Assembly (NCBI GenBank): GCA_020351835.1
Contig: CP070669.1
Span: 441,824 to 488,408 of the forward strand
Source: Nitrospirota bacterium
GTDB taxonomy: Bacteria > Nitrospirota > Thermodesulfovibrionia > Thermodesulfovibrionales > BMS3Bbin05
DNA: 46,585 bases
Reading direction: 5' to 3'
Shown here: positions 1 through 46,585 of the stretch, one piece after another
Position numbering within the stretch: position 1 is the first letter of the stretch
Layout of the letters: every line of letters begins with the position of its first letter
Made by a program: the position numbers and the translations under genes
Notes under the pieces: generated by a model
What the model saw: the letters and a program-made list of their open reading frames with translations, nothing else
The model's database searches: none
What the model was told of the DNA's origin: nothing

Positions 1-1
1 C

Positions 2-379
2 ATAACTTTAATGGTTGTAGACCCTTACAGGCTCTTTGTCTTCTGGGATGCGGACAGAAAGGATGTAGACAATGTTGTTCATAACGGCGAAGGCTATAGA
101 ACAGTGATCCGGGTCTATATATTCGAAGGTGACAATGAGGCCGGTTATTTCGATATCAGGGCAGACCACCTTTCTGACGAGATATATCTTGACGTCATCC
201 CGGACAGGGGTTACATGGTGGAGTTCGGTGTGATCAAGGGAGAACAGTTCACGTCGTTAGCATCCAGCCGTCGGAAGTTCACTCCGGTGTTCGGGATCGA
301 CAACGAGGACCTTTCCTATGAGGCCTTCGAAATGATGATCAAGCATCTGCCGAACGGAGAGAACAGATTGTCTTCTTGA
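2..379 (+). CDS. DUF4912 domain protein, 3' part (5' end outside window)
   Basis: The reading frame is open from base 2 to a TGA at 377-379, and only the C-terminal 125 residues are in the window. The segment ITLMVVDPYRLFVFWD resembles the conserved core of DUF4912, where a hydrophobic strand is followed by a DP-x-x-L-F-x-[YF]-W motif. Because that core begins before the first ATG (base 11), and no Shine-Dalgarno precedes that ATG, the true start is most likely upstream of the window. No signal peptide or membrane segment is visible. The molecular function of DUF4912 proteins is not known to me. Assignment rests on motif resemblance, so confidence is moderate. Confidence 0.6.
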   Translation: MTLMVVDPYRLFVFWDADRKDVDNVVHNGEGYRTVIRVYIFEGDNEAGYFDIRADHLSDEIYLDVIPDRGYMVEFGVIKGEQFTSLASSRRKFTPVFGIDNEDLSYEAFEMMIKHLPNGENRLSS

Positions 380-449
380 CGGAGACCGGTGAGAGGCAAA
401 CTAATTCTCGTAGAGATGTTCGGGAGTAACGATATATTGCGCAGGATTG

Positions 450-752
450 CTATAGCATTATGAGCTTATCAGAACTATGGATCATTCCGGCATTGTTGTA
501 TTGACTTCCGCTTATTATTTTTGCAGGCAATCCCCTTATATTAACACCCAATCCCTCGACATTATACTTACAGTAGGTCATTTTCAGACCATCTGACTCG
601 ACAAGCTTTATGAACTCCTCTGATTCGAGAAGCCTTGTGCCCTCATCCATCACAAACAGTTCCACCTGATGTCCTCTTTTCACGGCCTCCAGAGCTATGC
701 CCGTAATAGCTTTAAGGTTCTTATCTGAATTGATCATTATGCCTAGCTTCAT
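450..752 (-). CDS. DsrE-family protein (third gene of dsrE/dsrH-like operon)
   Basis: A 100-residue protein with the alternating beta/alpha pattern of the DsrE/TusD fold. It starts with a strand (KLGIMINSD) and a helix, has a second strand (VELFVMDEGTRLL), and carries a single cysteine in MTYCKYNVEGLG, where DsrE-type sulfur carriers usually hold their reactive Cys before an x-x-x-G loop. It ends in a strand (SDKLIML), the usual last strand of the fold. Start ATG at 752 is preceded by GGAG with good spacing. It is the last gene of a three-gene minus-strand operon and starts 16 nt after the 55-residue gene. Likely role: sulfur-relay or small redox-linked carrier; substrate unknown. Confidence 0.7.
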   Translation of the reverse strand: MKLGIMINSDKNLKAITGIALEAVKRGHQVELFVMDEGTRLLESEEFIKLVESDGLKMTYCKYNVEGLGVNIRGLPAKIISGSQYNNAGMIHSSDKLIML

Positions 753-768
753 ATGCTGGCTCCATTTA

Positions 769-936
769 CTACCATGATATGACCTTATCAGATGACTCTA
801 TAAGATCAAGAACTTCCCCGAATTCGCTGAGGCCCCTCAGATCGACAGAGATAACTTCATTATCTGAACCATGCTCGCTCATTAGAACCTCAAGAGTATC
901 ATCGGGGTCTCTTGTTATGAGATATAGTACTTTCAA
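769..936 (-). CDS. small DsrH/TusB-like protein, TTG start
   Basis: A 55-residue ORF that fills the space between two DsrE-family genes. It begins at TTG 936-934 and ends at TAG 771-769; no ATG is available except at residue 19. The protein starts KVLYLITRDPDD and ends ESSDKVISW, i.e. a strand-helix-strand arrangement ending in a D-x-V-hydrophobic strand, as in DsrH/TusB, the smallest member of DsrEFH/TusBCD complexes. It is shorter than usual TusB (about 95 residues) and lacks a cysteine. The upstream gene's TGA at 961-963 is in the same frame, so the start must lie between 960 and 936. Position, length and composition support a real gene; the family call is inference. Confidence 0.55.
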   Translation of the reverse strand: MKVLYLITRDPDDTLEVLMSEHGSDNEVISVDLRGLSEFGEVLDLIESSDKVISW

Positions 937-960
937 TTGTCTGATCTCGCAATATCCATA

Positions 961-1230
961 TCAATACGTCAAAATATGGTCGTATCCAAGAAGCCTTTTT
1001 GCTATATCATGATCACTTAGCAATGTCATCTCCTTGTTCTCTGGGCAATTAGTAAAAAGATCCATCTTAATAGCGTTCATCGTCTCAAGGTTAAGCATGT
1101 TCCTCTCTGTCTTTGCGACCTTTGAGCCAAGAACGTAAACATCTATTTTATCGTTCCTGAGGGTAGCACCCACAGCCATTCTAAGCCCCTCTTCCTGGCG
1201 CTCTCTTACAAGTACGGCTATCTTACTCAT
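961..1230 (-). CDS. DsrE/DsrF-like protein, first gene of operon
   Basis: An 89-residue protein beginning SKIAVLVRERQEEGLRMAVG, followed by DVYVLGSKVAKTERN and ending DHDIAKRLLGYDHILTY. The strand-helix-strand order matches the DsrE/DsrF/TusC fold. Its single cysteine (TNCPENKE) lies in the middle third. The start ATG at 1230 is preceded by GCGGGGA at about 8 nt. The gene leads the unit 1230-450, followed by the 55-residue gene and a second DsrE protein, so the set mimics a TusC-TusB-TusD style heteromer in small form. Its precise partner and substrate cannot be read from the sequence. Confidence 0.65.
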   Translation of the reverse strand: MSKIAVLVRERQEEGLRMAVGATLRNDKIDVYVLGSKVAKTERNMLNLETMNAIKMDLFTNCPENKEMTLLSDHDIAKRLLGYDHILTY

Positions 1231-1267
1231 CTAAATATCCCCGCTTTTACTAATAGATATATCTACT

Positions 1268-1273
1268 ATTATA
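1268..1273 (-). promoter_or_regulatory. -10 box of the DsrE-like operon
   Basis: A perfect TATAAT on the minus strand (1273-1268), preceded by TG, lies about 38 nt upstream of the first gene's ATG at 1230. No convincing -35 hexamer was found 16-18 nt upstream. The short palindrome AAGCGCTT lies just upstream at 1281-1288. Assignment is by position and consensus only. Confidence 0.4.
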
Positions 1274-1316
1274 CATTTCCAAGCGCTTACACGTCTGATA
1301 GCCACATTATAAAAAA

Positions 1317-1352
1317 AGGGTCCCGCTATATTCGAAACAATAGCGGGACCCT
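1317..1352 (-). terminator. Rho-independent terminator of hflKC
   Basis: Two perfectly complementary 13-nt arms (1317-1329 and 1340-1352; core GGGTCCCGC) enclose a 10-nt loop. Read on the minus strand, the hairpin is followed at once by a run of seven T (1316 downward). It lies 20 nt past the hflC stop codon, and separates hflKC from the DsrE-like operon on the same strand. Confidence 0.9.
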
Positions 1353-1372
1353 ATATTCAGCATACCTTATTA

Positions 1373-2326
1373 CTATTTTCCGGACCTGCTGCGCAGGTAT
1401 TTATAAAAATCTCCCTTTGTCGTGAGTATAAGCCAGTCCTTATCGGACATAGTTGACCCGTACGTTTCCATCGTCTTCAGAAACCTGTAGAAATCCCTTG
1501 ATGCCTGGCTCTTATTGTAGGCCCCGGCATATATAGCTGTAGCTTCAGCATCCGCTTTACCCATGATCTCCTGCGCTGTCCGATATGCCCCTGATTCTAT
1601 CTCCTTAAGGTCTTTCTCCTTGCTTCCAAGTATCTTCGATGCCTCCCCCTGACCCTCAGACCGGAACTTGTCAGCGATACGCTTGCGTTCCGTGATCATC
1701 CTCTCGAAGATCTTCTGCTGTACCTCATCAACATAGTTCACTCTTTTGAGCCTAAGGTCCAGAAGCTCTATCCCCAGCTCAAGTGTGCGGCTTGCAGCCG
1801 CCTCAATGATCTCCCGGGTGATCTTTTCACGTCCGAACTTGATATTCTGGAGCGTGGTCGTGATCTCCCCTTCGGACAGTCCCTCAGACAGGACCGGTTC
1901 CCTGTTGGAGGTCCTTACTATCTCTACCAGAAGGTGCTTCGCTATGGCATTCCTCGTCTCTCCGTCAAGGATATCATCAAGACGCGACTGCGCACCGCTT
2001 TCATCTCTGAGACGCTGGAAGAACAGCAGGGGGTCCTTAATTCTCCATCTGGCGTATGTATCGACCCAGATAAACCTCTTGTCCTTAGTCGGCACCTGGT
2101 TGGGATCGCCGTCCCACTCAAGGAACCTTCTATCGAAGAAATTGGCCTTGTGTACGATAGGCACTTTAAAGTGTATCCCGGGGGTTGCTATCGGTTCCCT
2201 TATAGGTTTCCCGAACTGCGTAATGATGACCTGCTCGGTCTCGTCCACTACGAAAGCAGACGAAACCAGCACCGCCACCGCAATGGCAATTATTGCAATC
2301 AAGGCCGGTATTTTTATTTTGTTCAT
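1373..2326 (-). CDS. hflC: HflC, SPFH-domain membrane protease modulator
   Basis: A 317-residue SPFH (stomatin/prohibitin/HflK-C) protein. HflC with HflK forms a membrane cage around the FtsH protease and modulates its activity. An N-terminal membrane anchor (about residues 7-27) is followed by the SPFH core (VVDETEQVIITQFGKP, then PGIHFKVP) and a helical region rich in charged residues. The start codon ATG (2326-2324) overlaps the hflK stop as ATGA, implying translational coupling. A strong terminator follows. Length and motifs fit the family. If the upstream hflK really is broken, HflC may act alone or the TAG may be an artefact. Confidence 0.93.
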   Translation of the reverse strand: MNKIKIPALIAIIAIAVAVLVSSAFVVDETEQVIITQFGKPIREPIATPGIHFKVPIVHKANFFDRRFLEWDGDPNQVPTKDKRFIWVDTYARWRIKDPLLFFQRLRDESGAQSRLDDILDGETRNAIAKHLLVEIVRTSNREPVLSEGLSEGEITTTLQNIKFGREKITREIIEAAASRTLELGIELLDLRLKRVNYVDEVQQKIFERMITERKRIADKFRSEGQGEASKILGSKEKDLKEIESGAYRTAQEIMGKADAEATAIYAGAYNKSQASRDFYRFLKTMETYGSTMSDKDWLILTTKGDFYKYLRSRSGK

Positions 2327-3309
2327 TTGGCACCCCCTTTATCGAGCTGGAAGAGCGGCAATATCCCCGTGGCTTCCTCATCCGTTATGAGCTTCCGTCC
2401 CACCTTGTTCATTACCTCATTCATGGTCTCGAGATATATACGCTGTCTCGTCACCTCAGGCGCTTTCAGAAACTCCCTGTAAACTGCATTGAACTTGGAG
2501 GCTTCACCTTTCGCATTGTTCACCCTTTCAAGTGCATATCCCCTGGCCTTCTCTATCGTCCTCTCGGCCTCACCGCGCGCCTTAGGGATGACCTTGTTAT
2601 ATTCCGACTTCGCCTGGTTAATGAGTTTTTCCTTTTCCTGCTCGGCCTCATTTACTTCATTAAACGCCGGCTGAACCGGTTCAGGAGCATTTACGTCCTG
2701 CAGGACCACCTGCTCCACCTTGATACCGAGCTCGTACTGGTTGGATAGCTCCTGGAGCATCACCTCTGCCGTAGTTGCGACCTACTGTCGGCCTACTGTG
2801 ATAACCTCATCTACCGTGCGGTCACCGACTATCTCCCTCAATACCGCTTCGTTCATATCCCTGAATGTCTTGACGGCGTTCCTGACGCGGAAAAGGAACT
2901 TGAAAGGATCGCTGATCCTGTACTGGACGATCCATTCTACCTCAGCAGCGTTAAGGTCACCGGTGAGCATCAGTGATTCCGCAGTAAGTTTTCTTGATGA
3001 ATATTCCGTTCTTACCCCAGGTGTTTTGGTCCTGAAGCCGAACTCGAGCTTGAGCTGACGCTTGACAGGCACCTTGAAAACCGTTTCTATTCCGAACGGC
3101 AGTTTAAAGTTAGCTCCGGGCTCCGCTACCCTCGTGAACTTTCCGAACCTAAGGACGACACCGACCTCCTCCGTGCTAACGGTAAACCACACCGAGTAGA
3201 TTAAAATTATCGCAACTATGACAGGGATGATCCATATCAACTTCTTTGGATTGATATCCGGCGGGCGAAACTTCTTAAAATCACTAAGATCAAAAGGATT
3301 CTGATCCAT
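2323..3309 (-). pseudogene. hflK: hflK interrupted by one in-frame TAG codon
   Basis: HflK is the SPFH partner of HflC. The N-terminal part (175 codons from ATG 3309) contains the membrane anchor (about residues 24-45) and the first half of the SPFH domain, ending VITVGRQ. A TAG at 2784-2782 follows, and the same frame then continues VATTAEVMLQELSNQYELG to the normal HflK C terminus (LQDVNAPEPVQPAFNEVNEA). No frameshift is needed. HflK relatives typically have Glu at about this place, so GAG to TAG is the simplest change. The start is firm: AAGGAGG lies 7 nt upstream. A downstream GTG-ATG pair (2763-2758) could permit restart. TAG is used as an ordinary stop by ftsY, rlmN and others here, so general recoding is unlikely. 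Alternatives are a real nonsense mutation, strain variation, readthrough, or a sequencing error. Confidence 0.85.
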
Positions 3310-3336
3310 TTAATACCTCCTTAGGTTTTCAAGACG

Positions 3337-3365
3337 ATCATAAAAGAGATTCACACCTCTATCAA
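3337..3365 (-). promoter_or_regulatory. sigma-70 type promoter of hflKC
   Basis: On the minus strand TTGATA (3365-3360) and TATGAT (3342-3337) are separated by 17 nt, each matching consensus at five of six positions. The predicted transcription start is about 20 nt upstream of the hflK ATG, leaving room for the AAGGAGG ribosome site. Not experimentally supported. Confidence 0.6.
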
Positions 3366-3413
3366 TTAGTATAAAAGAACGAAAGGAAAAAATATCGGTC
3401 AGACAGATTAATA

Positions 3414-4466
3414 TCATTTCTCTTTTATCAGTTCAATACGAAGAACAACAATGTCTTCGCTATTACCGTCAGGATACATATAACCTTCCACTTTCCCTAT
3501 CTTCTTTAACTGCCCCATCATCCCTCCCAGCCTCGAGCCGGGCAAACGAAGGTCAATAGATGCCTCGTCAGTCTTAAGGTCCCTCCTTATCAGGGCGCCT
3601 CCGAGCTCATGAATCATCCCTTCTATCTGTTCCGATGCACTGACGATGTCTTTTACGTGAACAGATATATTGATATGCTGGCTCTCGTCGAGGGATGCCG
3701 CAGGTATGCTCATTTGCCTCTTGGCGGACAGACCGCCTCCACCCTCAGGTCCAACATCCTTATCTACGGAAGAAACCTCATTTTCGGATCCTGGCATTTG
3801 ATATCTCTCCACAGGCATGTCGGCCTGCACATCCACCTCAGAGGCTTCATGCCTGCCCGCCACTGCGATCTCATCCGGCATCACTCTCCCTGTTTCCTCG
3901 ATCTTCTCCGTTACCGGACTTATCGCTGCCTGCATTTCGCCCTCTTTCTCCGAAGTATCACTCCTTAGCTCCTTCATTTCAACACTGCGGCCCGCGACGA
4001 TTTCGTTATCCAGCCCTTCTTTAACGGGGGCCGGCTGCTCCGGAAGTCTTTCCGACAACATTGGCCTGTTACCGGATGGAGCCAATTCAACCTCTTCTCT
4101 GACCTCATCCTTCACGACCGGTTCCATGTATTTGACAATAAATAGTATGGACAACGCGAGTAAAACAACTCCAAATGCCTCGATCGGAAATTTAATATGC
4201 CACGGAGAGAACATCCACCCCCAGAACCCCTTCCTCCTGACAGACTCTTCTCTGATCCTCTGCATTATCTTTCCTGTCATCCACGGAGGAGGTTCAATAT
4301 TATCGAGGTTCTGTATATTACCCACCGTCTGGAGCATCTCTTTATATGCATTCTCACATTCCATACATGATCCAAGATGTTCCTTGACCATCACTGTCTC
4401 GTCCCCCGTAAGCTCGTTGTCAATTAAAGCGGATAACATCTCTCTTATCTTTTCACAGTTCACCAT
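3414..4466 (-). CDS. anti-sigma factor, zf-HC2 type, with periplasmic C-terminal domain
   Basis: A 350-residue partner of the ECF sigma factor encoded just upstream. The N terminus carries the zinc-binding anti-sigma motif H30-x3-C34-x2-C37 (EHLGSCMEC) that normally clamps the sigma factor in the cytoplasm. One membrane segment follows (about residues 92-112, FGVVLLALSILFIVKY), then a long low-complexity Glu/Ser/Pro-rich stretch and a compact C-terminal domain (ISVHVKDIVSASEQIEGMIH onward) resembling the DUF2275/DUF4349-like domains found on such proteins. The ATG overlaps the sigma stop by 14 nt. The periplasmic domain is probably the stress sensor and its release or proteolysis the signal, by analogy with the family. 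Confidence 0.85.
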   Translation of the reverse strand: MVNCEKIREMLSALIDNELTGDETVMVKEHLGSCMECENAYKEMLQTVGNIQNLDNIEPPPWMTGKIMQRIREESVRRKGFWGWMFSPWHIKFPIEAFGVVLLALSILFIVKYMEPVVKDEVREEVELAPSGNRPMLSERLPEQPAPVKEGLDNEIVAGRSVEMKELRSDTSEKEGEMQAAISPVTEKIEETGRVMPDEIAVAGRHEASEVDVQADMPVERYQMPGSENEVSSVDKDVGPEGGGGLSAKRQMSIPAASLDESQHINISVHVKDIVSASEQIEGMIHELGGALIRRDLKTDEASIDLRLPGSRLGGMMGQLKKIGKVEGYMYPDGNSEDIVVLRIELIKEK

Positions 4467-5067
4467 GATCTCCCATTAACTTCACAAGACAATCCTTTAC
4501 ACCTTCTCGAGCCCTGAACAAGCGTGATCTGACAGTACCGGAAGGTATCCCCAGCGTCTCAGCTATCTCATCATACGATAGACCCTGAAGGTCCCTTAGT
4601 ATTATCACAGCCCTGAAGTCCTCCTCAAGCCCAGCTATGCATTTATGGACCCTTTCCCTTATATCATCACTTTCAAGGATCTCCAGAGCCGACCGATCCT
4701 TCGAGGCAACATCTATATAAATACTACCATCCTCCTTCGTGATCGGAGCGTCTATTCTAAGTTCTCTCCCCCCCCTGGAACCCTTCTGCTTCAACCTGTT
4801 CCTCGCTCGGTTCATTACTATGGCATGCAGCCATGTCGAGAACCGCGCCTCTGATCTGTATTTCCTCAGTCCCTTATATGCGGCTATGAACGCCTCCTGT
4901 AATACATCACATGCGTCATCGTAGCTATCGAGCATTCTGAAGGCAACGTTCAACATCGGCTTCTGATACCTGCTAACAATGCTCTCAAAGGCTTCAATAT
5001 CTCCCTCCAGACATTGTTTGACAGCCCTGAGGTCCTCATCATTTTGCTTTTCCTTCTCTTCCTTCAT
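4453..5067 (-). CDS. ECF (RpoE-type) RNA polymerase sigma factor
   Basis: A sigma-70 family extracytoplasmic-function factor of 204 residues (208 if TTG 5079 is used). Region 2 is seen as AFESIVSRYQKPMLNVAFRM with DACDVLQEAFIAAY, and region 4 as ILRDLQGLSYDEIAETLGIP followed by GTVRSRLFRARE, the helix-turn-helix that reads the -35 element. The anti-sigma gene overlaps its 3' end. No Shine-Dalgarno precedes either candidate start. ATG 5067 is chosen because an RpoE-type promoter places its -10 box at 5076-5072, across the TTG, so a transcript from it could not contain the TTG codon. Probably an envelope-stress regulator that controls itself. Confidence 0.9.
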   Translation of the reverse strand: MKEEKEKQNDEDLRAVKQCLEGDIEAFESIVSRYQKPMLNVAFRMLDSYDDACDVLQEAFIAAYKGLRKYRSEARFSTWLHAIVMNRARNRLKQKGSRGGRELRIDAPITKEDGSIYIDVASKDRSALEILESDDIRERVHKCIAGLEEDFRAVIILRDLQGLSYDEIAETLGIPSGTVRSRLFRAREGVKDCLVKLMGDHGEL

Positions 5068-5071
5068 ATGA

Positions 5072-5099
5072 TTAGACAACCTTAATATTAAATAAGTTC
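5072..5099 (-). promoter_or_regulatory. ECF-type promoter (GAACTT / TCTAA) at the sigma gene
   Basis: On the minus strand GAACTT (5099-5094, preceded by G) is followed after 17 nt by TCTAA (5076-5072). This matches the RpoE-group consensus of a GAACTT -35 and a TCTGA-like -10. The expected start of transcription falls within one or two bases of the A of ATG 5067, implying a leaderless or nearly leaderless autoregulated message. Confidence 0.6.
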
Positions 5100-5137
5100 C
5101 ATAAAGACACTAATTATAAGGGGGAGCAGTGCATGAC

Positions 5138-5236
5138 ATGGTTAATATTATCAGTAATAAGATCAAATTTAAAGAACCTACTCAAACACTTGAGGCATTG
5201 GACCCAGAAATGGTAGATTATCGCGAAACGGGCTGA
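5138..5236 (+). CDS. possible 32-residue ORF upstream of radC
   Basis: Between the divergent sigma and radC genes there is a short frame from ATG 5138 (or GTG 5129, same frame) to TGA 5236. It encodes MVNIISNKIKFKEPTQTLEA and then a short acidic tail. The composition is soluble and charged, AAGGGGGAG lies just upstream of the GTG, and the frame ends 22 nt before radC. A competing ATG at 5133 in another frame also sees that ribosome site. No similarity is recognised. It may be a leader peptide, a small protein or chance. Confidence 0.25.
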   Translation: MVNIISNKIKFKEPTQTLEALDPEMVDYRETG

Positions 5237-5258
5237 TCATATCATCAGGAGGGGATAA

Positions 5259-5939
5259 GTGTCCGGAGTTATCAGGAACTGGCCTAAACACGAGCGTCCA
5301 CGTGAGATACTGCTGGAAAAAGGACCCGAATATGTTTCAGACGCGGGTCTGCTTGCCATAATCCTTCGTACCGGAACAAAAGGGAAGGACGCCGTAAGCC
5401 TGGGAAGAGAACTGATCGGCGCATTTGGAGGGCTTAAAGGCTTGCTCAGAGCCGACAGGGATGACCTTAACAGGATACACGGGCTTGGCCCTGCAAAAAT
5501 ATCCCAGCTGCTAGCTTCTATTGAAATAGCCAAACGTCAGATGAAAGAGGAGATCGTAGGCAGGCCCGCCATTAATTCACCGTCTGACGTAACCAAATAC
5601 ATCTCAATGGCGGTATCGAACCTCAATGAGGAAGTTTTCATGGTGCTATACCTTAACGCATCCAATGAGATCATAACGACCGAGATACCATTCAGAGGGA
5701 CGGTCAATCAGTCAGCTGTGTATCCTAGAGAGGTGATAAAACGTGCCATCAGCCTGAATTCCACCGGATTGATATTCGTTCATAACCATCCATCAGGCAA
5801 TCTTACCCCGAGCAAATGCGATATCGCGCTTAACAGTAAGCTCATGCAGGCTTGTGCTGCTGTAGACATAATCCCCCTTGACCATCTGATCTTCGGCCCG
5901 GGAGGTCACGTGTCCTTTAGAGAAGAAGGCCTTATGTAA
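5259..5939 (+). CDS. radC: RadC-family JAMM metalloprotein
   Basis: A 226-residue RadC/UPF0758 protein. The N-terminal part carries a helix-hairpin-helix-like DNA-binding segment (about residues 60-85, IHGLGPAKISQLLASIEIAK). The C-terminal JAB1/MPN+ domain has the zinc motif in FVHNHPSGNLTPSKCD (H-x-H-x10-D). The start GTG at 5259 is preceded by AGGAGGGG with correct spacing. Despite its name, a role in DNA repair is not settled for the family; a metal-dependent hydrolase acting near DNA is the usual inference. It stands alone on the plus strand and converges with the DsrE-like gene that follows. Confidence 0.93.
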   Translation: MSGVIRNWPKHERPREILLEKGPEYVSDAGLLAIILRTGTKGKDAVSLGRELIGAFGGLKGLLRADRDDLNRIHGLGPAKISQLLASIEIAKRQMKEEIVGRPAINSPSDVTKYISMAVSNLNEEVFMVLYLNASNEIITTEIPFRGTVNQSAVYPREVIKRAISLNSTGLIFVHNHPSGNLTPSKCDIALNSKLMQACAAVDIIPLDHLIFGPGGHVSFREEGLM

Positions 5940-5948
5940 GAAAACTGG

Positions 5949-6317
5949 TCAAAAACTAACGTTCTGTCTCGACATTAGGAGCTCACCCAGAAAAGAACCA
6001 GGTTTGACCTCCGAGTTATCTATAAGCTCGGCATCCTTTAGTCCGAAAGGCTCTACGCATGAGGCACACACGTAGAACTTAGAATCGAAGTCCTCTGATA
6101 ACGTCCTAAGGAGCTCATGAACAGGAGAGAACCCGTGTTGCCACGTTATCGTCTCTGCAAATCCCTTTTTTGCAAGCATCACTCCCTCGTTGATAAGGAA
6201 AAAATCTACCTTTGCATCAAAAGCCACCATATTTGACGCTAACTGCAAAGCTGCAGCCGCCCTTTCCGGCGCATCAAAAGAGTGAGATATGATAAATACG
6301 AATTCCTTCTTCTCCAT
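5949..6317 (-). CDS. DsrE/DsrF-family protein
   Basis: A 122-residue DsrE-family protein. It starts EKKEFVFIISHSFDAPERAA, has KVDFFLINEGVMLAKKG, and carries two cysteines in FYVCASCVEPFGLKD, where DsrE-type carriers place their active Cys. The start at ATG 6317 is preferred over the longer frame to 6407 because GGAG lies 7 nt upstream and the extra 30 residues do not resemble the fold. It is monocistronic and convergent with radC, 9 nt apart. This is the fourth DsrE-like protein in the window. The C-x-x-C pair here suggests thiol/disulfide or persulfide chemistry; the actual partner is unknown. Confidence 0.75.
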   Translation of the reverse strand: MEKKEFVFIISHSFDAPERAAAALQLASNMVAFDAKVDFFLINEGVMLAKKGFAETITWQHGFSPVHELLRTLSEDFDSKFYVCASCVEPFGLKDAELIDNSEVKPGSFLGELLMSRQNVSF

Positions 6318-6576
6318 CACCTGTCTCCATTCTATATCGTTTTTCGATCCGGCCACTAAAGGCGCACTCGATAATGGATTATAGATAAGCCAATTAAAGT
6401 GTGTCAAATCAAACGATTAATATGCTTTAGAAGCATTTTTTGAGGCAAAAGACTCAGGACGTTCTTACGTCCACCCTGTGATATAGCATAAAATCTCATC
6501 ATAATCAATCACTTACCGGAATGTAAGACAAATATATACTACTGGCACGAAACCTGCTAACTCATTATTAATCATT

Positions 6577-6957
6577 ATGCCCGAAACAAAAGAAAGAAGA
6601 GATGAGCAGCGTTATCCGATCCAGGAGATATACAGAAAGTACGTATCATGCAAGATCAAGCTTGACGGAGCAGAAGCCGTAGATGCCCAGTTAATAGAGT
6701 TCAGCAAGAGCGGCCTTAAAATAATGTGTAAAAGCCATAAGGAAGAGAACTCTGTTTTGGAATGCGTTATCTCTCTGCCGAAATTATACCCTAAGGACTT
6801 GAAGACGAGGATCAAGGTCAGATATTCCACCCCGTCTGAAAACAGCGATAATTTCATCATAGGTGCAAAGATAATAGAAGCGGACAAGGATTATATAGCC
6901 AGGGTTTTTGCAAAAATTATCGAGTTCGTGACATTAAGGACCGGCAATCTCTACTAG
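6577..6957 (+). CDS. PilZ-domain protein
   Basis: A 126-residue single-domain protein with the two halves of the PilZ cyclic-di-GMP motif: an N-terminal Arg cluster (KERRDEQRYPI, matching R-x-x-x-R) and a D/E-x-S-x-x-G element (EFSKSGLKI). Beta-rich sequence and a C-terminal helix complete the fold. The acidic residue normally Asp in D-x-S-x-x-G is Glu here (E57), so ligand binding should be checked. The start ATG 6577 has no Shine-Dalgarno, and an AT-rich box ends 5 nt upstream, so the message may be leaderless. It could link c-di-GMP to the chemosensory or motility apparatus. Confidence 0.75.
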   Translation: MPETKERRDEQRYPIQEIYRKYVSCKIKLDGAEAVDAQLIEFSKSGLKIMCKSHKEENSVLECVISLPKLYPKDLKTRIKVRYSTPSENSDNFIIGAKIIEADKDYIARVFAKIIEFVTLRTGNLY

Positions 6958-6976
6958 AAGGCTTTAGACCCTCAAA

Positions 6977-7006
6977 TTGACAAATTCCGGGACAATTTGA
7001 TATAAA
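6977..7006 (+). promoter_or_regulatory. strong sigma-70 promoter of tRNA-Asn
   Basis: TTGACA (6977-6982, perfect) and TATAAA (7001-7006) are 18 nt apart, or 17 if the -10 is read from 7000. The predicted start lies near 7013, about 15 nt before the mature tRNA 5' end. Confidence 0.8.
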
Positions 7007-7027
7007 ATTTATCTGCGTTTTTTGCGT

Positions 7028-7103
7028 TCCCGGGTAGCTCAGCCGGCAGAGCGGGTGGCTGTTAACCACTTAGTCGGGGGTTCGAATCCCTCCCCGGGAG
7101 CCA
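7028..7103 (+). tRNA. tRNA-Asn (anticodon GTT)
   Basis: A complete cloverleaf of 76 nt. Acceptor arms TCCCGGG (7028-7034) and CCCGGGA (7093-7099) pair fully; the D stem is GCTC/GAGC; the anticodon stem GGTGG/CCACT encloses the loop CTGTTAA with anticodon GTT; the T arm contains TTCGAAT. The discriminator base is G and CCA (7101-7103) is encoded. A strong promoter lies just upstream. No other tRNA is adjacent. Confidence 0.97.
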
Positions 7104-7129
7104 TTACTTCCACTATCCGGATCCTTAGA

Positions 7130-7660
7130 TCATCTATTTTCGTCGATGTCAAATCTTTCGGAATCTTTTCTCATCTGGAGAGGAAAATCCAGCTTAATGA
7201 ATGCAGTAACAGCCCCACCATCACCGGGAATATAATGGATGTCGAGCACATCGCTCATTCCATACCTAATTGCAACATAGATCGGCCTGATCTCAAAACC
7301 GATAGTTGAACCGTCCGGAGCATGTATCCTCTTGATCTTGTATGTGTCATACTCCAGATGTCCTTTCACGTGTTCGATAGCACTGTTGAACGCCTCTTCA
7401 CTCGGGACGTTCTTCTTCTCCCTGATATTATAATGCGTATCGTATACAGAAATAGTGTGGTCGTCGCCAGCTATATCGAGGATTGCAACCTTTTTGATGT
7501 TGTCAGGATCAGGATCATAATAGAATATTACATCGAAATTCCCTTTTATATCATCCATAACAGCCGGAGATGTCTGAAGTGTTTTGAGACCTGAGCAAGA
7601 GACCATTATAACCGGCAGGATAATTGCTATAAGAAGGCTTCTCATGCAGATCGATCTCAT
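7130..7660 (-). CDS. hypothetical lipoprotein
   Basis: A 176-residue protein with a lipoprotein signal: MRSICMRSLLIAIILPVIMVSC, with lipobox V-S-C at about residue 22. The mature part is mixed alpha/beta (NFDVIFYYDPDPDNIKKVAI, then IGFEIRPIYVAIRYGMSDVL) with no family that I recognise. It lies 48 nt downstream of the NrfD gene on the same strand but has its own TATAAT exactly 5 nt before the ATG and no Shine-Dalgarno, so it is probably transcribed by itself as a leaderless message. Location suggests, but does not show, a link with the redox complex. Confidence 0.75.
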   Translation of the reverse strand: MRSICMRSLLIAIILPVIMVSCSGLKTLQTSPAVMDDIKGNFDVIFYYDPDPDNIKKVAILDIAGDDHTISVYDTHYNIREKKNVPSEEAFNSAIEHVKGHLEYDTYKIKRIHAPDGSTIGFEIRPIYVAIRYGMSDVLDIHYIPGDGGAVTAFIKLDFPLQMRKDSERFDIDENR

Positions 7661-7665
7661 ATAAT

Positions 7666-7671
7666 ATTATA
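7666..7671 (-). promoter_or_regulatory. TATAAT box 5 nt upstream of the lipoprotein ATG
   Basis: Perfect TATAAT on the minus strand (7671-7666), followed by ATTAT and then ATG 7660-7658. This spacing puts the predicted transcription start on the start codon itself. It is one of several such boxes in the window. Confidence 0.5.
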
Positions 7672-7708
7672 GACCTTCGGGTGTTCTGCTGTATAGATAT
7701 GATAATAT

Positions 7709-8938
7709 CTATTCGGTCTTTTCGCTCGCTTCTGATACAAAGCGAAGTTCTCCTGTATGGATCGGCATGGCAAACTTGAGCAAGAAGGTATATATCATGG
7801 CTCCGCCTGCCCAGATACCAACCGTGATCACCTTCTCAAGCATTGTTGGAGTATACTCGTATATCTCGCCCAGAGTACCGGGAATAAAGCCGGGCACGAT
7901 CAATCCCATGCCCTTTTCAATATATACCCCCGTTATCACAAGAATACAGGCCAGGTTAAGCCCGAAAGGGTGCTCCCGCGTCTTGGGAAGCAAAAACAGG
8001 AAGAATGCAGTTATATTGAATAGCAATGCAGGCCACATCCACGGAACAAGATTAGCATGCCCATGCAAACCAAAGTACAGATACTTCATCGGAGCAAGAT
8101 GGACACTCCCGGAATAGAACTCCTTAAAGAACTCTGCAGCGAACAGAAAGAGATTAACGCCCATTGCGTATGCAATTAGCTCTCCGATCTTGTGAATGGC
8201 CCTGTTATCTATATCGATCCTTGAGACCTTCCTGATTATCTGGAAGATTATCAGCATCAGCGCCGGCCCGGAACAAAGCGCCGAAGCAATGAACCTGGGG
8301 GCAAGAACAGCTGCGTTCCAGAAAGGACGCGACGGCAGGCCGTTATAAAGAAATGCCGTAACAGTATGAATACTTATAGCCCATGGTATCGATATGATTA
8401 TCAGCGGCTTAATGATCTGCATGTTGTATTCTTTGTCATGCGCCGTCCTGTAAAGGACATAGAACGATATGATCAGATTTATTGCCAGGTATCCGTTAAG
8501 AACTATTACATCCCAGGCAAGCAGCGAACGAGGGAAGTTCATTGCCCCGACGATAGGAAGCAGATGCCAGACGCGCTCAGGCCTGCCCATGTCGACCAGA
8601 ATGAACAATATACACATTATAATAGCAGTAACAGCAAGAAGCTCACCGAAAAGCACTATCTCCTTTATCGGTTTGAAGTTGTACACATATGCGGGCACGA
8701 CCAGGTACACTGCAGCTGCCGCCACCCCGACAAGGAAAGTGAAGTTCGATATATAGAATCCCCATGAGACCTGGTCTCTCATTGCGGTCTCGATCATACC
8801 CCTGTTGACCTGTTGAACATATGCCGCAATACCAAGGACAATGAATATCGACAGAAAACCCAGCCAGGCGTAATACCATTTATCACCCTTAAGTATCTGC
8901 TTCCAGGTTATGAAGAAGTTCTTAAATATATAGACCAT
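7709..8938 (-). CDS. NrfD/PsrC-family quinone-interacting membrane subunit
   Basis: A 409-residue integral membrane protein of the NrfD/PsrC (polysulfide reductase membrane subunit) family with about ten hydrophobic helices. These subunits carry no cofactor and exchange electrons between quinone and a bound FeS protein. Landmarks: helices beginning FYISNFTFLVGVAAAAVYLV, the loop VDMGRPERVWHLL that is typical of NrfD proteins, and LMIIFQIIRKV later. It is the last gene of the Rieske-cytochrome b operon and follows the Tat-exported FeS protein by 20 nt. The neighbours imply a complex in which NrfD plus FeS protein forms one quinone-reactive arm and cytochrome b plus Rieske the other. Confidence 0.9.
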   Translation of the reverse strand: MVYIFKNFFITWKQILKGDKWYYAWLGFLSIFIVLGIAAYVQQVNRGMIETAMRDQVSWGFYISNFTFLVGVAAAAVYLVVPAYVYNFKPIKEIVLFGELLAVTAIIMCILFILVDMGRPERVWHLLPIVGAMNFPRSLLAWDVIVLNGYLAINLIISFYVLYRTAHDKEYNMQIIKPLIIISIPWAISIHTVTAFLYNGLPSRPFWNAAVLAPRFIASALCSGPALMLIIFQIIRKVSRIDIDNRAIHKIGELIAYAMGVNLFLFAAEFFKEFYSGSVHLAPMKYLYFGLHGHANLVPWMWPALLFNITAFFLFLLPKTREHPFGLNLACILVITGVYIEKGMGLIVPGFIPGTLGEIYEYTPTMLEKVITVGIWAGGAMIYTFLLKFAMPIHTGELRFVSEASEKTE

Positions 8939-8958
8939 CCAGGCTCCTCCGTTGCTAC

Positions 8959-9894
8959 CTAAGTAGCAAAGAAATAATAGAATTTCGGGAACGTATTAAG
9001 ATCTTCCTTAAGACGGAACACCCTTTTATTCTCAATGATATAGCGTATCTCACTATCCGGGTCAAGAAGGTTGCCGAACTTCCTTGCACCTACCGGGCAG
9101 ATCTCTACACATGCCGGATATCTGCCGTTCTCTCCCCTGGTTCGCTGTATGCAGAAAGTACATTTCTCGACAACACCCACTGATCTCGGCCTGTTACCCA
9201 GGTAGTGCGTCTCCGTGTTCAACTCCGACCGGGCTATCCTCGGATGACCCCAGTTAAATCGCCTCGCACCGTAAGGGCATGCGGCCATGCAGTAACGGCA
9301 ACCGATACACCAGTTATAATCTATGACAACAATACCATCCGGCTCTTTCCATGTGGCCTGCGTAGGGCACGCTCTTACGCAAGGAGGGTTCTCGCATTGC
9401 TGGCACTGCACCGGCATATAGAAAAATCCATCTTCAGGAACCTCGTCGGGGTTGTAGTACTTATCAGATCCCTCAAGGTCATTGATCCACTTTTCTCCCT
9501 TTTCGAACTCAAGGACAGATATCCAGTGTATCTGGGGATCTCGCGACTGATTGTTCTCCCTGACACAGGCGTAAACGCATCGTCTGCAACCTATGCACCT
9601 CGAAAGGTCCAGGCCGTAACCGAACAATACCCCTGGCTCCGCATTCGTAGTCTTTATAGTAAGGTCCCTACCGTATCTTTCCGAATACTCCTTCTCCATA
9701 CGTTTAATGACGGCTTTCTTCTCGTCATCGTTCATCTCACGGAAGTGCTTCTGAAAAAAAGCCTCCCAGACCGAAGCATCAGCCGACCCGACAGGGATAG
9801 CCAGCGAGGCAAGCCCCAAAGCCGTTCCCTGAATAAAGCCTCTCCTTGAGATCTTCCTGGGACGGCAATTTTTTCTTTTGTTGTTCATTTCCAT
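8959..9894 (-). CDS. Tat-exported ferredoxin-like protein with four [4Fe-4S] sites (DsrO/HybA/NrfC type)
   Basis: A 311-residue FeS electron-transfer subunit. A twin-arginine signal (KISRRGFIQGTALGLASL, about residues 15-35) sends the folded protein across the membrane. Four cysteine clusters follow: CIGCRRCVYACVREN, then CQQCENPPCVRACP, then CIGCRYCMAACPYG, and CTFCIQRTRG with CVEICPVGA. This is the NrfC/HybA/DsrO arrangement that partners NrfD. AGGGACGG precedes the ATG. It lies between the 4-heme cytochrome (8 nt gap) and nrfD, so it likely wires periplasmic hemes to the NrfD quinone site. Confidence 0.92.
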   Translation of the reverse strand: MEMNNKRKNCRPRKISRRGFIQGTALGLASLAIPVGSADASVWEAFFQKHFREMNDDEKKAVIKRMEKEYSERYGRDLTIKTTNAEPGVLFGYGLDLSRCIGCRRCVYACVRENNQSRDPQIHWISVLEFEKGEKWINDLEGSDKYYNPDEVPEDGFFYMPVQCQQCENPPCVRACPTQATWKEPDGIVVIDYNWCIGCRYCMAACPYGARRFNWGHPRIARSELNTETHYLGNRPRSVGVVEKCTFCIQRTRGENGRYPACVEICPVGARKFGNLLDPDSEIRYIIENKRVFRLKEDLNTFPKFYYFFAT

Positions 9895-9902
9895 CCGTCC
9901 CT

Positions 9903-10463
9903 TTACCGAATATCCCCGATCGGATTTAAAGGTATCTCATCGTCATTGAGCTTTCTGTGCTGGATCTCGTTAGGTTTCAACGGCGGAGGCAAGGGCTTTA
10001 GCGGTTTGAACCGTGGTGAATGAGGATTATGGCAATGCACGCATAGCCGATATGTCCTTTTGCCGTTCCATTCCCCGGTTCTTTTCCCGTGGACCCCCGC
10101 CTTCCAGTCACGAAATATCGTGCCATGACACTGCCCGCATAAAAAATAAGACTCCTCAAAGGTGATGAGCTGGCCGCTGACCGACCTTAACTTATCACGG
10201 TCGTTAGCATTATGGCAGTCAAGACACCACCGCTGTTCTTTAGCATGGTTAAAGCTCTCGTCGATCTCGCTATGGAACGAAAGTTCTCTTCTTTCATGGT
10301 TTGCGGGCATCCCCTCATGACACTGTGAACATGGGAATATACCCTCAGAAAAAGGAGGAGGAGGCACAAAGAACCTCGGGATCCCATCGTCTGCGATCGC
10401 AGAACCAAAAAACCCGCCTGTTACAACAAGAAAAGCTAAAATTAAAATCGGTCTCATGTACAT
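9903..10463 (-). CDS. tetraheme c-type cytochrome, secreted
   Basis: A 186-residue protein with an N-terminal signal peptide (PILILAFLVVTGGFFGSAIA, about residues 5-24) and four C-x-x-C-H heme-attachment motifs: CSQCH, CLDCH, CGQCH and CVHCH. The C-terminal 35 residues are Pro/Lys-rich with no heme site. Additional His residues (for example PANHERRE, SFHSE, FNHAKE, VHGKR) could be the distal ligands for bis-His hemes. It lies between the 5-heme cytochrome gene and the FeS protein gene in the Rieske-cytochrome b operon. It probably carries electrons within the periplasmic face of that complex. ATG 10457 is an equally possible start. Confidence 0.9.
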   Translation of the reverse strand: MYMRPILILAFLVVTGGFFGSAIADDGIPRFFVPPPPFSEGIFPCSQCHEGMPANHERRELSFHSEIDESFNHAKEQRWCLDCHNANDRDKLRSVSGQLITFEESYFLCGQCHGTIFRDWKAGVHGKRTGEWNGKRTYRLCVHCHNPHSPRFKPLKPLPPPLKPNEIQHRKLNDDEIPLNPIGDIR

Positions 10464-10480
10464 TTATTTAACCAGACTGT

Positions 10481-11332
10481 TTACGGCCGCTTCTGCCGGA
10501 TATATATAATAACGCTCATCGAAGCGAAAAGCAGCAGGAGAAATCCTGAAAAGTTCCTTCTGAAAGTGAGATCATCGTATATCGACGCGATCGCCGTCTC
10601 AAGTTCATCGAGTTTCTTCGTAAACTCATCGGTCCTGTTCTTGACCAGATTAACATCTATCGAATGGAAAAGGGTCCTGAACTCGGCGTGAGTACGGAAA
10701 AGTGCCCTTTCCTCTTCCTCGGTAGATGCCCCGGCGTTCTTCAGCTCAATGATACTATCTTCCAGATCACCTATTCTCTTCTCGGTCATGAAAAGAGCCT
10801 GCTTCATGATCTTTGCTCTTTCGTAAGAGTGGCACTTTTGGCACTGCACCTGATTAATGATATCGATATTCGCTTTCTGTATCGCGTGAGAGCCATGACA
10901 TGTGACACAGTTGGGGCCTTCTCCCGTGGTCTTCAACGCCTTTCCGTGCCCACCGCTGTTAAAACTGTCCTTGATCCCGATATGGCATTTGCCACACATA
11001 TCCGGTATGCCAATATGCTCAGGCGTCCCGACGAAACCGCTATGAGGTGTTCCACATGATACCGCCGCATCATCAGGATCGCCTCCATGGCAGTCATGGC
11101 ATGAAACACCATTGTCGAAATGAATACTTCTCTTCCACTCCTGGGGTATAGTAAGATAATCCTCCCTCATATCCTCCGCCGTATGGCAGTCTACACAAAC
11201 ACCTTCTTCAACAAGTCTGGCCCCGACCCACGGCTTATGTACGAATTCCCTTTCAAACACATCCTTATAATCGGCATGCGACAATGAAGCCATCATAAGC
11301 ATAGTTATCACCAAAATCACCTTAGATCTCAT
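10481..11332 (-). CDS. pentaheme c-type cytochrome with C-terminal membrane anchor
   Basis: A 283-residue cytochrome. A signal peptide (SKVILVITMLMMASLSHA) is followed by five C-x-x-C-H sites: CVDCH, CHDCH, CGKCH, CVTCH and CQKCH. An extra CGTPH sequence between sites 2 and 3 is not a canonical heme site. A helical, coiled-coil-like region follows (about residues 180-255), then a single membrane helix (FSGFLLLLFASMSVIIYI) with a short basic tail, so the hemes sit in the periplasm tethered to the membrane. The start ATG 11332 is chosen because it overlaps the cytochrome b stop as ATGA and has GGAGG at 5 nt; the longer frame from 11344 adds four residues. Likely electron acceptor of the Rieske/cytochrome b unit, replacing cytochrome c1. 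Confidence 0.9.
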   Translation of the reverse strand: MRSKVILVITMLMMASLSHADYKDVFEREFVHKPWVGARLVEEGVCVDCHTAEDMREDYLTIPQEWKRSIHFDNGVSCHDCHGGDPDDAAVSCGTPHSGFVGTPEHIGIPDMCGKCHIGIKDSFNSGGHGKALKTTGEGPNCVTCHGSHAIQKANIDIINQVQCQKCHSYERAKIMKQALFMTEKRIGDLEDSIIELKNAGASTEEEERALFRTHAEFRTLFHSIDVNLVKNRTDEFTKKLDELETAIASIYDDLTFRRNFSGFLLLLFASMSVIIYIRQKRP

Positions 11333-12411
11333 AGCAGCCTCCATCCGAGAGTAAGGGCAAGCCAGATCACAACTCCAGCTATTATTGAGGCGCGAAGATA
11401 GGGCCTTTTACCGAGGTCCCTTTCTTCCTTCATATCGATAAATGGCCATAGCAGAAAAACCGCAGAAATAAGGAGAAGCATGCTTATCCCAATGAACTTA
11501 TTAGGAATGATCCTTATCAACACGTAAGGAGCGATGAAGTACCATGGTGGTCTTATCTCGTCAGGCATTGCTAAAGGATTAGCCTCTACGCCCGCGGCAG
11601 GTGGATGGAACATCAGCGGGAAGAATGAAATGATAAAGAAAATGACCGATATATAAACAAAGGACATGAACAGCTCCTTCGTAAAATAGTCTGGGAATAA
11701 AGGGATGCCATTGTCATGCACTTCACGCAACGATCCACTTACCGATGCATCGCCACCGCTCTTAGAACCTGCTAAACCCGTTCTCCATACGAGCAAAAGA
11801 TGCAATCCCACTAGCAAAACGAATATAAAAGGCAAAAAGGCCACATGGAAGGAAAAGAACCTGGTTATAGTAGCACCGGATACGAACTCATCGCCTCTCA
11901 GGAAATTGGCGAACATATCTCCCAGCAGAGGGAAGAAAGTAGGCATGTTTGTAATGATCGTCGTAGACCAGTAGCTAAGCTGATTCCACGAAAGCAAATA
12001 TCCGCTTATACAGAAGAACAGGATGATAAAGAACATCAGGCTACCTGACATCCATGTCATCTCCCTCGGCCTCTTGTAGCTAATACGGGCCAAGACCCTT
12101 AACAAATGGATAAATGCAACCACTATGATAATATTGCTGCCGACAACATGTATCGACCTGAACAGCCATCCGAATGGCACTTCATTGTTTATGGTCCTGA
12201 TACTTCCAAATGCATGGTCAGGATGTGGAACATAATACATCATCAGGAATATACCGGTTATCACCTGGACAATGAAAGCTGCCAGCGCCACCGCTCCAAG
12301 AGTGCTCATAAACCCTGAATCATCAGGCACTTTGAAAGTTCTAAGTTTTGAATCAACAATATCTCGCAGTCCTGTTCTCTTATCTATCCAGTCTTTGATC
12401 TTATCAAACAT
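11329..12411 (-). CDS. cytochrome b of a bc-type quinol oxidoreductase
   Basis: A 360-residue full-length cytochrome b with about eight helices. The four heme-ligating histidines are visible. In helix B they are HVVGSNIIIVVAFIH (13 residues between). In helix D they are HVAFLPFIFVLLVGLH (14 between), the spacing typical of b6-type rather than mitochondrial-type proteins. The quinol-site motif normally PEWY reads PPWY (in EIRPPWYFIAPYV), so the Glu is replaced by Pro. It lies 25 nt downstream of the Rieske gene and overlaps the pentaheme cytochrome gene. Role: quinol oxidation at the membrane with proton release, donating to c-hemes. Confidence 0.93.
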   Translation of the reverse strand: MFDKIKDWIDKRTGLRDIVDSKLRTFKVPDDSGFMSTLGAVALAAFIVQVITGIFLMMYYVPHPDHAFGSIRTINNEVPFGWLFRSIHVVGSNIIIVVAFIHLLRVLARISYKRPREMTWMSGSLMFFIILFFCISGYLLSWNQLSYWSTTIITNMPTFFPLLGDMFANFLRGDEFVSGATITRFFSFHVAFLPFIFVLLVGLHLLLVWRTGLAGSKSGGDASVSGSLREVHDNGIPLFPDYFTKELFMSFVYISVIFFIISFFPLMFHPPAAGVEANPLAMPDEIRPPWYFIAPYVLIRIIPNKFIGISMLLLISAVFLLWPFIDMKEERDLGKRPYLRASIIAGVVIWLALTLGWRLL

Positions 12412-12436
12412 AGCTCTTTCTCCAGTACATACAGGA

Positions 12437-12847
12437 TTAACCTATATAGATCTTTTCTGATTTAACTTGAAGCGGTATTCGTTCAAGGGGTCTCGGAGCG
12501 GGTCCGGAGATAACGTTCCCTTCAAGATTGAACTGTGCAGCGTGACACGGACAGATGATCCTGTCCTCGCCCCTGTCGTACCTGACCAGGCAGCCCAGAT
12601 GAGTACACACTCTTGACAATGCTATAAACCCCTGATTGCGTCTGTGGACGACAATTACAGGCTTATTATCAAGGGTTATATTCAAAGATGACCCTGGAGC
12701 TACATCTTTCTTATGAAGGACAACTTTGTCTGCAAGGTCATTTTGTTTTGTCGGATATAAGAACCTGGCAGCAGGATACACAAATGATACAAGCGTCAAA
12801 GAACCAAGAAAAGTAAGAAATGACCTTAAGAAATTACGCCTCTCCAT
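12437..12847 (-). CDS. Rieske [2Fe-2S] protein
   Basis: A 136-residue Rieske subunit. A twin-arginine-like N terminus (RRNFLRSFLTFLGSL) leads into the membrane anchor, and the globular domain carries both ligand loops: C81-T-H83-L-G-C86 and C99-P-C101-H102. The second loop reads CPCHAAQF, a small change from the common CPCHGSxF. It heads the six-gene operon. A perfect TTGACA -35 lies upstream. Its job is the one-electron transfer from quinol at cytochrome b to the cytochrome c partner on the periplasmic side. Confidence 0.93.
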   Translation of the reverse strand: MERRNFLRSFLTFLGSLTLVSFVYPAARFLYPTKQNDLADKVVLHKKDVAPGSSLNITLDNKPVIVVHRRNQGFIALSRVCTHLGCLVRYDRGEDRIICPCHAAQFNLEGNVISGPAPRPLERIPLQVKSEKIYIG

Positions 12848-12898
12848 TGTTTACACCGTTACCTTTTTTTATTATTTAGATTATTTAATTATTTAAAA

Positions 12899-12927
12899 TT
12901 TTTACAGAAATATCAATGCTTTGTCAA
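12899..12927 (-). promoter_or_regulatory. promoter of the Rieske-cytochrome b-NrfD operon
   Basis: On the minus strand TTGACA (12927-12922, perfect) and TAAAAA (12904-12899, four of six) are 17 nt apart in a very AT-rich region. The predicted 5' untranslated leader is about 45 nt. Promoter identity rests on consensus and position. Confidence 0.55.
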
Positions 12928-12934
12928 CCTAAAG

Positions 12935-12956
12935 CCAGAATATACAGATATTCTGG
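12935..12956 (-). terminator. probable terminator of nagZ
   Basis: Perfect 9-bp inverted repeat (CCAGAATAT at 12935-12943, ATATTCTGG at 12948-12956) with a 4-nt loop, directly after the nagZ stop codon on the minus strand. The following sequence (CTTTAGG) is only weakly U-rich, so the call is moderate. Confidence 0.5.
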
Positions 12957-12959
12957 TTA

Positions 12960-14339
12960 TCAACCTTGCTTAAATATATTTACTAAAGCGGCTTCCGACA
13001 GTTCCGAACACCAGTATGTATAAATGCACCGGCAGCCGGCATCGTGGATGACGTATGGGTTGCCTAAAACTATAAAATGTGACGATACAAGCTTTGCTCT
13101 TTGAACAGCACTGTTAAACCATCCGGACGCTTTCCCCTTCCAGGCACCCGTAGCAGAATATATTACGGTCATTACTCTGTCGCCTTTGACGCCAACATCC
13201 GAACTTGCCTCGCCGTTCAATTCTACATAAGGAACATCGTTGAATTGCTCTCTAAGATATGCTTCAAGAATGCCTGAGGAAAGATCTCCTTCCTCTTTCA
13301 AAACAAGAACAGAAGATGGTCTGACCCGTCCGATATCAAATCCGATATCAATTGATCGTTCTGTCACCCTTTGGGCAAGCCTCATGTTTCTTTCAAAACC
13401 AGGAAGATCATCGCTCATCATCGAAAGCCCTTTCCTGAACGATTCTAATTTTGCATGTTCGCTCCTTGCATTAACACTATTAAGATATTCATTCATAGCG
13501 GCCGGAGCATCAGGATGAAGGAGTATATCGACCCCGGCATTCAATGCCATTTCAGCCGCTTTGTTCTGACCATATGCTGACAGCCCCCCCATATTGAGAG
13601 CATCTGTCATCAGCAGTCCTTCAAAATCAAGTCTTTCATTGATGTATCTTACCGCTTTCCCCGATATTGACATGGGCACGTTCTCAGGATCTATCGCAGG
13701 CACTGCGATATGGCCAAGCATTATCGATGAAACATCCTTGCCAACAGCATCCCTGAACGGACAGATCTCTTCCTGTTCCAGCTTATCAATATCCTTATCG
13801 ATCAAAGGAAGTGATATATGAGAATCTATGGATGTATCCCCATGACCGGGAAAATGCTTTGCGCATGTCCTGATACCGTTTGACCTTAATGTGTCTATCA
13901 TCGATCCTGACATTTCGGACACTTTACCTTTATCATGTCCGTATGACCGCACGGATATGATCGGATTATCCGGATCGGTGTTTATATCAACTACCGGTGC
14001 AAGTATCATGTTGATGCCTGCATAAAGCGCTTCCTCGGCATAAACACGGAATACTGCTTCAGCCTCATCCTTATCCAGCCTTGAGATGGCCATAGCCGGC
14101 GGGAACATAGTTGCTCCAACAAGCTGCTGACCGGCCCCCTGCTCCATGTCTGAAGCTATCAGCAGTGGTACGTCAGCGATGTTCTGGAGCCTGGCAATGT
14201 GCTCCCTGACCTCATCAAGCTCGCCACCGAACACTATAAATCCTGCGATCCCCTGCATCACAAGCTCTGCGTATCGGTCATATTCCGATCGAATTACCCC
14301 ACCGTTCATCCTTGCGATCATTTGCCTCATATAGTTCAT
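12960..14339 (-). CDS. nagZ: glycoside hydrolase family 3 beta-N-acetylhexosaminidase (NagZ-like)
   Basis: A 459-residue GH3 enzyme. The NagZ signature KHFPGHGDTSIDSH is present and supplies the catalytic His/Asp pair, and LLMTDALNMGGL carries the nucleophile Asp. NagZ removes N-acetylglucosamine from muropeptides in cell-wall recycling. The protein is longer than the usual 340 residues of proteobacterial NagZ; about 150 C-terminal residues beyond the barrel resemble the second domain seen in longer GH3 enzymes. No signal peptide is present, so it should be cytoplasmic. The start has no Shine-Dalgarno; an extended -10 box (TGCTATAAT) ends 5 nt before the ATG. Confidence 0.88.
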   Translation of the reverse strand: MNYMRQMIARMNGGVIRSEYDRYAELVMQGIAGFIVFGGELDEVREHIARLQNIADVPLLIASDMEQGAGQQLVGATMFPPAMAISRLDKDEAEAVFRVYAEEALYAGINMILAPVVDINTDPDNPIISVRSYGHDKGKVSEMSGSMIDTLRSNGIRTCAKHFPGHGDTSIDSHISLPLIDKDIDKLEQEEICPFRDAVGKDVSSIMLGHIAVPAIDPENVPMSISGKAVRYINERLDFEGLLMTDALNMGGLSAYGQNKAAEMALNAGVDILLHPDAPAAMNEYLNSVNARSEHAKLESFRKGLSMMSDDLPGFERNMRLAQRVTERSIDIGFDIGRVRPSSVLVLKEEGDLSSGILEAYLREQFNDVPYVELNGEASSDVGVKGDRVMTVIYSATGAWKGKASGWFNSAVQRAKLVSSHFIVLGNPYVIHDAGCRCIYTYWCSELSEAALVNIFKQG

Positions 14340-14344
14340 GCTGT

Positions 14345-14353
14345 ATTATAGCA
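14345..14353 (-). promoter_or_regulatory. extended -10 promoter giving a probably leaderless nagZ mRNA
   Basis: The minus strand reads TGCTATAAT (14353-14345), then ACAGC and ATG 14339. TG-n-TATAAT is a consensus extended -10, which can work without a -35. The predicted transcription start coincides with the start codon to within a base or two. Confidence 0.6.
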
Positions 14354-14355
14354 GG

Positions 14356-14385
14356 TTGATAAAAGGCCTAATTAATAATTAAAAT
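14356..14385 (+). promoter_or_regulatory. promoter of the DUF2318 lipoprotein gene, probably leaderless
   Basis: TTGATA (14356-14361, five of six) and TAAAAT (14380-14385, five of six) are 18 nt apart on the plus strand. The -10 is followed by GTCGG and then ATG-ATG at 14391, with no Shine-Dalgarno. It shares a 51-bp intergenic region with the divergent nagZ promoter. Confidence 0.55.
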
Positions 14386-14390
14386 GTCGG

Positions 14391-14819
14391 ATGATGAGGT
14401 CAATTGTGATAACATTTTTTACCGTTGTACTGTTAGCATCCTGTTCGAAGTCCCCGCAATATCCGTCACCTGATATTAAGGAAGGTTCTATTGTGATCGA
14501 CAAGGCAACGCTAAGAGAAGGTGCTCCTGAGTTCTTCAGTATCGAGATAGAGAACAACAGGATAAATTTTTTTGTGCTCGTAATCGACGGGAACGTGGAA
14601 TCCTATCTCGATGCTTGCATCAGGTGCTATAAAGAGAAGAAGGGATACAGGGTTGAGGGCGAACGAGTAGTATGCAGGGCATGTGGCGTCACATATCCGG
14701 TCGAAATGCTGAAGGACGGTTTCGGATCATGTCATCCTATTCCGATCAAGGGCACAATGGCCAAGGGATACTACAGCATCGCTCTTGACGACATCAAAAG
14801 CGGGGCAAAATATTTCTGA
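14391..14819 (+). CDS. DUF2318-domain lipoprotein
   Basis: A 142-residue protein. An N-terminal lipoprotein signal (FFTVVLLASC, Cys about residue 18) is followed by a DUF2318-like domain with paired cysteines: CIRC in DACIRCYKEKKGYR, CRAC in VVCRACGVTYP, and a final GSCHPIPI. These five Cys and the G-Y between them match the DUF2318 pattern, thought to bind metal or an FeS cluster. In other genomes DUF2318 often forms part of a larger membrane protein; here it stands alone on a lipid anchor. Likely on the periplasmic face of the membrane. It lies 26 nt upstream of ftsY, but ftsY has its own ribosome site. Confidence 0.75.
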   Translation: MMRSIVITFFTVVLLASCSKSPQYPSPDIKEGSIVIDKATLREGAPEFFSIEIENNRINFFVLVIDGNVESYLDACIRCYKEKKGYRVEGERVVCRACGVTYPVEMLKDGFGSCHPIPIKGTMAKGYYSIALDDIKSGAKYF

Positions 14820-14845
14820 ACCGGTAATTATAACTAAGGGGAAAA

Positions 14846-15751
14846 ATGGGAGTTTTTGACAAACTAAAGGCGGGGTTGAGCAAGACACGCAATGCCTTGT
14901 TCATGGATATAGGGGACATCTTCTCCTCGGGTGAGATCAATGAAAGCGCCCTCGAGGATTTTGAGGAGGTGCTTATATCCTCAGATGTAGGTGTAAAGGC
15001 CACGCATGAGATAATAGAGGCAATTCGTGAAAAAGCTGAAAAGAAAGAGATCAGGAACTCTGAGGACCTGAGATCGTTCCTGAAGTCTCATATAAGGTCC
15101 ATGCTCGGCCCTCCCCAGCCTTTTACACTTTATGATGAAAGACCTTTCGTGGTTCTCACATTGGGAGTCAATGGGGTTGGAAAGACAACAACTATCGGAA
15201 AAGTTGCAAGCCGTTTGATATCTGAAGGACATCCTGTCATCCTCGCAGCATCCGATACCTTCCGGGCAGCTGCGATAGAACAGCTTGAGATATGGGCAGA
15301 AAGGGCGGGAGCACAGTTGGTCAAACATCAGAGGGGCTCTGATCCGGCAGCAGTAGCATTTGATGCTATAGAGGCGGCAAAGGCTCGTGGTATAGATTGT
15401 GTTATCATCGACACCGCCGGAAGACTCCACACCAAGACACCCTTAATGGAGGAGCTGAAGAAGGTAAAGAGGGTTATAGGCAAGGCAATGGACGGCGCGC
15501 CGCATGAAACATTACTTGTAGTGGATGCCACCACCGGCCAGAACGCGCTGAGACAGGCAAAGATGTTCAATGACGCCGTAGGAATAACTGCTATCGTACT
15601 TACAAAGCTTGATGGAACGGCAAAGGGCGGCATAGTGATAGCAATTAAGAACGAACTTGGCATCCCGGTAAGGCTGGTCGGCGTTGGAGAAGGGCTTGAC
15701 GACCTTATAGATTTTGATCCCGATCAGTTTGTGAACGCTCTGTTCGAATAG
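14846..15751 (+). CDS. ftsY: FtsY, signal recognition particle receptor GTPase
   Basis: A 301-residue SRP receptor, which docks ribosome-SRP complexes at the membrane. It has only the NG domains: the N helical domain (about residues 1-95) and the GTPase with P-loop GVNGVGKT (107-114), DTFRAAAIEQL, DTAGRLHTK and TKLDGTAKGG. The acidic A domain of E. coli FtsY is absent; membrane binding would rest on the N-terminal amphipathic helix (GVFDKLKAGLSKTR). AAGGGGA precedes the ATG. It ends in TAG. Confidence 0.97.
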   Translation: MGVFDKLKAGLSKTRNALFMDIGDIFSSGEINESALEDFEEVLISSDVGVKATHEIIEAIREKAEKKEIRNSEDLRSFLKSHIRSMLGPPQPFTLYDERPFVVLTLGVNGVGKTTTIGKVASRLISEGHPVILAASDTFRAAAIEQLEIWAERAGAQLVKHQRGSDPAAVAFDAIEAAKARGIDCVIIDTAGRLHTKTPLMEELKKVKRVIGKAMDGAPHETLLVVDATTGQNALRQAKMFNDAVGITAIVLTKLDGTAKGGIVIAIKNELGIPVRLVGVGEGLDDLIDFDPDQFVNALFE

Positions 15752-15772
15752 GTGGTCACTTTACAGACCACC
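15751..15772. terminator. possible bidirectional terminator hairpin between ftsY and the PBP gene
   Basis: GGTGGTC (15751-15757) and GACCACC (15766-15772) form a perfect 7-bp stem with an 8-nt loop in the 29-nt space between two convergent genes. No clear T-run follows on either strand, so the function is uncertain. Confidence 0.4.
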
Positions 15773-15780
15773 CTGTTGGA

Positions 15781-17595
15781 TCACTGATACATTCTTCTCA
15801 TGAACTCAAGCCATATGGGCAGTGCAGCACGGGAACCGGTTTCCCTTCCGCCTATCGGTGTATGATCATCTCTTCCGATCCAGACAGCAAGTGCTATTTC
15901 GTCATCAAATCCAACGAACCACGCGTCAGTATAATCATCCGTTGTTCCGGTCTTGCCATAGACCGGCCTCGGGAGACTCCTTGCCTTTCTGCCGGTACCA
16001 TCTGTTACTACCGATCTTAACATTGATTGAAGTTCAAGCCGTATCCCCTCATCGATAACCCTTTCTGTTGCGGGATATACCTCCTCAAGGGTTATTCCAT
16101 TGCGGTCCACTATTCTGTCGTACATAACAGGTTCAGCTTTCCTTCCATCTGCAAGTGCTTTATACAGAAATGCAAGTTCAAGCGGGGTCATGTCCGAAAC
16201 CCCAAGCGATATCGTAAGATAAGGTTTCAGCTCGCTCTTAAGACCCAGGCTCTTTGCCGTCCTTACGATCCTGCCTACTCCGATCTCATCTGCAAGACAG
16301 GCAGTGGCAGTGTTCAAAGAATGTGAAAGTGCATACCTTATAGTAACCTCACCTTTATAGTCTCCGTAATAGTTCCTTGGCGTCCATATCTCACCCGGTT
16401 CATTACCCTGAAAAGCTATTTCTTCATCGACTATGGTATCCTCCGGAGTTATGCCGGTGTCAAGGGCAGCCAGATAGACAATTGGCTTAAATGCTGAACC
16501 CGGCTGTCTCATCGCCTGAGTGACCCTGTTGAACTGTGTCTCCCAAAAATCGGTACCTCCAACCATAGCTCTCACCTTACCCGTATCGATATCTACGGCT
16601 ATCAATGCAGCCTGGACACCCGCATCTACCCTCTTCTCTAATATCTCTACCCCGTTTGCAACCGCACTCTCTGCTATCTCCTGCAACCTGAAATCAAGGG
16701 TAGAGTATATCTTGAGCCCCTCCGAATAGAGCTCATCTTCATATTTTTCTTCGATGACCTGTCTCAGGTGTTCAACAAAATACGGGGCGTTATACTTCCT
16801 CCTGTACGGTTTTCTCGGCATGTCCATTGAGGAGGCAACATTATACTGTATCTCATCTATAAAACCGTACTCTATCATCTTTTCCAGAACAAGGTTCCTC
16901 CTCTTAAGTGCCTTCATGGGGTTCCTGAAGGGAGAATACCTTGATGGCGCCTTCGGCAGGGCAGCCAGCATTGCGGCGTCAGCTATCGTCAGTTCGTGCA
17001 CGCTCTTGCCAAAATATGTCTGTGATGCGGCAACGAGGCCGTACGCCTGCGTCCCAAAGTAGGCTTGATTAAGATAAAGGCCCAGGATCTCATCCTTTGT
17101 GTATCTTCTTTCTATCTGGATCGATAAAAAGACCTCTTTTACTTTCCTTATAATGCTCTTCTCGGGTTTCAGGAAGAGCATTTTTGCGAGCTGTTGCGTA
17201 ATAGTGCTTGCGCCCTGCACATAAGCACGGGCCTTAATATCCTGATAGAGTGCGCCGAGGATCCTTATGAAGTCTATACCATGATGTTCATAGAACCTGA
17301 TATCCTCTATAGCGATGAACGCCTGTTTTACGTGCTCGGGTATCCTGTAATATGGTATGAAGGTCCTTCGCTCAAGGTAGTATTCAGCGATCAGGCTGTT
17401 GTCGATCGAATAGACCTTAGATGATTCGGCAGGTGTATATTCCTCGAGAGAATCGACCCTGGGCAGATCAGAAAGGGACCAGAACATGTACCCCCCTGCA
17501 ATTCCAAGTATCGCTGACAAGCAGAACAATGCTGTTACCAGATGTCTGCTGAGAAAGGTTTTAAACTTTCCTTTTCTTATCTCTTCATACTGCAT
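15781..17595 (-). CDS. class A penicillin-binding protein (PBP1A type)
   Basis: A 604-residue bifunctional peptidoglycan synthase. After a cytoplasmic stub and a single membrane helix (about residues 19-40) comes the GT51 glycosyltransferase with E97-D-I-R-F-Y-E-H-H-G and the GASTITQQLAK motif. The transpeptidase follows with S367-A-F-K370, S426-L-N428 and K548-T-G. The protein stops shortly after the transpeptidase domain and lacks the OB insertion and long C-tail of E. coli PBP1A, as in many compact versions. There is no Shine-Dalgarno, but TATAAT ends 6 nt before the ATG. It follows atpI on the same strand with a gap of 124 nt. Confidence 0.94.
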   Translation of the reverse strand: MQYEEIRKGKFKTFLSRHLVTALFCLSAILGIAGGYMFWSLSDLPRVDSLEEYTPAESSKVYSIDNSLIAEYYLERRTFIPYYRIPEHVKQAFIAIEDIRFYEHHGIDFIRILGALYQDIKARAYVQGASTITQQLAKMLFLKPEKSIIRKVKEVFLSIQIERRYTKDEILGLYLNQAYFGTQAYGLVAASQTYFGKSVHELTIADAAMLAALPKAPSRYSPFRNPMKALKRRNLVLEKMIEYGFIDEIQYNVASSMDMPRKPYRRKYNAPYFVEHLRQVIEEKYEDELYSEGLKIYSTLDFRLQEIAESAVANGVEILEKRVDAGVQAALIAVDIDTGKVRAMVGGTDFWETQFNRVTQAMRQPGSAFKPIVYLAALDTGITPEDTIVDEEIAFQGNEPGEIWTPRNYYGDYKGEVTIRYALSHSLNTATACLADEIGVGRIVRTAKSLGLKSELKPYLTISLGVSDMTPLELAFLYKALADGRKAEPVMYDRIVDRNGITLEEVYPATERVIDEGIRLELQSMLRSVVTDGTGRKARSLPRPVYGKTGTTDDYTDAWFVGFDDEIALAVWIGRDDHTPIGGRETGSRAALPIWLEFMRRMYQ

Positions 17596-17601
17596 CTTAT
17601 T

Positions 17602-17607
17602 ATTATA
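17602..17607 (-). promoter_or_regulatory. TATAAT box 6 nt upstream of the PBP start codon
   Basis: On the minus strand TATAAT (17607-17602), AATAAG, ATG 17595. A second TATAAT lies at 17619-17614. The nearer box fits a leaderless transcript; the farther one would give a leader of about 10 nt. No clear -35 was found for either. Confidence 0.45.
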
Positions 17608-17719
17608 ATAACTATTATATTGAAAATTGTAGATTGTCCGACCTGATACGATCTATATGAAGATGAAAAGCTTAGGTTGGTGAAGTTACGAGAGCCGGGA
17701 ACATCATCCAAATTGAAGA

Positions 17720-18070
17720 TCACTTATTTTCATTCCTGGCATAAGAGAGGCCTTCTTTCAATATCATAACAAATACTATCGTGAAACCGACCATGACACC
17801 CGGAATGTTAACAAACCCTTTCACCGTAAGCCATGCGATCAAGGAAAGCATTATCATCATCCTCAACATACTGAAGAATACGAGAACCGGACTGGCCTTA
17901 TAAGCGCTTATAAGCCCTTCTACCCCCCAGGATAGAGCTTTGAGGTTCATCAGTCCGAGCATACCACCAACTATAACGCTGAAAGGCCAGATACTTCTTT
18001 CCCATATAGCTATGATGGCAGCTATCACTATAACGGCTATCAATGTCCTGATATAAGTACTTTTAGCCAT
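17720..18070 (-). CDS. AtpI-like ATP synthase accessory membrane protein
   Basis: A 116-residue protein with four hydrophobic segments (for example TLIAVIVIAAIIAIWERSIW and VIVGGMLGLMNLKALSWGVE) and the layout of the ATP-synt_I (AtpI) family, which assists assembly of the F-type c-ring. The start at ATG 18070 has GGGGAG just upstream; the longer frame to 18109 adds 13 residues that run inside the upstream gene. It overlaps the stop of the atpZ-like gene by 8 nt. No atpB or atpE follows; the next gene is a PBP. The family assignment is from hydropathy and partner gene. Confidence 0.65.
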   Translation of the reverse strand: MAKSTYIRTLIAVIVIAAIIAIWERSIWPFSVIVGGMLGLMNLKALSWGVEGLISAYKASPVLVFFSMLRMMIMLSLIAWLTVKGFVNIPGVMVGFTIVFVMILKEGLSYARNENK

Positions 18071-18302
18071 TGCTCCCCGATTGCTTCCTTGCGAACCTGA
18101 ACAGTTCATAGAATCCGGTGGCTATCCCTATAAGCAGAAATATGATCGTCAGCCATGGATCGGTCCCGAACAAGCTATCAAGCCCATATCCTATGGCAAG
18201 CCCACAAAATGTAGCAAGGACCATGAACAGTCCAAGCTGACTGGCTGCTAACATATGCTTGTAAACTCCCTTGTCTTTATTTTCAGGAGGAGAGTTCTTC
18301 AT
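18063..18302 (-). CDS. AtpZ/AtpI-family small membrane protein
   Basis: A 79-residue protein with two membrane segments: LGLFMVLATFCGLAIGYGL and LTIIFLLIGIATGFYELF, separated by the short hydrophilic loop DSLFGTDPW. This helical hairpin, with a charged N terminus and a basic C-terminal FARKQ, is typical of AtpZ-like proteins encoded ahead of F0 genes. The start ATG 18302 lies inside the 3' end of the torD-like gene (20-nt overlap), implying translational coupling; the longer frame is a by-product of that overlap. Together with atpI it forms an F0-accessory pair detached from any ATP synthase structural gene in the window. Confidence 0.7.
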   Translation of the reverse strand: MKNSPPENKDKGVYKHMLAASQLGLFMVLATFCGLAIGYGLDSLFGTDPWLTIIFLLIGIATGFYELFRFARKQSGSNG

Positions 18303-18813
18303 ATTCGTTAAGGACAAGGTCCTTCGTAATTGAAGCCAGTTCTCTGTAAAAGTCGGTCTTCGCATTTTCAAAGAGGTCATCGCAAAAGTTCGGGATCCAC
18401 TTAACAGCGTGTAAGTCAAGGAACTGATGAAGTGATGCCAGCCGCGATGTTTCGATCAGATAACTGATGAAATAAAGTTCTGCGGATATATGGTCAGGCG
18501 ATATGTTCATATTCTCATCCATGATCAACCCTTCCTGAAGATAGGCCGAATACAGCGACTCTGTAATACTGTTAGGTGTTTCAATAATTCCTTCGAACTC
18601 GGAGTAAAAGGATTCGTATGGCAACAATCTGTCAACAGGGTCAAAGAAAAGGTTCTCAAAGTCATAGGATATCTCATCAAGTGATGCGGAGGACTCAATG
18701 ATCATTGAATCATGAAGGTCCTTCACGATCGAAACATCCGGCTCAGTAAGGAACAACCCCGCTATGAGTCTGAACGTTTCGCACAAAGCTTGCCTGTCAT
18801 TTTCGTGCTCCAT
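18283..18813 (-). CDS. TorD/DmsD/NarJ-family chaperone
   Basis: A 176-residue all-helical protein with the hallmarks of redox-enzyme maturation chaperones: PYESFYSEF in the middle, the conserved ISPDHISAELYFISYLIE segment (P-D-H-x-x-x-E-L), and FLDLHAVKWIPNFCDDL near the C terminus. Such proteins bind the Tat signal of molybdo- or FeS-enzymes and hold them until cofactor loading is complete. No molybdopterin catalytic subunit is encoded in the window, but two Tat-exported FeS proteins are, one in the operon directly upstream. A terminator separates it from that operon. TATAAT lies 5 nt before the ATG. Confidence 0.85.
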   Translation of the reverse strand: MEHENDRQALCETFRLIAGLFLTEPDVSIVKDLHDSMIIESSASLDEISYDFENLFFDPVDRLLPYESFYSEFEGIIETPNSITESLYSAYLQEGLIMDENMNISPDHISAELYFISYLIETSRLASLHQFLDLHAVKWIPNFCDDLFENAKTDFYRELASITKDLVLNEYEELSS

Positions 18814-18818
18814 GAGCC

Positions 18819-18824
18819 ATTATA
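18819..18824 (-). promoter_or_regulatory. TATAAT box 5 nt upstream of the torD-like ATG
   Basis: The minus strand reads TATAAT (18824-18819), GGCTC, ATG 18813. There is no Shine-Dalgarno. A TTGACA at 18841-18836 is only 11 nt upstream of the box, too close to be its -35. Confidence 0.5.
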
Positions 18825-18877
18825 ACCGAACTCCTTGTCAAATGACATCAAAAGGCATATATGCGCGCTCCAACTAA

Positions 18878-18906
18878 AACGAGGTGCCCGGGAGGGGCAC
18901 CTCGTT
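18878..18906 (-). terminator. terminator of the hemL-cytochrome-NrfD operon
   Basis: A perfect 12-bp stem (18878-18889 with 18895-18906; core CGAGGTGCC) and a 5-nt loop, 24 nt after the NrfD stop. Reading the minus strand, the hairpin runs straight into TTTTAGTT. Confidence 0.8.
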
Positions 18907-18929
18907 GGATCTTTCCTGAACTTACCGGA

Positions 18930-20192
18930 TCAGTTCTGCGCCGTTTTTATAGACGGAATGAACTTGTTGATCACCCAGAAGAACGCATAAGGTGATATTA
19001 TGATCGTCAACGCTCCCAAAAGGCCCTCCTTAAAGGTCTCCATACTATGAGGGATGATAGGCATATGGTAGTGCATAAAGCCCGCAAACGTGAGAGAGAA
19101 TGACTGTCCGCCTATAACAACGTTCCACCTCATCATGAAAACACCCAGTAGCACAAGGCATAAAGCAACAACCATTCTGGATATAGAAGGTCGGGGCAAC
19201 AACAGCATCACGAAAGGTACCAGGTTACCAAGGAAATACTGAATGACAAAGATATTTATAAAATCCTTTCCATAAATGACCTCCCTGAGGATATCCCATG
19301 TTTTAACAGCAGTATATCCTCTGAAAATGAGGTCGAGGAGCTCAAGAGTGATAGCAGCTATCATAAAACCTATAAGGTATTTGGAGGTCTTTTTTATAAC
19401 ATCCATCTCAACACCCTTGAGGTTCTCAGCAGTAAGCACCTCTCCCGGCCTTTTGGATGTCACCACAACAAGCTTCTTGATCTCCATAATGATAATATAC
19501 GTAAGCATACACAAAGCTATTCCGGACACTATGGCAGACATTATGAAAATAACAGGCATCAGGGGTGTCATCCAGAGGGCATTTGCCTTAACTGAACCGA
19601 ATATGAACCCTGCATATCCATGGAGGAAACATGCTACAGGTATTCCGATAGCTGCAAGGAGCTTAACCGCCTTTTCATCCTTATGAGCGGACTCTTCACT
19701 GGTATCTAATGCGCCTAATGTAAGCAAAGTATATACAAGCCACATGAACTGGTTCACAATGCCATCCTTACCTTTAAGCGCTAATGCTTCCTTAACGAAA
19801 TATATCCTGTATACGAACCATATCTCTGCAGCGACAATTATCGCATATGTAAAGAATACGATACCAAATGCAGATATGGCCGAAGTAAAGTGCGGGGTAA
19901 AGAAGACCTGGATGCCCCTTAGCGGCTGCTGAAGGTGGAACATGAGAGGCATAGGTGCTGCTATCAGCAGCGCAAAAGAGAACACAAGAGCAAACTTTGC
20001 CATATCCTTAAGGTCTTTCATACCGAAAACATGATACAGCGATGAAAGGACGAATGCGCCCGCAACCAGACCGGTCATAAAAGGGTACATGACTATCTGT
20101 ATGCTCCAGTAAATGAACTCATTGGGGAAAACGAACAGGTCTTTGGCCGTCCACTCAGCCCCGTGTACTATTGTGCCAACATGTTCTATCAT
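18930..20192 (-). CDS. NrfD/PsrC-family membrane subunit (second copy)
   Basis: A 420-residue polytopic protein with about ten hydrophobic helices. Landmarks: FIYWSIQIVMYPFMTGLVAG at helix 1, MFHLQQPLRGIQVFF after helix 3 (the equivalent of the M-G-R-P loop of other NrfD proteins) and a long C-terminal helical region. It differs clearly from the other NrfD protein of the window, closer to the long HybB/DsrP/ActC-like branch. It sits last in the hemL operon, 9 nt after the FeS subunit. Role: quinone-linked electron exchange with the FeS subunit, and through it with the periplasmic multiheme cytochromes. Confidence 0.88.
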   Translation of the reverse strand: MIEHVGTIVHGAEWTAKDLFVFPNEFIYWSIQIVMYPFMTGLVAGAFVLSSLYHVFGMKDLKDMAKFALVFSFALLIAAPMPLMFHLQQPLRGIQVFFTPHFTSAISAFGIVFFTYAIIVAAEIWFVYRIYFVKEALALKGKDGIVNQFMWLVYTLLTLGALDTSEESAHKDEKAVKLLAAIGIPVACFLHGYAGFIFGSVKANALWMTPLMPVIFIMSAIVSGIALCMLTYIIIMEIKKLVVVTSKRPGEVLTAENLKGVEMDVIKKTSKYLIGFMIAAITLELLDLIFRGYTAVKTWDILREVIYGKDFINIFVIQYFLGNLVPFVMLLLPRPSISRMVVALCLVLLGVFMMRWNVVIGGQSFSLTFAGFMHYHMPIIPHSMETFKEGLLGALTIIISPYAFFWVINKFIPSIKTAQN

Positions 20193-20201
20193 CTCGTCAC
20201 C

Positions 20202-20969
20202 TCACTTAACATTATCATCCAGGCCAAGATAATAGACCTGCGGTTTCGTTCCATATTCATCCCTTAACACCCCGACCCTCTGCGTTGTTATGATCTTAGT
20301 TATAGGGTCGTTGGGATCTTTAAGGTTCCCTATCTGCCTTGCACCGAACGGGCATGCCTGTACACATGCAGTTTTCATCCCTTTGACGATCCGGTGATAA
20401 CAGAAAGTGCACTTTTCGGCGACCTTGTGTTCCGGGTGGAAGAACCGAACACCGTATGGGCATGCCATTATACAATACCCGCACCCAATGCACCAGCTCC
20501 TGTCAACCAATACAACACCGTCAGCCGTAGAATAGGTAGCGCCAACGGGGCAGACCTGAACGCACGGGGGATTCTCACAATGATTACAGAGCTTCGGAAC
20601 GAAAAATGCCTTAGAGATCTCGTTCTCAGGGACCTCTTCTCCCCTGATCCGGTTATCGTTAAACCCATCCCGGGCCCCGTTAGGAGAATCAGCGAGAACC
20701 CGGCCATCCTTGGTAATCACATAACGTTCCACCCAGGTCCTGGTCACCGGAGCGTCATAGGGGACCTCGTTTTCTTTCTTACATGCTTTTACGCAAAAAC
20801 CACAGCCTACACATTTGTACGTGTCAACCAGAAATCCCCATCGAACGTCGCTCTTCTCTATTTCGGCCTTTACCTGTTCCGGGGTCAGTATCTCGATAGT
20901 TAAAGGCATGGAGGCAACAGCTGCGGCTTTAATCCCCATCTTAAGCAGGTCTCTTCTCGTTATCTTCAT
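20202..20969 (-). CDS. Tat-exported four-cluster ferredoxin-like protein (second copy)
   Basis: A 255-residue FeS subunit. Twin-arginine signal TRRDLLKMGIKAAAVASMPL, then the Cys sets CVGCGFCVKACKKEN, CNHCENPPCVQVCP, CIGCGYCIMACPYG, and CTFCYHRI with CVQACPFGA, which build four [4Fe-4S] sites. It is shorter than the other FeS protein and lacks the spacer between the Tat signal and cluster 1 (which begins with DTYKCVGC). It lies between the tetraheme cytochrome (1-nt gap) and nrfD. Expected on the periplasmic side, bound to NrfD, relaying electrons to or from the cytochromes. Confidence 0.92.
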   Translation of the reverse strand: MKITRRDLLKMGIKAAAVASMPLTIEILTPEQVKAEIEKSDVRWGFLVDTYKCVGCGFCVKACKKENEVPYDAPVTRTWVERYVITKDGRVLADSPNGARDGFNDNRIRGEEVPENEISKAFFVPKLCNHCENPPCVQVCPVGATYSTADGVVLVDRSWCIGCGYCIMACPYGVRFFHPEHKVAEKCTFCYHRIVKGMKTACVQACPFGARQIGNLKDPNDPITKIITTQRVGVLRDEYGTKPQVYYLGLDDNVK

Positions 20970-20970
20970 A

Positions 20971-21438
20971 TTACACCCCCATCCCGGGACTGTGCGGATT
21001 ATGGCAATCAGCGCATTCCATCTCTACATTATGTTCATCAGGCTCTATGCCCTTTATCCTTCCCCTGCTGCTTGTAGGATACGGAAGTCTGGCGTGACAC
21101 CTGAGGCACTGGGCCCTGCTCCTGTCAATATCAAGCTTCGGGGGATCTTCGGGATGATCGACTGCCGGACCATGGCAGTTCTCACATTCTATCACCTTGT
21201 GTGTCGATCGAAGGATAGACTCTATCTTATCCGGATGACAGTCGTTGCAGTACTCATGAGACTGATATTTTACCTTGTACTCTTTCCACTCTGTCTCATT
21301 GCTCATTCTATGGTAACCGTACATAAATCCCCTTTCACCTATACCAAAATCCTTAGGGACATAAAGATAGCGGGCAACGAGTATGAGCGCAACAACTGCA
21401 AGGACCACATACAAAGGTCGCCATACGTGATTCTTCAT
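20971..21438 (-). CDS. membrane-anchored tetraheme cytochrome c
   Basis: A 155-residue cytochrome with an N-terminal uncleaved-looking membrane helix (PLYVVLAVVALILVARYLYV) and four C-x-x-C-H sites: CNDCH, CENCH, CLRCH and CADCH. Extra histidines (SHEYC, STHKV, VDHPED, NPHSPG) may be the axial partners. GGGGAGG lies 4 nt before the ATG. It is placed between the 11-heme NapC-type cytochrome and the FeS subunit. It is likely the local electron relay of the complex. Confidence 0.9.
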   Translation of the reverse strand: MKNHVWRPLYVVLAVVALILVARYLYVPKDFGIGERGFMYGYHRMSNETEWKEYKVKYQSHEYCNDCHPDKIESILRSTHKVIECENCHGPAVDHPEDPPKLDIDRSRAQCLRCHARLPYPTSSRGRIKGIEPDEHNVEMECADCHNPHSPGMGV

Positions 21439-21462
21439 AAAGCCTCCCCAGTCATTTATTTG

Positions 21463-21488
21463 GCCGGGGTCTCCGTATCGACCCCGGC
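21463..21488 (-). promoter_or_regulatory. intercistronic hairpin between the two cytochrome genes
   Basis: GCCGGGGTC (21463-21471) and GACCCCGGC (21480-21488) form a perfect 9-bp GC-rich stem with an 8-nt loop in the 100-nt gap between the 11-heme and tetraheme genes. No T-run follows on the minus strand, so it looks less like a terminator than an mRNA-stability or processing element that sets the ratio of the gene products. Inference only. Confidence 0.5.
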
Positions 21489-21538
21489 TCTATTATTTGT
21501 CTATTATTTCACTTTACGGACTATCAGTCAACTTAAAC

Positions 21539-22519
21539 CTATGACCGGATGAACTTCATAGGATCCTGATATTCATGACATGATGTACATGCCTTCTTTG
21601 CCTCAGCCGGCGTTACCGTCCAGCTGTGAGGCTTGTGGCAATTAATGCATTCCATTCCAACGGTCTCTATATGCAGCTTGTGCTTACCAACGTCTATTAT
21701 GCGCTGATGACATGAAAGGCACTTCCCGTAGTCAGGTCTAACCTGCGAATGCGGCTTATGACACTCATAACAGTCAAATTTCATCGGTGCCTTTGGCGGC
21801 ACATTTATCTTGGTAGCGCTCTTTATTGTGGCATCATCGGGAGCAAAATGCTTTACATCTATCGTAGCATCTGCTATCAACTCCATTCTGACCGACTCAT
21901 CACCGTGACAGAACAGGCATTTCTTCCTGCCCGGCTTGAAGTCTGGCGTCCTGTCGGTATGACAGTTCAGACAGGCAATGTTCTCCATACCAGTACCATG
22001 GACCACCTTACCTTTATGACACTTCAGGCAGAACCTTTCCTCTGCCGTGAACTTATGTACGATATAACCATGACACTCGGCGCACTCGATCTGCTCTATA
22101 AAATAATGCTTTGCATGGCCCCTCGAATCATTGATCTTAGGTGCCTCGGGATAACGATCGTCCTCTTCCCAGTGGCACTGTACACAGTATTTCCACGGGA
22201 CTATTATCTTTCCGTGCCTTGGCGGTACAGACGTCGGCCTGTGAAGCACAAAGTTTATCAGAAGTCTGTTCTGCTCCGGGATAGTTAAATGATGGCATTC
22301 ATGGCAGTTTATTTCGCCATGCTCGCTCTCGGCCCATGCATCAAAAGCAGGCTTCATAAGGTGACAGCTTACACAGAATTTCGGATTGTTCTGGGTAAAA
22401 TCATAGAACTTGAAGGCAACAACGCCTCCACCAACGATTATAACAAGCAATAATACCGTTATTATTATTTTCCCTTTCAGCGTGAGGCCTTCCCTCAGCC
22501 ATTGCAACCTTTTCAACAT
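21539..22519 (-). CDS. 11-heme cytochrome c with NapC/NirT-type N terminus
   Basis: A 326-residue protein. One N-terminal membrane helix (IIITVLLLVIIVGGGVVAFKF) is followed by CVSCHLMKPAFDAW, the NapC/NirT quinol-dehydrogenase-like beginning, and by ten further C-x-x-C-H sites (CHECH, CVQCH, CAECH, CLKCH, CLNCH, CLFCH, CYECH, CLSCH, CINCH, CTSCH). The start ATG 22519 is chosen for its AAGGAGG at 7 nt; the frame extends to 22567 but would overlap hemL. It could take electrons directly from menaquinol and pass them along a chain of hemes. It begins 16 nt after hemL, and the tetraheme, FeS and NrfD genes follow. Confidence 0.9.
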   Translation of the reverse strand: MLKRLQWLREGLTLKGKIIITVLLLVIIVGGGVVAFKFYDFTQNNPKFCVSCHLMKPAFDAWAESEHGEINCHECHHLTIPEQNRLLINFVLHRPTSVPPRHGKIIVPWKYCVQCHWEEDDRYPEAPKINDSRGHAKHYFIEQIECAECHGYIVHKFTAEERFCLKCHKGKVVHGTGMENIACLNCHTDRTPDFKPGRKKCLFCHGDESVRMELIADATIDVKHFAPDDATIKSATKINVPPKAPMKFDCYECHKPHSQVRPDYGKCLSCHQRIIDVGKHKLHIETVGMECINCHKPHSWTVTPAEAKKACTSCHEYQDPMKFIRS

Positions 22520-22535
22520 CTTAGATCCTCCTTGA

Positions 22536-23822
22536 TCAGCATTTCCTGAAAGCCCTGTATGCTGCATTTATAGTTCTTTCAATATCTTTATCCGTATGGG
22601 CAAGGGACATGAATCCTGCCTCGAACTGCGATGGGGCTAAATTCACTCCTCCTTCAAGCATCTCTCTGAAGAACCTGGCGAACTTCTCTTTATCCGACCT
22701 CGCGGCGGTCTCGAAATCATGGACACTCCCATCCTGGAAATATGTACAGAACATCGTACCCGCCCTGTAAAAACGGGTCCTTGCACCTGCTCTTTTCGCA
22801 GCATCCTTGAGCCCTTCCTCAAGCAATGCCGCCTTCTTTTCTATCTTCTTAAAGACCCCCTTGCCGGAGAGCACTTTAAGGGTCTCTATCCCGGCCGTCA
22901 TAGCAAGAGGATTTCCCGACAGTGTACCGGCCTGATATACCGGACCCTCGGGTGCAATAACCGACATGATGTCCTTTCTTCCGCCATATGCACCCACCGG
23001 AAGCCCGCCACCGATAACCTTTCCAAGGCAGGTCATATCCGGTTTGATCCCGTAATACTCCTGTGCTCCCCCGAGTGATACCCTGAATCCGGTCATAACC
23101 TCATCAAAGATCAGGACTACGCCGTACTGTTTCGTTATTTTTCTCAACCCTTTCAGGAATTTTACCTTAGGAAGGACACAACCAGAATTACCGACTACGG
23201 GCTCTAGTATAATGCAGGCAATATTTCTATGTTCTTTCTTTACTACCGAACTTACCGAGTCGATATCGTTGAACGGCAGTGTGATCGTGTTCTTTGCGTA
23301 TGATTTCGGAACACCGGGGCTGTCAGGCACACCGAAGGTCGCGGCTCCGGAGCCTGCTTTGACGAGAAGACCGTCCGCATGACCATGATAACATCCCTCG
23401 AACTTTATGATCTTATCTCGACCTGTGAATCCTCTCGCCGCTCTTATTGCGCTCATTGTCGCTTCAGTACCGGAATTGACGAGCCTTACCATGTCCATTG
23501 AGGGATACAACGAGGTTACCATCTCTGCAAGCTTGACCTCCAGCCCGGTCGGGGCACCATAGCTTGTACCCCTTTCTGCGGCATTCTTCAGCGCATTAAC
23601 CACTCGGGGATGAGCATGCCCAAGTATTAAAGGACCCCATGACAGAACGTAATCTATATAGGAATTACCATCTACATCGTATATCTTGGCTCCTTTTGCT
23701 TTCTCTATGAACAGAGGCCTGCCGCCTACGGCCTTGAATGCACGAACAGGACTGTTGACACCGCCCGGAATAAGGCGTGAAGACTTTTTAAAGAGATTTA
23801 ATGACCTTCTATGGCTTTTCAC
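22536..23822 (-). CDS. hemL: glutamate-1-semialdehyde 2,1-aminomutase
   Basis: A 428-residue PLP enzyme that converts glutamate-1-semialdehyde to 5-aminolevulinate, the second dedicated step of the C5 route to heme. Motifs: [14 protein letters not shown] near the N terminus, [34 protein letters not shown], the FDEVMTGFR segment and PLP-lysine K268 in [14 protein letters not shown]. The start codon is GTG with only a weak GGCGGG upstream. It is the first gene of the operon that continues into 15 c-heme sites' worth of cytochromes, coupling heme supply with demand. Confidence 0.96.
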
Positions 23823-24075
23823 GATAATTACCCGCCAGAAAGCTGATATTCAACTAAGTCGACGATTGCTCAGAGACGCGGCCTCATGATTCAGCAAAAC
23901 AAACGGATGTGACTTCCCCTTTATATCTTTATATATATCAGGGAAATCTATCATAAAGGCAGGTTTTTTGTCAAAGTTAAGCGAGAATCACGGTCCTTAT
24001 TCTTCCATATTCTCAAATGAATGTGTTATAAACACTAACACTGTCGTTCTACTGAACATTAATGGATCAGAAAGA

Positions 24076-24948
24076 TTGAAAAAGGCTATTTTACTATCAC
24101 TTTTTATGGCCCTGGCTTTTGGTTGTTCAGGCGGATCGGGCGATAGCGGCAATGTTACACCTCCGGGAGAGCATCTAATAACTGTAGGCCCCAATGTAAT
24201 CACTGAAGGCGACATTTCAGAGCGTCTATCCGCAATACCGGAATATGCAAAGGGAATATACGACGGTGAAGAGGGATTCCGGAATATTGTTGATGAGCTG
24301 ATCAAGACGGAACTTCTCTATCTTCAGGCCTTGAAGAAAGGTGTTGACAAGGACCCGGAATATATCGAAATGGTAGAAAATTATAAGAAGTTCGCCCTCG
24401 TCGGGATGATCTTCGAGCAGGCAATAGGATCAGCACCGGAAGTAACTGACAAAAAGGCCAGGGACTATTATGAAAAGAACAGGGGTGACTTTACACAGCC
24501 TGACCGGATAAAAGCCAGTCATATACTGTTGAAGAGCCAGGCCGAGGCCGACGAGGTATACAGGCTATTAATGAACGGTGGCAGCTTTGAAGACCTTGCG
24601 AGGGAGCGTTCAATAGACACTAACAGCGCAGAGAACGGTGGTGACCTCGGCTTATTCTCAAGAGGCGAGATGTCAGAGGAGTTCGAAGAAGTGGCCTTTT
24701 CATTAAGAAAGAACGAAATAAGTAAGCCTGTCAAAAGCACATTCGGCTTTCATATTATCAAGGTCACGGAAAGAAAAGATGGACAGACCATGGAATACAA
24801 GAGGGTAAAAGACCTGATAGTTCAGAAGCTTCAAAAAGAAGAGCAACAGAAAGCATTTGAAGAATATCTCAAGAAGGTCAGAAAGGAATTCCCCGTAGAA
24901 GTAAATGAGGCCAGGCTCGAGGAGCTATCAAAAAGCTACGGCAGGTGA
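24076..24948 (+). CDS. SurA/PrsA-like peptidyl-prolyl isomerase lipoprotein
   Basis: A 290-residue periplasmic folding factor. From TTG 24076 the product begins with a lipoprotein signal (KKAILLSLFMALAFGC). A SurA-type N-terminal chaperone region follows (ISERLSAIPEYAKGIYDG, then VDELIKTELLYLQALKKG), then a parvulin domain (ASHILLKSQAEADEVYRLL, with GGDLGLFSRGEM and TFGFHIIKV) and a short C-terminal helix. The frame extends back to TTG 23968, but that would put 36 residues ahead of the signal peptide, so the later TTG is preferred; neither has a strong ribosome site. Likely assists folding of exported proteins, cytochromes included. Convergent with the HTH regulator. Confidence 0.82.
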   Translation: MKKAILLSLFMALAFGCSGGSGDSGNVTPPGEHLITVGPNVITEGDISERLSAIPEYAKGIYDGEEGFRNIVDELIKTELLYLQALKKGVDKDPEYIEMVENYKKFALVGMIFEQAIGSAPEVTDKKARDYYEKNRGDFTQPDRIKASHILLKSQAEADEVYRLLMNGGSFEDLARERSIDTNSAENGGDLGLFSRGEMSEEFEEVAFSLRKNEISKPVKSTFGFHIIKVTERKDGQTMEYKRVKDLIVQKLQKEEQQKAFEEYLKKVRKEFPVEVNEARLEELSKSYGR

Positions 24949-24982
24949 CCGGGTCCTGGATGATCAGGGCCAAAAAACCGGT

Positions 24983-25618
24983 TCAAGCCTTAGGAAAGCG
25001 GTACTCACACATATTAGACCCGTTAGATATACAGTGGGTCCGCTCAATACCCTGACCCAGCAGTTCTTTATACATTTCAAGCTCATATTTACATGCTTCA
25101 GGATAATCCTTTGAGATAGCAGAGATAGGGCAGTTATACTGTCTGAGCACATAAGACTGTCCGTCTTCTGACATGTCGGCGATATATCCCTCCGCCTCCA
25201 GGAGTTCGGACATTACCCTTATCTTCTCGGATAGTGGCCTGCCGTTACTTATAACATCCTTCTTCCTGGCCAGGATCTTTTCTTTGCGCCAGTTAAATAG
25301 CTCATCTACCCTGTCTCTCCCTTCACGTGTTTCTATGCCCTGCAGGATATCAAGGGCCAGCTTCTCGTAGCTCTTCGGGAACGATCTCTCTGCCCTATCG
25401 CTCAGCATGTAAATAAACCCCGGTCGGCCTACTCCCTGCCTGACGGCATTGTGCATAACAAGGTCCTTCCTCTCAAGAGAGGCAAGATGTTGCCTGACGC
25501 CCATGGGTGTAATATCAAGATGACCGCTCAAAGCTTCGACGGTCATACCGTCGCTTTTCTTAAGCAGCAAAAGGATCTTCTGCCTGATAGGATTATCATC
25601 GACCGGTGTCTGCATCAT
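24983..25618 (-). CDS. HTH transcriptional regulator with C-terminal Cys cluster (COG2345/SufR-like)
   Basis: A 211-residue regulator. The winged HTH occupies about residues 10-72 (ILLLLKKSDGMTVEALSGHL and ITPMGVRQHLASLERKDLV, with the wing RQGVGRPGFIY). The C-terminal half has four cysteines, C163-x12-C176-x19-C196-x7-C204, of the kind that bind an FeS cluster in SufR-like proteins. It is divergently transcribed from the fumarase genes across a 160-bp AT-rich region and is a natural candidate to control them in response to redox state or FeS supply. Start ATG-ATG at 25618 has no Shine-Dalgarno. Confidence 0.8.
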   Translation of the reverse strand: MMQTPVDDNPIRQKILLLLKKSDGMTVEALSGHLDITPMGVRQHLASLERKDLVMHNAVRQGVGRPGFIYMLSDRAERSFPKSYEKLALDILQGIETREGRDRVDELFNWRKEKILARKKDVISNGRPLSEKIRVMSELLEAEGYIADMSEDGQSYVLRQYNCPISAISKDYPEACKYELEMYKELLGQGIERTHCISNGSNMCEYRFPKA

Positions 25619-25778
25619 TTAAAAAATATCATATATAATTAAATTTGTAAATATAAAATCAGCCAAACTCATTATCACTCGTCCCCTAAGACCCCTGATT
25701 TATAATTTAAATGTACTATATGATATATTATATTCATAATTAACAATAACAAAGACGTGTTCAGGTACCGGAGATAAA

Positions 25779-26624
25779 TTGCTAAAACTGATCGATGGAA
25801 TAGTGGAACTCTACAAGAAAGCCGCCACATCGTTACCCCCCGATGTAGAATCAGTGATAATAGACTCCGCCAATAAAGAAGAGGCAAATTCGAGCTCTTC
25901 AAACTCTCTTAAGATCATTGGCGAAAATATCAGGATGTCAAGAAGAGAAATGACCCCTATCTGCCAGGACACGGGCATACCGATATTCTTTGTACAGGTC
26001 CCGAAAGGGGTAAGCCAGAGGGAAATAAAAGATATAATATACGATGCCACAAGAAAGGCCACAGATGTTATCCCATTAAGGCCTAACGCTGTTGACCCTG
26101 TCAGCGGGATCAATTCAGGTAATAACACCGGGGAGGGCTTTCCCGTAATATACTTTGATGAGTCAGAAAATGACACTCTCAGGATCGACCTTATACTCAA
26201 GGGTGGTGGCAGCGAGAACATAGGAATGACATATAAGCTTCCTGATAAAAGACTTAATGCTCAGAGGAACCTTGATGGGGTGAGGAAATGTGTTATTGAC
26301 GCTGTTTTTAATGCTCAGGGAAGGGCATGCCCTCCATATATCGTAGGGGTCGGAATAGGCGCTACAAAGGATCAGGTCGCATTACTGTCAAAGAAACAAC
26401 TGCTCAGGAAGATCAATGACAGGAACATTTCAGATGATCTGGCCGCTCTCGAAAGCAGCCTAACAGAAGAGACCAACAGGCTAGGGATAGGCCCTATGGG
26501 GTTCGGGGGGGTTACTACTGTACTGGGTGTTAAAGCAGCATCCAATCACAGGCATCCTGCCACTTACCTGGTCGATGTATCGTTCAGCTGCTGGGCAAGC
26601 CGAAGGGGGACACTTCTTTGGTAG
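25779..26624 (+). CDS. fumarate hydratase class I, alpha subunit (N-terminal domain)
   Basis: A 281-residue subunit of the two-protein, oxygen-sensitive [4Fe-4S] fumarase that interconverts fumarate and malate. The three cluster cysteines are visible: C62 in PICQDTGIP, C184 in GRACPPYIVGVGIG and C271 in VSFSCWA. The start is TTG 25779 with CCGGAG 5 nt upstream. It overlaps the beta subunit by 7 nt. The class I type fits an anaerobe. D-tartrate dehydratase has the same architecture, so the substrate is inferred from the commoner case. Confidence 0.92.
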   Translation: MLKLIDGIVELYKKAATSLPPDVESVIIDSANKEEANSSSSNSLKIIGENIRMSRREMTPICQDTGIPIFFVQVPKGVSQREIKDIIYDATRKATDVIPLRPNAVDPVSGINSGNNTGEGFPVIYFDESENDTLRIDLILKGGGSENIGMTYKLPDKRLNAQRNLDGVRKCVIDAVFNAQGRACPPYIVGVGIGATKDQVALLSKKQLLRKINDRNISDDLAALESSLTEETNRLGIGPMGFGGVTTVLGVKAASNHRHPATYLVDVSFSCWASRRGTLLW

Positions 26625-27220
26625 ACCCAAAAAAGATAAAGTTCCCTGTATCGACCGAAGACATAAAAGGACTGTCGGCTGGAGATAATGTGCTTATATC
26701 AGGCGAGATAGTTACGGCTCGTGACAAGGCACATGAAATGCTTTACAACGAGAGACCTGATCGCTCCGAGCTCCCGTTCGACCTTGAAGGGGCGCTCATC
26801 TATCACTGTGGCCCGATAGTCGAGACCAAAGACAAAGAACATAGGATCGTTGCGTTCGGCCCTACCACCAGCATACGGCTTGAGGCGTATGAAGCATGGG
26901 TGATCGAAAACTATGGAGTAAAAGGAATTATGGGCAAAGGGGGCATGGGCAAAGACACCCTGACCGCACTCAGAGAATATGGAGCGGCCTATTTTCATGC
27001 TATAGGGGGTGCAGCATCGTACCTTGCGGAAAAGGTCGTAAGGATAGCTGACGTTTACAAACTTGATGAGTTCGGTATGCCTGAGGCTATGTGGCTGATA
27101 CAGGTAAGGGACTTCCCCGCGATCGTTACTATGGACCCTTCCGGTAAAAGTCTTCATGATTCGATAAGGTCAGAATCTGAAAAGATCTACAACGATCTTA
27201 TTAGCAACAGTGGCGAATGA
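26618..27220 (+). CDS. fumarate hydratase class I, beta subunit (C-terminal domain)
   Basis: A 200-residue partner of the alpha subunit. Family motifs: SGEIVTARDKAHEML with the substrate-binding Arg-Asp-x-x-His, IYHCGPIV, AFGPTTSIRLE, and GIMGKGGMGKDTL. The start codon TTG 26618 lies inside the alpha gene's 3' end. Translation is probably coupled. The 3' end overlaps the next gene by 11 nt, so the three form one operon. Confidence 0.92.
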   Translation: MVDPKKIKFPVSTEDIKGLSAGDNVLISGEIVTARDKAHEMLYNERPDRSELPFDLEGALIYHCGPIVETKDKEHRIVAFGPTTSIRLEAYEAWVIENYGVKGIMGKGGMGKDTLTALREYGAAYFHAIGGAASYLAEKVVRIADVYKLDEFGMPEAMWLIQVRDFPAIVTMDPSGKSLHDSIRSESEKIYNDLISNSGE

Positions 27221-28130
27221 GCTGATCTTTATTGCCGGTTCTACCGGATTCATCGGCAGCCATATCGTGCGGCGGCTGAGCGGATCGGAGCGCAAGGTAA
27301 GATGCCTGGTCAGGAACGAGGATAGTGCTCAGGTAGTACGCTCACTTGGTCATGATGCTGTAATTGGTGATATTACCGACCCCGCATCCCTTAAGGGATC
27401 ATTGGCCAACGTAGAAACCGTTATTCACCTGGTAGGAATAATAGAAGAAAGAGGCGGTCTCACTTTTGAGAAGGTCCACGTCGAAGGAACGGAGAACCTG
27501 ATAAATGAGTCAAAAAGCAGTGGCGTAGCAAGGATGTTCTACCAGTCAGCTCTGGGTGCAGGACCCGATACGGGATCAAGATACCTTGAAACAAAGTTCA
27601 ATGCAGAGACCCTTATATCGGGGTCCGGGATCCCTTACTTGATCTTCAGACCTTCATTGATACTGGGTGAAGGTGACGGCTTTACAAAAAAAATGAAGCA
27701 GCTCGTATCTGCCGGCCCTGTAGTTCCCATCCCGGGGGACGGCATGGCAAAGCTTCAGCCTTTGTACATTGATGACTGGGTCGACTGCTTTATGAGATCG
27801 CTTGAGACCAATATGTTCAGTAACCGTATATATGATATAGGCGGACCGGACCATATCACCTTTAATGAGATCCTTAGTGAGATCATGAAGGTTTTAAAAA
27901 TAAGGAAACGAACCGTACATATCCCTGTCAGTGCACTTAAGATGACAGTCCCTTTTATGGGGATAGCCGGTACTATCGCAAAAATGATAGGAAAGGAGAT
28001 CCCTTCCGTCACAGGAGAACTTCTATCGCTCCTTAACAAGGACAATGTTTGCGAGAAAGACTCGGTTTTCAGGTTCTTTGGATTTGAACCGATAGGTCTA
28101 CCTGAAGCACTGAATAAATACCTAGCCTGA
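27210..28130 (+). CDS. NAD(P)-binding SDR, NDUFA9/complex I-like epimerase
   Basis: A 306-residue extended/atypical short-chain dehydrogenase. The N-terminal Rossmann motif is GSTGFIGSHIVRRL, followed by VRCLVRNEDSAQVVRSLG and GDITDPASLKGSLANVETV. In place of the Y-x-x-x-K of classical members it has SRYLETKFNAETLI, so an E-x-K arrangement typical of the atypical NDUFA9-like branch. The C terminus holds PLYIDDWVDCFMRSL. The start GTG 27210 overlaps the fumarase beta stop. Substrate unknown; possible roles include quinone- or nucleotide-sugar-related reductions, or a structural NAD(P)-binding protein. Confidence 0.82.
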   Translation: MANELIFIAGSTGFIGSHIVRRLSGSERKVRCLVRNEDSAQVVRSLGHDAVIGDITDPASLKGSLANVETVIHLVGIIEERGGLTFEKVHVEGTENLINESKSSGVARMFYQSALGAGPDTGSRYLETKFNAETLISGSGIPYLIFRPSLILGEGDGFTKKMKQLVSAGPVVPIPGDGMAKLQPLYIDDWVDCFMRSLETNMFSNRIYDIGGPDHITFNEILSEIMKVLKIRKRTVHIPVSALKMTVPFMGIAGTIAKMIGKEIPSVTGELLSLLNKDNVCEKDSVFRFFGFEPIGLPEALNKYLA

Positions 28131-28202
28131 TCATCACTCATCTTTTAATTAGCATCTTGGATATTGTAAAATACCTAATTCTCATACTTAAGGAGGTGAC
28201 AA

Positions 28203-29354
28203 ATGCCGGGAAAGAACTTCTTTTTCACTTCGGAGTCCGTTACAGAGGGGCACCCTGATAAGATAGCTGACCAGATATCCGATGGGATACTTGATGCGAT
28301 ACTTAAAGATGACAGGTCTGCAAGAGTAGCTTGCGAGACCCTGGTCACGACAGGGCTTGCCTTTATCGCAGGAGAGATAACAACATCATGTTATGTGGAC
28401 ATCCCTGCCATAGTCAGGGATACGATAAGGGATATTGGATATACGCGGGCCAAATACGGATTTGACTACGAGACATGCTCGGTGATAACTGCCATTCACG
28501 AGCAATCGGGAGATATTGCCATGGGTGTAGATCCTGGGGGAGCTGGAGACCAGGGGCTTATGTTCGGATACGCGTGCAACGAGACGCCGGAGCTGATGCC
28601 GCTGTCGATCATGCTTGCTCACAAACTGGCAATGAAACTTACCGAGGTCAGGAAATCCGATGTGCTCGGGTATCTCCGGCCTGATGGCAAGACCCAGGTG
28701 ACAATCGAATACAGGGACGGAAAACCCTTCAGGGTAGATACCATAGTTATCTCCTCACAGCATTCTCCTGACGTCACGCTGAAGGAAATGAAGGAAGATA
28801 TAATCGATCAGGTAATTAAACCTGTAATACCCGGAGACCTTCTTAATGAAGAGAACATAACCTACCATATAAATCCGACGGGAAGGTTCGTTGTAGGAGG
28901 GCCGATGGGCGACACAGGGCTTACCGGCAGAAAGATCATAGTTGATACATACGGCGGAGCTGCACATCATGGAGGAGGCTCTTTTTCCGGCAAGGACCCA
29001 TCAAAGGTCGACAGGTCAGGGGCGTACATGTCCAGATATGTCGCCAAGAACGTTGTAGCTGCAGGACTGGCCGATGCCATAGAGATACAGGTAGCTTACG
29101 CCATCGGCGTACCCGAACCGGTCTCAATACGTCTCAATACCTCCGGGACAAACAAAGTTTCCCTCGATACCATCCGCGATGTTATTAAGAACAATTTCGA
29201 TTTTACGCCCAAAGGGATGATAGAGACCCTGGACCTTAGGCGCCCTATCTATAAGAAGACAGCAGCTTATGGCCATTTCGGCCGTGAGGACAGTGACTTC
29301 ACATGGGAGAGGACAGACATGGCCGAGAAGCTAAAGAAAGAAGCAGGACTATAA
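28203..29354 (+). CDS. metK: S-adenosylmethionine synthetase
   Basis: A 383-residue enzyme making S-adenosylmethionine from methionine and ATP. Motifs: [35 protein letters not shown], and the P-loop-like [28 protein letters not shown] precedes the ATG. The 72-bp upstream region is too short to hold a standard SAM riboswitch and shows none. It is followed after 20 nt by ahcY, forming a SAM use/recycling pair. Confidence 0.97.
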
Positions 29355-29374
29355 AATTTCCAAGGAGATGATTA

Positions 29375-30634
29375 ATGGCAAAATATGACGTAAAGGATAT
29401 AGGACTCGCAAAGAAAGGCAAGCTCAGGATCGAATGGGCAGAAATGGAAATGCCCGTTCTCAGGAACATCAAAAAGGACTTTCTGAAGAAGAAACCACTT
29501 AGAGGTGTGAGGATCGCTGCCTGCCTGCACGTGACCACAGAAACGGCATGCCTTATGGAAACCCTTAAGGCAGGTGGTGCGGAGGTCGCTCTTTGCGCAT
29601 CGAATCCCCTTAGCACTCAGGATGATGTTGCTGCATCTCTGGTTAAGAACTCGCGCATTCCTGTATATGCTATAAAGGGCGAGAACAACAGAACTTACTA
29701 CCAGCATATTAAAGATGTGCTTGCTTTAAAGCCTAATATAACCATGGATGACGGTGCAGACCTCGTATCAATGCTTCATAAAAGTCACAAAGCCCTACTT
29801 AAGCATGTGATAGGAGGGACCGAAGAAACGACCACAGGAGTGATCCGGCTGCGCGCGATGGCCGATAAGGGGGTACTAAAATATCCTATCATTGCTGTGA
29901 ACGACGCTTACACCAAGCATCTTTTTGATAACCGTTATGGTACGGGGCAGAGCACAATTGACGGCATACTCAGGGCAACAAATCGCCTGATCTCAGGATC
30001 AGTTTTTGTTGTTTCCGGATACGGCTGGTGCGGCAGGGGTGTGGCCATGAGAGCCAAGGGAATGGGAGCAAGGGTAATAATATCCGAGGTAGACCCGCTA
30101 AAGGCCCTGGAGGCAACTATGGATGGATACGAACTGCTGCCGATAAAGGAAGCAGCCAAGATCGGCGATATCTTTGTTACCGTCACCGGTGATATAAATG
30201 TGATCCATAAGGACTGCTTCAAGGTAATGAAGGACGGTGCGATAGTGTCCAACTCCGGACATTTTAACGTCGAAATAGATATTACATCCCTTAAGAAGCT
30301 CTCGAGATCAAAAAGGACAATAAGGGATTTCGTCGATGAATATACTCTGAAGAGCGGAAGAAGGATCTACATTCTTGGCGAAGGCAGGTTGATAAACCTT
30401 GCTGCTGCCGAGGGCCACCCTTCATCAGTAATGGACATGAGCTTCGCGAACCAGGCCCTTTGCTCGGTCCATATGGCAAAGAACTGCAAGACCATGGATA
30501 ACAATGTATACAAAGTGCCGGTCAATATAGATCGAAAGATATCTCAATTGAAGCTGGAAGCTATGGGGATAAAGATCGACAGGCTAACAAAGGAACAGGA
30601 AGAGTACCTCAACAGCTGGGAATTAGGGACCTGA
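29375..30634 (+). CDS. ahcY: adenosylhomocysteinase
   Basis: A 419-residue NAD-dependent hydrolase that splits S-adenosylhomocysteine to adenosine and homocysteine. Motifs: [38 protein letters not shown], the dinucleotide-binding [20 protein letters not shown] and [10 protein letters not shown]. The protein lacks the insertion of about 40 residues found in many proteobacterial AhcY, so it is the short archaeal/thermophile-like form. It follows metK closely, and a strong terminator ends the unit. Confidence 0.96.
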
Positions 30635-30643
30635 CATCATTAT

Positions 30644-30675
30644 GGACAGCAAGGCATTTGCCTTGCTGTCCTTTC
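30644..30675 (+). terminator. Rho-independent terminator of metK-ahcY
   Basis: A 12-13 bp perfect stem (30644-30656 with 30659-30671; core GACAGCAAGGC) is followed by CTTTCT. It lies 9 nt after the ahcY stop. Confidence 0.85.
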
Positions 30676-30752
30676 TACATATTCTGATTTAATGAGACCT
30701 TCTCATCATGAGCGCATATGGTTTTCGCGCAATTGTATAACGGTTACCCGCT

Positions 30753-31790
30753 ATGATAGACCTTAAAAGCCTTTCTGAGGAAGAGATCCATCGCTCGATG
30801 GAAAATGAGGGATTACCAAAGTTCAGGGCACGTCAGCTTCTTCACTGGCTATATGAAAGAAACGTTAGCGACATAGAAAGCATTACTGAACTTTCAAAGG
30901 AACTGAGGTCGAGGCTTTCCAGATCCTATTTCATTAGCAAACCGAAACTGGCCAGAGAAGAGGTCTCGCAGGACGGGACATCAAAATACCTGTTCGAGCT
31001 TTCGGACGGACAGGACATCGAGAGCGTATTGATCCCGGACGGAGACAGGCTCACTCTATGTGTTTCGTCACAGGCAGGCTGTTATCTGAAATGCGCTTTC
31101 TGCCTCACCGGCAAGGCAGGCTTCAGAAGGGACCTCAAGCACTACGAGATAACGGACCAGGTCCTTAGCGTAAACAATATTATCTATCCAAAAAGAATAA
31201 CCAATATCGTCCTTATGGGCATGGGAGAGCCTCTTCTGAACTTTGATAATGTAGCAAAGGCCGTCGATCTCATAACGAAGTATGTCAAGATATCAAAACG
31301 AAGGATAACCCTGTCTACAGCAGGAATAGCAAAGGAGCTGAACCGTATCGGCCGGGACATGCAGATGGTAAATCTGGCCGTTTCTCTTAATGCCCCGAAT
31401 GATGTGACAAGGTCAATGCTGATGCCGATCAACCGGAAATACCCACTTAAGGACCTTATAAAGGCTTGCAGGGAGTTTCCTTTACCTACTCGCAGAAGGA
31501 TAACGTTCGAGTACATTATGATAAAGGACACTAATGATTCAGTTAAGGATGCGGTTGATGTGGTCAAGCTATTAAAAGGGATCCCCTCCAAGGTTAACCT
31601 TATACCACTAAATCCCGTTGCCGGCATAATGCTTGAACGCTCATCGGACAGGACGATACACGAATTTCAGAAGATATTACTGAAAAACAACGTGACAGCC
31701 ATTATAAGGAAGAGCAAGGGTGCTGACATATCCGCGGCCTGCGGACAGCTACGAGGCAAGCATCCGGCCGGTATTGATCAGCCGATATAG
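30753..31790 (+). CDS. rlmN: RlmN, dual-specificity 23S rRNA/tRNA C2-adenosine methyltransferase
   Basis: A 345-residue radical-SAM methylase that methylates A2503 of 23S rRNA and A37 of some tRNAs. The cluster motif is C110-x3-C114-x2-C117 (GCYLKCAFCLTG). The two catalytic cysteines are C103 (TLCVSSQ) and C330 (ISAACGQL). GMGEPLLNFDNV is the conserved SAM-site motif. The start ATG 30753 lacks a Shine-Dalgarno; TATAAC lies 11 nt upstream. Its 3' end overlaps the convergent cheY gene by 13 nt. It ends in TAG. Confidence 0.95.
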   Translation: MIDLKSLSEEEIHRSMENEGLPKFRARQLLHWLYERNVSDIESITELSKELRSRLSRSYFISKPKLAREEVSQDGTSKYLFELSDGQDIESVLIPDGDRLTLCVSSQAGCYLKCAFCLTGKAGFRRDLKHYEITDQVLSVNNIIYPKRITNIVLMGMGEPLLNFDNVAKAVDLITKYVKISKRRITLSTAGIAKELNRIGRDMQMVNLAVSLNAPNDVTRSMLMPINRKYPLKDLIKACREFPLPTRRRITFEYIMIKDTNDSVKDAVDVVKLLKGIPSKVNLIPLNPVAGIMLERSSDRTIHEFQKILLKNNVTAIIRKSKGADISAACGQLRGKHPAGIDQPI

Positions 31791-32143
31791 TTGTTTACAA
31801 GCTTGATAAGTTCCTGCGTCTGGATAGGCTTGGGCAGATAATCATTAGCCCCGATCGACAACGCCCTCTTCTTATCTTCTTCCGCCCCCTCCGTTGTTAT
31901 GATAATTACAGGGATGTCCTTTAATTCGGGATTCCCCCTAACGAGACTTACGAGCTTAAGCCCATCCATAACGGGCATATTAATATCTGCCAGGATAAGA
32001 TCGACCTTCTCCGCAGAAAGTTTCTTAAGGGCATCAACCCCGTCGGTCGCTTCAATTACCTTAGAGTCAGGGACTCTTTTCATAGCAAAGGATATGAGCT
32101 GTCTCATTGTAGGTGAGTCCTCAACGACAAGTATTGTAGGCAT
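31778..32143 (-). CDS. CheY-like single-domain response regulator (last gene of che operon)
   Basis: A 121-residue receiver domain. The acidic pair is in VVEDSPTMRQL, the phosphoacceptor Asp in ILADINMPVMDGLKLV, the switch Thr in IIITTEGAEEDKKRA and the Lys in DYLPKPIQTQEL. No output domain. It is the tail of the eleven-gene chemosensory operon and overlaps the 3' end of rlmN by 13 nt. It may be the operon's output regulator or, given two CheY proteins, a phosphate sink. Confidence 0.92.
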   Translation of the reverse strand: MPTILVVEDSPTMRQLISFAMKRVPDSKVIEATDGVDALKKLSAEKVDLILADINMPVMDGLKLVSLVRGNPELKDIPVIIITTEGAEEDKKRALSIGANDYLPKPIQTQELIKLVNNYIG

Positions 32144-32155
32144 TAACTCTCCCCC

Positions 32156-32953
32156 TTACGCCGGCTTATCCTTTAGTAGCTGCAAAAAGCCCTGTATCGT
32201 GGTCAATTTTCTTTCGGACTGAGTGTAGAGCCTGGAAGAGAATATCGCTGTAGCCGCATGTCCCGCAAGCAGGTTGAACAGCTCAAAATCCACATTTGTG
32301 AACTTCTCTTTTTGAATGAGAAGAGAATAGATCACAATAACACCTATTACATGCTCCTTGATCTTTAACGGTATACAGACCATAGGCTTCTCAAAGTCTA
32401 TCTCGTCCGAATATGATATCTCCTCAGCGAAATAGCTGTCGCCTTCTTTGGAGACCCTGCCTATTATCCCCTGTCCAAGTGCAACAGAAGGTATTTCAGT
32501 ATCATAAATGCCCTCAGATTTCACAGATATAAGTTCGTTAGTCTTCTCATCCATTATCATTATAGAGAACTTCTCGGCGCCTATCAGGTTAATCACTATC
32601 TCAATGACTATTTTAAGCACCTCTTCGAAATCCAGAGTGGAGTGAAGCTGATAGCTGGCAACGTACAGGTTTGCGAGGTTATTGTTCTCCTCTTCCACTT
32701 CAACATACTTTGTGGCAAAGTCTTTGTTCTCAGCCTCTACTTCCTTGTATCGTTCCTTCAGAGAGGTCAGTTCATCATCCAGCAGCTTTATCCTGTCCTC
32801 ATACAACTTGACCTTTGCATCATCCGAAGTTTGCTTGAGGGTTTCCTCCGCTTCGGCAAGTCGATACCTCAGTTTCTCGTTCTCCTTGAGAAGTTCCTTT
32901 GTGAACTCCTCTCCTTTACGGAACATCTGTAAGAATTCATCATGGCTTTTCAT
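32156..32953 (-). CDS. coiled-coil GAF-domain protein
   Basis: A 265-residue protein. Residues about 5-95 form a long charged coiled coil (LLKENEKLRYRLAEAEETLK, then DELTSLKERYKEVEAENKDF). A GAF domain follows (about 100-245: ASYQLHSTLDFEEVLKIVIE, then GAEKFSIMIMDEKTNELISV, then GQGIIGRVSKEGDSYFAEEI). There is no kinase or cyclase output. It lies between cheB and cheY near the end of the operon. It may be a ligand- or phosphate-sensing adaptor for the array; the GAF ligand cannot be read from sequence. A second GAF protein opens the operon. Confidence 0.85.
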   Translation of the reverse strand: MKSHDEFLQMFRKGEEFTKELLKENEKLRYRLAEAEETLKQTSDDAKVKLYEDRIKLLDDELTSLKERYKEVEAENKDFATKYVEVEEENNNLANLYVASYQLHSTLDFEEVLKIVIEIVINLIGAEKFSIMIMDEKTNELISVKSEGIYDTEIPSVALGQGIIGRVSKEGDSYFAEEISYSDEIDFEKPMVCIPLKIKEHVIGVIVIYSLLIQKEKFTNVDFELFNLLAGHAATAIFSSRLYTQSERKLTTIQGFLQLLKDKPA

Positions 32954-32977
32954 AAGACAATTGCCCCTTATTAATGT

Positions 32978-34066
32978 CTATTTTCCCTTAAACAAACTCA
33001 CGAACTCATCCGGTATACTATGCAGCGGCCTTACCAGATCAGCGGCACCGCTGTTTATTGCCTCACGCGGCATCCCGTAGATAACCGCCGTCTCTTCCGA
33101 CTCAGCTATAGTATAACCGCCTTTCTTCTTAATTTCCAGCATCCCCTTCCTTCCATCATCTCCCATTCCGGTTAGTATAACACCAACCGCATTCTTTCCG
33201 AAACTCCCGGCCACCGACCTCATCATATGGTCGATAGAAGGCACATACTTATCTGTGCTGCGCTGCCCCTGCAGGACTGTATAATAATATCCTTTCTTCT
33301 TCTTCACTCCCATATGCAAACCTCCGGGACATATATAGGCCGTAGACGGTGAGATCAGATCGCCGTCCTTTGCCTCTTTTATCGTTATCGCCGATAACCG
33401 GTTCAGTCTTTCAGCAAGTGACTTTGTAAAGCCCTTCGGCATATGCTGACTGATAAGGATGGCAGGCTTGAACTTCGCTGGCAAGCTCGTAAGCACAAGT
33501 TGAAGCGCGGCCGGACCGCCAGTTGATGACCCTATCGCGATAACATCGGTCAGACGTTTCCCGGCAGGTGTCTCGGGCAGATCTTCTTTACGGGCTTTGG
33601 GTTCGGCTTCAACCTCGTCCATCTCGGATATACGCTCAAGGTTACCCCTTAATTTATTGAGGGACATCTTCTTAATATTAAGGACCTTTTCGAGCAGGTC
33701 GCTCTGTATGCTCCTCAGTTCCTCCGAGGCCCTGCGTGTCGGTTTTGCTATAAAGTCGACAGCACCGAGCTCGAGAGCTTTGAACACGGTCTTGGAATCC
33801 GAATATGAGCTAACCATTATCACGGGGGTCGGCTGCTCCTTCATTAGCCACCTGAGAAAAGCAAATCCGTCCATCTCTGGCATCTCAAAATCCAGCGTTA
33901 TGATATCAGGCTTGAAGCGAATGGTCTTCGCTATGGCATCATACCCGTCAATGGCGACCGCCAGGGTCTCTATATTGCTGTCGGTCTCGAGCATCTTCTT
34001 TATGGTCTGCCTGCTGAAGGCAGAATCATCCACTATCAAGACCCCTGTCTTCTTGGCGGGTGCCAT
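32978..34066 (-). CDS. cheB: CheB, protein-glutamate methylesterase
   Basis: A 362-residue adaptation enzyme. The receiver domain has phosphoacceptor D59 (ITLDFEMPEMDG), a linker of about 60 charged residues follows, then the esterase with the catalytic triad S181 (GSSTGGP), H208 (SQHMPKGF) and D304 (GMGDDG). It demethylates or deamidates receptor glutamates when phosphorylated by CheA. The start ATG lies 2 nt after the cheR stop. Confidence 0.96.
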   Translation of the reverse strand: MAPAKKTGVLIVDDSAFSRQTIKKMLETDSNIETLAVAIDGYDAIAKTIRFKPDIITLDFEMPEMDGFAFLRWLMKEQPTPVIMVSSYSDSKTVFKALELGAVDFIAKPTRRASEELRSIQSDLLEKVLNIKKMSLNKLRGNLERISEMDEVEAEPKARKEDLPETPAGKRLTDVIAIGSSTGGPAALQLVLTSLPAKFKPAILISQHMPKGFTKSLAERLNRLSAITIKEAKDGDLISPSTAYICPGGLHMGVKKKKGYYYTVLQGQRSTDKYVPSIDHMMRSVAGSFGKNAVGVILTGMGDDGRKGMLEIKKKGGYTIAESEETAVIYGMPREAINSGAADLVRPLHSIPDEFVSLFKGK

Positions 34067-34068
34067 AA

Positions 34069-34935
34069 TTAGCTACCTTTCCTTTCTCTTCCGGGCTTCT
34101 GGTAAACCATATCGTTCTTCAGGTGGTTCAATGTAAAGGCGGTCGAGATGTTTATCAGTGATTCGGCATGGCCTAACAGCAGGAACCCTCCGTCATTCAT
34201 CCGGTCATGGAACATATTAACCACTTTCTTTCTCGACTCAAGGTCAAAATATATCATAACGTTCCTGCAGAAGATCACATCAAAATGTCCCAGGAACTTG
34301 ATCTTAAACGGGTCAAGAAGGTTCATGTAACTGAAATTGACGAACGCTCTGACCTCATCTGAGATCTTATAAGTGGAATCACCACTTTTCGCAAAGTATC
34401 TCTTCTTATAGTATTCCTCAGTGGTCCTGAAGGAATTATTCCTGTAGACCCCTTCTCTTGCGACGTTAAGCACCCTCTGATTGATGTCACTCCCAACTAC
34501 CTCAACATCCCATCCCCGGAACCTTCCGCTCTCAATGAGCAGCATGGCTATAGTGTAAGGCTCCTCACCCGTTGAGCATCCAGCAGACCATACCCTGAAC
34601 TTTTTCAAGCCTTTTTTCTTTTCCTCCATCACTGCTAGTATCTCATCCGAAAATGCTGCCAGCTGGTTCTGCTCCCTGAAAAAATAGGTCTCGTTAACCG
34701 TAAGGATGTCCATTATAGCAGCCAGCTCTTCTTCTCGCCTTTTGTCGTACCTTAGAAACCTGTAGTAATCGCGGAAGTTCTCAAAGTGGTGTCCTGCAAC
34801 CCTTCTGGCAAGCCTTCTTTCAACTATATACTTGGACCCATCATCAAAGAATATTCCGCAATAGTCCCTTACAAGGTCCCTGATGAGCCTGAATTCCTGA
34901 TCCCCGAGGGGTATATTTATCTCACTTGTCAGCAT
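34069..34935 (-). CDS. cheR: CheR, chemoreceptor glutamate methyltransferase
   Basis: A 288-residue SAM-dependent methyltransferase. The N-terminal helical domain (about 1-80: LVRDYCGIFFDDGSKYIVER) precedes the catalytic fold with WSAGCSTGEEPYTIAMLL (SAM site), VVGSDINQRVLNVAREGVY and DVIFCRNVMIYF. No C-terminal TPR is attached. It overlaps the HEAT-repeat gene by 14 nt. It pairs with CheB for receptor adaptation. Confidence 0.95.
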   Translation of the reverse strand: MLTSEINIPLGDQEFRLIRDLVRDYCGIFFDDGSKYIVERRLARRVAGHHFENFRDYYRFLRYDKRREEELAAIMDILTVNETYFFREQNQLAAFSDEILAVMEEKKKGLKKFRVWSAGCSTGEEPYTIAMLLIESGRFRGWDVEVVGSDINQRVLNVAREGVYRNNSFRTTEEYYKKRYFAKSGDSTYKISDEVRAFVNFSYMNLLDPFKIKFLGHFDVIFCRNVMIYFDLESRKKVVNMFHDRMNDGGFLLLGHAESLINISTAFTLNHLKNDMVYQKPGRERKGS

Positions 34936-36904
34936 TCAGTGCTTCCTTTATAGAGTACTGGACGGTCGGGTCCTTCTCGTCCTCAAGCATCATTTCAAGT
35001 GAATCCCTTATCTCCGGTGTCATTTTCTTTCCGAGGACCTCAACTGCTATCTTTCTGGTAGCCCAATCCTCGTCCTTGAGGAAACCGATCATCCTCTCCT
35101 CCACCCCATCATAACCAGCAAGAGCGCTTATAGCCGTTCTCTTTATCTCCTCATCTTCGCTCTCTAACATGGGGAGCAGAGCTTCCCTGGCATCCTCAGA
35201 GCCTATCTTACCTATAGCTTCAATGGATGCGGCAACAACAAAACCGTTATCATCACCAAGGGACCTCATAAGCGGTTTAAGTGCCTTCTTATCGGGAACA
35301 ACACCCAGTGCCTTGGCTGCTGCTACCCTGACAGCTTCATCACTGTCCAGAAGAAGAAGTATAAGATCGTCTATTGCAACACTATCTCCTATCGCACCGA
35401 GTGCGTATGCGGCCTCTATCCTGATATCGGACCTTTCGTCGGTAAGGGCCACTTTCAGATATCTGATGTTCTCCGGGTCCCTGATCATGGATAGAGATCT
35501 GACCGCAGACCTTCTTACAGAAACATCGGCATCCTTTACCAGAAAACCTATTGATGAAAGCGCCTCAATGGCATTGATATTGCCCAGAATAAGGCAACAA
35601 TTCCTCCTGATCCTTACGTCATCGTCCGACAGCCCGCTGATAAGATCATCGGTCTTGATGCCTTCTTTTAACAACACAAGTGCATCGACCGCGGCTTCCT
35701 GTACATCCATATAACCATCCTTAAGAAGTGGCCTTATCAGAGCGGCCTTTGACGGGTCACCAAGCTTTGCCAGCCCCGTTGCTGCTGACCCTCTTACATG
35801 TCCGTCATCGTCACCCAGAAGCTCCTCGAAACGCCCTGAGAACTCGACCCTGCCGGTCTCAACTGCCACGTCAACTATGAACCTTCGCTGAAAGATATTA
35901 AGAGTATCGAACAAACCCATTATAAAATCTGGTGAGGCCCTGCCTATGAACACAAGCGCTTTCTTGATCTCATCTCTGAACTCCTCTTCAGATGTCATAT
36001 CAAGGAGGGGCTGCACGGCCTTTGGGTCTTTCATTATCCCCAGCATAAGTATTGCCGACAACCTTATGTCAGCTTTATTGCTCCAGGCAAACTTCAGAAG
36101 AACGTCGAAGGCCTCATCGCCAAGATAATTCGAAAGTTTACCGACGATGATATCCTCATCAACCCCTTTTTTATAGAATCTATTTACCGTCCTCAATACC
36201 TCCTCTTTGACGCTTCTTGATCCTGTCATCAAAAGAGGGATTATACTGTCAAGAGTATCCGGTTCGGCAAAGCATCCTAGAGCTCTAAGGGAAGGTTCCC
36301 TCAGGGTCTTGTTCTCAAGTGAGCTTATAAGGGGAGCTATCGCCTTCCTGTCACCGATCCTCCCGAGCGCGTCGGCTGCGGGATATGCGATCCACAGGTC
36401 ATCCCCTCCCAGTATCTCTATAAGGGCATCAACTACTGACGGCTCCTTTAGTTTACCCAGATGCTCAACGGCTGATGCCTTAACGTTCTCATCTTCATCC
36501 TTTAATGCGGTTAGCAAAAGCGGAAGAGCACGATCATCGGAGATCTCACCTATTACGTCTATAACGAACTTCCTTACATCATGGTTGTCCGTTTCAAAGG
36601 CCTTGAGAAGATCAGGTATAACTGTTTTCCCCAGAGAAACGAGCATGTCGATGGCGCTGTTCCTTGCCCCTGCATTATCTTCTATATAAAGCAGGGATAT
36701 AACGCCATCTATGTATTGATCGACCTCGAACTGTTGCTTCAGGATCCCGGTGGCGGTCTTCCTTACACGCCAGCTCTGATCCTTCATCGCCTCGATGAGA
36801 AATGGTATGTCGGCCTTATCGGCGCTTTCCTTTAGCGCATCTACTGCCTGCCTTTTCTCTTCGGTATTGTCACTTCCGAGTATCTTCTTCAGGTCCTTTT
36901 TCAA
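34922..36904 (-). CDS. HEAT-repeat protein of the chemosensory operon
   Basis: A protein of about 660 residues built almost wholly of HEAT/PBS-lyase-type repeats of roughly 30 residues. Examples: WRVRKTATGILKQQF, VDALIEILGGDDLWIAYPAA with DALGRIGDRKAI, and YALGAIGDSVAIDDLILLLL with SDEAVRVAAAKALGVV. About twenty repeats are visible and there is no other domain. The start is uncertain: TTG 36904 has GGAG 7 nt upstream, while TTG 36943 has AGGAGA at 4 nt; both lie inside the 3' end of cheW. HEAT proteins are scaffolds; position between cheW and cheR suggests a role in the array or in coupling it to an effector. HEAT-like proteins are also known in some Myxococcus chemosensory clusters. Confidence 0.88.
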   Translation of the reverse strand: MKKDLKKILGSDNTEEKRQAVDALKESADKADIPFLIEAMKDQSWRVRKTATGILKQQFEVDQYIDGVISLLYIEDNAGARNSAIDMLVSLGKTVIPDLLKAFETDNHDVRKFVIDVIGEISDDRALPLLLTALKDEDENVKASAVEHLGKLKEPSVVDALIEILGGDDLWIAYPAADALGRIGDRKAIAPLISSLENKTLREPSLRALGCFAEPDTLDSIIPLLMTGSRSVKEEVLRTVNRFYKKGVDEDIIVGKLSNYLGDEAFDVLLKFAWSNKADIRLSAILMLGIMKDPKAVQPLLDMTSEEEFRDEIKKALVFIGRASPDFIMGLFDTLNIFQRRFIVDVAVETGRVEFSGRFEELLGDDDGHVRGSAATGLAKLGDPSKAALIRPLLKDGYMDVQEAAVDALVLLKEGIKTDDLISGLSDDDVRIRRNCCLILGNINAIEALSSIGFLVKDADVSVRRSAVRSLSMIRDPENIRYLKVALTDERSDIRIEAAYALGAIGDSVAIDDLILLLLDSDEAVRVAAAKALGVVPDKKALKPLMRSLGDDNGFVVAASIEAIGKIGSEDAREALLPMLESEDEEIKRTAISALAGYDGVEERMIGFLKDEDWATRKIAVEVLGKKMTPEIRDSLEMMLEDEKDPTVQYSIKEALNADK

Positions 36905-37361
36905 GTACCGGCTCCATCCTTTCCTTTGATTCCTTAAGAGCAAGTTTCTCCTGCGCAGTTAGAATAGTGTCAGTATTGAGAAGCACTATTACTCTCTCAC
37001 CTCTTCTTCCCAGCCCTACGAGATATTCAGGCTTAAATCCCTTGAAGATACCCGGCGGAGCGCCGATCTCATCCGGCTCAAAGTCCAGTATCTCCCTCAC
37101 GGCATCTATATACAGGCCTACTCTTTGACCGCCTACCCAGACTATCATTATCCTTTCTCTGTCCGGTTTGCTCTCTATCTGGAAGCGCTTTCTCAGGTCC
37201 AGCACGGGTATGACCGCACCCCTGAGATTTATCACCCCCGCAAGGAACTCGGGCAGGTCAGGGATAGTAAAGATCTTGATAGGATTCAGTATCTCTACCA
37301 CACGGAAGATATCCACTCCAAACTCTTCCTCTCCTACACTGAATACAGCATATTGAGCCAT
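36870..37361 (-). CDS. cheW: CheW coupling protein (first of two)
   Basis: A 163-residue CheW. The paired beta-barrel pattern is clear: AVFSVGEEEFGVDIFRVVEI, then DLPEFLAGVINLRGAVIPVL, then GLYIDAVREILDFEPDEIG. The C-terminal 25 residues are highly charged. It links CheA to receptors. Its 3' end overlaps the start of the HEAT gene, which is read in another frame. Confidence 0.93.
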   Translation of the reverse strand: MAQYAVFSVGEEEFGVDIFRVVEILNPIKIFTIPDLPEFLAGVINLRGAVIPVLDLRKRFQIESKPDRERIMIVWVGGQRVGLYIDAVREILDFEPDEIGAPPGIFKGFKPEYLVGLGRRGERVIVLLNTDTILTAQEKLALKESKERMEPVLEKGPEEDTRK

Positions 37362-37388
37362 CAGGCCTCTCCTTTATCAGGGAACCTT

Positions 37389-40238
37389 TCAAAGCTCATC
37401 GAGCTTTGACATCTTATCCCTTATGCTCATATAATCGACATCATCAGCAAGCGTGAAACCGGTATAGTTCCTGTCTATTGCTCTTAAAATGACGCTATTC
37501 TCCGCGTCCGAATCATCAAGTGCGAGGACAGCGTCCTGTACTTCCGTGGCATCATCATCGGAGACCGCCCGCCCGGCGCAGATATTGAACTCCGGGATCT
37601 CTTCAGAGAACTTAACAATCTTCAGACCTTCCTCCTTGAACTTCAAAGCCGTAGACTCCATAACACCGCCGGCGTCGAACTCGCCATTAAGCACAGCCTT
37701 TGCGACAGCATCCTGTCTATTTAAGAAATTATAGTGAGTCAGGTCATTAAGGCCGATGCCTGCTTCATTTAGCATTGACCTGGGAACTATATAACTTGAC
37801 GTTGAGTTTTTGTCACCGAAAGCAAAGGACCTTCCCTTTATATCCTTTATCTCTTTGATACCCTTGTCCGGATTCGCGATTATGGCCGAATGATGAAATG
37901 GCTTACCGTCTCTAAGGGCCTTTACAAGTACGCGCACACCACCTTCCTTATTGGCCCTTATGTACGTCGAGGGGGTCATGTAACACATCTGGGTAACTCC
38001 CTCAATAATGTCCGAGACAGCCTCATTAAGGTCCATAGCCACTTTCAATTCGAACTTCTTCCCCGTTCTCTTTGAAAGATAGGTCATCAGCGGGCTGAAC
38101 CTGTTGAACATCTCTGCAGGCGAGGCTAAAGGTACCACGCCGAACTTGATAACATCTTCCATCCGGACATCTACGAGATTAAACTTGCGCATCTCTGTCA
38201 TCATGAGTTCAGCATCTTCCTTCAGGTCACGCAGTGATCTGTTCAGCACAAATGCCCTTTCCCGGTTCTCTTCCGGAAGTTGCAATATGTTATTAATGGC
38301 CTTCTTGATATGTACTGCACCCTCTCTTTGCTCACGGAGAGCGACAGATATCTGGTGGGTATTGTCCGATACGGTATCCATCGCCTTTGCCATCTGAATG
38401 CTGCTAGAGGACTGCTCTTCAGAGGCGTTCTTGACCTGGGCCGTGATATCCCTGACCTTTTCCGTTGCCTCCATTATCAACGATGCACCTTTGGCCTGCT
38501 CCGAAGTTGACCGTGCTATCGATGAGATCATAGCTCTTACCCTGTCCATCGATTCGCTGACAAGCGCCACCGCCTTAGCCTGCTGTTCGGTTGCCTTTTC
38601 GATGGCCGCTGACATTTCGGACGACCTTTCGGCGCTCGCGACGATCTTACTTAGAGCATCAGAGGATTTCTCTGCTATTTTAAATCCCTCCTGCACTGAG
38701 GCCACACCATCCTCCATGGCTTTTACTGCATCTCCAACCTCTGTCTGTACTGATCCAATGAGGGCAGATATCTCCTGGGTCGAAAATGAGGTTCTCTCTG
38801 CAAGGTCCTTGATCTCATCGGCAACCACCGAGAACCCCTTACCATGTTCACCGGCCTGTGAGGCCAGGATGGCCGCGTTAAGTGCAAGAAGGGTCGTCTG
38901 TTCCGTTATCTCGTCTATCACGTTCAATATCTTTCCCACCTCTTCAGACCTGTCGCCAAGCCTTCTTACTATACCCGCAGTTCTTTCAACAGTCTTCCTG
39001 ATCAGTTCCATTCCGTCAATGGTCTTCTTCACCGAACTCAATCCAACGTTCGTGGCATCGTCAAGTACCTTGCTGGAAAGGGCCGACGACTCCTTTGCGT
39101 TCCTTTCAACTTCCTTTATGGAACTGTCAAGCTCTGACATGGCGGTGTTGGTGTCATCAGATGAAAGAGCAAGTTTATCCGCTCCAGCCGAGACCTCCTT
39201 GATAGTTATGGACATTTCCTCGATCGAGGCAGACGTGTCCTCCATCGCAGAGAAAAGGCTTAATGTGTTCTTACCTATCTGAGTAATGCTCGCGCTCATC
39301 TGCTCCATCGAGGCTGCGATCTCCTCTACTGTCGCGGCAAGGCTGTCAGAGCCCTCCGATATCTCAGAAATTGCTACGTTAAGTTCGTCGACCGACGATG
39401 ATATATTATCAATGGCCTCCCCCTCTACCTGCGTCCCTTCAAGCACCTTTCCGGACTCATTCTCAACCGTCGAAGCCACTCTCGATATCCTTGCAGAAAC
39501 ATCACTCACCCTCCCGAGGATTCCTGATATCGAACGCAGTGATTCTTTCATCGCGTCACTGAGCCTTTTTATCTCATCGTTGGACTCGATGTCCACAGGG
39601 AACGACAGATCACCATCCGCCAGCATCATTGCTGCATTTTCAATGCTGCCTATCGGCCTTATGACAACCTTTCTCAACGCGAATATCATGATCAGTGATA
39701 ACGCAAGGATCGCAAAGAACGATGCTATGATGCTAGTTATAAGCATCTTGTTCAACTGCTTTTTCTCAAAATCCTTGGGAACGGATATCTTGATCGCTCC
39801 GAGCATCGGTTTGTCAGCACCATGGCATGTCTGACACTCTGGTCTGTTTATCAGAGGCTTGTAAATTATGTGGGCATCATCCGTATCGTCGAGTATAACG
39901 TCTTTCTTTTTCATGAGCTGCGCCATGGCCTCGGCCTCTATAGTAATACCCATATTCGTGAATGCCTCGCGACCCGCACTGTTGAAGACGCCTATGTCCT
40001 CTACGCCTTTTGATGTCAACAGGTCATGAACCAATGCCCTGGTAACTTCGGGATCACCATTGAGCATCGTCCTCTCTATGCTCTTTGAGATCACTATCGC
40101 CGTTTCTTCGGCTCTTACATCAGTAACCGCATGCAATGAGTTCCTTTCCATCTTTATCACAACCGTGATAGCAAAGACACATCCAGCCAGCAGGATCACC
40201 AGTATTACCGCGAGCACCTTGTTCTCAAGCCTCTCCAT
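37389..40238 (-). CDS. methyl-accepting chemotaxis protein with c-heme sensor and C-terminal PhnD-like domain
   Basis: A 949-residue chemoreceptor. Order: TM1 (about 8-29), a periplasmic sensor (30-164) containing the c-heme motif C135-Q-T-C138-H139, TM2 (165-187), HAMP (about 188-245), then the long cytoplasmic signalling coiled coil with its conserved tip around residues 440-490 ([20 protein letters not shown]). After the signalling domain, from about residue 695 to the end, is a PhnD/phosphate-phosphonate-binding-like domain ([20 protein letters not shown], then [20 protein letters not shown]). No further membrane helix separates it, so it should be cytoplasmic. The heme site suggests redox or small-gas sensing. 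The fusion adds a second ligand input directly at the array. Confidence 0.92.
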
Positions 40239-40249
40239 CTATGCCTCCT

Positions 40250-41155
40250 TCATAACGGCAAAGGTTCAAAATCCAGAACCTCACTTATTTTTATGATAGA
40301 TATGAACCTGTTCCCTACATTCACAACGGAGTCAATGAATCTTATCTGGTCATCATCGAGGTGAGACGGAGGCTCCATAATATCATCCTCCTCGACCCTT
40401 TTTACTCCCACGACCTTGTCTATGACCATTCCTATGGGCCCTCTGGTCCCCTTAATGATAGCAATCTGCTTTTTCCCGGTCTCTCTTTCGCCCTTTATCT
40501 CCAGCCTTCCATTGAGGTCCATCACCGGAATTATCTTTCCTCTAAGCGAGGTAAGCCCGATTATGAAAGAGGGCATCTTAGGAACACGTGTAAGTATCTG
40601 GTCCTTAAGAACCTCCTGAAGGTCAGACAATCTGAAAGCATAGAACTCATTCACAAGGTTAAATACCAGTAGCTCCACGAGAGGCCTGAACTTTACTACC
40701 TCTACTTCTTCCCTTGTCTCGGGCAGTCCTTCTTCTGAAGGCTGGACCTCATTGCCGGTATCATCAAAAGGAGCCGAGACATCGCCCTCATTAACCGGTT
40801 CTGTTTCCTCATCGACATAAGGTTCTTCTGTGTCAATAATTCCCTTTTCCCTCTCAGCTTCTTCCAGAGCAAGCGCTACCGCTTCTTCTTCCGCTCTGGC
40901 GGCCTCTTCCAGTGCAAGTTCCTCAGCTTCCAATGCCTTTATTTCTGCTTGCACCTCCATCTCTTCCTCAATTCTCGCATTATTTTCTTTAGCCTTCAGG
41001 GACGGTCCCTTCTTCTCCTTACCGGCCGGTCTTGTCTTTGCCCCGGTCCTCTTCGCCTTTTTTGCCTTTACCTTAGGCCTGGCCTTAGGGGTCTTCTTCG
41101 CTTTGGGCTTAGCCGTCGCGGTCTTTTTCTTTGTTTTTTTCTTCTTGGTTCCCAC
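40250..41155 (-). CDS. CheW-domain protein with a long Lys/Ala-rich and acidic N-terminal extension
   Basis: A 301-residue protein. Residues 1-55 are extremely basic (KKKK, TKKKTATAKPKAKKTPKARP), much like histone H1 tails. Residues about 57-150 are acidic and Glu/Ala-rich (EIKALEAEELALEEAARAEE), probably helical. A normal CheW domain follows (about 158-298: LVFNLVNEFYAFRLSDLQEV, then IIGLTSLRGKIIPVMDLNGR, then GMVIDKVVGVKRVEEDDIME). The start is GTG with AGGA at 8 nt. The basic part could bind nucleic acid, membrane or the acidic part of a neighbouring molecule. It lies between cheA and the receptor gene. Confidence 0.9.
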   Translation of the reverse strand: MGTKKKKTKKKTATAKPKAKKTPKARPKVKAKKAKRTGAKTRPAGKEKKGPSLKAKENNARIEEEMEVQAEIKALEAEELALEEAARAEEEAVALALEEAEREKGIIDTEEPYVDEETEPVNEGDVSAPFDDTGNEVQPSEEGLPETREEVEVVKFRPLVELLVFNLVNEFYAFRLSDLQEVLKDQILTRVPKMPSFIIGLTSLRGKIIPVMDLNGRLEIKGERETGKKQIAIIKGTRGPIGMVIDKVVGVKRVEEDDIMEPPSHLDDDQIRFIDSVVNVGNRFISIIKISEVLDFEPLPL

Positions 41156-41219
41156 TTATCTTATCCTGCATACCTTCCAGCTGCTTTATGCTTATTTATG
41201 CATACAATGGAATCACCGC

Positions 41220-43232
41220 TCAAACCGTCAAACGCTCCCTTTTCTTTATAAGCACATGCTCAATAATGGCCTCTACGTCAACCACCAGCACTATCTCATG
41301 TTTTCCTATCTCAGTTGCACCGGCAAATCCCTTGAGCCCCTTGAAATAATCGCCAAGTGATTTTATGACTATCTCATGCTGGCCAAAGAGCTCATCCAGA
41401 AGAAATCCCATCTTTCTTTCGGCAAAGCCCACCACTACAACATACTTAGAACCCTCGACATCATGCTCTATATCGAACACATCGCCAACATTAACTATAG
41501 GAAGCAGTTCTCCCCTTAGGTCAACCACCATCCTTCCCTCTATCGTCTGGATCATCTCATCAGTGACCTCGAACGATTCAGTGATGGATGTCAATGGTAT
41601 AGCGAACCTTTCCGCACCTACCCTAACCATCAACGCCTTAAGGATAGCAAGGGTTATCGGTAGAGTAACTGACATTGTTGTACCCATGCCAAGCTCTGAT
41701 TCTACCGTCACAAATCCCCCGAGGTTCGATATGCGGTCCTTTACTATATCCATGCCGACGCCGCGGCCGGAGACCTCCGTAACTGATTCAGCCGTAGAGA
41801 ACCCCGGCAGGAATATCATCTCCATGATCTCCCTGTTAGAGTAATCATCAGACAGTGCAACGAGCCCCTTCTCTATAGCTTTGCTCTTTACCTTTGCCAC
41901 ATCGATCCCGTTACCGTCATCTATGACATCAACGACAACATGATTACCTCGCTGGTAGGCCTTAAGAATTATTGTGCCCTCAGGGTCCTTGCCCCTCTTG
42001 ATCCGCTCTTCTTCATTTTCTATTCCGTGGTCTATAGCGTTCCTGACAATATGCATGAGGGGGTCAACCGCTTCTTCGGCCAGGAACTTATCTATATTGG
42101 TATCCTCACCGAACAGATTCAGGTTGATCTTCTTCCCGGACTGCCTGGAGTACCTTCTAATGATCTGAGCAAGCCTTGAGAATATCTGCCCTATCGGTAT
42201 CATGCGAATATTAAGCACCTGGTCCTGAAGGGCCGATACCCAGCGTTCAAGAGATTGCGCAACCTTATAGGTATCCACAATTAGAGGCTTGTATCCGTAT
42301 CCTTCGAACAGCTCCTGCCCTATCCTTCTAACAGCGCCCTTGGCAAGATTAAGCTCTCCGATAGTGTTAAGTATGCCATCCAGTTTATCTATATCAACTC
42401 TTACCGTAGATGAAATGCTTTTAATGGATGCGCTAGGGCCCTCCATCCTTTTTTCCGGTATCTGATCCGACCTGGCCGGCACCTCGGGCGTTTTCTCGGA
42501 CTCGGATCGTCCCGAAGCGGAAACGAGAGTATCCAGCTCTTCTCCTAGCTCATCCTGAAGGTCCTGAGCAAACATCGAACTGCCTATTATCAGATTGAAA
42601 CCTATATGGCCTGCAGGAACATCATCAGAGGTAGGCAATGTCGAGAGCAGCTCACCGGAACTCTTTATCTTTTCTGTCAGCTCAGACAAACGGATATCAA
42701 AATCATCCAGAGAGAACACTACCCTTACGGAATAAATATTGCTACCGTCCTTTATGTTAGCCTTAAGCCTGTGTTCCTCATACTCCGATAGAACGCTCAG
42801 GACCGAGTCGTCTATCATTCCGCTGAGATCAAGCTCGCTCTCTTTAGCCCCTGAACCTTTTGTGAACTCATCTATCTTATTCAGATGCTCAGCGACATCC
42901 TCTACGCTCTCCCCCTTGTCATCTTTGACCAGTCCTCTTAGGGCATCAATATTATGCAACAGGAAATCACAAAGGTCACCCGTTGCACCCATCTTGCCCA
43001 GACGAAGGTCATCGAGCAGTGATTCCAGCTTATGGCTGAGCTCTGTTATGCCCTGCAGTCCGAACAAGCCCGATAACCCCTTGAGAGTGTGCATATCCCG
43101 GAAAAGAGCGTTAACGCTGTCAGGATTAAGCTTCCCGCTCTCTATTGACTCCTGTATCTCCAAAGTAAGGTCCTGCGCGCTACCCAGCAGATCTTCAGCT
43201 TCACTTATGAACTCGTTCTTAGATGTGCTCAT
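41220..43232 (-). CDS. cheA: CheA histidine kinase
   Basis: A 670-residue chemotaxis kinase. P1 has the phosphorylatable H48 (RDMHTLKGLSGLFG); a P2-like segment follows (about 155-235: YSVRVVFSLDDFDIRLSELT); the dimerisation region P3 begins near SSTVRVDIDKLDGILNTIGE; the ATPase P4 has MHIVRNAIDHGIE, DDGNGID and GRGVGMDIV; P5 is CheW-like. The start ATG overlaps the cheY stop as ATGA. Phosphoryl acceptors are the two CheY proteins and CheB. Confidence 0.97.
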   Translation of the reverse strand: MSTSKNEFISEAEDLLGSAQDLTLEIQESIESGKLNPDSVNALFRDMHTLKGLSGLFGLQGITELSHKLESLLDDLRLGKMGATGDLCDFLLHNIDALRGLVKDDKGESVEDVAEHLNKIDEFTKGSGAKESELDLSGMIDDSVLSVLSEYEEHRLKANIKDGSNIYSVRVVFSLDDFDIRLSELTEKIKSSGELLSTLPTSDDVPAGHIGFNLIIGSSMFAQDLQDELGEELDTLVSASGRSESEKTPEVPARSDQIPEKRMEGPSASIKSISSTVRVDIDKLDGILNTIGELNLAKGAVRRIGQELFEGYGYKPLIVDTYKVAQSLERWVSALQDQVLNIRMIPIGQIFSRLAQIIRRYSRQSGKKINLNLFGEDTNIDKFLAEEAVDPLMHIVRNAIDHGIENEEERIKRGKDPEGTIILKAYQRGNHVVVDVIDDGNGIDVAKVKSKAIEKGLVALSDDYSNREIMEMIFLPGFSTAESVTEVSGRGVGMDIVKDRISNLGGFVTVESELGMGTTMSVTLPITLAILKALMVRVGAERFAIPLTSITESFEVTDEMIQTIEGRMVVDLRGELLPIVNVGDVFDIEHDVEGSKYVVVVGFAERKMGFLLDELFGQHEIVIKSLGDYFKGLKGFAGATEIGKHEIVLVVDVEAIIEHVLIKKRERLTV

Positions 43233-43600
43233 TTCTTAAGGGCTGCTCTAATAGCCTCCTGAAGCTCTTCGGCCTTGAAAGGTTTTGTTATATATGCCTC
43301 GGCACCGAGTGACATACCCCTGTCCCTGTCTTCCTCGCTTCTTTCTGTCGTCACTATGATCATGGGAATGTCCTTATAGGCCTCGTTGTTCTTTACGAAA
43401 CTTATAAGCTCGAGGCCGTTTATGTCAGGCATGTTGATATCTGTGATTATGAGATCGAAGGTCTCGGTGGGTAAGGCCTTCAGGGCCTCAAAACCGGTCT
43501 CTGCCTCAAAGGCATCAAATTCGTCACCGAGGTCTTCAATGACAGTTCGTATGAGGGACCTTGTAGTTGATGAATCTTCGACGATAAGTATATTACCCAT
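43229..43600 (-). CDS. cheY: CheY-like response regulator (upstream of cheA)
   Basis: A 123-residue receiver. Acidic pocket in IVEDSSTTRSLIRTV, phosphoacceptor Asp in LIITDINMPDINGLELI, Thr in MIIVTTERSEED and Lys in AYITKPFKAEEL. It overlaps cheA by 3 nt. The sequence is close to the CheY at the other end of the operon but differs in the loop after the acceptor Asp (MPDINGLEL against MPVMDGLKL). Confidence 0.95.
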   Translation of the reverse strand: MGNILIVEDSSTTRSLIRTVIEDLGDEFDAFEAETGFEALKALPTETFDLIITDINMPDINGLELISFVKNNEAYKDIPMIIVTTERSEEDRDRGMSLGAEAYITKPFKAEELQEAIRAALKK

Positions 43601-43693
43601 AAGTTTACCCCTGCAATTTGGACCGTTTATCGTTTCTCGGTCTAAGACCGATCAACCTCAACACCCATCTATAAAGACATCCGGCCGATGATG

Positions 43694-44797
43694 CTAGCCG
43701 TTCATCTCGGTAAGTCTTCTCTGCAGTATGGCCTTCTCCAATGCCATGCCGGCCTGAGTTATGAATATCTCCAATCCTTCAGATTCGGCGAACGGATCAC
43801 CGGATCCCAGGTTATCCACGTAAAGAAAGGCAACCACCCTTCCTTCAGCGATGATCGGGAACAGGGCGACCTCTGACGGCCATTTCCCTCCAAATACCCT
43901 TATCATGAACTCAGTACCCTCGTCCTTCCTGAGCACCCCCCGGTAAGGCTGGGCATTATCGATCACCTCTTTAAGGCTCGGGCTCTTATTTACATCGAGA
44001 ACTGTCTCCCTTATTTTCTCATCCGCCCTGTCTATCTCAAGGCCGAACTGTCCCAGCCCCGCCATTTCTTCAGGCCCGACCATAAAAAGAACGCCTCTTT
44101 GATACATATCACTGGCGAACCTCAGGATAAGCAGTGTTATCTCGGATGTTGAGTTAGGGAATCTTAGCTCCTGAGTAAGCGCCCTCAACGCTGAAAGGTC
44201 CTTTCTTACAGGCGCCGGCGGACTCTCCCAGTCCTCATCTCCTTCACTAACGTCAGTAAAGAAATCCTCATCGGGGGTAAAGCTTTGGTGTGCCGTCTCA
44301 TCATATACCCTTGCCCCCTCCATAAGCAGGTATTCAGGGCTCATACCTTTGCTTATCTCCCATCCACTATCCGGAAGATCTATCTTATCCCTCACATCGA
44401 GCTCATCAAGCTCGAACTGGAACTCTCCGTCCTCCCAAAGAAGCAGATTGTATACGACCTGCTCTATCCTCTTTCTGCCGATCTTATCAAGATGGTCCCT
44501 GTTGATAGCACCCATCTCCAGAATTATCTCGGCAATGGGTTTATCCGGCAGGTCTTTTTTGACAGATTCTATCATTGGGAACATCGAGTCCTTAAGAAGG
44601 CCGGCACTAACTAGGTCCTGGGAAATGTCACTTTCAAGCACATCGGATTCGGCGTTAACGACCAGGCCGTCCTTGAACAGGACCATGGCATTTCCGCTGT
44701 CCGACCGTATCAGCAAAGCGCCGGTCTTTTTACCGACACTGAGTATCTGAAAGATATCAGAGAGAGCGAGGTCCTCTAACCTGCCTATAAGGCTCAT
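43694..44797 (-). CDS. PATAN (DUF4388) plus GAF-domain protein, first gene of che operon
   Basis: A 367-residue protein. The N-terminal DUF4388/PATAN domain is about residues 1-155 (SLIGRLEDLALSDIFQILSV, then KTGALLIRSDSGNAMVLFKD, then YNLLLWEDGEFQFELDELDV). An acidic linker follows (about 170-195), then a GAF-like domain (about 205-360: EITLLILRFASDMYQRGVLF, then VALFPIIAEGRVVAFLYVDN). AAGGA lies 4 nt before the ATG. PATAN proteins occur with two-component and gliding/pilus regulators. It may be a target of the receiver proteins. The region 44798-45069 upstream is AT-rich and contains the operon's promoter, which I could not pinpoint. Confidence 0.87.
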   Translation of the reverse strand: MSLIGRLEDLALSDIFQILSVGKKTGALLIRSDSGNAMVLFKDGLVVNAESDVLESDISQDLVSAGLLKDSMFPMIESVKKDLPDKPIAEIILEMGAINRDHLDKIGRKRIEQVVYNLLLWEDGEFQFELDELDVRDKIDLPDSGWEISKGMSPEYLLMEGARVYDETAHQSFTPDEDFFTDVSEGDEDWESPPAPVRKDLSALRALTQELRFPNSTSEITLLILRFASDMYQRGVLFMVGPEEMAGLGQFGLEIDRADEKIRETVLDVNKSPSLKEVIDNAQPYRGVLRKDEGTEFMIRVFGGKWPSEVALFPIIAEGRVVAFLYVDNLGSGDPFAESEGLEIFITQAGMALEKAILQRRLTEMNG

Positions 44798-45031
44798 GCG
44801 TTCCTTTCCTCTTCCGTAAAGCTCATTTCATCCCTTTACGATTTCATACTCCACATCACTACGCAATACCACGAAAGCATCTATATATGAAATACAGATA
44901 ACTCTCATTCTAGATTATTCGCCCACCTTTTCTTTACATTGCAGTATATCAGGAAAAAATACTGAGTGTCAACGAGTTATGTCCTCTGGGCTCATTTCAT
45001 TCATTACGGTTTTAAAGTCACACATAATCTT

Positions 45032-45061
45032 TTGATTTTAAGAAAGCTTTGTATATATCAT
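45032..45061 (+). promoter_or_regulatory. possible promoter of hisH
   Basis: TTGATT (45032-45037) and TATCAT (45056-45061) are 18 nt apart; the ATG follows 8 nt later at 45070, with no Shine-Dalgarno. A perfect TATAAT at 45063-45068 is too close to the start codon to serve it. Weak consensus. Confidence 0.35.
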
Positions 45062-45069
45062 ATATAATT

Positions 45070-45687
45070 ATGATAACCATTATAGATTATGGTATGGGTA
45101 ACCTGAAAAGTGTCTATAAGGCCTTCAGAAAGGTCGGAACAGAAGCGGTCATTACCTCCGACCCAAAAGTGATAGATGATGCTTCTGCTATTGTTCTGCC
45201 GGGAGTCGGAGCCTTCCGGGATTGCATGAATAACCTTAATGGCCTGCATGTCACAGATCCGATACTCAGATCGATAGAAAAAGGGAAACCCTACCTGGGA
45301 ATATGCCTCGGCCTGCAGATCCTCTTCAGCAAATCGGAGGAGTTCGGCTCCAACCCGGGGCTTGGAGTTATCAGGGGATCGGTCAAGAGGTTCCCGGAAA
45401 ACGGGCTCAAGGTCCCGCATATGGGATGGAACGCTGTTAAGCTCCTCAGGACACCACCAATATTTTCTGATATCGAGGATGGAAGTTTTTTCTACTTTGT
45501 ACATTCGTATTATGTCTCTGCAGAGGATGAATCGGTCATTAGCGGCTCTACCGAGTATGGGATCGATTTCACTTCGATGATATGGAAGGACAATATATTC
45601 GCAACGCAGTTCCACCCGGAGAAGAGCCAGCAGCTCGGCCTGAAACTCCTGAGTGCATTCAGTGAGTTCGTGAAGAAAGAGGGTTGA
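45070..45687 (+). CDS. hisH: HisH, imidazole glycerol phosphate synthase glutaminase subunit
   Basis: A 205-residue class I glutamine amidotransferase. It supplies ammonia to HisF for imidazole glycerol phosphate in histidine synthesis. Motifs: IIDYGMGNLKSVYKAF at the N terminus, VLPGVGAFRDCMNNL, the nucleophile C79 in LGICLGLQ, and H182/E184 in FHPEKSQQLG. The ATG at 45070 is chosen because the protein family begins exactly there; a longer frame from 45049 adds seven residues. hisF, hisA and hisB are not adjacent, which is unusual. It does not overlap the neighbouring receiver gene. Confidence 0.94.
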   Translation: MITIIDYGMGNLKSVYKAFRKVGTEAVITSDPKVIDDASAIVLPGVGAFRDCMNNLNGLHVTDPILRSIEKGKPYLGICLGLQILFSKSEEFGSNPGLGVIRGSVKRFPENGLKVPHMGWNAVKLLRTPPIFSDIEDGSFFYFVHSYYVSAEDESVISGSTEYGIDFTSMIWKDNIFATQFHPEKSQQLGLKLLSAFSEFVKKEG

Positions 45688-45752
45688 CAGCCACTTCATT
45701 ATAATTAAGGGCTGATCGATCATTAATATACCAGATCCTGATGGGGGATATC

Positions 45753-46190
45753 ATGAGAAAGAAGCGTGTGATCGTCGTAGATGATGATGATAATGTCATA
45801 GCACTTTTAAAGACATTCTTCGAGGACCGGGATTATGAGGTGCTGTCATATAACTCACCGGCTCACTGTCCCATCTACAAACAGCACGAAGACTGCACTC
45901 TGGACGACAAGTGCTCTGACATTCTGATGATCGACCAGAAGATGCCCTTCATGACCGGTCTTGAACAGCTGCAACGACAACAAAATAACGGCTGCAAACT
46001 TCATAATATGAACAAAACACTGATGACGGGCGAGAAGGAGCAGGCCGTTAGAGATAAGGCTGATGAACTGGGTGTGAACTTCCTGAGCAAACCTTTCAGG
46101 ATTGGAGACGTGAAAAAATGGGTCGATGCGTGCGAAGAACGAATCGACAGGTCTGAACCGGTATCATCAGCGCACAAAATGACAGAGTGA
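45753..46190 (+). CDS. response regulator receiver with cysteine-containing insert
   Basis: A 145-residue stand-alone receiver. The acidic pocket is IVVDDDDNVIALL, the acceptor is D61 (LMIDQKMPFMTGLEQL), and the Lys is K113 (FLSKPFRIGDV). Between the second and third strands there is an unusual stretch with C39, C48 and C54 (HCPIYKQHEDCTLDDKC), followed by C81 and C127 elsewhere. Such Cys-bearing receivers occur in some anaerobic lineages and could bind metal or sense redox. The start ATG 45753 has GGGGGA 4 nt upstream; ATG 45741 is the alternative. The partner kinase is not encoded nearby. Confidence 0.85.
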   Translation: MRKKRVIVVDDDDNVIALLKTFFEDRDYEVLSYNSPAHCPIYKQHEDCTLDDKCSDILMIDQKMPFMTGLEQLQRQQNNGCKLHNMNKTLMTGEKEQAVRDKADELGVNFLSKPFRIGDVKKWVDACEERIDRSEPVSSAHKMTE

Positions 46191-46270
46191 CATATTGACC
46201 CTGAATAGTGCATCATTTGATGTAATATAACTTCGTTAGTTTCTTGTAGTATTCTTTTAAAACCCATCGG

Positions 46271-46383
46271 AAACTTTTAGGTGAGAGCGGTCCCCGCAGG
46301 GTTAAGCATTTCTGAGTGTTTGAGGACGAAGGACGAGTTTCAGAAATGTACCGAGGAGACCGCTTGAGCCGTGTAAAAAGTTT
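46271..46383. repeat. 113-nt imperfect palindrome (structured intergenic element)
   Basis: Nested inverted segments span this non-coding block: AAACTTTT (46271-46278) with AAAAGTTT (46376-46383); GCGGTC (46287-46292) with GACCGC (46358-46363); and CATTTCTGA (46307-46315) with TCAGAAATG (46340-46348). The centre contains a short direct repeat (GAGGACGA / AGGACGAG). It has no credible gene. The shape resembles a dispersed intergenic repeat or a structured RNA. Confidence 0.65.
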
Positions 46384-46403
46384 CCCAGGGTGCCCTTCTT
46401 TGG

Positions 46404-46435
46404 ATTACCTTTCTTGGGCAAGCAAGAAAGGTAAT
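46404..46435. repeat. perfect 13-bp inverted repeat
   Basis: ATTACCTTTCTTG (46404-46416) and CAAGAAAGGTAAT (46423-46435) with a 6-nt spacer, immediately after the larger palindrome. It lies in the 395-nt gene-free end of the window. Confidence 0.7.
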
Positions 46436-46463
46436 GAAAGATATAATGAAATATTCTTAATAC

Positions 46464-46570
46464 GTTACTTTTCTTGATGAGCAAGGGAATGAACAGGCGT
46501 TCTGGAACGCCGCATATCAATCAATAAGAATATTCCTATATTCACAAGCTCTAAGAGCTTTCAAAGTAAC
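46464..46570. repeat. degenerate second copy of the hairpin sequence, arms far apart
   Basis: GTTACTTTTCTTGATGAGCA (from 46464) closely resembles the left arm and loop of the preceding hairpin, and AAAGTAAC (46563-46570) is complementary to its first eight bases. The spacing of about 90 nt suggests a larger nested unit that continues past the window edge. No gene is visible between 46191 and 46585. Confidence 0.45.
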
Positions 46571-46585
46571 CAAAAGAAACTCACC

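Follow-up and report, generated by a model that had tools for sequence, protein, structure and literature searches.

Why should a membrane-bound chemoreceptor carry a binding-protein fold at the end of its polypeptide chain, and on which side of the membrane does this fold lie? The question is raised by a gene in a 46,585-nucleotide stretch of the genome of a Nitrospirota bacterium from the order Thermodesulfovibrionales (contig CP070669.1, positions 441,824 to 488,408), referred to below as the window. The coordinates assigned to the gene in a first-pass annotation, 37389..40238, are exact. The open reading frame is on the minus strand, with its ATG at 40238 and the stop codon at 37389–37391, and encodes a product of 949 amino acids in which Pfam recognizes both a heme sensor and a C-terminal PhnD-like domain. 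Judged by its domains, the protein is a multidomain chemoreceptor predicted to control CheA. It has the features by which chemoreceptors are recognized: a HAMP domain, two transmembrane segments, and genes for CheA, CheW, CheR, and CheB nearby.

Domain organization and membrane topology

All features of the receptor described here are encoded on the minus strand. The chain begins with the transmembrane segment TM1 (residues about 7–29, 40152..40220), which is followed by a periplasmic c-heme Cache/PAS-like sensor (residues 30–163, 39750..40151) and the second transmembrane segment TM2 (residues about 164–187, 39678..39749). The HAMP domain, matched by Pfam at residues 188–236 (PF00672, 39531..39677), leads into an MCP hairpin (residues 237–654, 38277..39530), in which the MCPsignal domain (PF00015) matches residues 414–569 with 145.5 bits against a cut-off of 34.6. 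The hairpin is free of proline between residues 214 and 655, and its kinase-control tip, LNAAIL at 453, is flanked by arms of 219 and 199 residues. According to the AlphaFold2 model and the alignment, a conserved helix (residues about 655–684, 38187..38276) and a low-confidence linker of variable length (residues 685–693, 38160..38186; pLDDT <50) connect the hairpin to the PhnD/PtxB-type binding domain (residues 694–949, 37392..38159).

Hydropathy windows above 1.6 cover only residues 3–32 and 162–196, which flank the CxxCH-bearing domain. No further membrane segment is detected by hydropathy after TM2, because all 19-residue windows starting past residue 200 have values of at most 0.98. Attachment of heme c takes place outside the cytoplasm, as is well established (PMC12889525), and only two hydrophobic segments exist; therefore, the sensor is periplasmic and the tail cytoplasmic. 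The first-pass annotation had placed the tail after the kinase-control domain without an intervening membrane helix, which agrees with the hydropathy profile. A membrane helix that would put the C-terminal domain in the periplasm was looked for and is absent after TM2, and a periplasmic C-terminus of the receptor is rejected.

Heme sensor and binding-protein tail

On the basis of sequence and model, the sensor belongs to the c-heme Cache/PAS-like family of GSU0582 and GSU0935, and a heme is predicted. The Pfam match to Mcp40H-20_sensor (PF21563) at residues 49–151 is modest, with 31.4 bits against a cut-off of 27. The CxxCH motif for heme c attachment, expected by the annotation at residues 135–139 inside the periplasmic sensor, is located there as CQTCH (39822..39836), between the two hydrophobic segments. 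It is invariant in all 32 aligned sequences, which comprise the window protein and 31 orthologs from other genomes with the same order of parts. Equally invariant (32/32) is Met58 (40065..40067), which aligns with Met60, the distal heme ligand of GSU0935 (PMC8396549). A likeness to heme-c receptors of metal-reducing bacteria had also been suggested, and GSU0582 and GSU0935 are indeed the best matches in both sequence (phmmer) and fold. The AlphaFold2 model of the sensor has a pLDDT of 85.6, and the structures 3b42 and 3b47 of GSU0935/GSU0582 provide the top three Foldseek matches (E about 1e-6), with low TM scores of 0.49–0.55 and a large rmsd. The crystal structures of GSU0935 and GSU0582 are domain-swapped (PMC3460858, PMC8396549), which may account for the low TM scores and large rmsd. 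Cytochrome c assembly proteins are encoded in the genome of the window.

The predicted heme could report nitric oxide instead of, or besides, redox state (PMC12889525, PMC8396549). GSU0582 and GSU0935 bind NO and CO, which displace Met60 (PMC8396549), and members of the same heme-Cache family (‘sCache_heme’) fused to signalling modules have NO-sensor properties (PMC12889525). However, ligand exchange in GSU0582 and GSU0935 is also coupled to redox, at −156 and −251 mV (PMC8396549), and the sequence of the window sensor fits both readings. Detection of nitric oxide rather than redox therefore has close to an even chance.

The structure of the tail was predicted with AlphaFold2 for residues 660–945 together with 32 relatives, and the model has a pLDDT of 90.6. 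Its best Foldseek match in the PDB is PtxB with bound phosphite (5o2j; E 1.9e-27, TM 0.87 by target length), to which it is 31% identical in the structural alignment, and it fits closed liganded PtxB better than open apo PtxB. Among solved structures, PtxB, ArrX, and PhnD are its nearest relatives. Phosphonate-bd (PF12974) matches residues 699–936 with 202.5 bits and an E of 9.1e-60. Domain search and predicted fold thus bear out the earlier description of the tail as about 255 residues resembling PhnD, and the possibility that its fold is unrelated to PhnD does not hold. Among NCBIfam models, the tail falls within TIGR01098, the broad phosphate/phosphite/phosphonate subfamily (122.1 bits against a cut-off of 112.05). 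By contrast, its score of 111.7 bits for the PhnD equivalog TIGR03431 is far under the cut-off of 261.1. A role of the tail as a phosphonate transporter component is rejected because of this low score, the cytoplasmic topology, and the che operon context.

The oxyanion pocket of PtxB is largely preserved, with departures at several positions. The oxyanion loop of PtxB, S124-T125-S126 (PMC5700983), corresponds to S812-T813-S814 of the window protein (37797..37805); within the family, Ser124 is kept in 32/32 sequences, Thr125 in 22/32, and Ser126 in 25/32. At the position of PtxB His155, 30/32 family members have His, and the window protein has Gln842 (37713..37715), which leaves its STS-H motif with the STS present and the His replaced. 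The phosphite-specific capping tyrosine is absent: the position of PtxB Tyr203 is occupied by Phe in 30/32 sequences, including Phe884 of the window protein (37587..37589). The positions of PtxB Tyr94 and Asp16 are mostly His and Leu in the family. In PtxB of Trichodesmium, the change of the cap from Tyr to Phe raises the Kd for phosphite from 0.17 to about 295 µM (PMC5700983). The ligand of the tail is probably not phosphite, because the cap is Phe and the window copy has Gln in place of His. From these residues, the tail looks like an anion binder whose specificity has changed, and the specificity of the window copy may depart even from that of its relatives. Given the departures of the pocket, especially through Q842, neither phosphonate nor phosphite should be presumed as the ligand.

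A narrower reading is that the tail is specific for one oxyanion of phosphorus or arsenic, be it phosphate, phosphite, arsenate, or a phosphonate, which it would detect in the manner of PtxB or ArrX to report the phosphorus or arsenic status of the cytoplasm. The identity of the nearest solved relatives and the retained STS loop are in line with it. However, the Phe cap and the residues His, Leu, and Gln at the positions of PtxB Y94, D16, and H155 in the window copy make it somewhat unlikely, as does the location of an unfused paralog in this genome, next to genes for sulfur transport instead of phosphorus genes.

Other proteins of the PhnD family are encoded in the same genome. The gene for a 548-residue tandem-PhnD protein immediately precedes those for an sCache-HAMP histidine kinase and an NtrC-type regulator (L180:6202-10808; C1 about 2033200-2037810), with a sulfur-transport gene (PF04143) and a PF03601 gene nearby. 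This system could be a sensor of sulfur oxyanions; a comparable PhnD-kinase arrangement with a sulfur-transport-like neighbor is present in L076. At a second locus of the window's own genome (L181:6670-9316), a PhnD-family lipoprotein is encoded directly upstream of a HAMP-PAS-GGDEF protein, a layout that suggests control of a diguanylate cyclase by a binding protein. Neither the PhnD-family gene before the kinase nor that before the GGDEF protein adjoins ABC permeases. AioX and ArrX are periplasmic PhnD-family proteins that partner sensor kinases, and the layout of these two loci resembles sensing of the AioX/ArrX style more than transport. The PhnD-family proteins encoded there are a plausible origin of the fused domain.

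Conserved chemosensory operon and its natural variants

The receptor gene lies within an operon of which all genes are on the minus strand. It is preceded by genes for a DUF4388 protein (43694..44797), a CheY-like response regulator (43229..43600), CheA with Hpt, H-kinase_dim, HATPase, and CheW domains (41220..43232), and a CheW with an N-terminal extension (PF01584, 40250..41155). Downstream are genes for a second CheW (36870..37361), a HEAT-repeat protein (34922..36943), CheR (34069..34935), CheB (32978..34066), and a GAF-domain protein (32156..32953). Assignments are from Pfam; comparison with relatives' operons identifies the DUF4388 gene as the conserved first gene and the HEAT-repeat and GAF-domain proteins as conserved members. 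The operon of relatives consists of DUF4388, CheY, CheA, an unassigned gene, CheW, and the fusion receptor, usually followed by a second MCP, CheW, HEAT, CheR, CheB, GAF, and CheY; the window operon lacks the unassigned gene and the second MCP.

The distribution of the fusion was determined in 61 Thermodesulfovibrionales genomes, the window's own and 60 from the same genus and order. The fusion is present in 34 of the 61, and the heme sensor and the PhnD domain are both kept in 30 of these 34. Orthologous CheA with at least 49% identity is encoded in 36 of the 61 genomes, 33 of which have the fusion. In Thermodesulfovibrionales, the fusion gene is the receptor gene of this conserved che operon. 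The relatives identified are Nitrospirota, including Thermodesulfovibrionales; elsewhere in the phylum, other families and classes also have fusions, and most of those retrieved adjoin che genes. In a scan of 84,980 species genomes, the MCP-PhnD fusions among the best 80 matches are all from Nitrospirota or from metagenome-assembled genomes matching them, and the matches from other phyla are shorter PhnD proteins without an MCP domain.

Natural variants show that both ends of the receptor can change. The receptor of L157 keeps the heme sensor and stops near or just past the linker, and thus lacks the PhnD domain. Neither a periplasmic nor a PhnD domain is present in the receptors of L158 and L159, which have a membrane hairpin. 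Receptors of L053, L072, L173, L176, and L177 combine a membrane hairpin with the PhnD domain and have lost the periplasmic domain; in L062, the heme sensor is replaced by Cache_3-Cache_2 and the PhnD domain is kept. Outside the operon, L070, L071, L169, and L170 encode receptors of about 640 residues composed of a membrane hairpin, HAMP, MCP, and PhnD domains. In receptors without a periplasmic domain, PhnD is the sole recognizable sensory domain. Since loss or replacement has affected each end independently among relatives in the operon, each end is separable, and the two appear to be separate input modules. Some lineages can do without the tail, since the ortholog L065 (7303-10140) has the STS oxyanion loop deleted and L157, from the same family, lacks the entire domain. 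The PhnD domain is rejected as an invariant part of the operon receptor because the CheA-positive L157, L158, and L159 do not have it. A soluble receptor variant in L051 is also rejected, since the gene is broken into two adjacent open reading frames.

Further arrangements of the PhnD domain were observed in the same material. A cluster of about 14 kb (L067:1771-15768) encodes two free PhnD proteins besides two MCP-PhnD fusions. An 809-residue protein with one predicted transmembrane segment followed by PhnD, lacking an MCP domain, adjoins CheY-like genes (L168:4760-7189), and tandem PhnD domains are fused to a DsbD-type membrane domain in a protein of 754 residues (L073:6338-8602).

The PhnD domain is under purifying selection and is conserved as much as most of the hairpin. 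The mean frequency of the commonest residue is 0.66 in the PhnD domain, 0.66–0.67 in hairpin segments 240–430, and 0.50 in the heme sensor. The dN/dS of the PhnD domain is about 0.06–0.20 in pairs with unsaturated synonymous sites; zero values in the pairwise table are saturation artefacts. The Spearman correlation with CheA distances (19 sequences) is 0.79 for the hairpin, 0.26 for the sensor, and 0.18 for the PhnD domain. The poor tracking of CheA by both input domains may reflect repeated re-specialization or shuffling.

These data bear on the possibility that the tail is no sensor but serves to tether or dock a partner protein or an adaptation enzyme, or is a folding vestige, and that only the periplasmic heme signals. 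The flexibility of the linker, the losses in L157 and L065, and the replaced pocket His of the window protein agree with such a role. It is nevertheless unlikely, because conservation and purifying selection are like those of much of the signalling hairpin, the pocket Ser and His are kept in 32/32 and 30/32 sequences, and receptors without a periplasmic domain retain the PhnD domain. That the fusion is an artefact of assembly or gene calling, or that the tail is truly periplasmic, is extremely improbable, and the assembly artefact is rejected, since the identical architecture recurs in dozens of independent assemblies and no hydrophobic segment lies past TM2.

Proposed inputs from both sides of the membrane

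We favor, with a probability of roughly 0.58, the reading that the protein is the main receptor of the operon and receives one input on either side of the membrane. The sequence lays out a path along which a signal would pass from the periplasmic c-heme sensor through TM2 and HAMP to the long MCP hairpin. On the returning arm of the hairpin, a short and probably flexible linker holds the two-lobed PtxB/PhnD-type domain, necessarily in the cytoplasm. The first input would be the redox state of the heme or the binding of NO through exchange of Met58, as proposed for GSU0582/GSU0935. The second would be closure of the cytoplasmic domain on a small anion, which may be an oxyanion of phosphorus or another element or an anionic metabolite. 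Because the hairpin arms are similar in length, the tail should be positioned near HAMP, where it could shift the balance between HAMP and the bundle and, hence, the activity of CheA. Rigid, lever-like coupling of the tail to the hairpin is doubtful, because the linker has low confidence and variable length. We infer dual sensing of redox and a metabolite in one receptor.

The window's genome, which is 96.9% complete and in one contig, encodes a full che operon but no flagellin. Flagellin is present in 11/34 genomes with the fusion versus 21/27 others (Fisher p 7e-4, phylogeny ignored), so that the fusion is rarer where flagellin is encoded, and PilT is encoded in all 61. Since flagellin is absent but PilT is present, the receptor may act on pili or on some other process instead of swimming. 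In the window organism, an output through type IV pili, or one that is otherwise non-flagellar, would be more likely than swimming. Swimming is also unlikely in most carriers of the fusion, for which pili or a different output can be inferred.

The receptor shares with GSU0935 and GSU0582 of Geobacter the TM-sensor-TM-HAMP-MCP order, a CxxCH at the equivalent place, and the distal Met. However, the Geobacter proteins are composed solely of sensor, HAMP, and MCP domain (PMC3460858, PMC8396549), whereas the window receptor adds the binding-protein tail. The tail has the two-lobed fold and STS loop of PtxB, PhnD, and HtxB, the ABC binding proteins for phosphite, phosphonate, and hypophosphite. 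Unlike these separate periplasmic proteins with ABC permeases, it is intracellular, fused to a receptor, capped by Phe, and encoded among che genes. The tie of a PhnD-family fold to signalling is shared with AioX and ArrX, and the genome has paralogs encoded beside sensor proteins; however, AioX and ArrX act in trans from the periplasm, and the window domain, if it acts, would do so in cis from the cytoplasm. The Helicobacter pylori protein TlpD is a soluble chemoreceptor with a ligand-binding CZB domain and similarly has an intracellular ligand-binding domain on an MCP hairpin, coupled to the kinase interface (PMC12871147). By contrast with the membrane-bound window receptor, TlpD lacks a periplasmic sensor, and its zinc-binding CZB has a different fold. 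No account of an MCP that carries a PhnD-like domain at its C-terminus was found in the open-licence literature, although domain databases may list the architecture.

Known PhnD-class binding proteins are free proteins of the periplasm, which contact receptors on the outer side. Because the fold is here fused to a receptor inside the cell, a ligand trap of the transport type seems to have been turned into an intracellular sensor domain. It can be proposed tentatively that the family arose early in the Nitrospirota che operon when the binding-protein fold was relocated to the cytoplasm to serve as a second, covalently attached sensor. The array would then weigh a heme signal from outside the cell (redox or NO) against an anion inside it and direct an output other than flagella. 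The natural variants with either end lost or swapped make it possible to distinguish independent signalling from coincidence detection by comparison. The conservation of the pairing across many Nitrospirota suggests that one receptor compares a redox or gas signal outside the cell with a metabolite inside, which bears on what the Thermodesulfovibrionales, represented here mostly by metagenome assemblies, steer by.

Follow-up and report, generated by a model that had tools for sequence, protein, structure and literature searches.

Receptor, CheW and CheA are generally regarded as the only components that a chemosensory array requires. In anatomy, the closest described protein to the one analysed here is FrzCD of Myxococcus, in which a basic N-terminal peptide of ~30 residues is followed by a predicted helical region of more negative charge; according to the available parts of the report, deletion of residues 7-27 abolished DNA binding, and the basic tail is shared among FrzCD orthologues (S7 Fig legend) (PMC5716589).

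In gene content, the closest counterpart is the Geobacter beta group (class 40H, Esn; GSU2220-2222). In the available parts of the respective studies, GSU2220 (CheW), GSU2221 (ATPase) and GSU2222 (CheA) were joint Tn-seq hits for electrode growth of G. sulfurreducens, a role confirmed by deletion of GSU2220 and of GSU2222 (PMC5585712), and a long-term evolution study of 2026 reports no mutations in GSU2220 or GSU2222 (PMC13194489). Tran and others described a beta group of such clusters, with unpublished mutants that affect the extracellular matrix, and the same partially available paper mentions an NWETF-like pentapeptide (PMC2577667).

Results

The chemosensory operon

The window, that is, the whole stretch of DNA analysed (46,585 nucleotides), lies in a 2.29 Mb genome of a Nitrospirota bacterium assembled as a single contig. 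It contains the following chemosensory operon.

43694..44797, minus strand: DUF4388 protein, with which the conserved cluster begins (Pfam, synteny)
43229..43600, minus strand: cheY-like receiver (Pfam)
41220..43232, minus strand: cheA (Pfam)
41156..41219, minus strand: 64-nt gap between cheA and cheW, the site of an ExeA-like AAA ATPase gene in most relatives
40250..41155, minus strand: cheW with an N-terminal arm (cheW-arm), 301 aa, GTG start (ORF, Pfam)
37389..40238, minus strand: MCP with an Mcp40H-20 sensor containing CQTCH, HAMP, an MCP signalling domain and a C-terminal phosphonate-binding-like domain (Pfam, sequence)
36870..37361, minus strand: second cheW (cheW2), without the arm (Pfam)
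34922..36943, minus strand: HEAT-repeat protein (Pfam, synteny)
34069..34935, minus strand: cheR (Pfam)
32978..34066, minus strand: cheB (Pfam)

The order in the window (DUF4388, cheY, cheA, cheW-arm, mcp, cheW2, HEAT, cheR, cheB) includes, in order, the class-40H/beta-group set of DUF4388, cheY, cheA, cheW, cheW2, HEAT, cheR and cheB. Geobacter-type loci run DUF4388, cheY, cheA, ExeA-like ATPase, cheW with an N-terminal peptide, cheW2, HEAT, cheR, cheB, the same gene set and order as in the operon of the window's relatives. Most Geobacter-type loci show no MCP within the cluster, whereas the window operon has one, and both the ExeA-like ATPase and the MDIAKIRKK-bearing cheW of the class-40H/beta group are absent from the window genome. 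Gene order leads us to infer that the peptide-bearing CheW, expected to open with MDLAKIRKK, is GSU2220, that the orthologous ATPase is GSU2221 and that their cluster is the beta group. Across the window's taxonomic order, 53 loci from 101 genomes, some of them cut by contig ends, mostly keep the gene order and often include an extra MCP. The other operon proteins of the window are not unusually diverged, an indication that its chemosensory system is in use.

In the MCP, two hydrophobic segments, recognised by eye, flank the haem-type sensor. The sensor is c-type haem-like, and the phosphonate-binding-like domain (residues 699-936) forms the C-terminal end and is presumably cytoplasmic. A homologous MCP, usually of ~950 aa, comes next after cheW in most relatives. 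Operons of two phyla retain the HEAT-repeat protein (34922-36943, minus strand, in the window). Beyond cheB, a coiled-coil protein and a CheY are found at 31778-32953 (minus strand), and a similar coiled-coil ORF follows cheB in relative L197.

The N-terminal arm of CheW

The 301-residue CheW is divided as follows.

40991..41155, minus strand: hyperbasic tail, residues 1-55, net +24, in place of the relatives' MDIAKIRKK (charge count)
40847..40999, minus strand: single acidic helix, residues 53-103 (AlphaFold2, charge count)
40682..40846, minus strand: disordered acidic linker, residues 104-158 (AlphaFold2, charge count)
40271..40675, minus strand: CheW domain, residues 161-295 (Pfam PF01584)

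Residues 1-55 comprise 22 Lys, 3 Arg, 9 Ala, 5 Pro, 7 Thr and one Glu, among others, in agreement with an earlier note on this DNA that had described a Lys/Ala/Pro-rich tail of ~55 residues on CheW. That note had also recognised a normal CheW domain behind the tail, and PF01584 indeed matches with 88.2 bits against a curated cut-off of 23.5 (E 4.8e-25). AlphaFold2 predicts the CheW fold with confidence, gives low confidence to residues 1-52, a tail that comes out as disordered, and places a helix at residues 53-103, with ten-residue block means of 87-96 across residues 61-100. Residues 56-158 hold 36 Asp and Glu against 9 Lys and Arg (net −27); the acidic stretch given in the note as about 90 residues is thus borne out, with a helix, at a length nearer 100. 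The gene is placed between cheA and mcp, and its product is a putative binder of CheA and receptor.

The GTG start lies immediately after an in-frame TAA and has a well-placed AGGA 8 nt upstream, which led us to reject a frameshift or misread start as the source of the tail. An upstream ATG was rejected as the start, being out of frame, with a purine-rich stretch just 1 nt off. No repeat array was detected in the tail, and tandem-repeat expansion was set aside as its origin.

We compared the arm with those of 93 orthologues, 53 from the same order and 40 from a class-wide search. The first 55 residues contain 25 Lys and Arg in the window protein, and none of the 93 orthologues reaches 20. Over the same span, net charge in the 92 orthologues uncut by a contig end averages −1.5 (sd 3.2, maximum +7), and the 93 orthologous loci hold 1531 stop-to-stop ORFs of 150 aa or more, of which a single one, a putative gene, has a 55-residue stretch of net charge at least +22. 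The charge of the window tail exceeds chance expectation.

The most basic orthologues (L082, L088, L304 and L305; best net +7 over 55 residues) are all members of family f6, and the window comes out as sister of f6, with support 0.978, in a tree built from CheA, MCP, CheW and CheY. The tail is therefore the extreme of a trend within the f6 clade and not a property of the family. In three f6 proteins (L304, L305 and L082) the N-terminal peptide is followed by a lysine-rich stretch of net charge up to +12 in 30 residues. The earlier note had named absence of the tail from close relatives with the same operon as an outcome that would refute its reading, and the tail is absent in 93 of 93 relatives. 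The extreme tail is known from one genome only, in which we found no second protein with the same tail. A first scan of genome contigs for relatives found none. The only other genome of the genus is without the cluster, with two CheW matches in total, which leaves no close relative for a test of the tail.

The N-terminal peptide of orthologous CheW

The peptide M-D-[I/L]-A-K-I-R-K-K, or a close variant, opens 86 of the 93 orthologues; six are without it and one is truncated. By text pattern, 78 matches are strict and 7 variant, and L281 adds one in a shifted frame. In L281 (genome G407, about positions 2572-2865) the peptide stands right behind the ATPase stop in a different frame from the CheW domain, probably through an assembly frameshift. 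The pattern script counts nine absences, the window included, and the peptide-ATPase table described below counts seven, L281 being taken as peptide-bearing and L055, whose arm is cut by a contig end, being set apart. Three genomes (G418, G421 and G427) lay outside the fetched loci; their model matches start from position 1, and the ATPase is present in each of them.

In an alignment of 47 rows chosen for having the peptide, M1, D2, R7 and K9 are invariant and A4, K5, I6 and K8 are each conserved in at least 90%. Third codon positions of the peptide vary outside the loci where cheW is overlapped by the upstream gene, so selection acts on the peptide as protein. AlphaFold2 predicts, for one orthologue, a helix at residues 3-15 followed by a disordered linker.

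The nucleotide pattern of the peptide occurs in 51 of the 101 genomes of the order, with a single match in each, 50 of them at the cheW-arm gene, and a reversed-pattern control gave 1 match. Phylum-wide, 64 of 395 genomes carry the pattern. A scan of the genomes of 84,980 species gave at least 80 loci, a sample that includes Thermodesulfovibrionales and other Nitrospirota records. Among the matches listed, 38 of 80 loci are complete CheW near the query family and 21 are complete, more distant CheW, mostly of Desulfuromonadales; all of these complete CheW start with the peptide. The remaining listed loci encode either truncated CheW or unrelated proteins that do not evidently start with the peptide. 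No relic or copy of the peptide was found elsewhere in the genome of the window, the one two-mismatch match reading as unrelated sequence.

The linked ATPase

The gene found between cheA and cheW in most relatives encodes a protein of about 278 aa that belongs to AAA_22 and matches TIGR03015, the XrtA/PEP-CTERM system-associated ATPase, below the cut-off; we label it ExeA-like. Residues invariant in this group and specific to it (R40, E47, F145, F154, Q155, D157 and N160 in L044 numbering) are candidate sites for contact with the peptide. Wherever cheA is in view, peptide-bearing loci have the ATPase (73 of 73). Counted over whole genomes, 85 have both peptide and ATPase, 1 has the peptide only, none has the ATPase only and 7, including the window genome, have neither (Fisher 8e-10, kinship ignored); the pair is present in 85 of 94 orthologue genomes. 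Fitch parsimony on a 79-taxon tree gives seven separate changes, which we read as losses.

For these counts the best 10 candidates per genome were scored, genomes without the motif were rescored with all candidates, and the matches in G350, G203 and G226 (41-43% identity) were treated as paralogues. With all candidates scored, the motif-less genomes contain only paralogues of at most 41% identity and a 5' remnant in G071; the window genome has no orthologous ATPase, its nearest match being a 35% paralogue. The sole genome with the peptide and without the ATPase is G047, where the cheA that accompanies the ATPase in the sister genome G004 is also absent, likely an assembly gap or the loss of a whole locus.

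In most loci of families f2, f10 and f13 the end of the ATPase gene and the start of cheW share 20 nt, read in different frames. This overlap freezes the first cheW codons, which explains how alike they are in these loci, and it means that one deletion can remove peptide and ATPase together. Upstream of the peptide-less cheW at 4538 in locus L050 (G071) lies an ATPase 5' remnant of ~57 codons, with 68% identity over 56 residues, as expected of a deletion unless the region is misassembled. Where the operon is split, in families f4 and f8, the ATPase lies beside cheA in 8 of 8 fetched loci, apart from a cheW that keeps the peptide. In the distant peptide-cheW loci, mostly of Desulfuromonadales, an ATPase of 44-52% identity (three matches partial) lies directly upstream in all 22 examined among the matches listed. 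The unlinked and non-overlapping cases argue, at the level of sequence comparison, for what may be a working link between peptide and ATPase.

Overlap as the explanation of the peptide was discarded, given that the peptide persists where the genes are unlinked, where they do not overlap and beyond the overlapped codons. The HEAT protein was likewise discarded as a partner whose loss explains that of the peptide, being kept in motif-less genomes. Among the other proteins of the operon, a column scan for residues that change with peptide loss singled out no clear partner site. Among the papers listed by a literature search, mostly outside subscription journals, there was none on the CheW peptide, its ATPase or the pair.

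Discussion

That a conserved CheW peptide tracks an AAA ATPase in two phyla suggests an additional, energy-using component of the array. The arrays concerned govern surface growth in electroactive bacteria, and G. sulfurreducens, with electrode-growth phenotypes already known for the three genes, is a direct test system; the window genome is a natural loss of peptide and ATPase, with an unusual replacement.

Judging by the comparisons above, we think it probable that the window gene is the cheW-arm of the conserved operon, that in this operon the peptide docks the ATPase, and that the arm turned hyperbasic after the ATPase was lost. The relatives' arm consists of a short N-terminal helix with the sequence M-D-[I/L]-A-K-I-R-K-K and of the long disordered linker that carries it. 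The peptide would be a putative docking site through which CheW may bring the ATPase to the array or regulate it there, the CheW domain itself keeping its normal role. The window lineage lost both peptide and ATPase, and once the ATPase was gone the arm would have been released to evolve into a hyperbasic tail; the lysine-rich extensions behind the peptide in f6 already show such a trend. If the tail has a job, the likeliest is that of a weak anchor, electrostatic in nature, to either DNA or acidic lipid. An account in which a family of CheW proteins in Nitrospirota and Desulfuromonadales docks a dedicated AAA ATPase, one acting on the array or placing it, and in which the window CheW took over the anchoring, after loss of the ATPase, with a histone-like DNA-binding tail, strikes us as improbable.

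It is quite possible, though we lean against it, that the tail is functionless and that the arm drifted to low-complexity lysine-rich sequence after ATPase loss. The loss of both peptide and ATPase from the window genome fits drift, as do the uniqueness of the tail among 94 proteins and the short, unlike arms of the other motif-less relatives, but one acidic residue in 55 with no detectable tandem repeat is extreme for drift, and the reading frame is still open. The earlier note had suggested that the array might be tethered to the nucleoid or membrane, or that the basic and acidic parts may bridge neighbouring CheW molecules. A nucleoid tether, with a tail that binds DNA non-specifically and keeps all or part of the array at the nucleoid, would have a precedent in FrzCD of Myxococcus xanthus. 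Both proteins are chemosensory and have a histone-like basic tail followed by an acidic helical region (for FrzCD, as described in the available parts of PMC5716589), the window tail has net +24 in 55 residues and the f6 relatives also have lysine-rich stretches. However, the FrzCD tail sits on a cytoplasmic receptor and is reported to be shared among its orthologues, whereas the window tail sits on a CheW with putative DNA binding and is found in 0 of 93 orthologues with the operon. Moreover, the two hydrophobic segments of the neighbouring receptor, which is apparently membrane-bound, imply that the arrays should be membrane-located, and the acidic part after the tail would oppose contact with DNA. 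We therefore regard such a tether as doubtful; it would in any case explain the tail only and is compatible with an ancestral docking arm.

Other readings concern the peptide itself. Joint loss might come about only through single deletions that take both of the overlapping genes, the peptide serving another partner such as CheA or HEAT; the 20-nt overlap in most f2, f10 and f13 loci, the ATPase remnant adjoining cheW in G071 and the HEAT gene in the shared cluster are all consistent with this. We consider it rather unlikely, given that the peptide is retained when the ATPase gene lies elsewhere or does not overlap cheW, and that the ATPase is never present in a genome lacking the peptide. HEAT is kept in at least three peptide-less genomes (the window and those of L050 and L069) and is thus not what peptide loss follows. 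The docking reading also has to be set against a peptide that activates an array-positioning ATPase of ParA/MinD type, as the partners of such ATPases have in common an N-terminus that is short, disordered and positively charged (PMC7993993 and PMC10241942, both available in part). PomX, ParB and TlpT likewise have a disordered arm tipped with a short basic peptide and are tied to an ATPase. These partners activate their ATPases, whereas the ATPase here is of ExeA/AAA_22 type, not ParA, and its activation is putative. No cognate ParA/MinD-type ATPase is encoded with the peptide-bearing CheW: the operon has no ParA-type gene, ORFs with KGGxGK[ST] occur in only 5 of 93 loci, and the CbiA matches listed for the window genome lie hundreds of kilobases away. 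A ParA-type partner is accordingly very improbable.

Within chemosensory arrays, the docking arm that we favour for the relatives would have a parallel in the NWETF-type receptor tethers for CheR, which likewise combine a short docking peptide with a flexible tether. In contrast to these, the peptide described here is basic, N-terminal and carried by CheW, with a different proposed partner.
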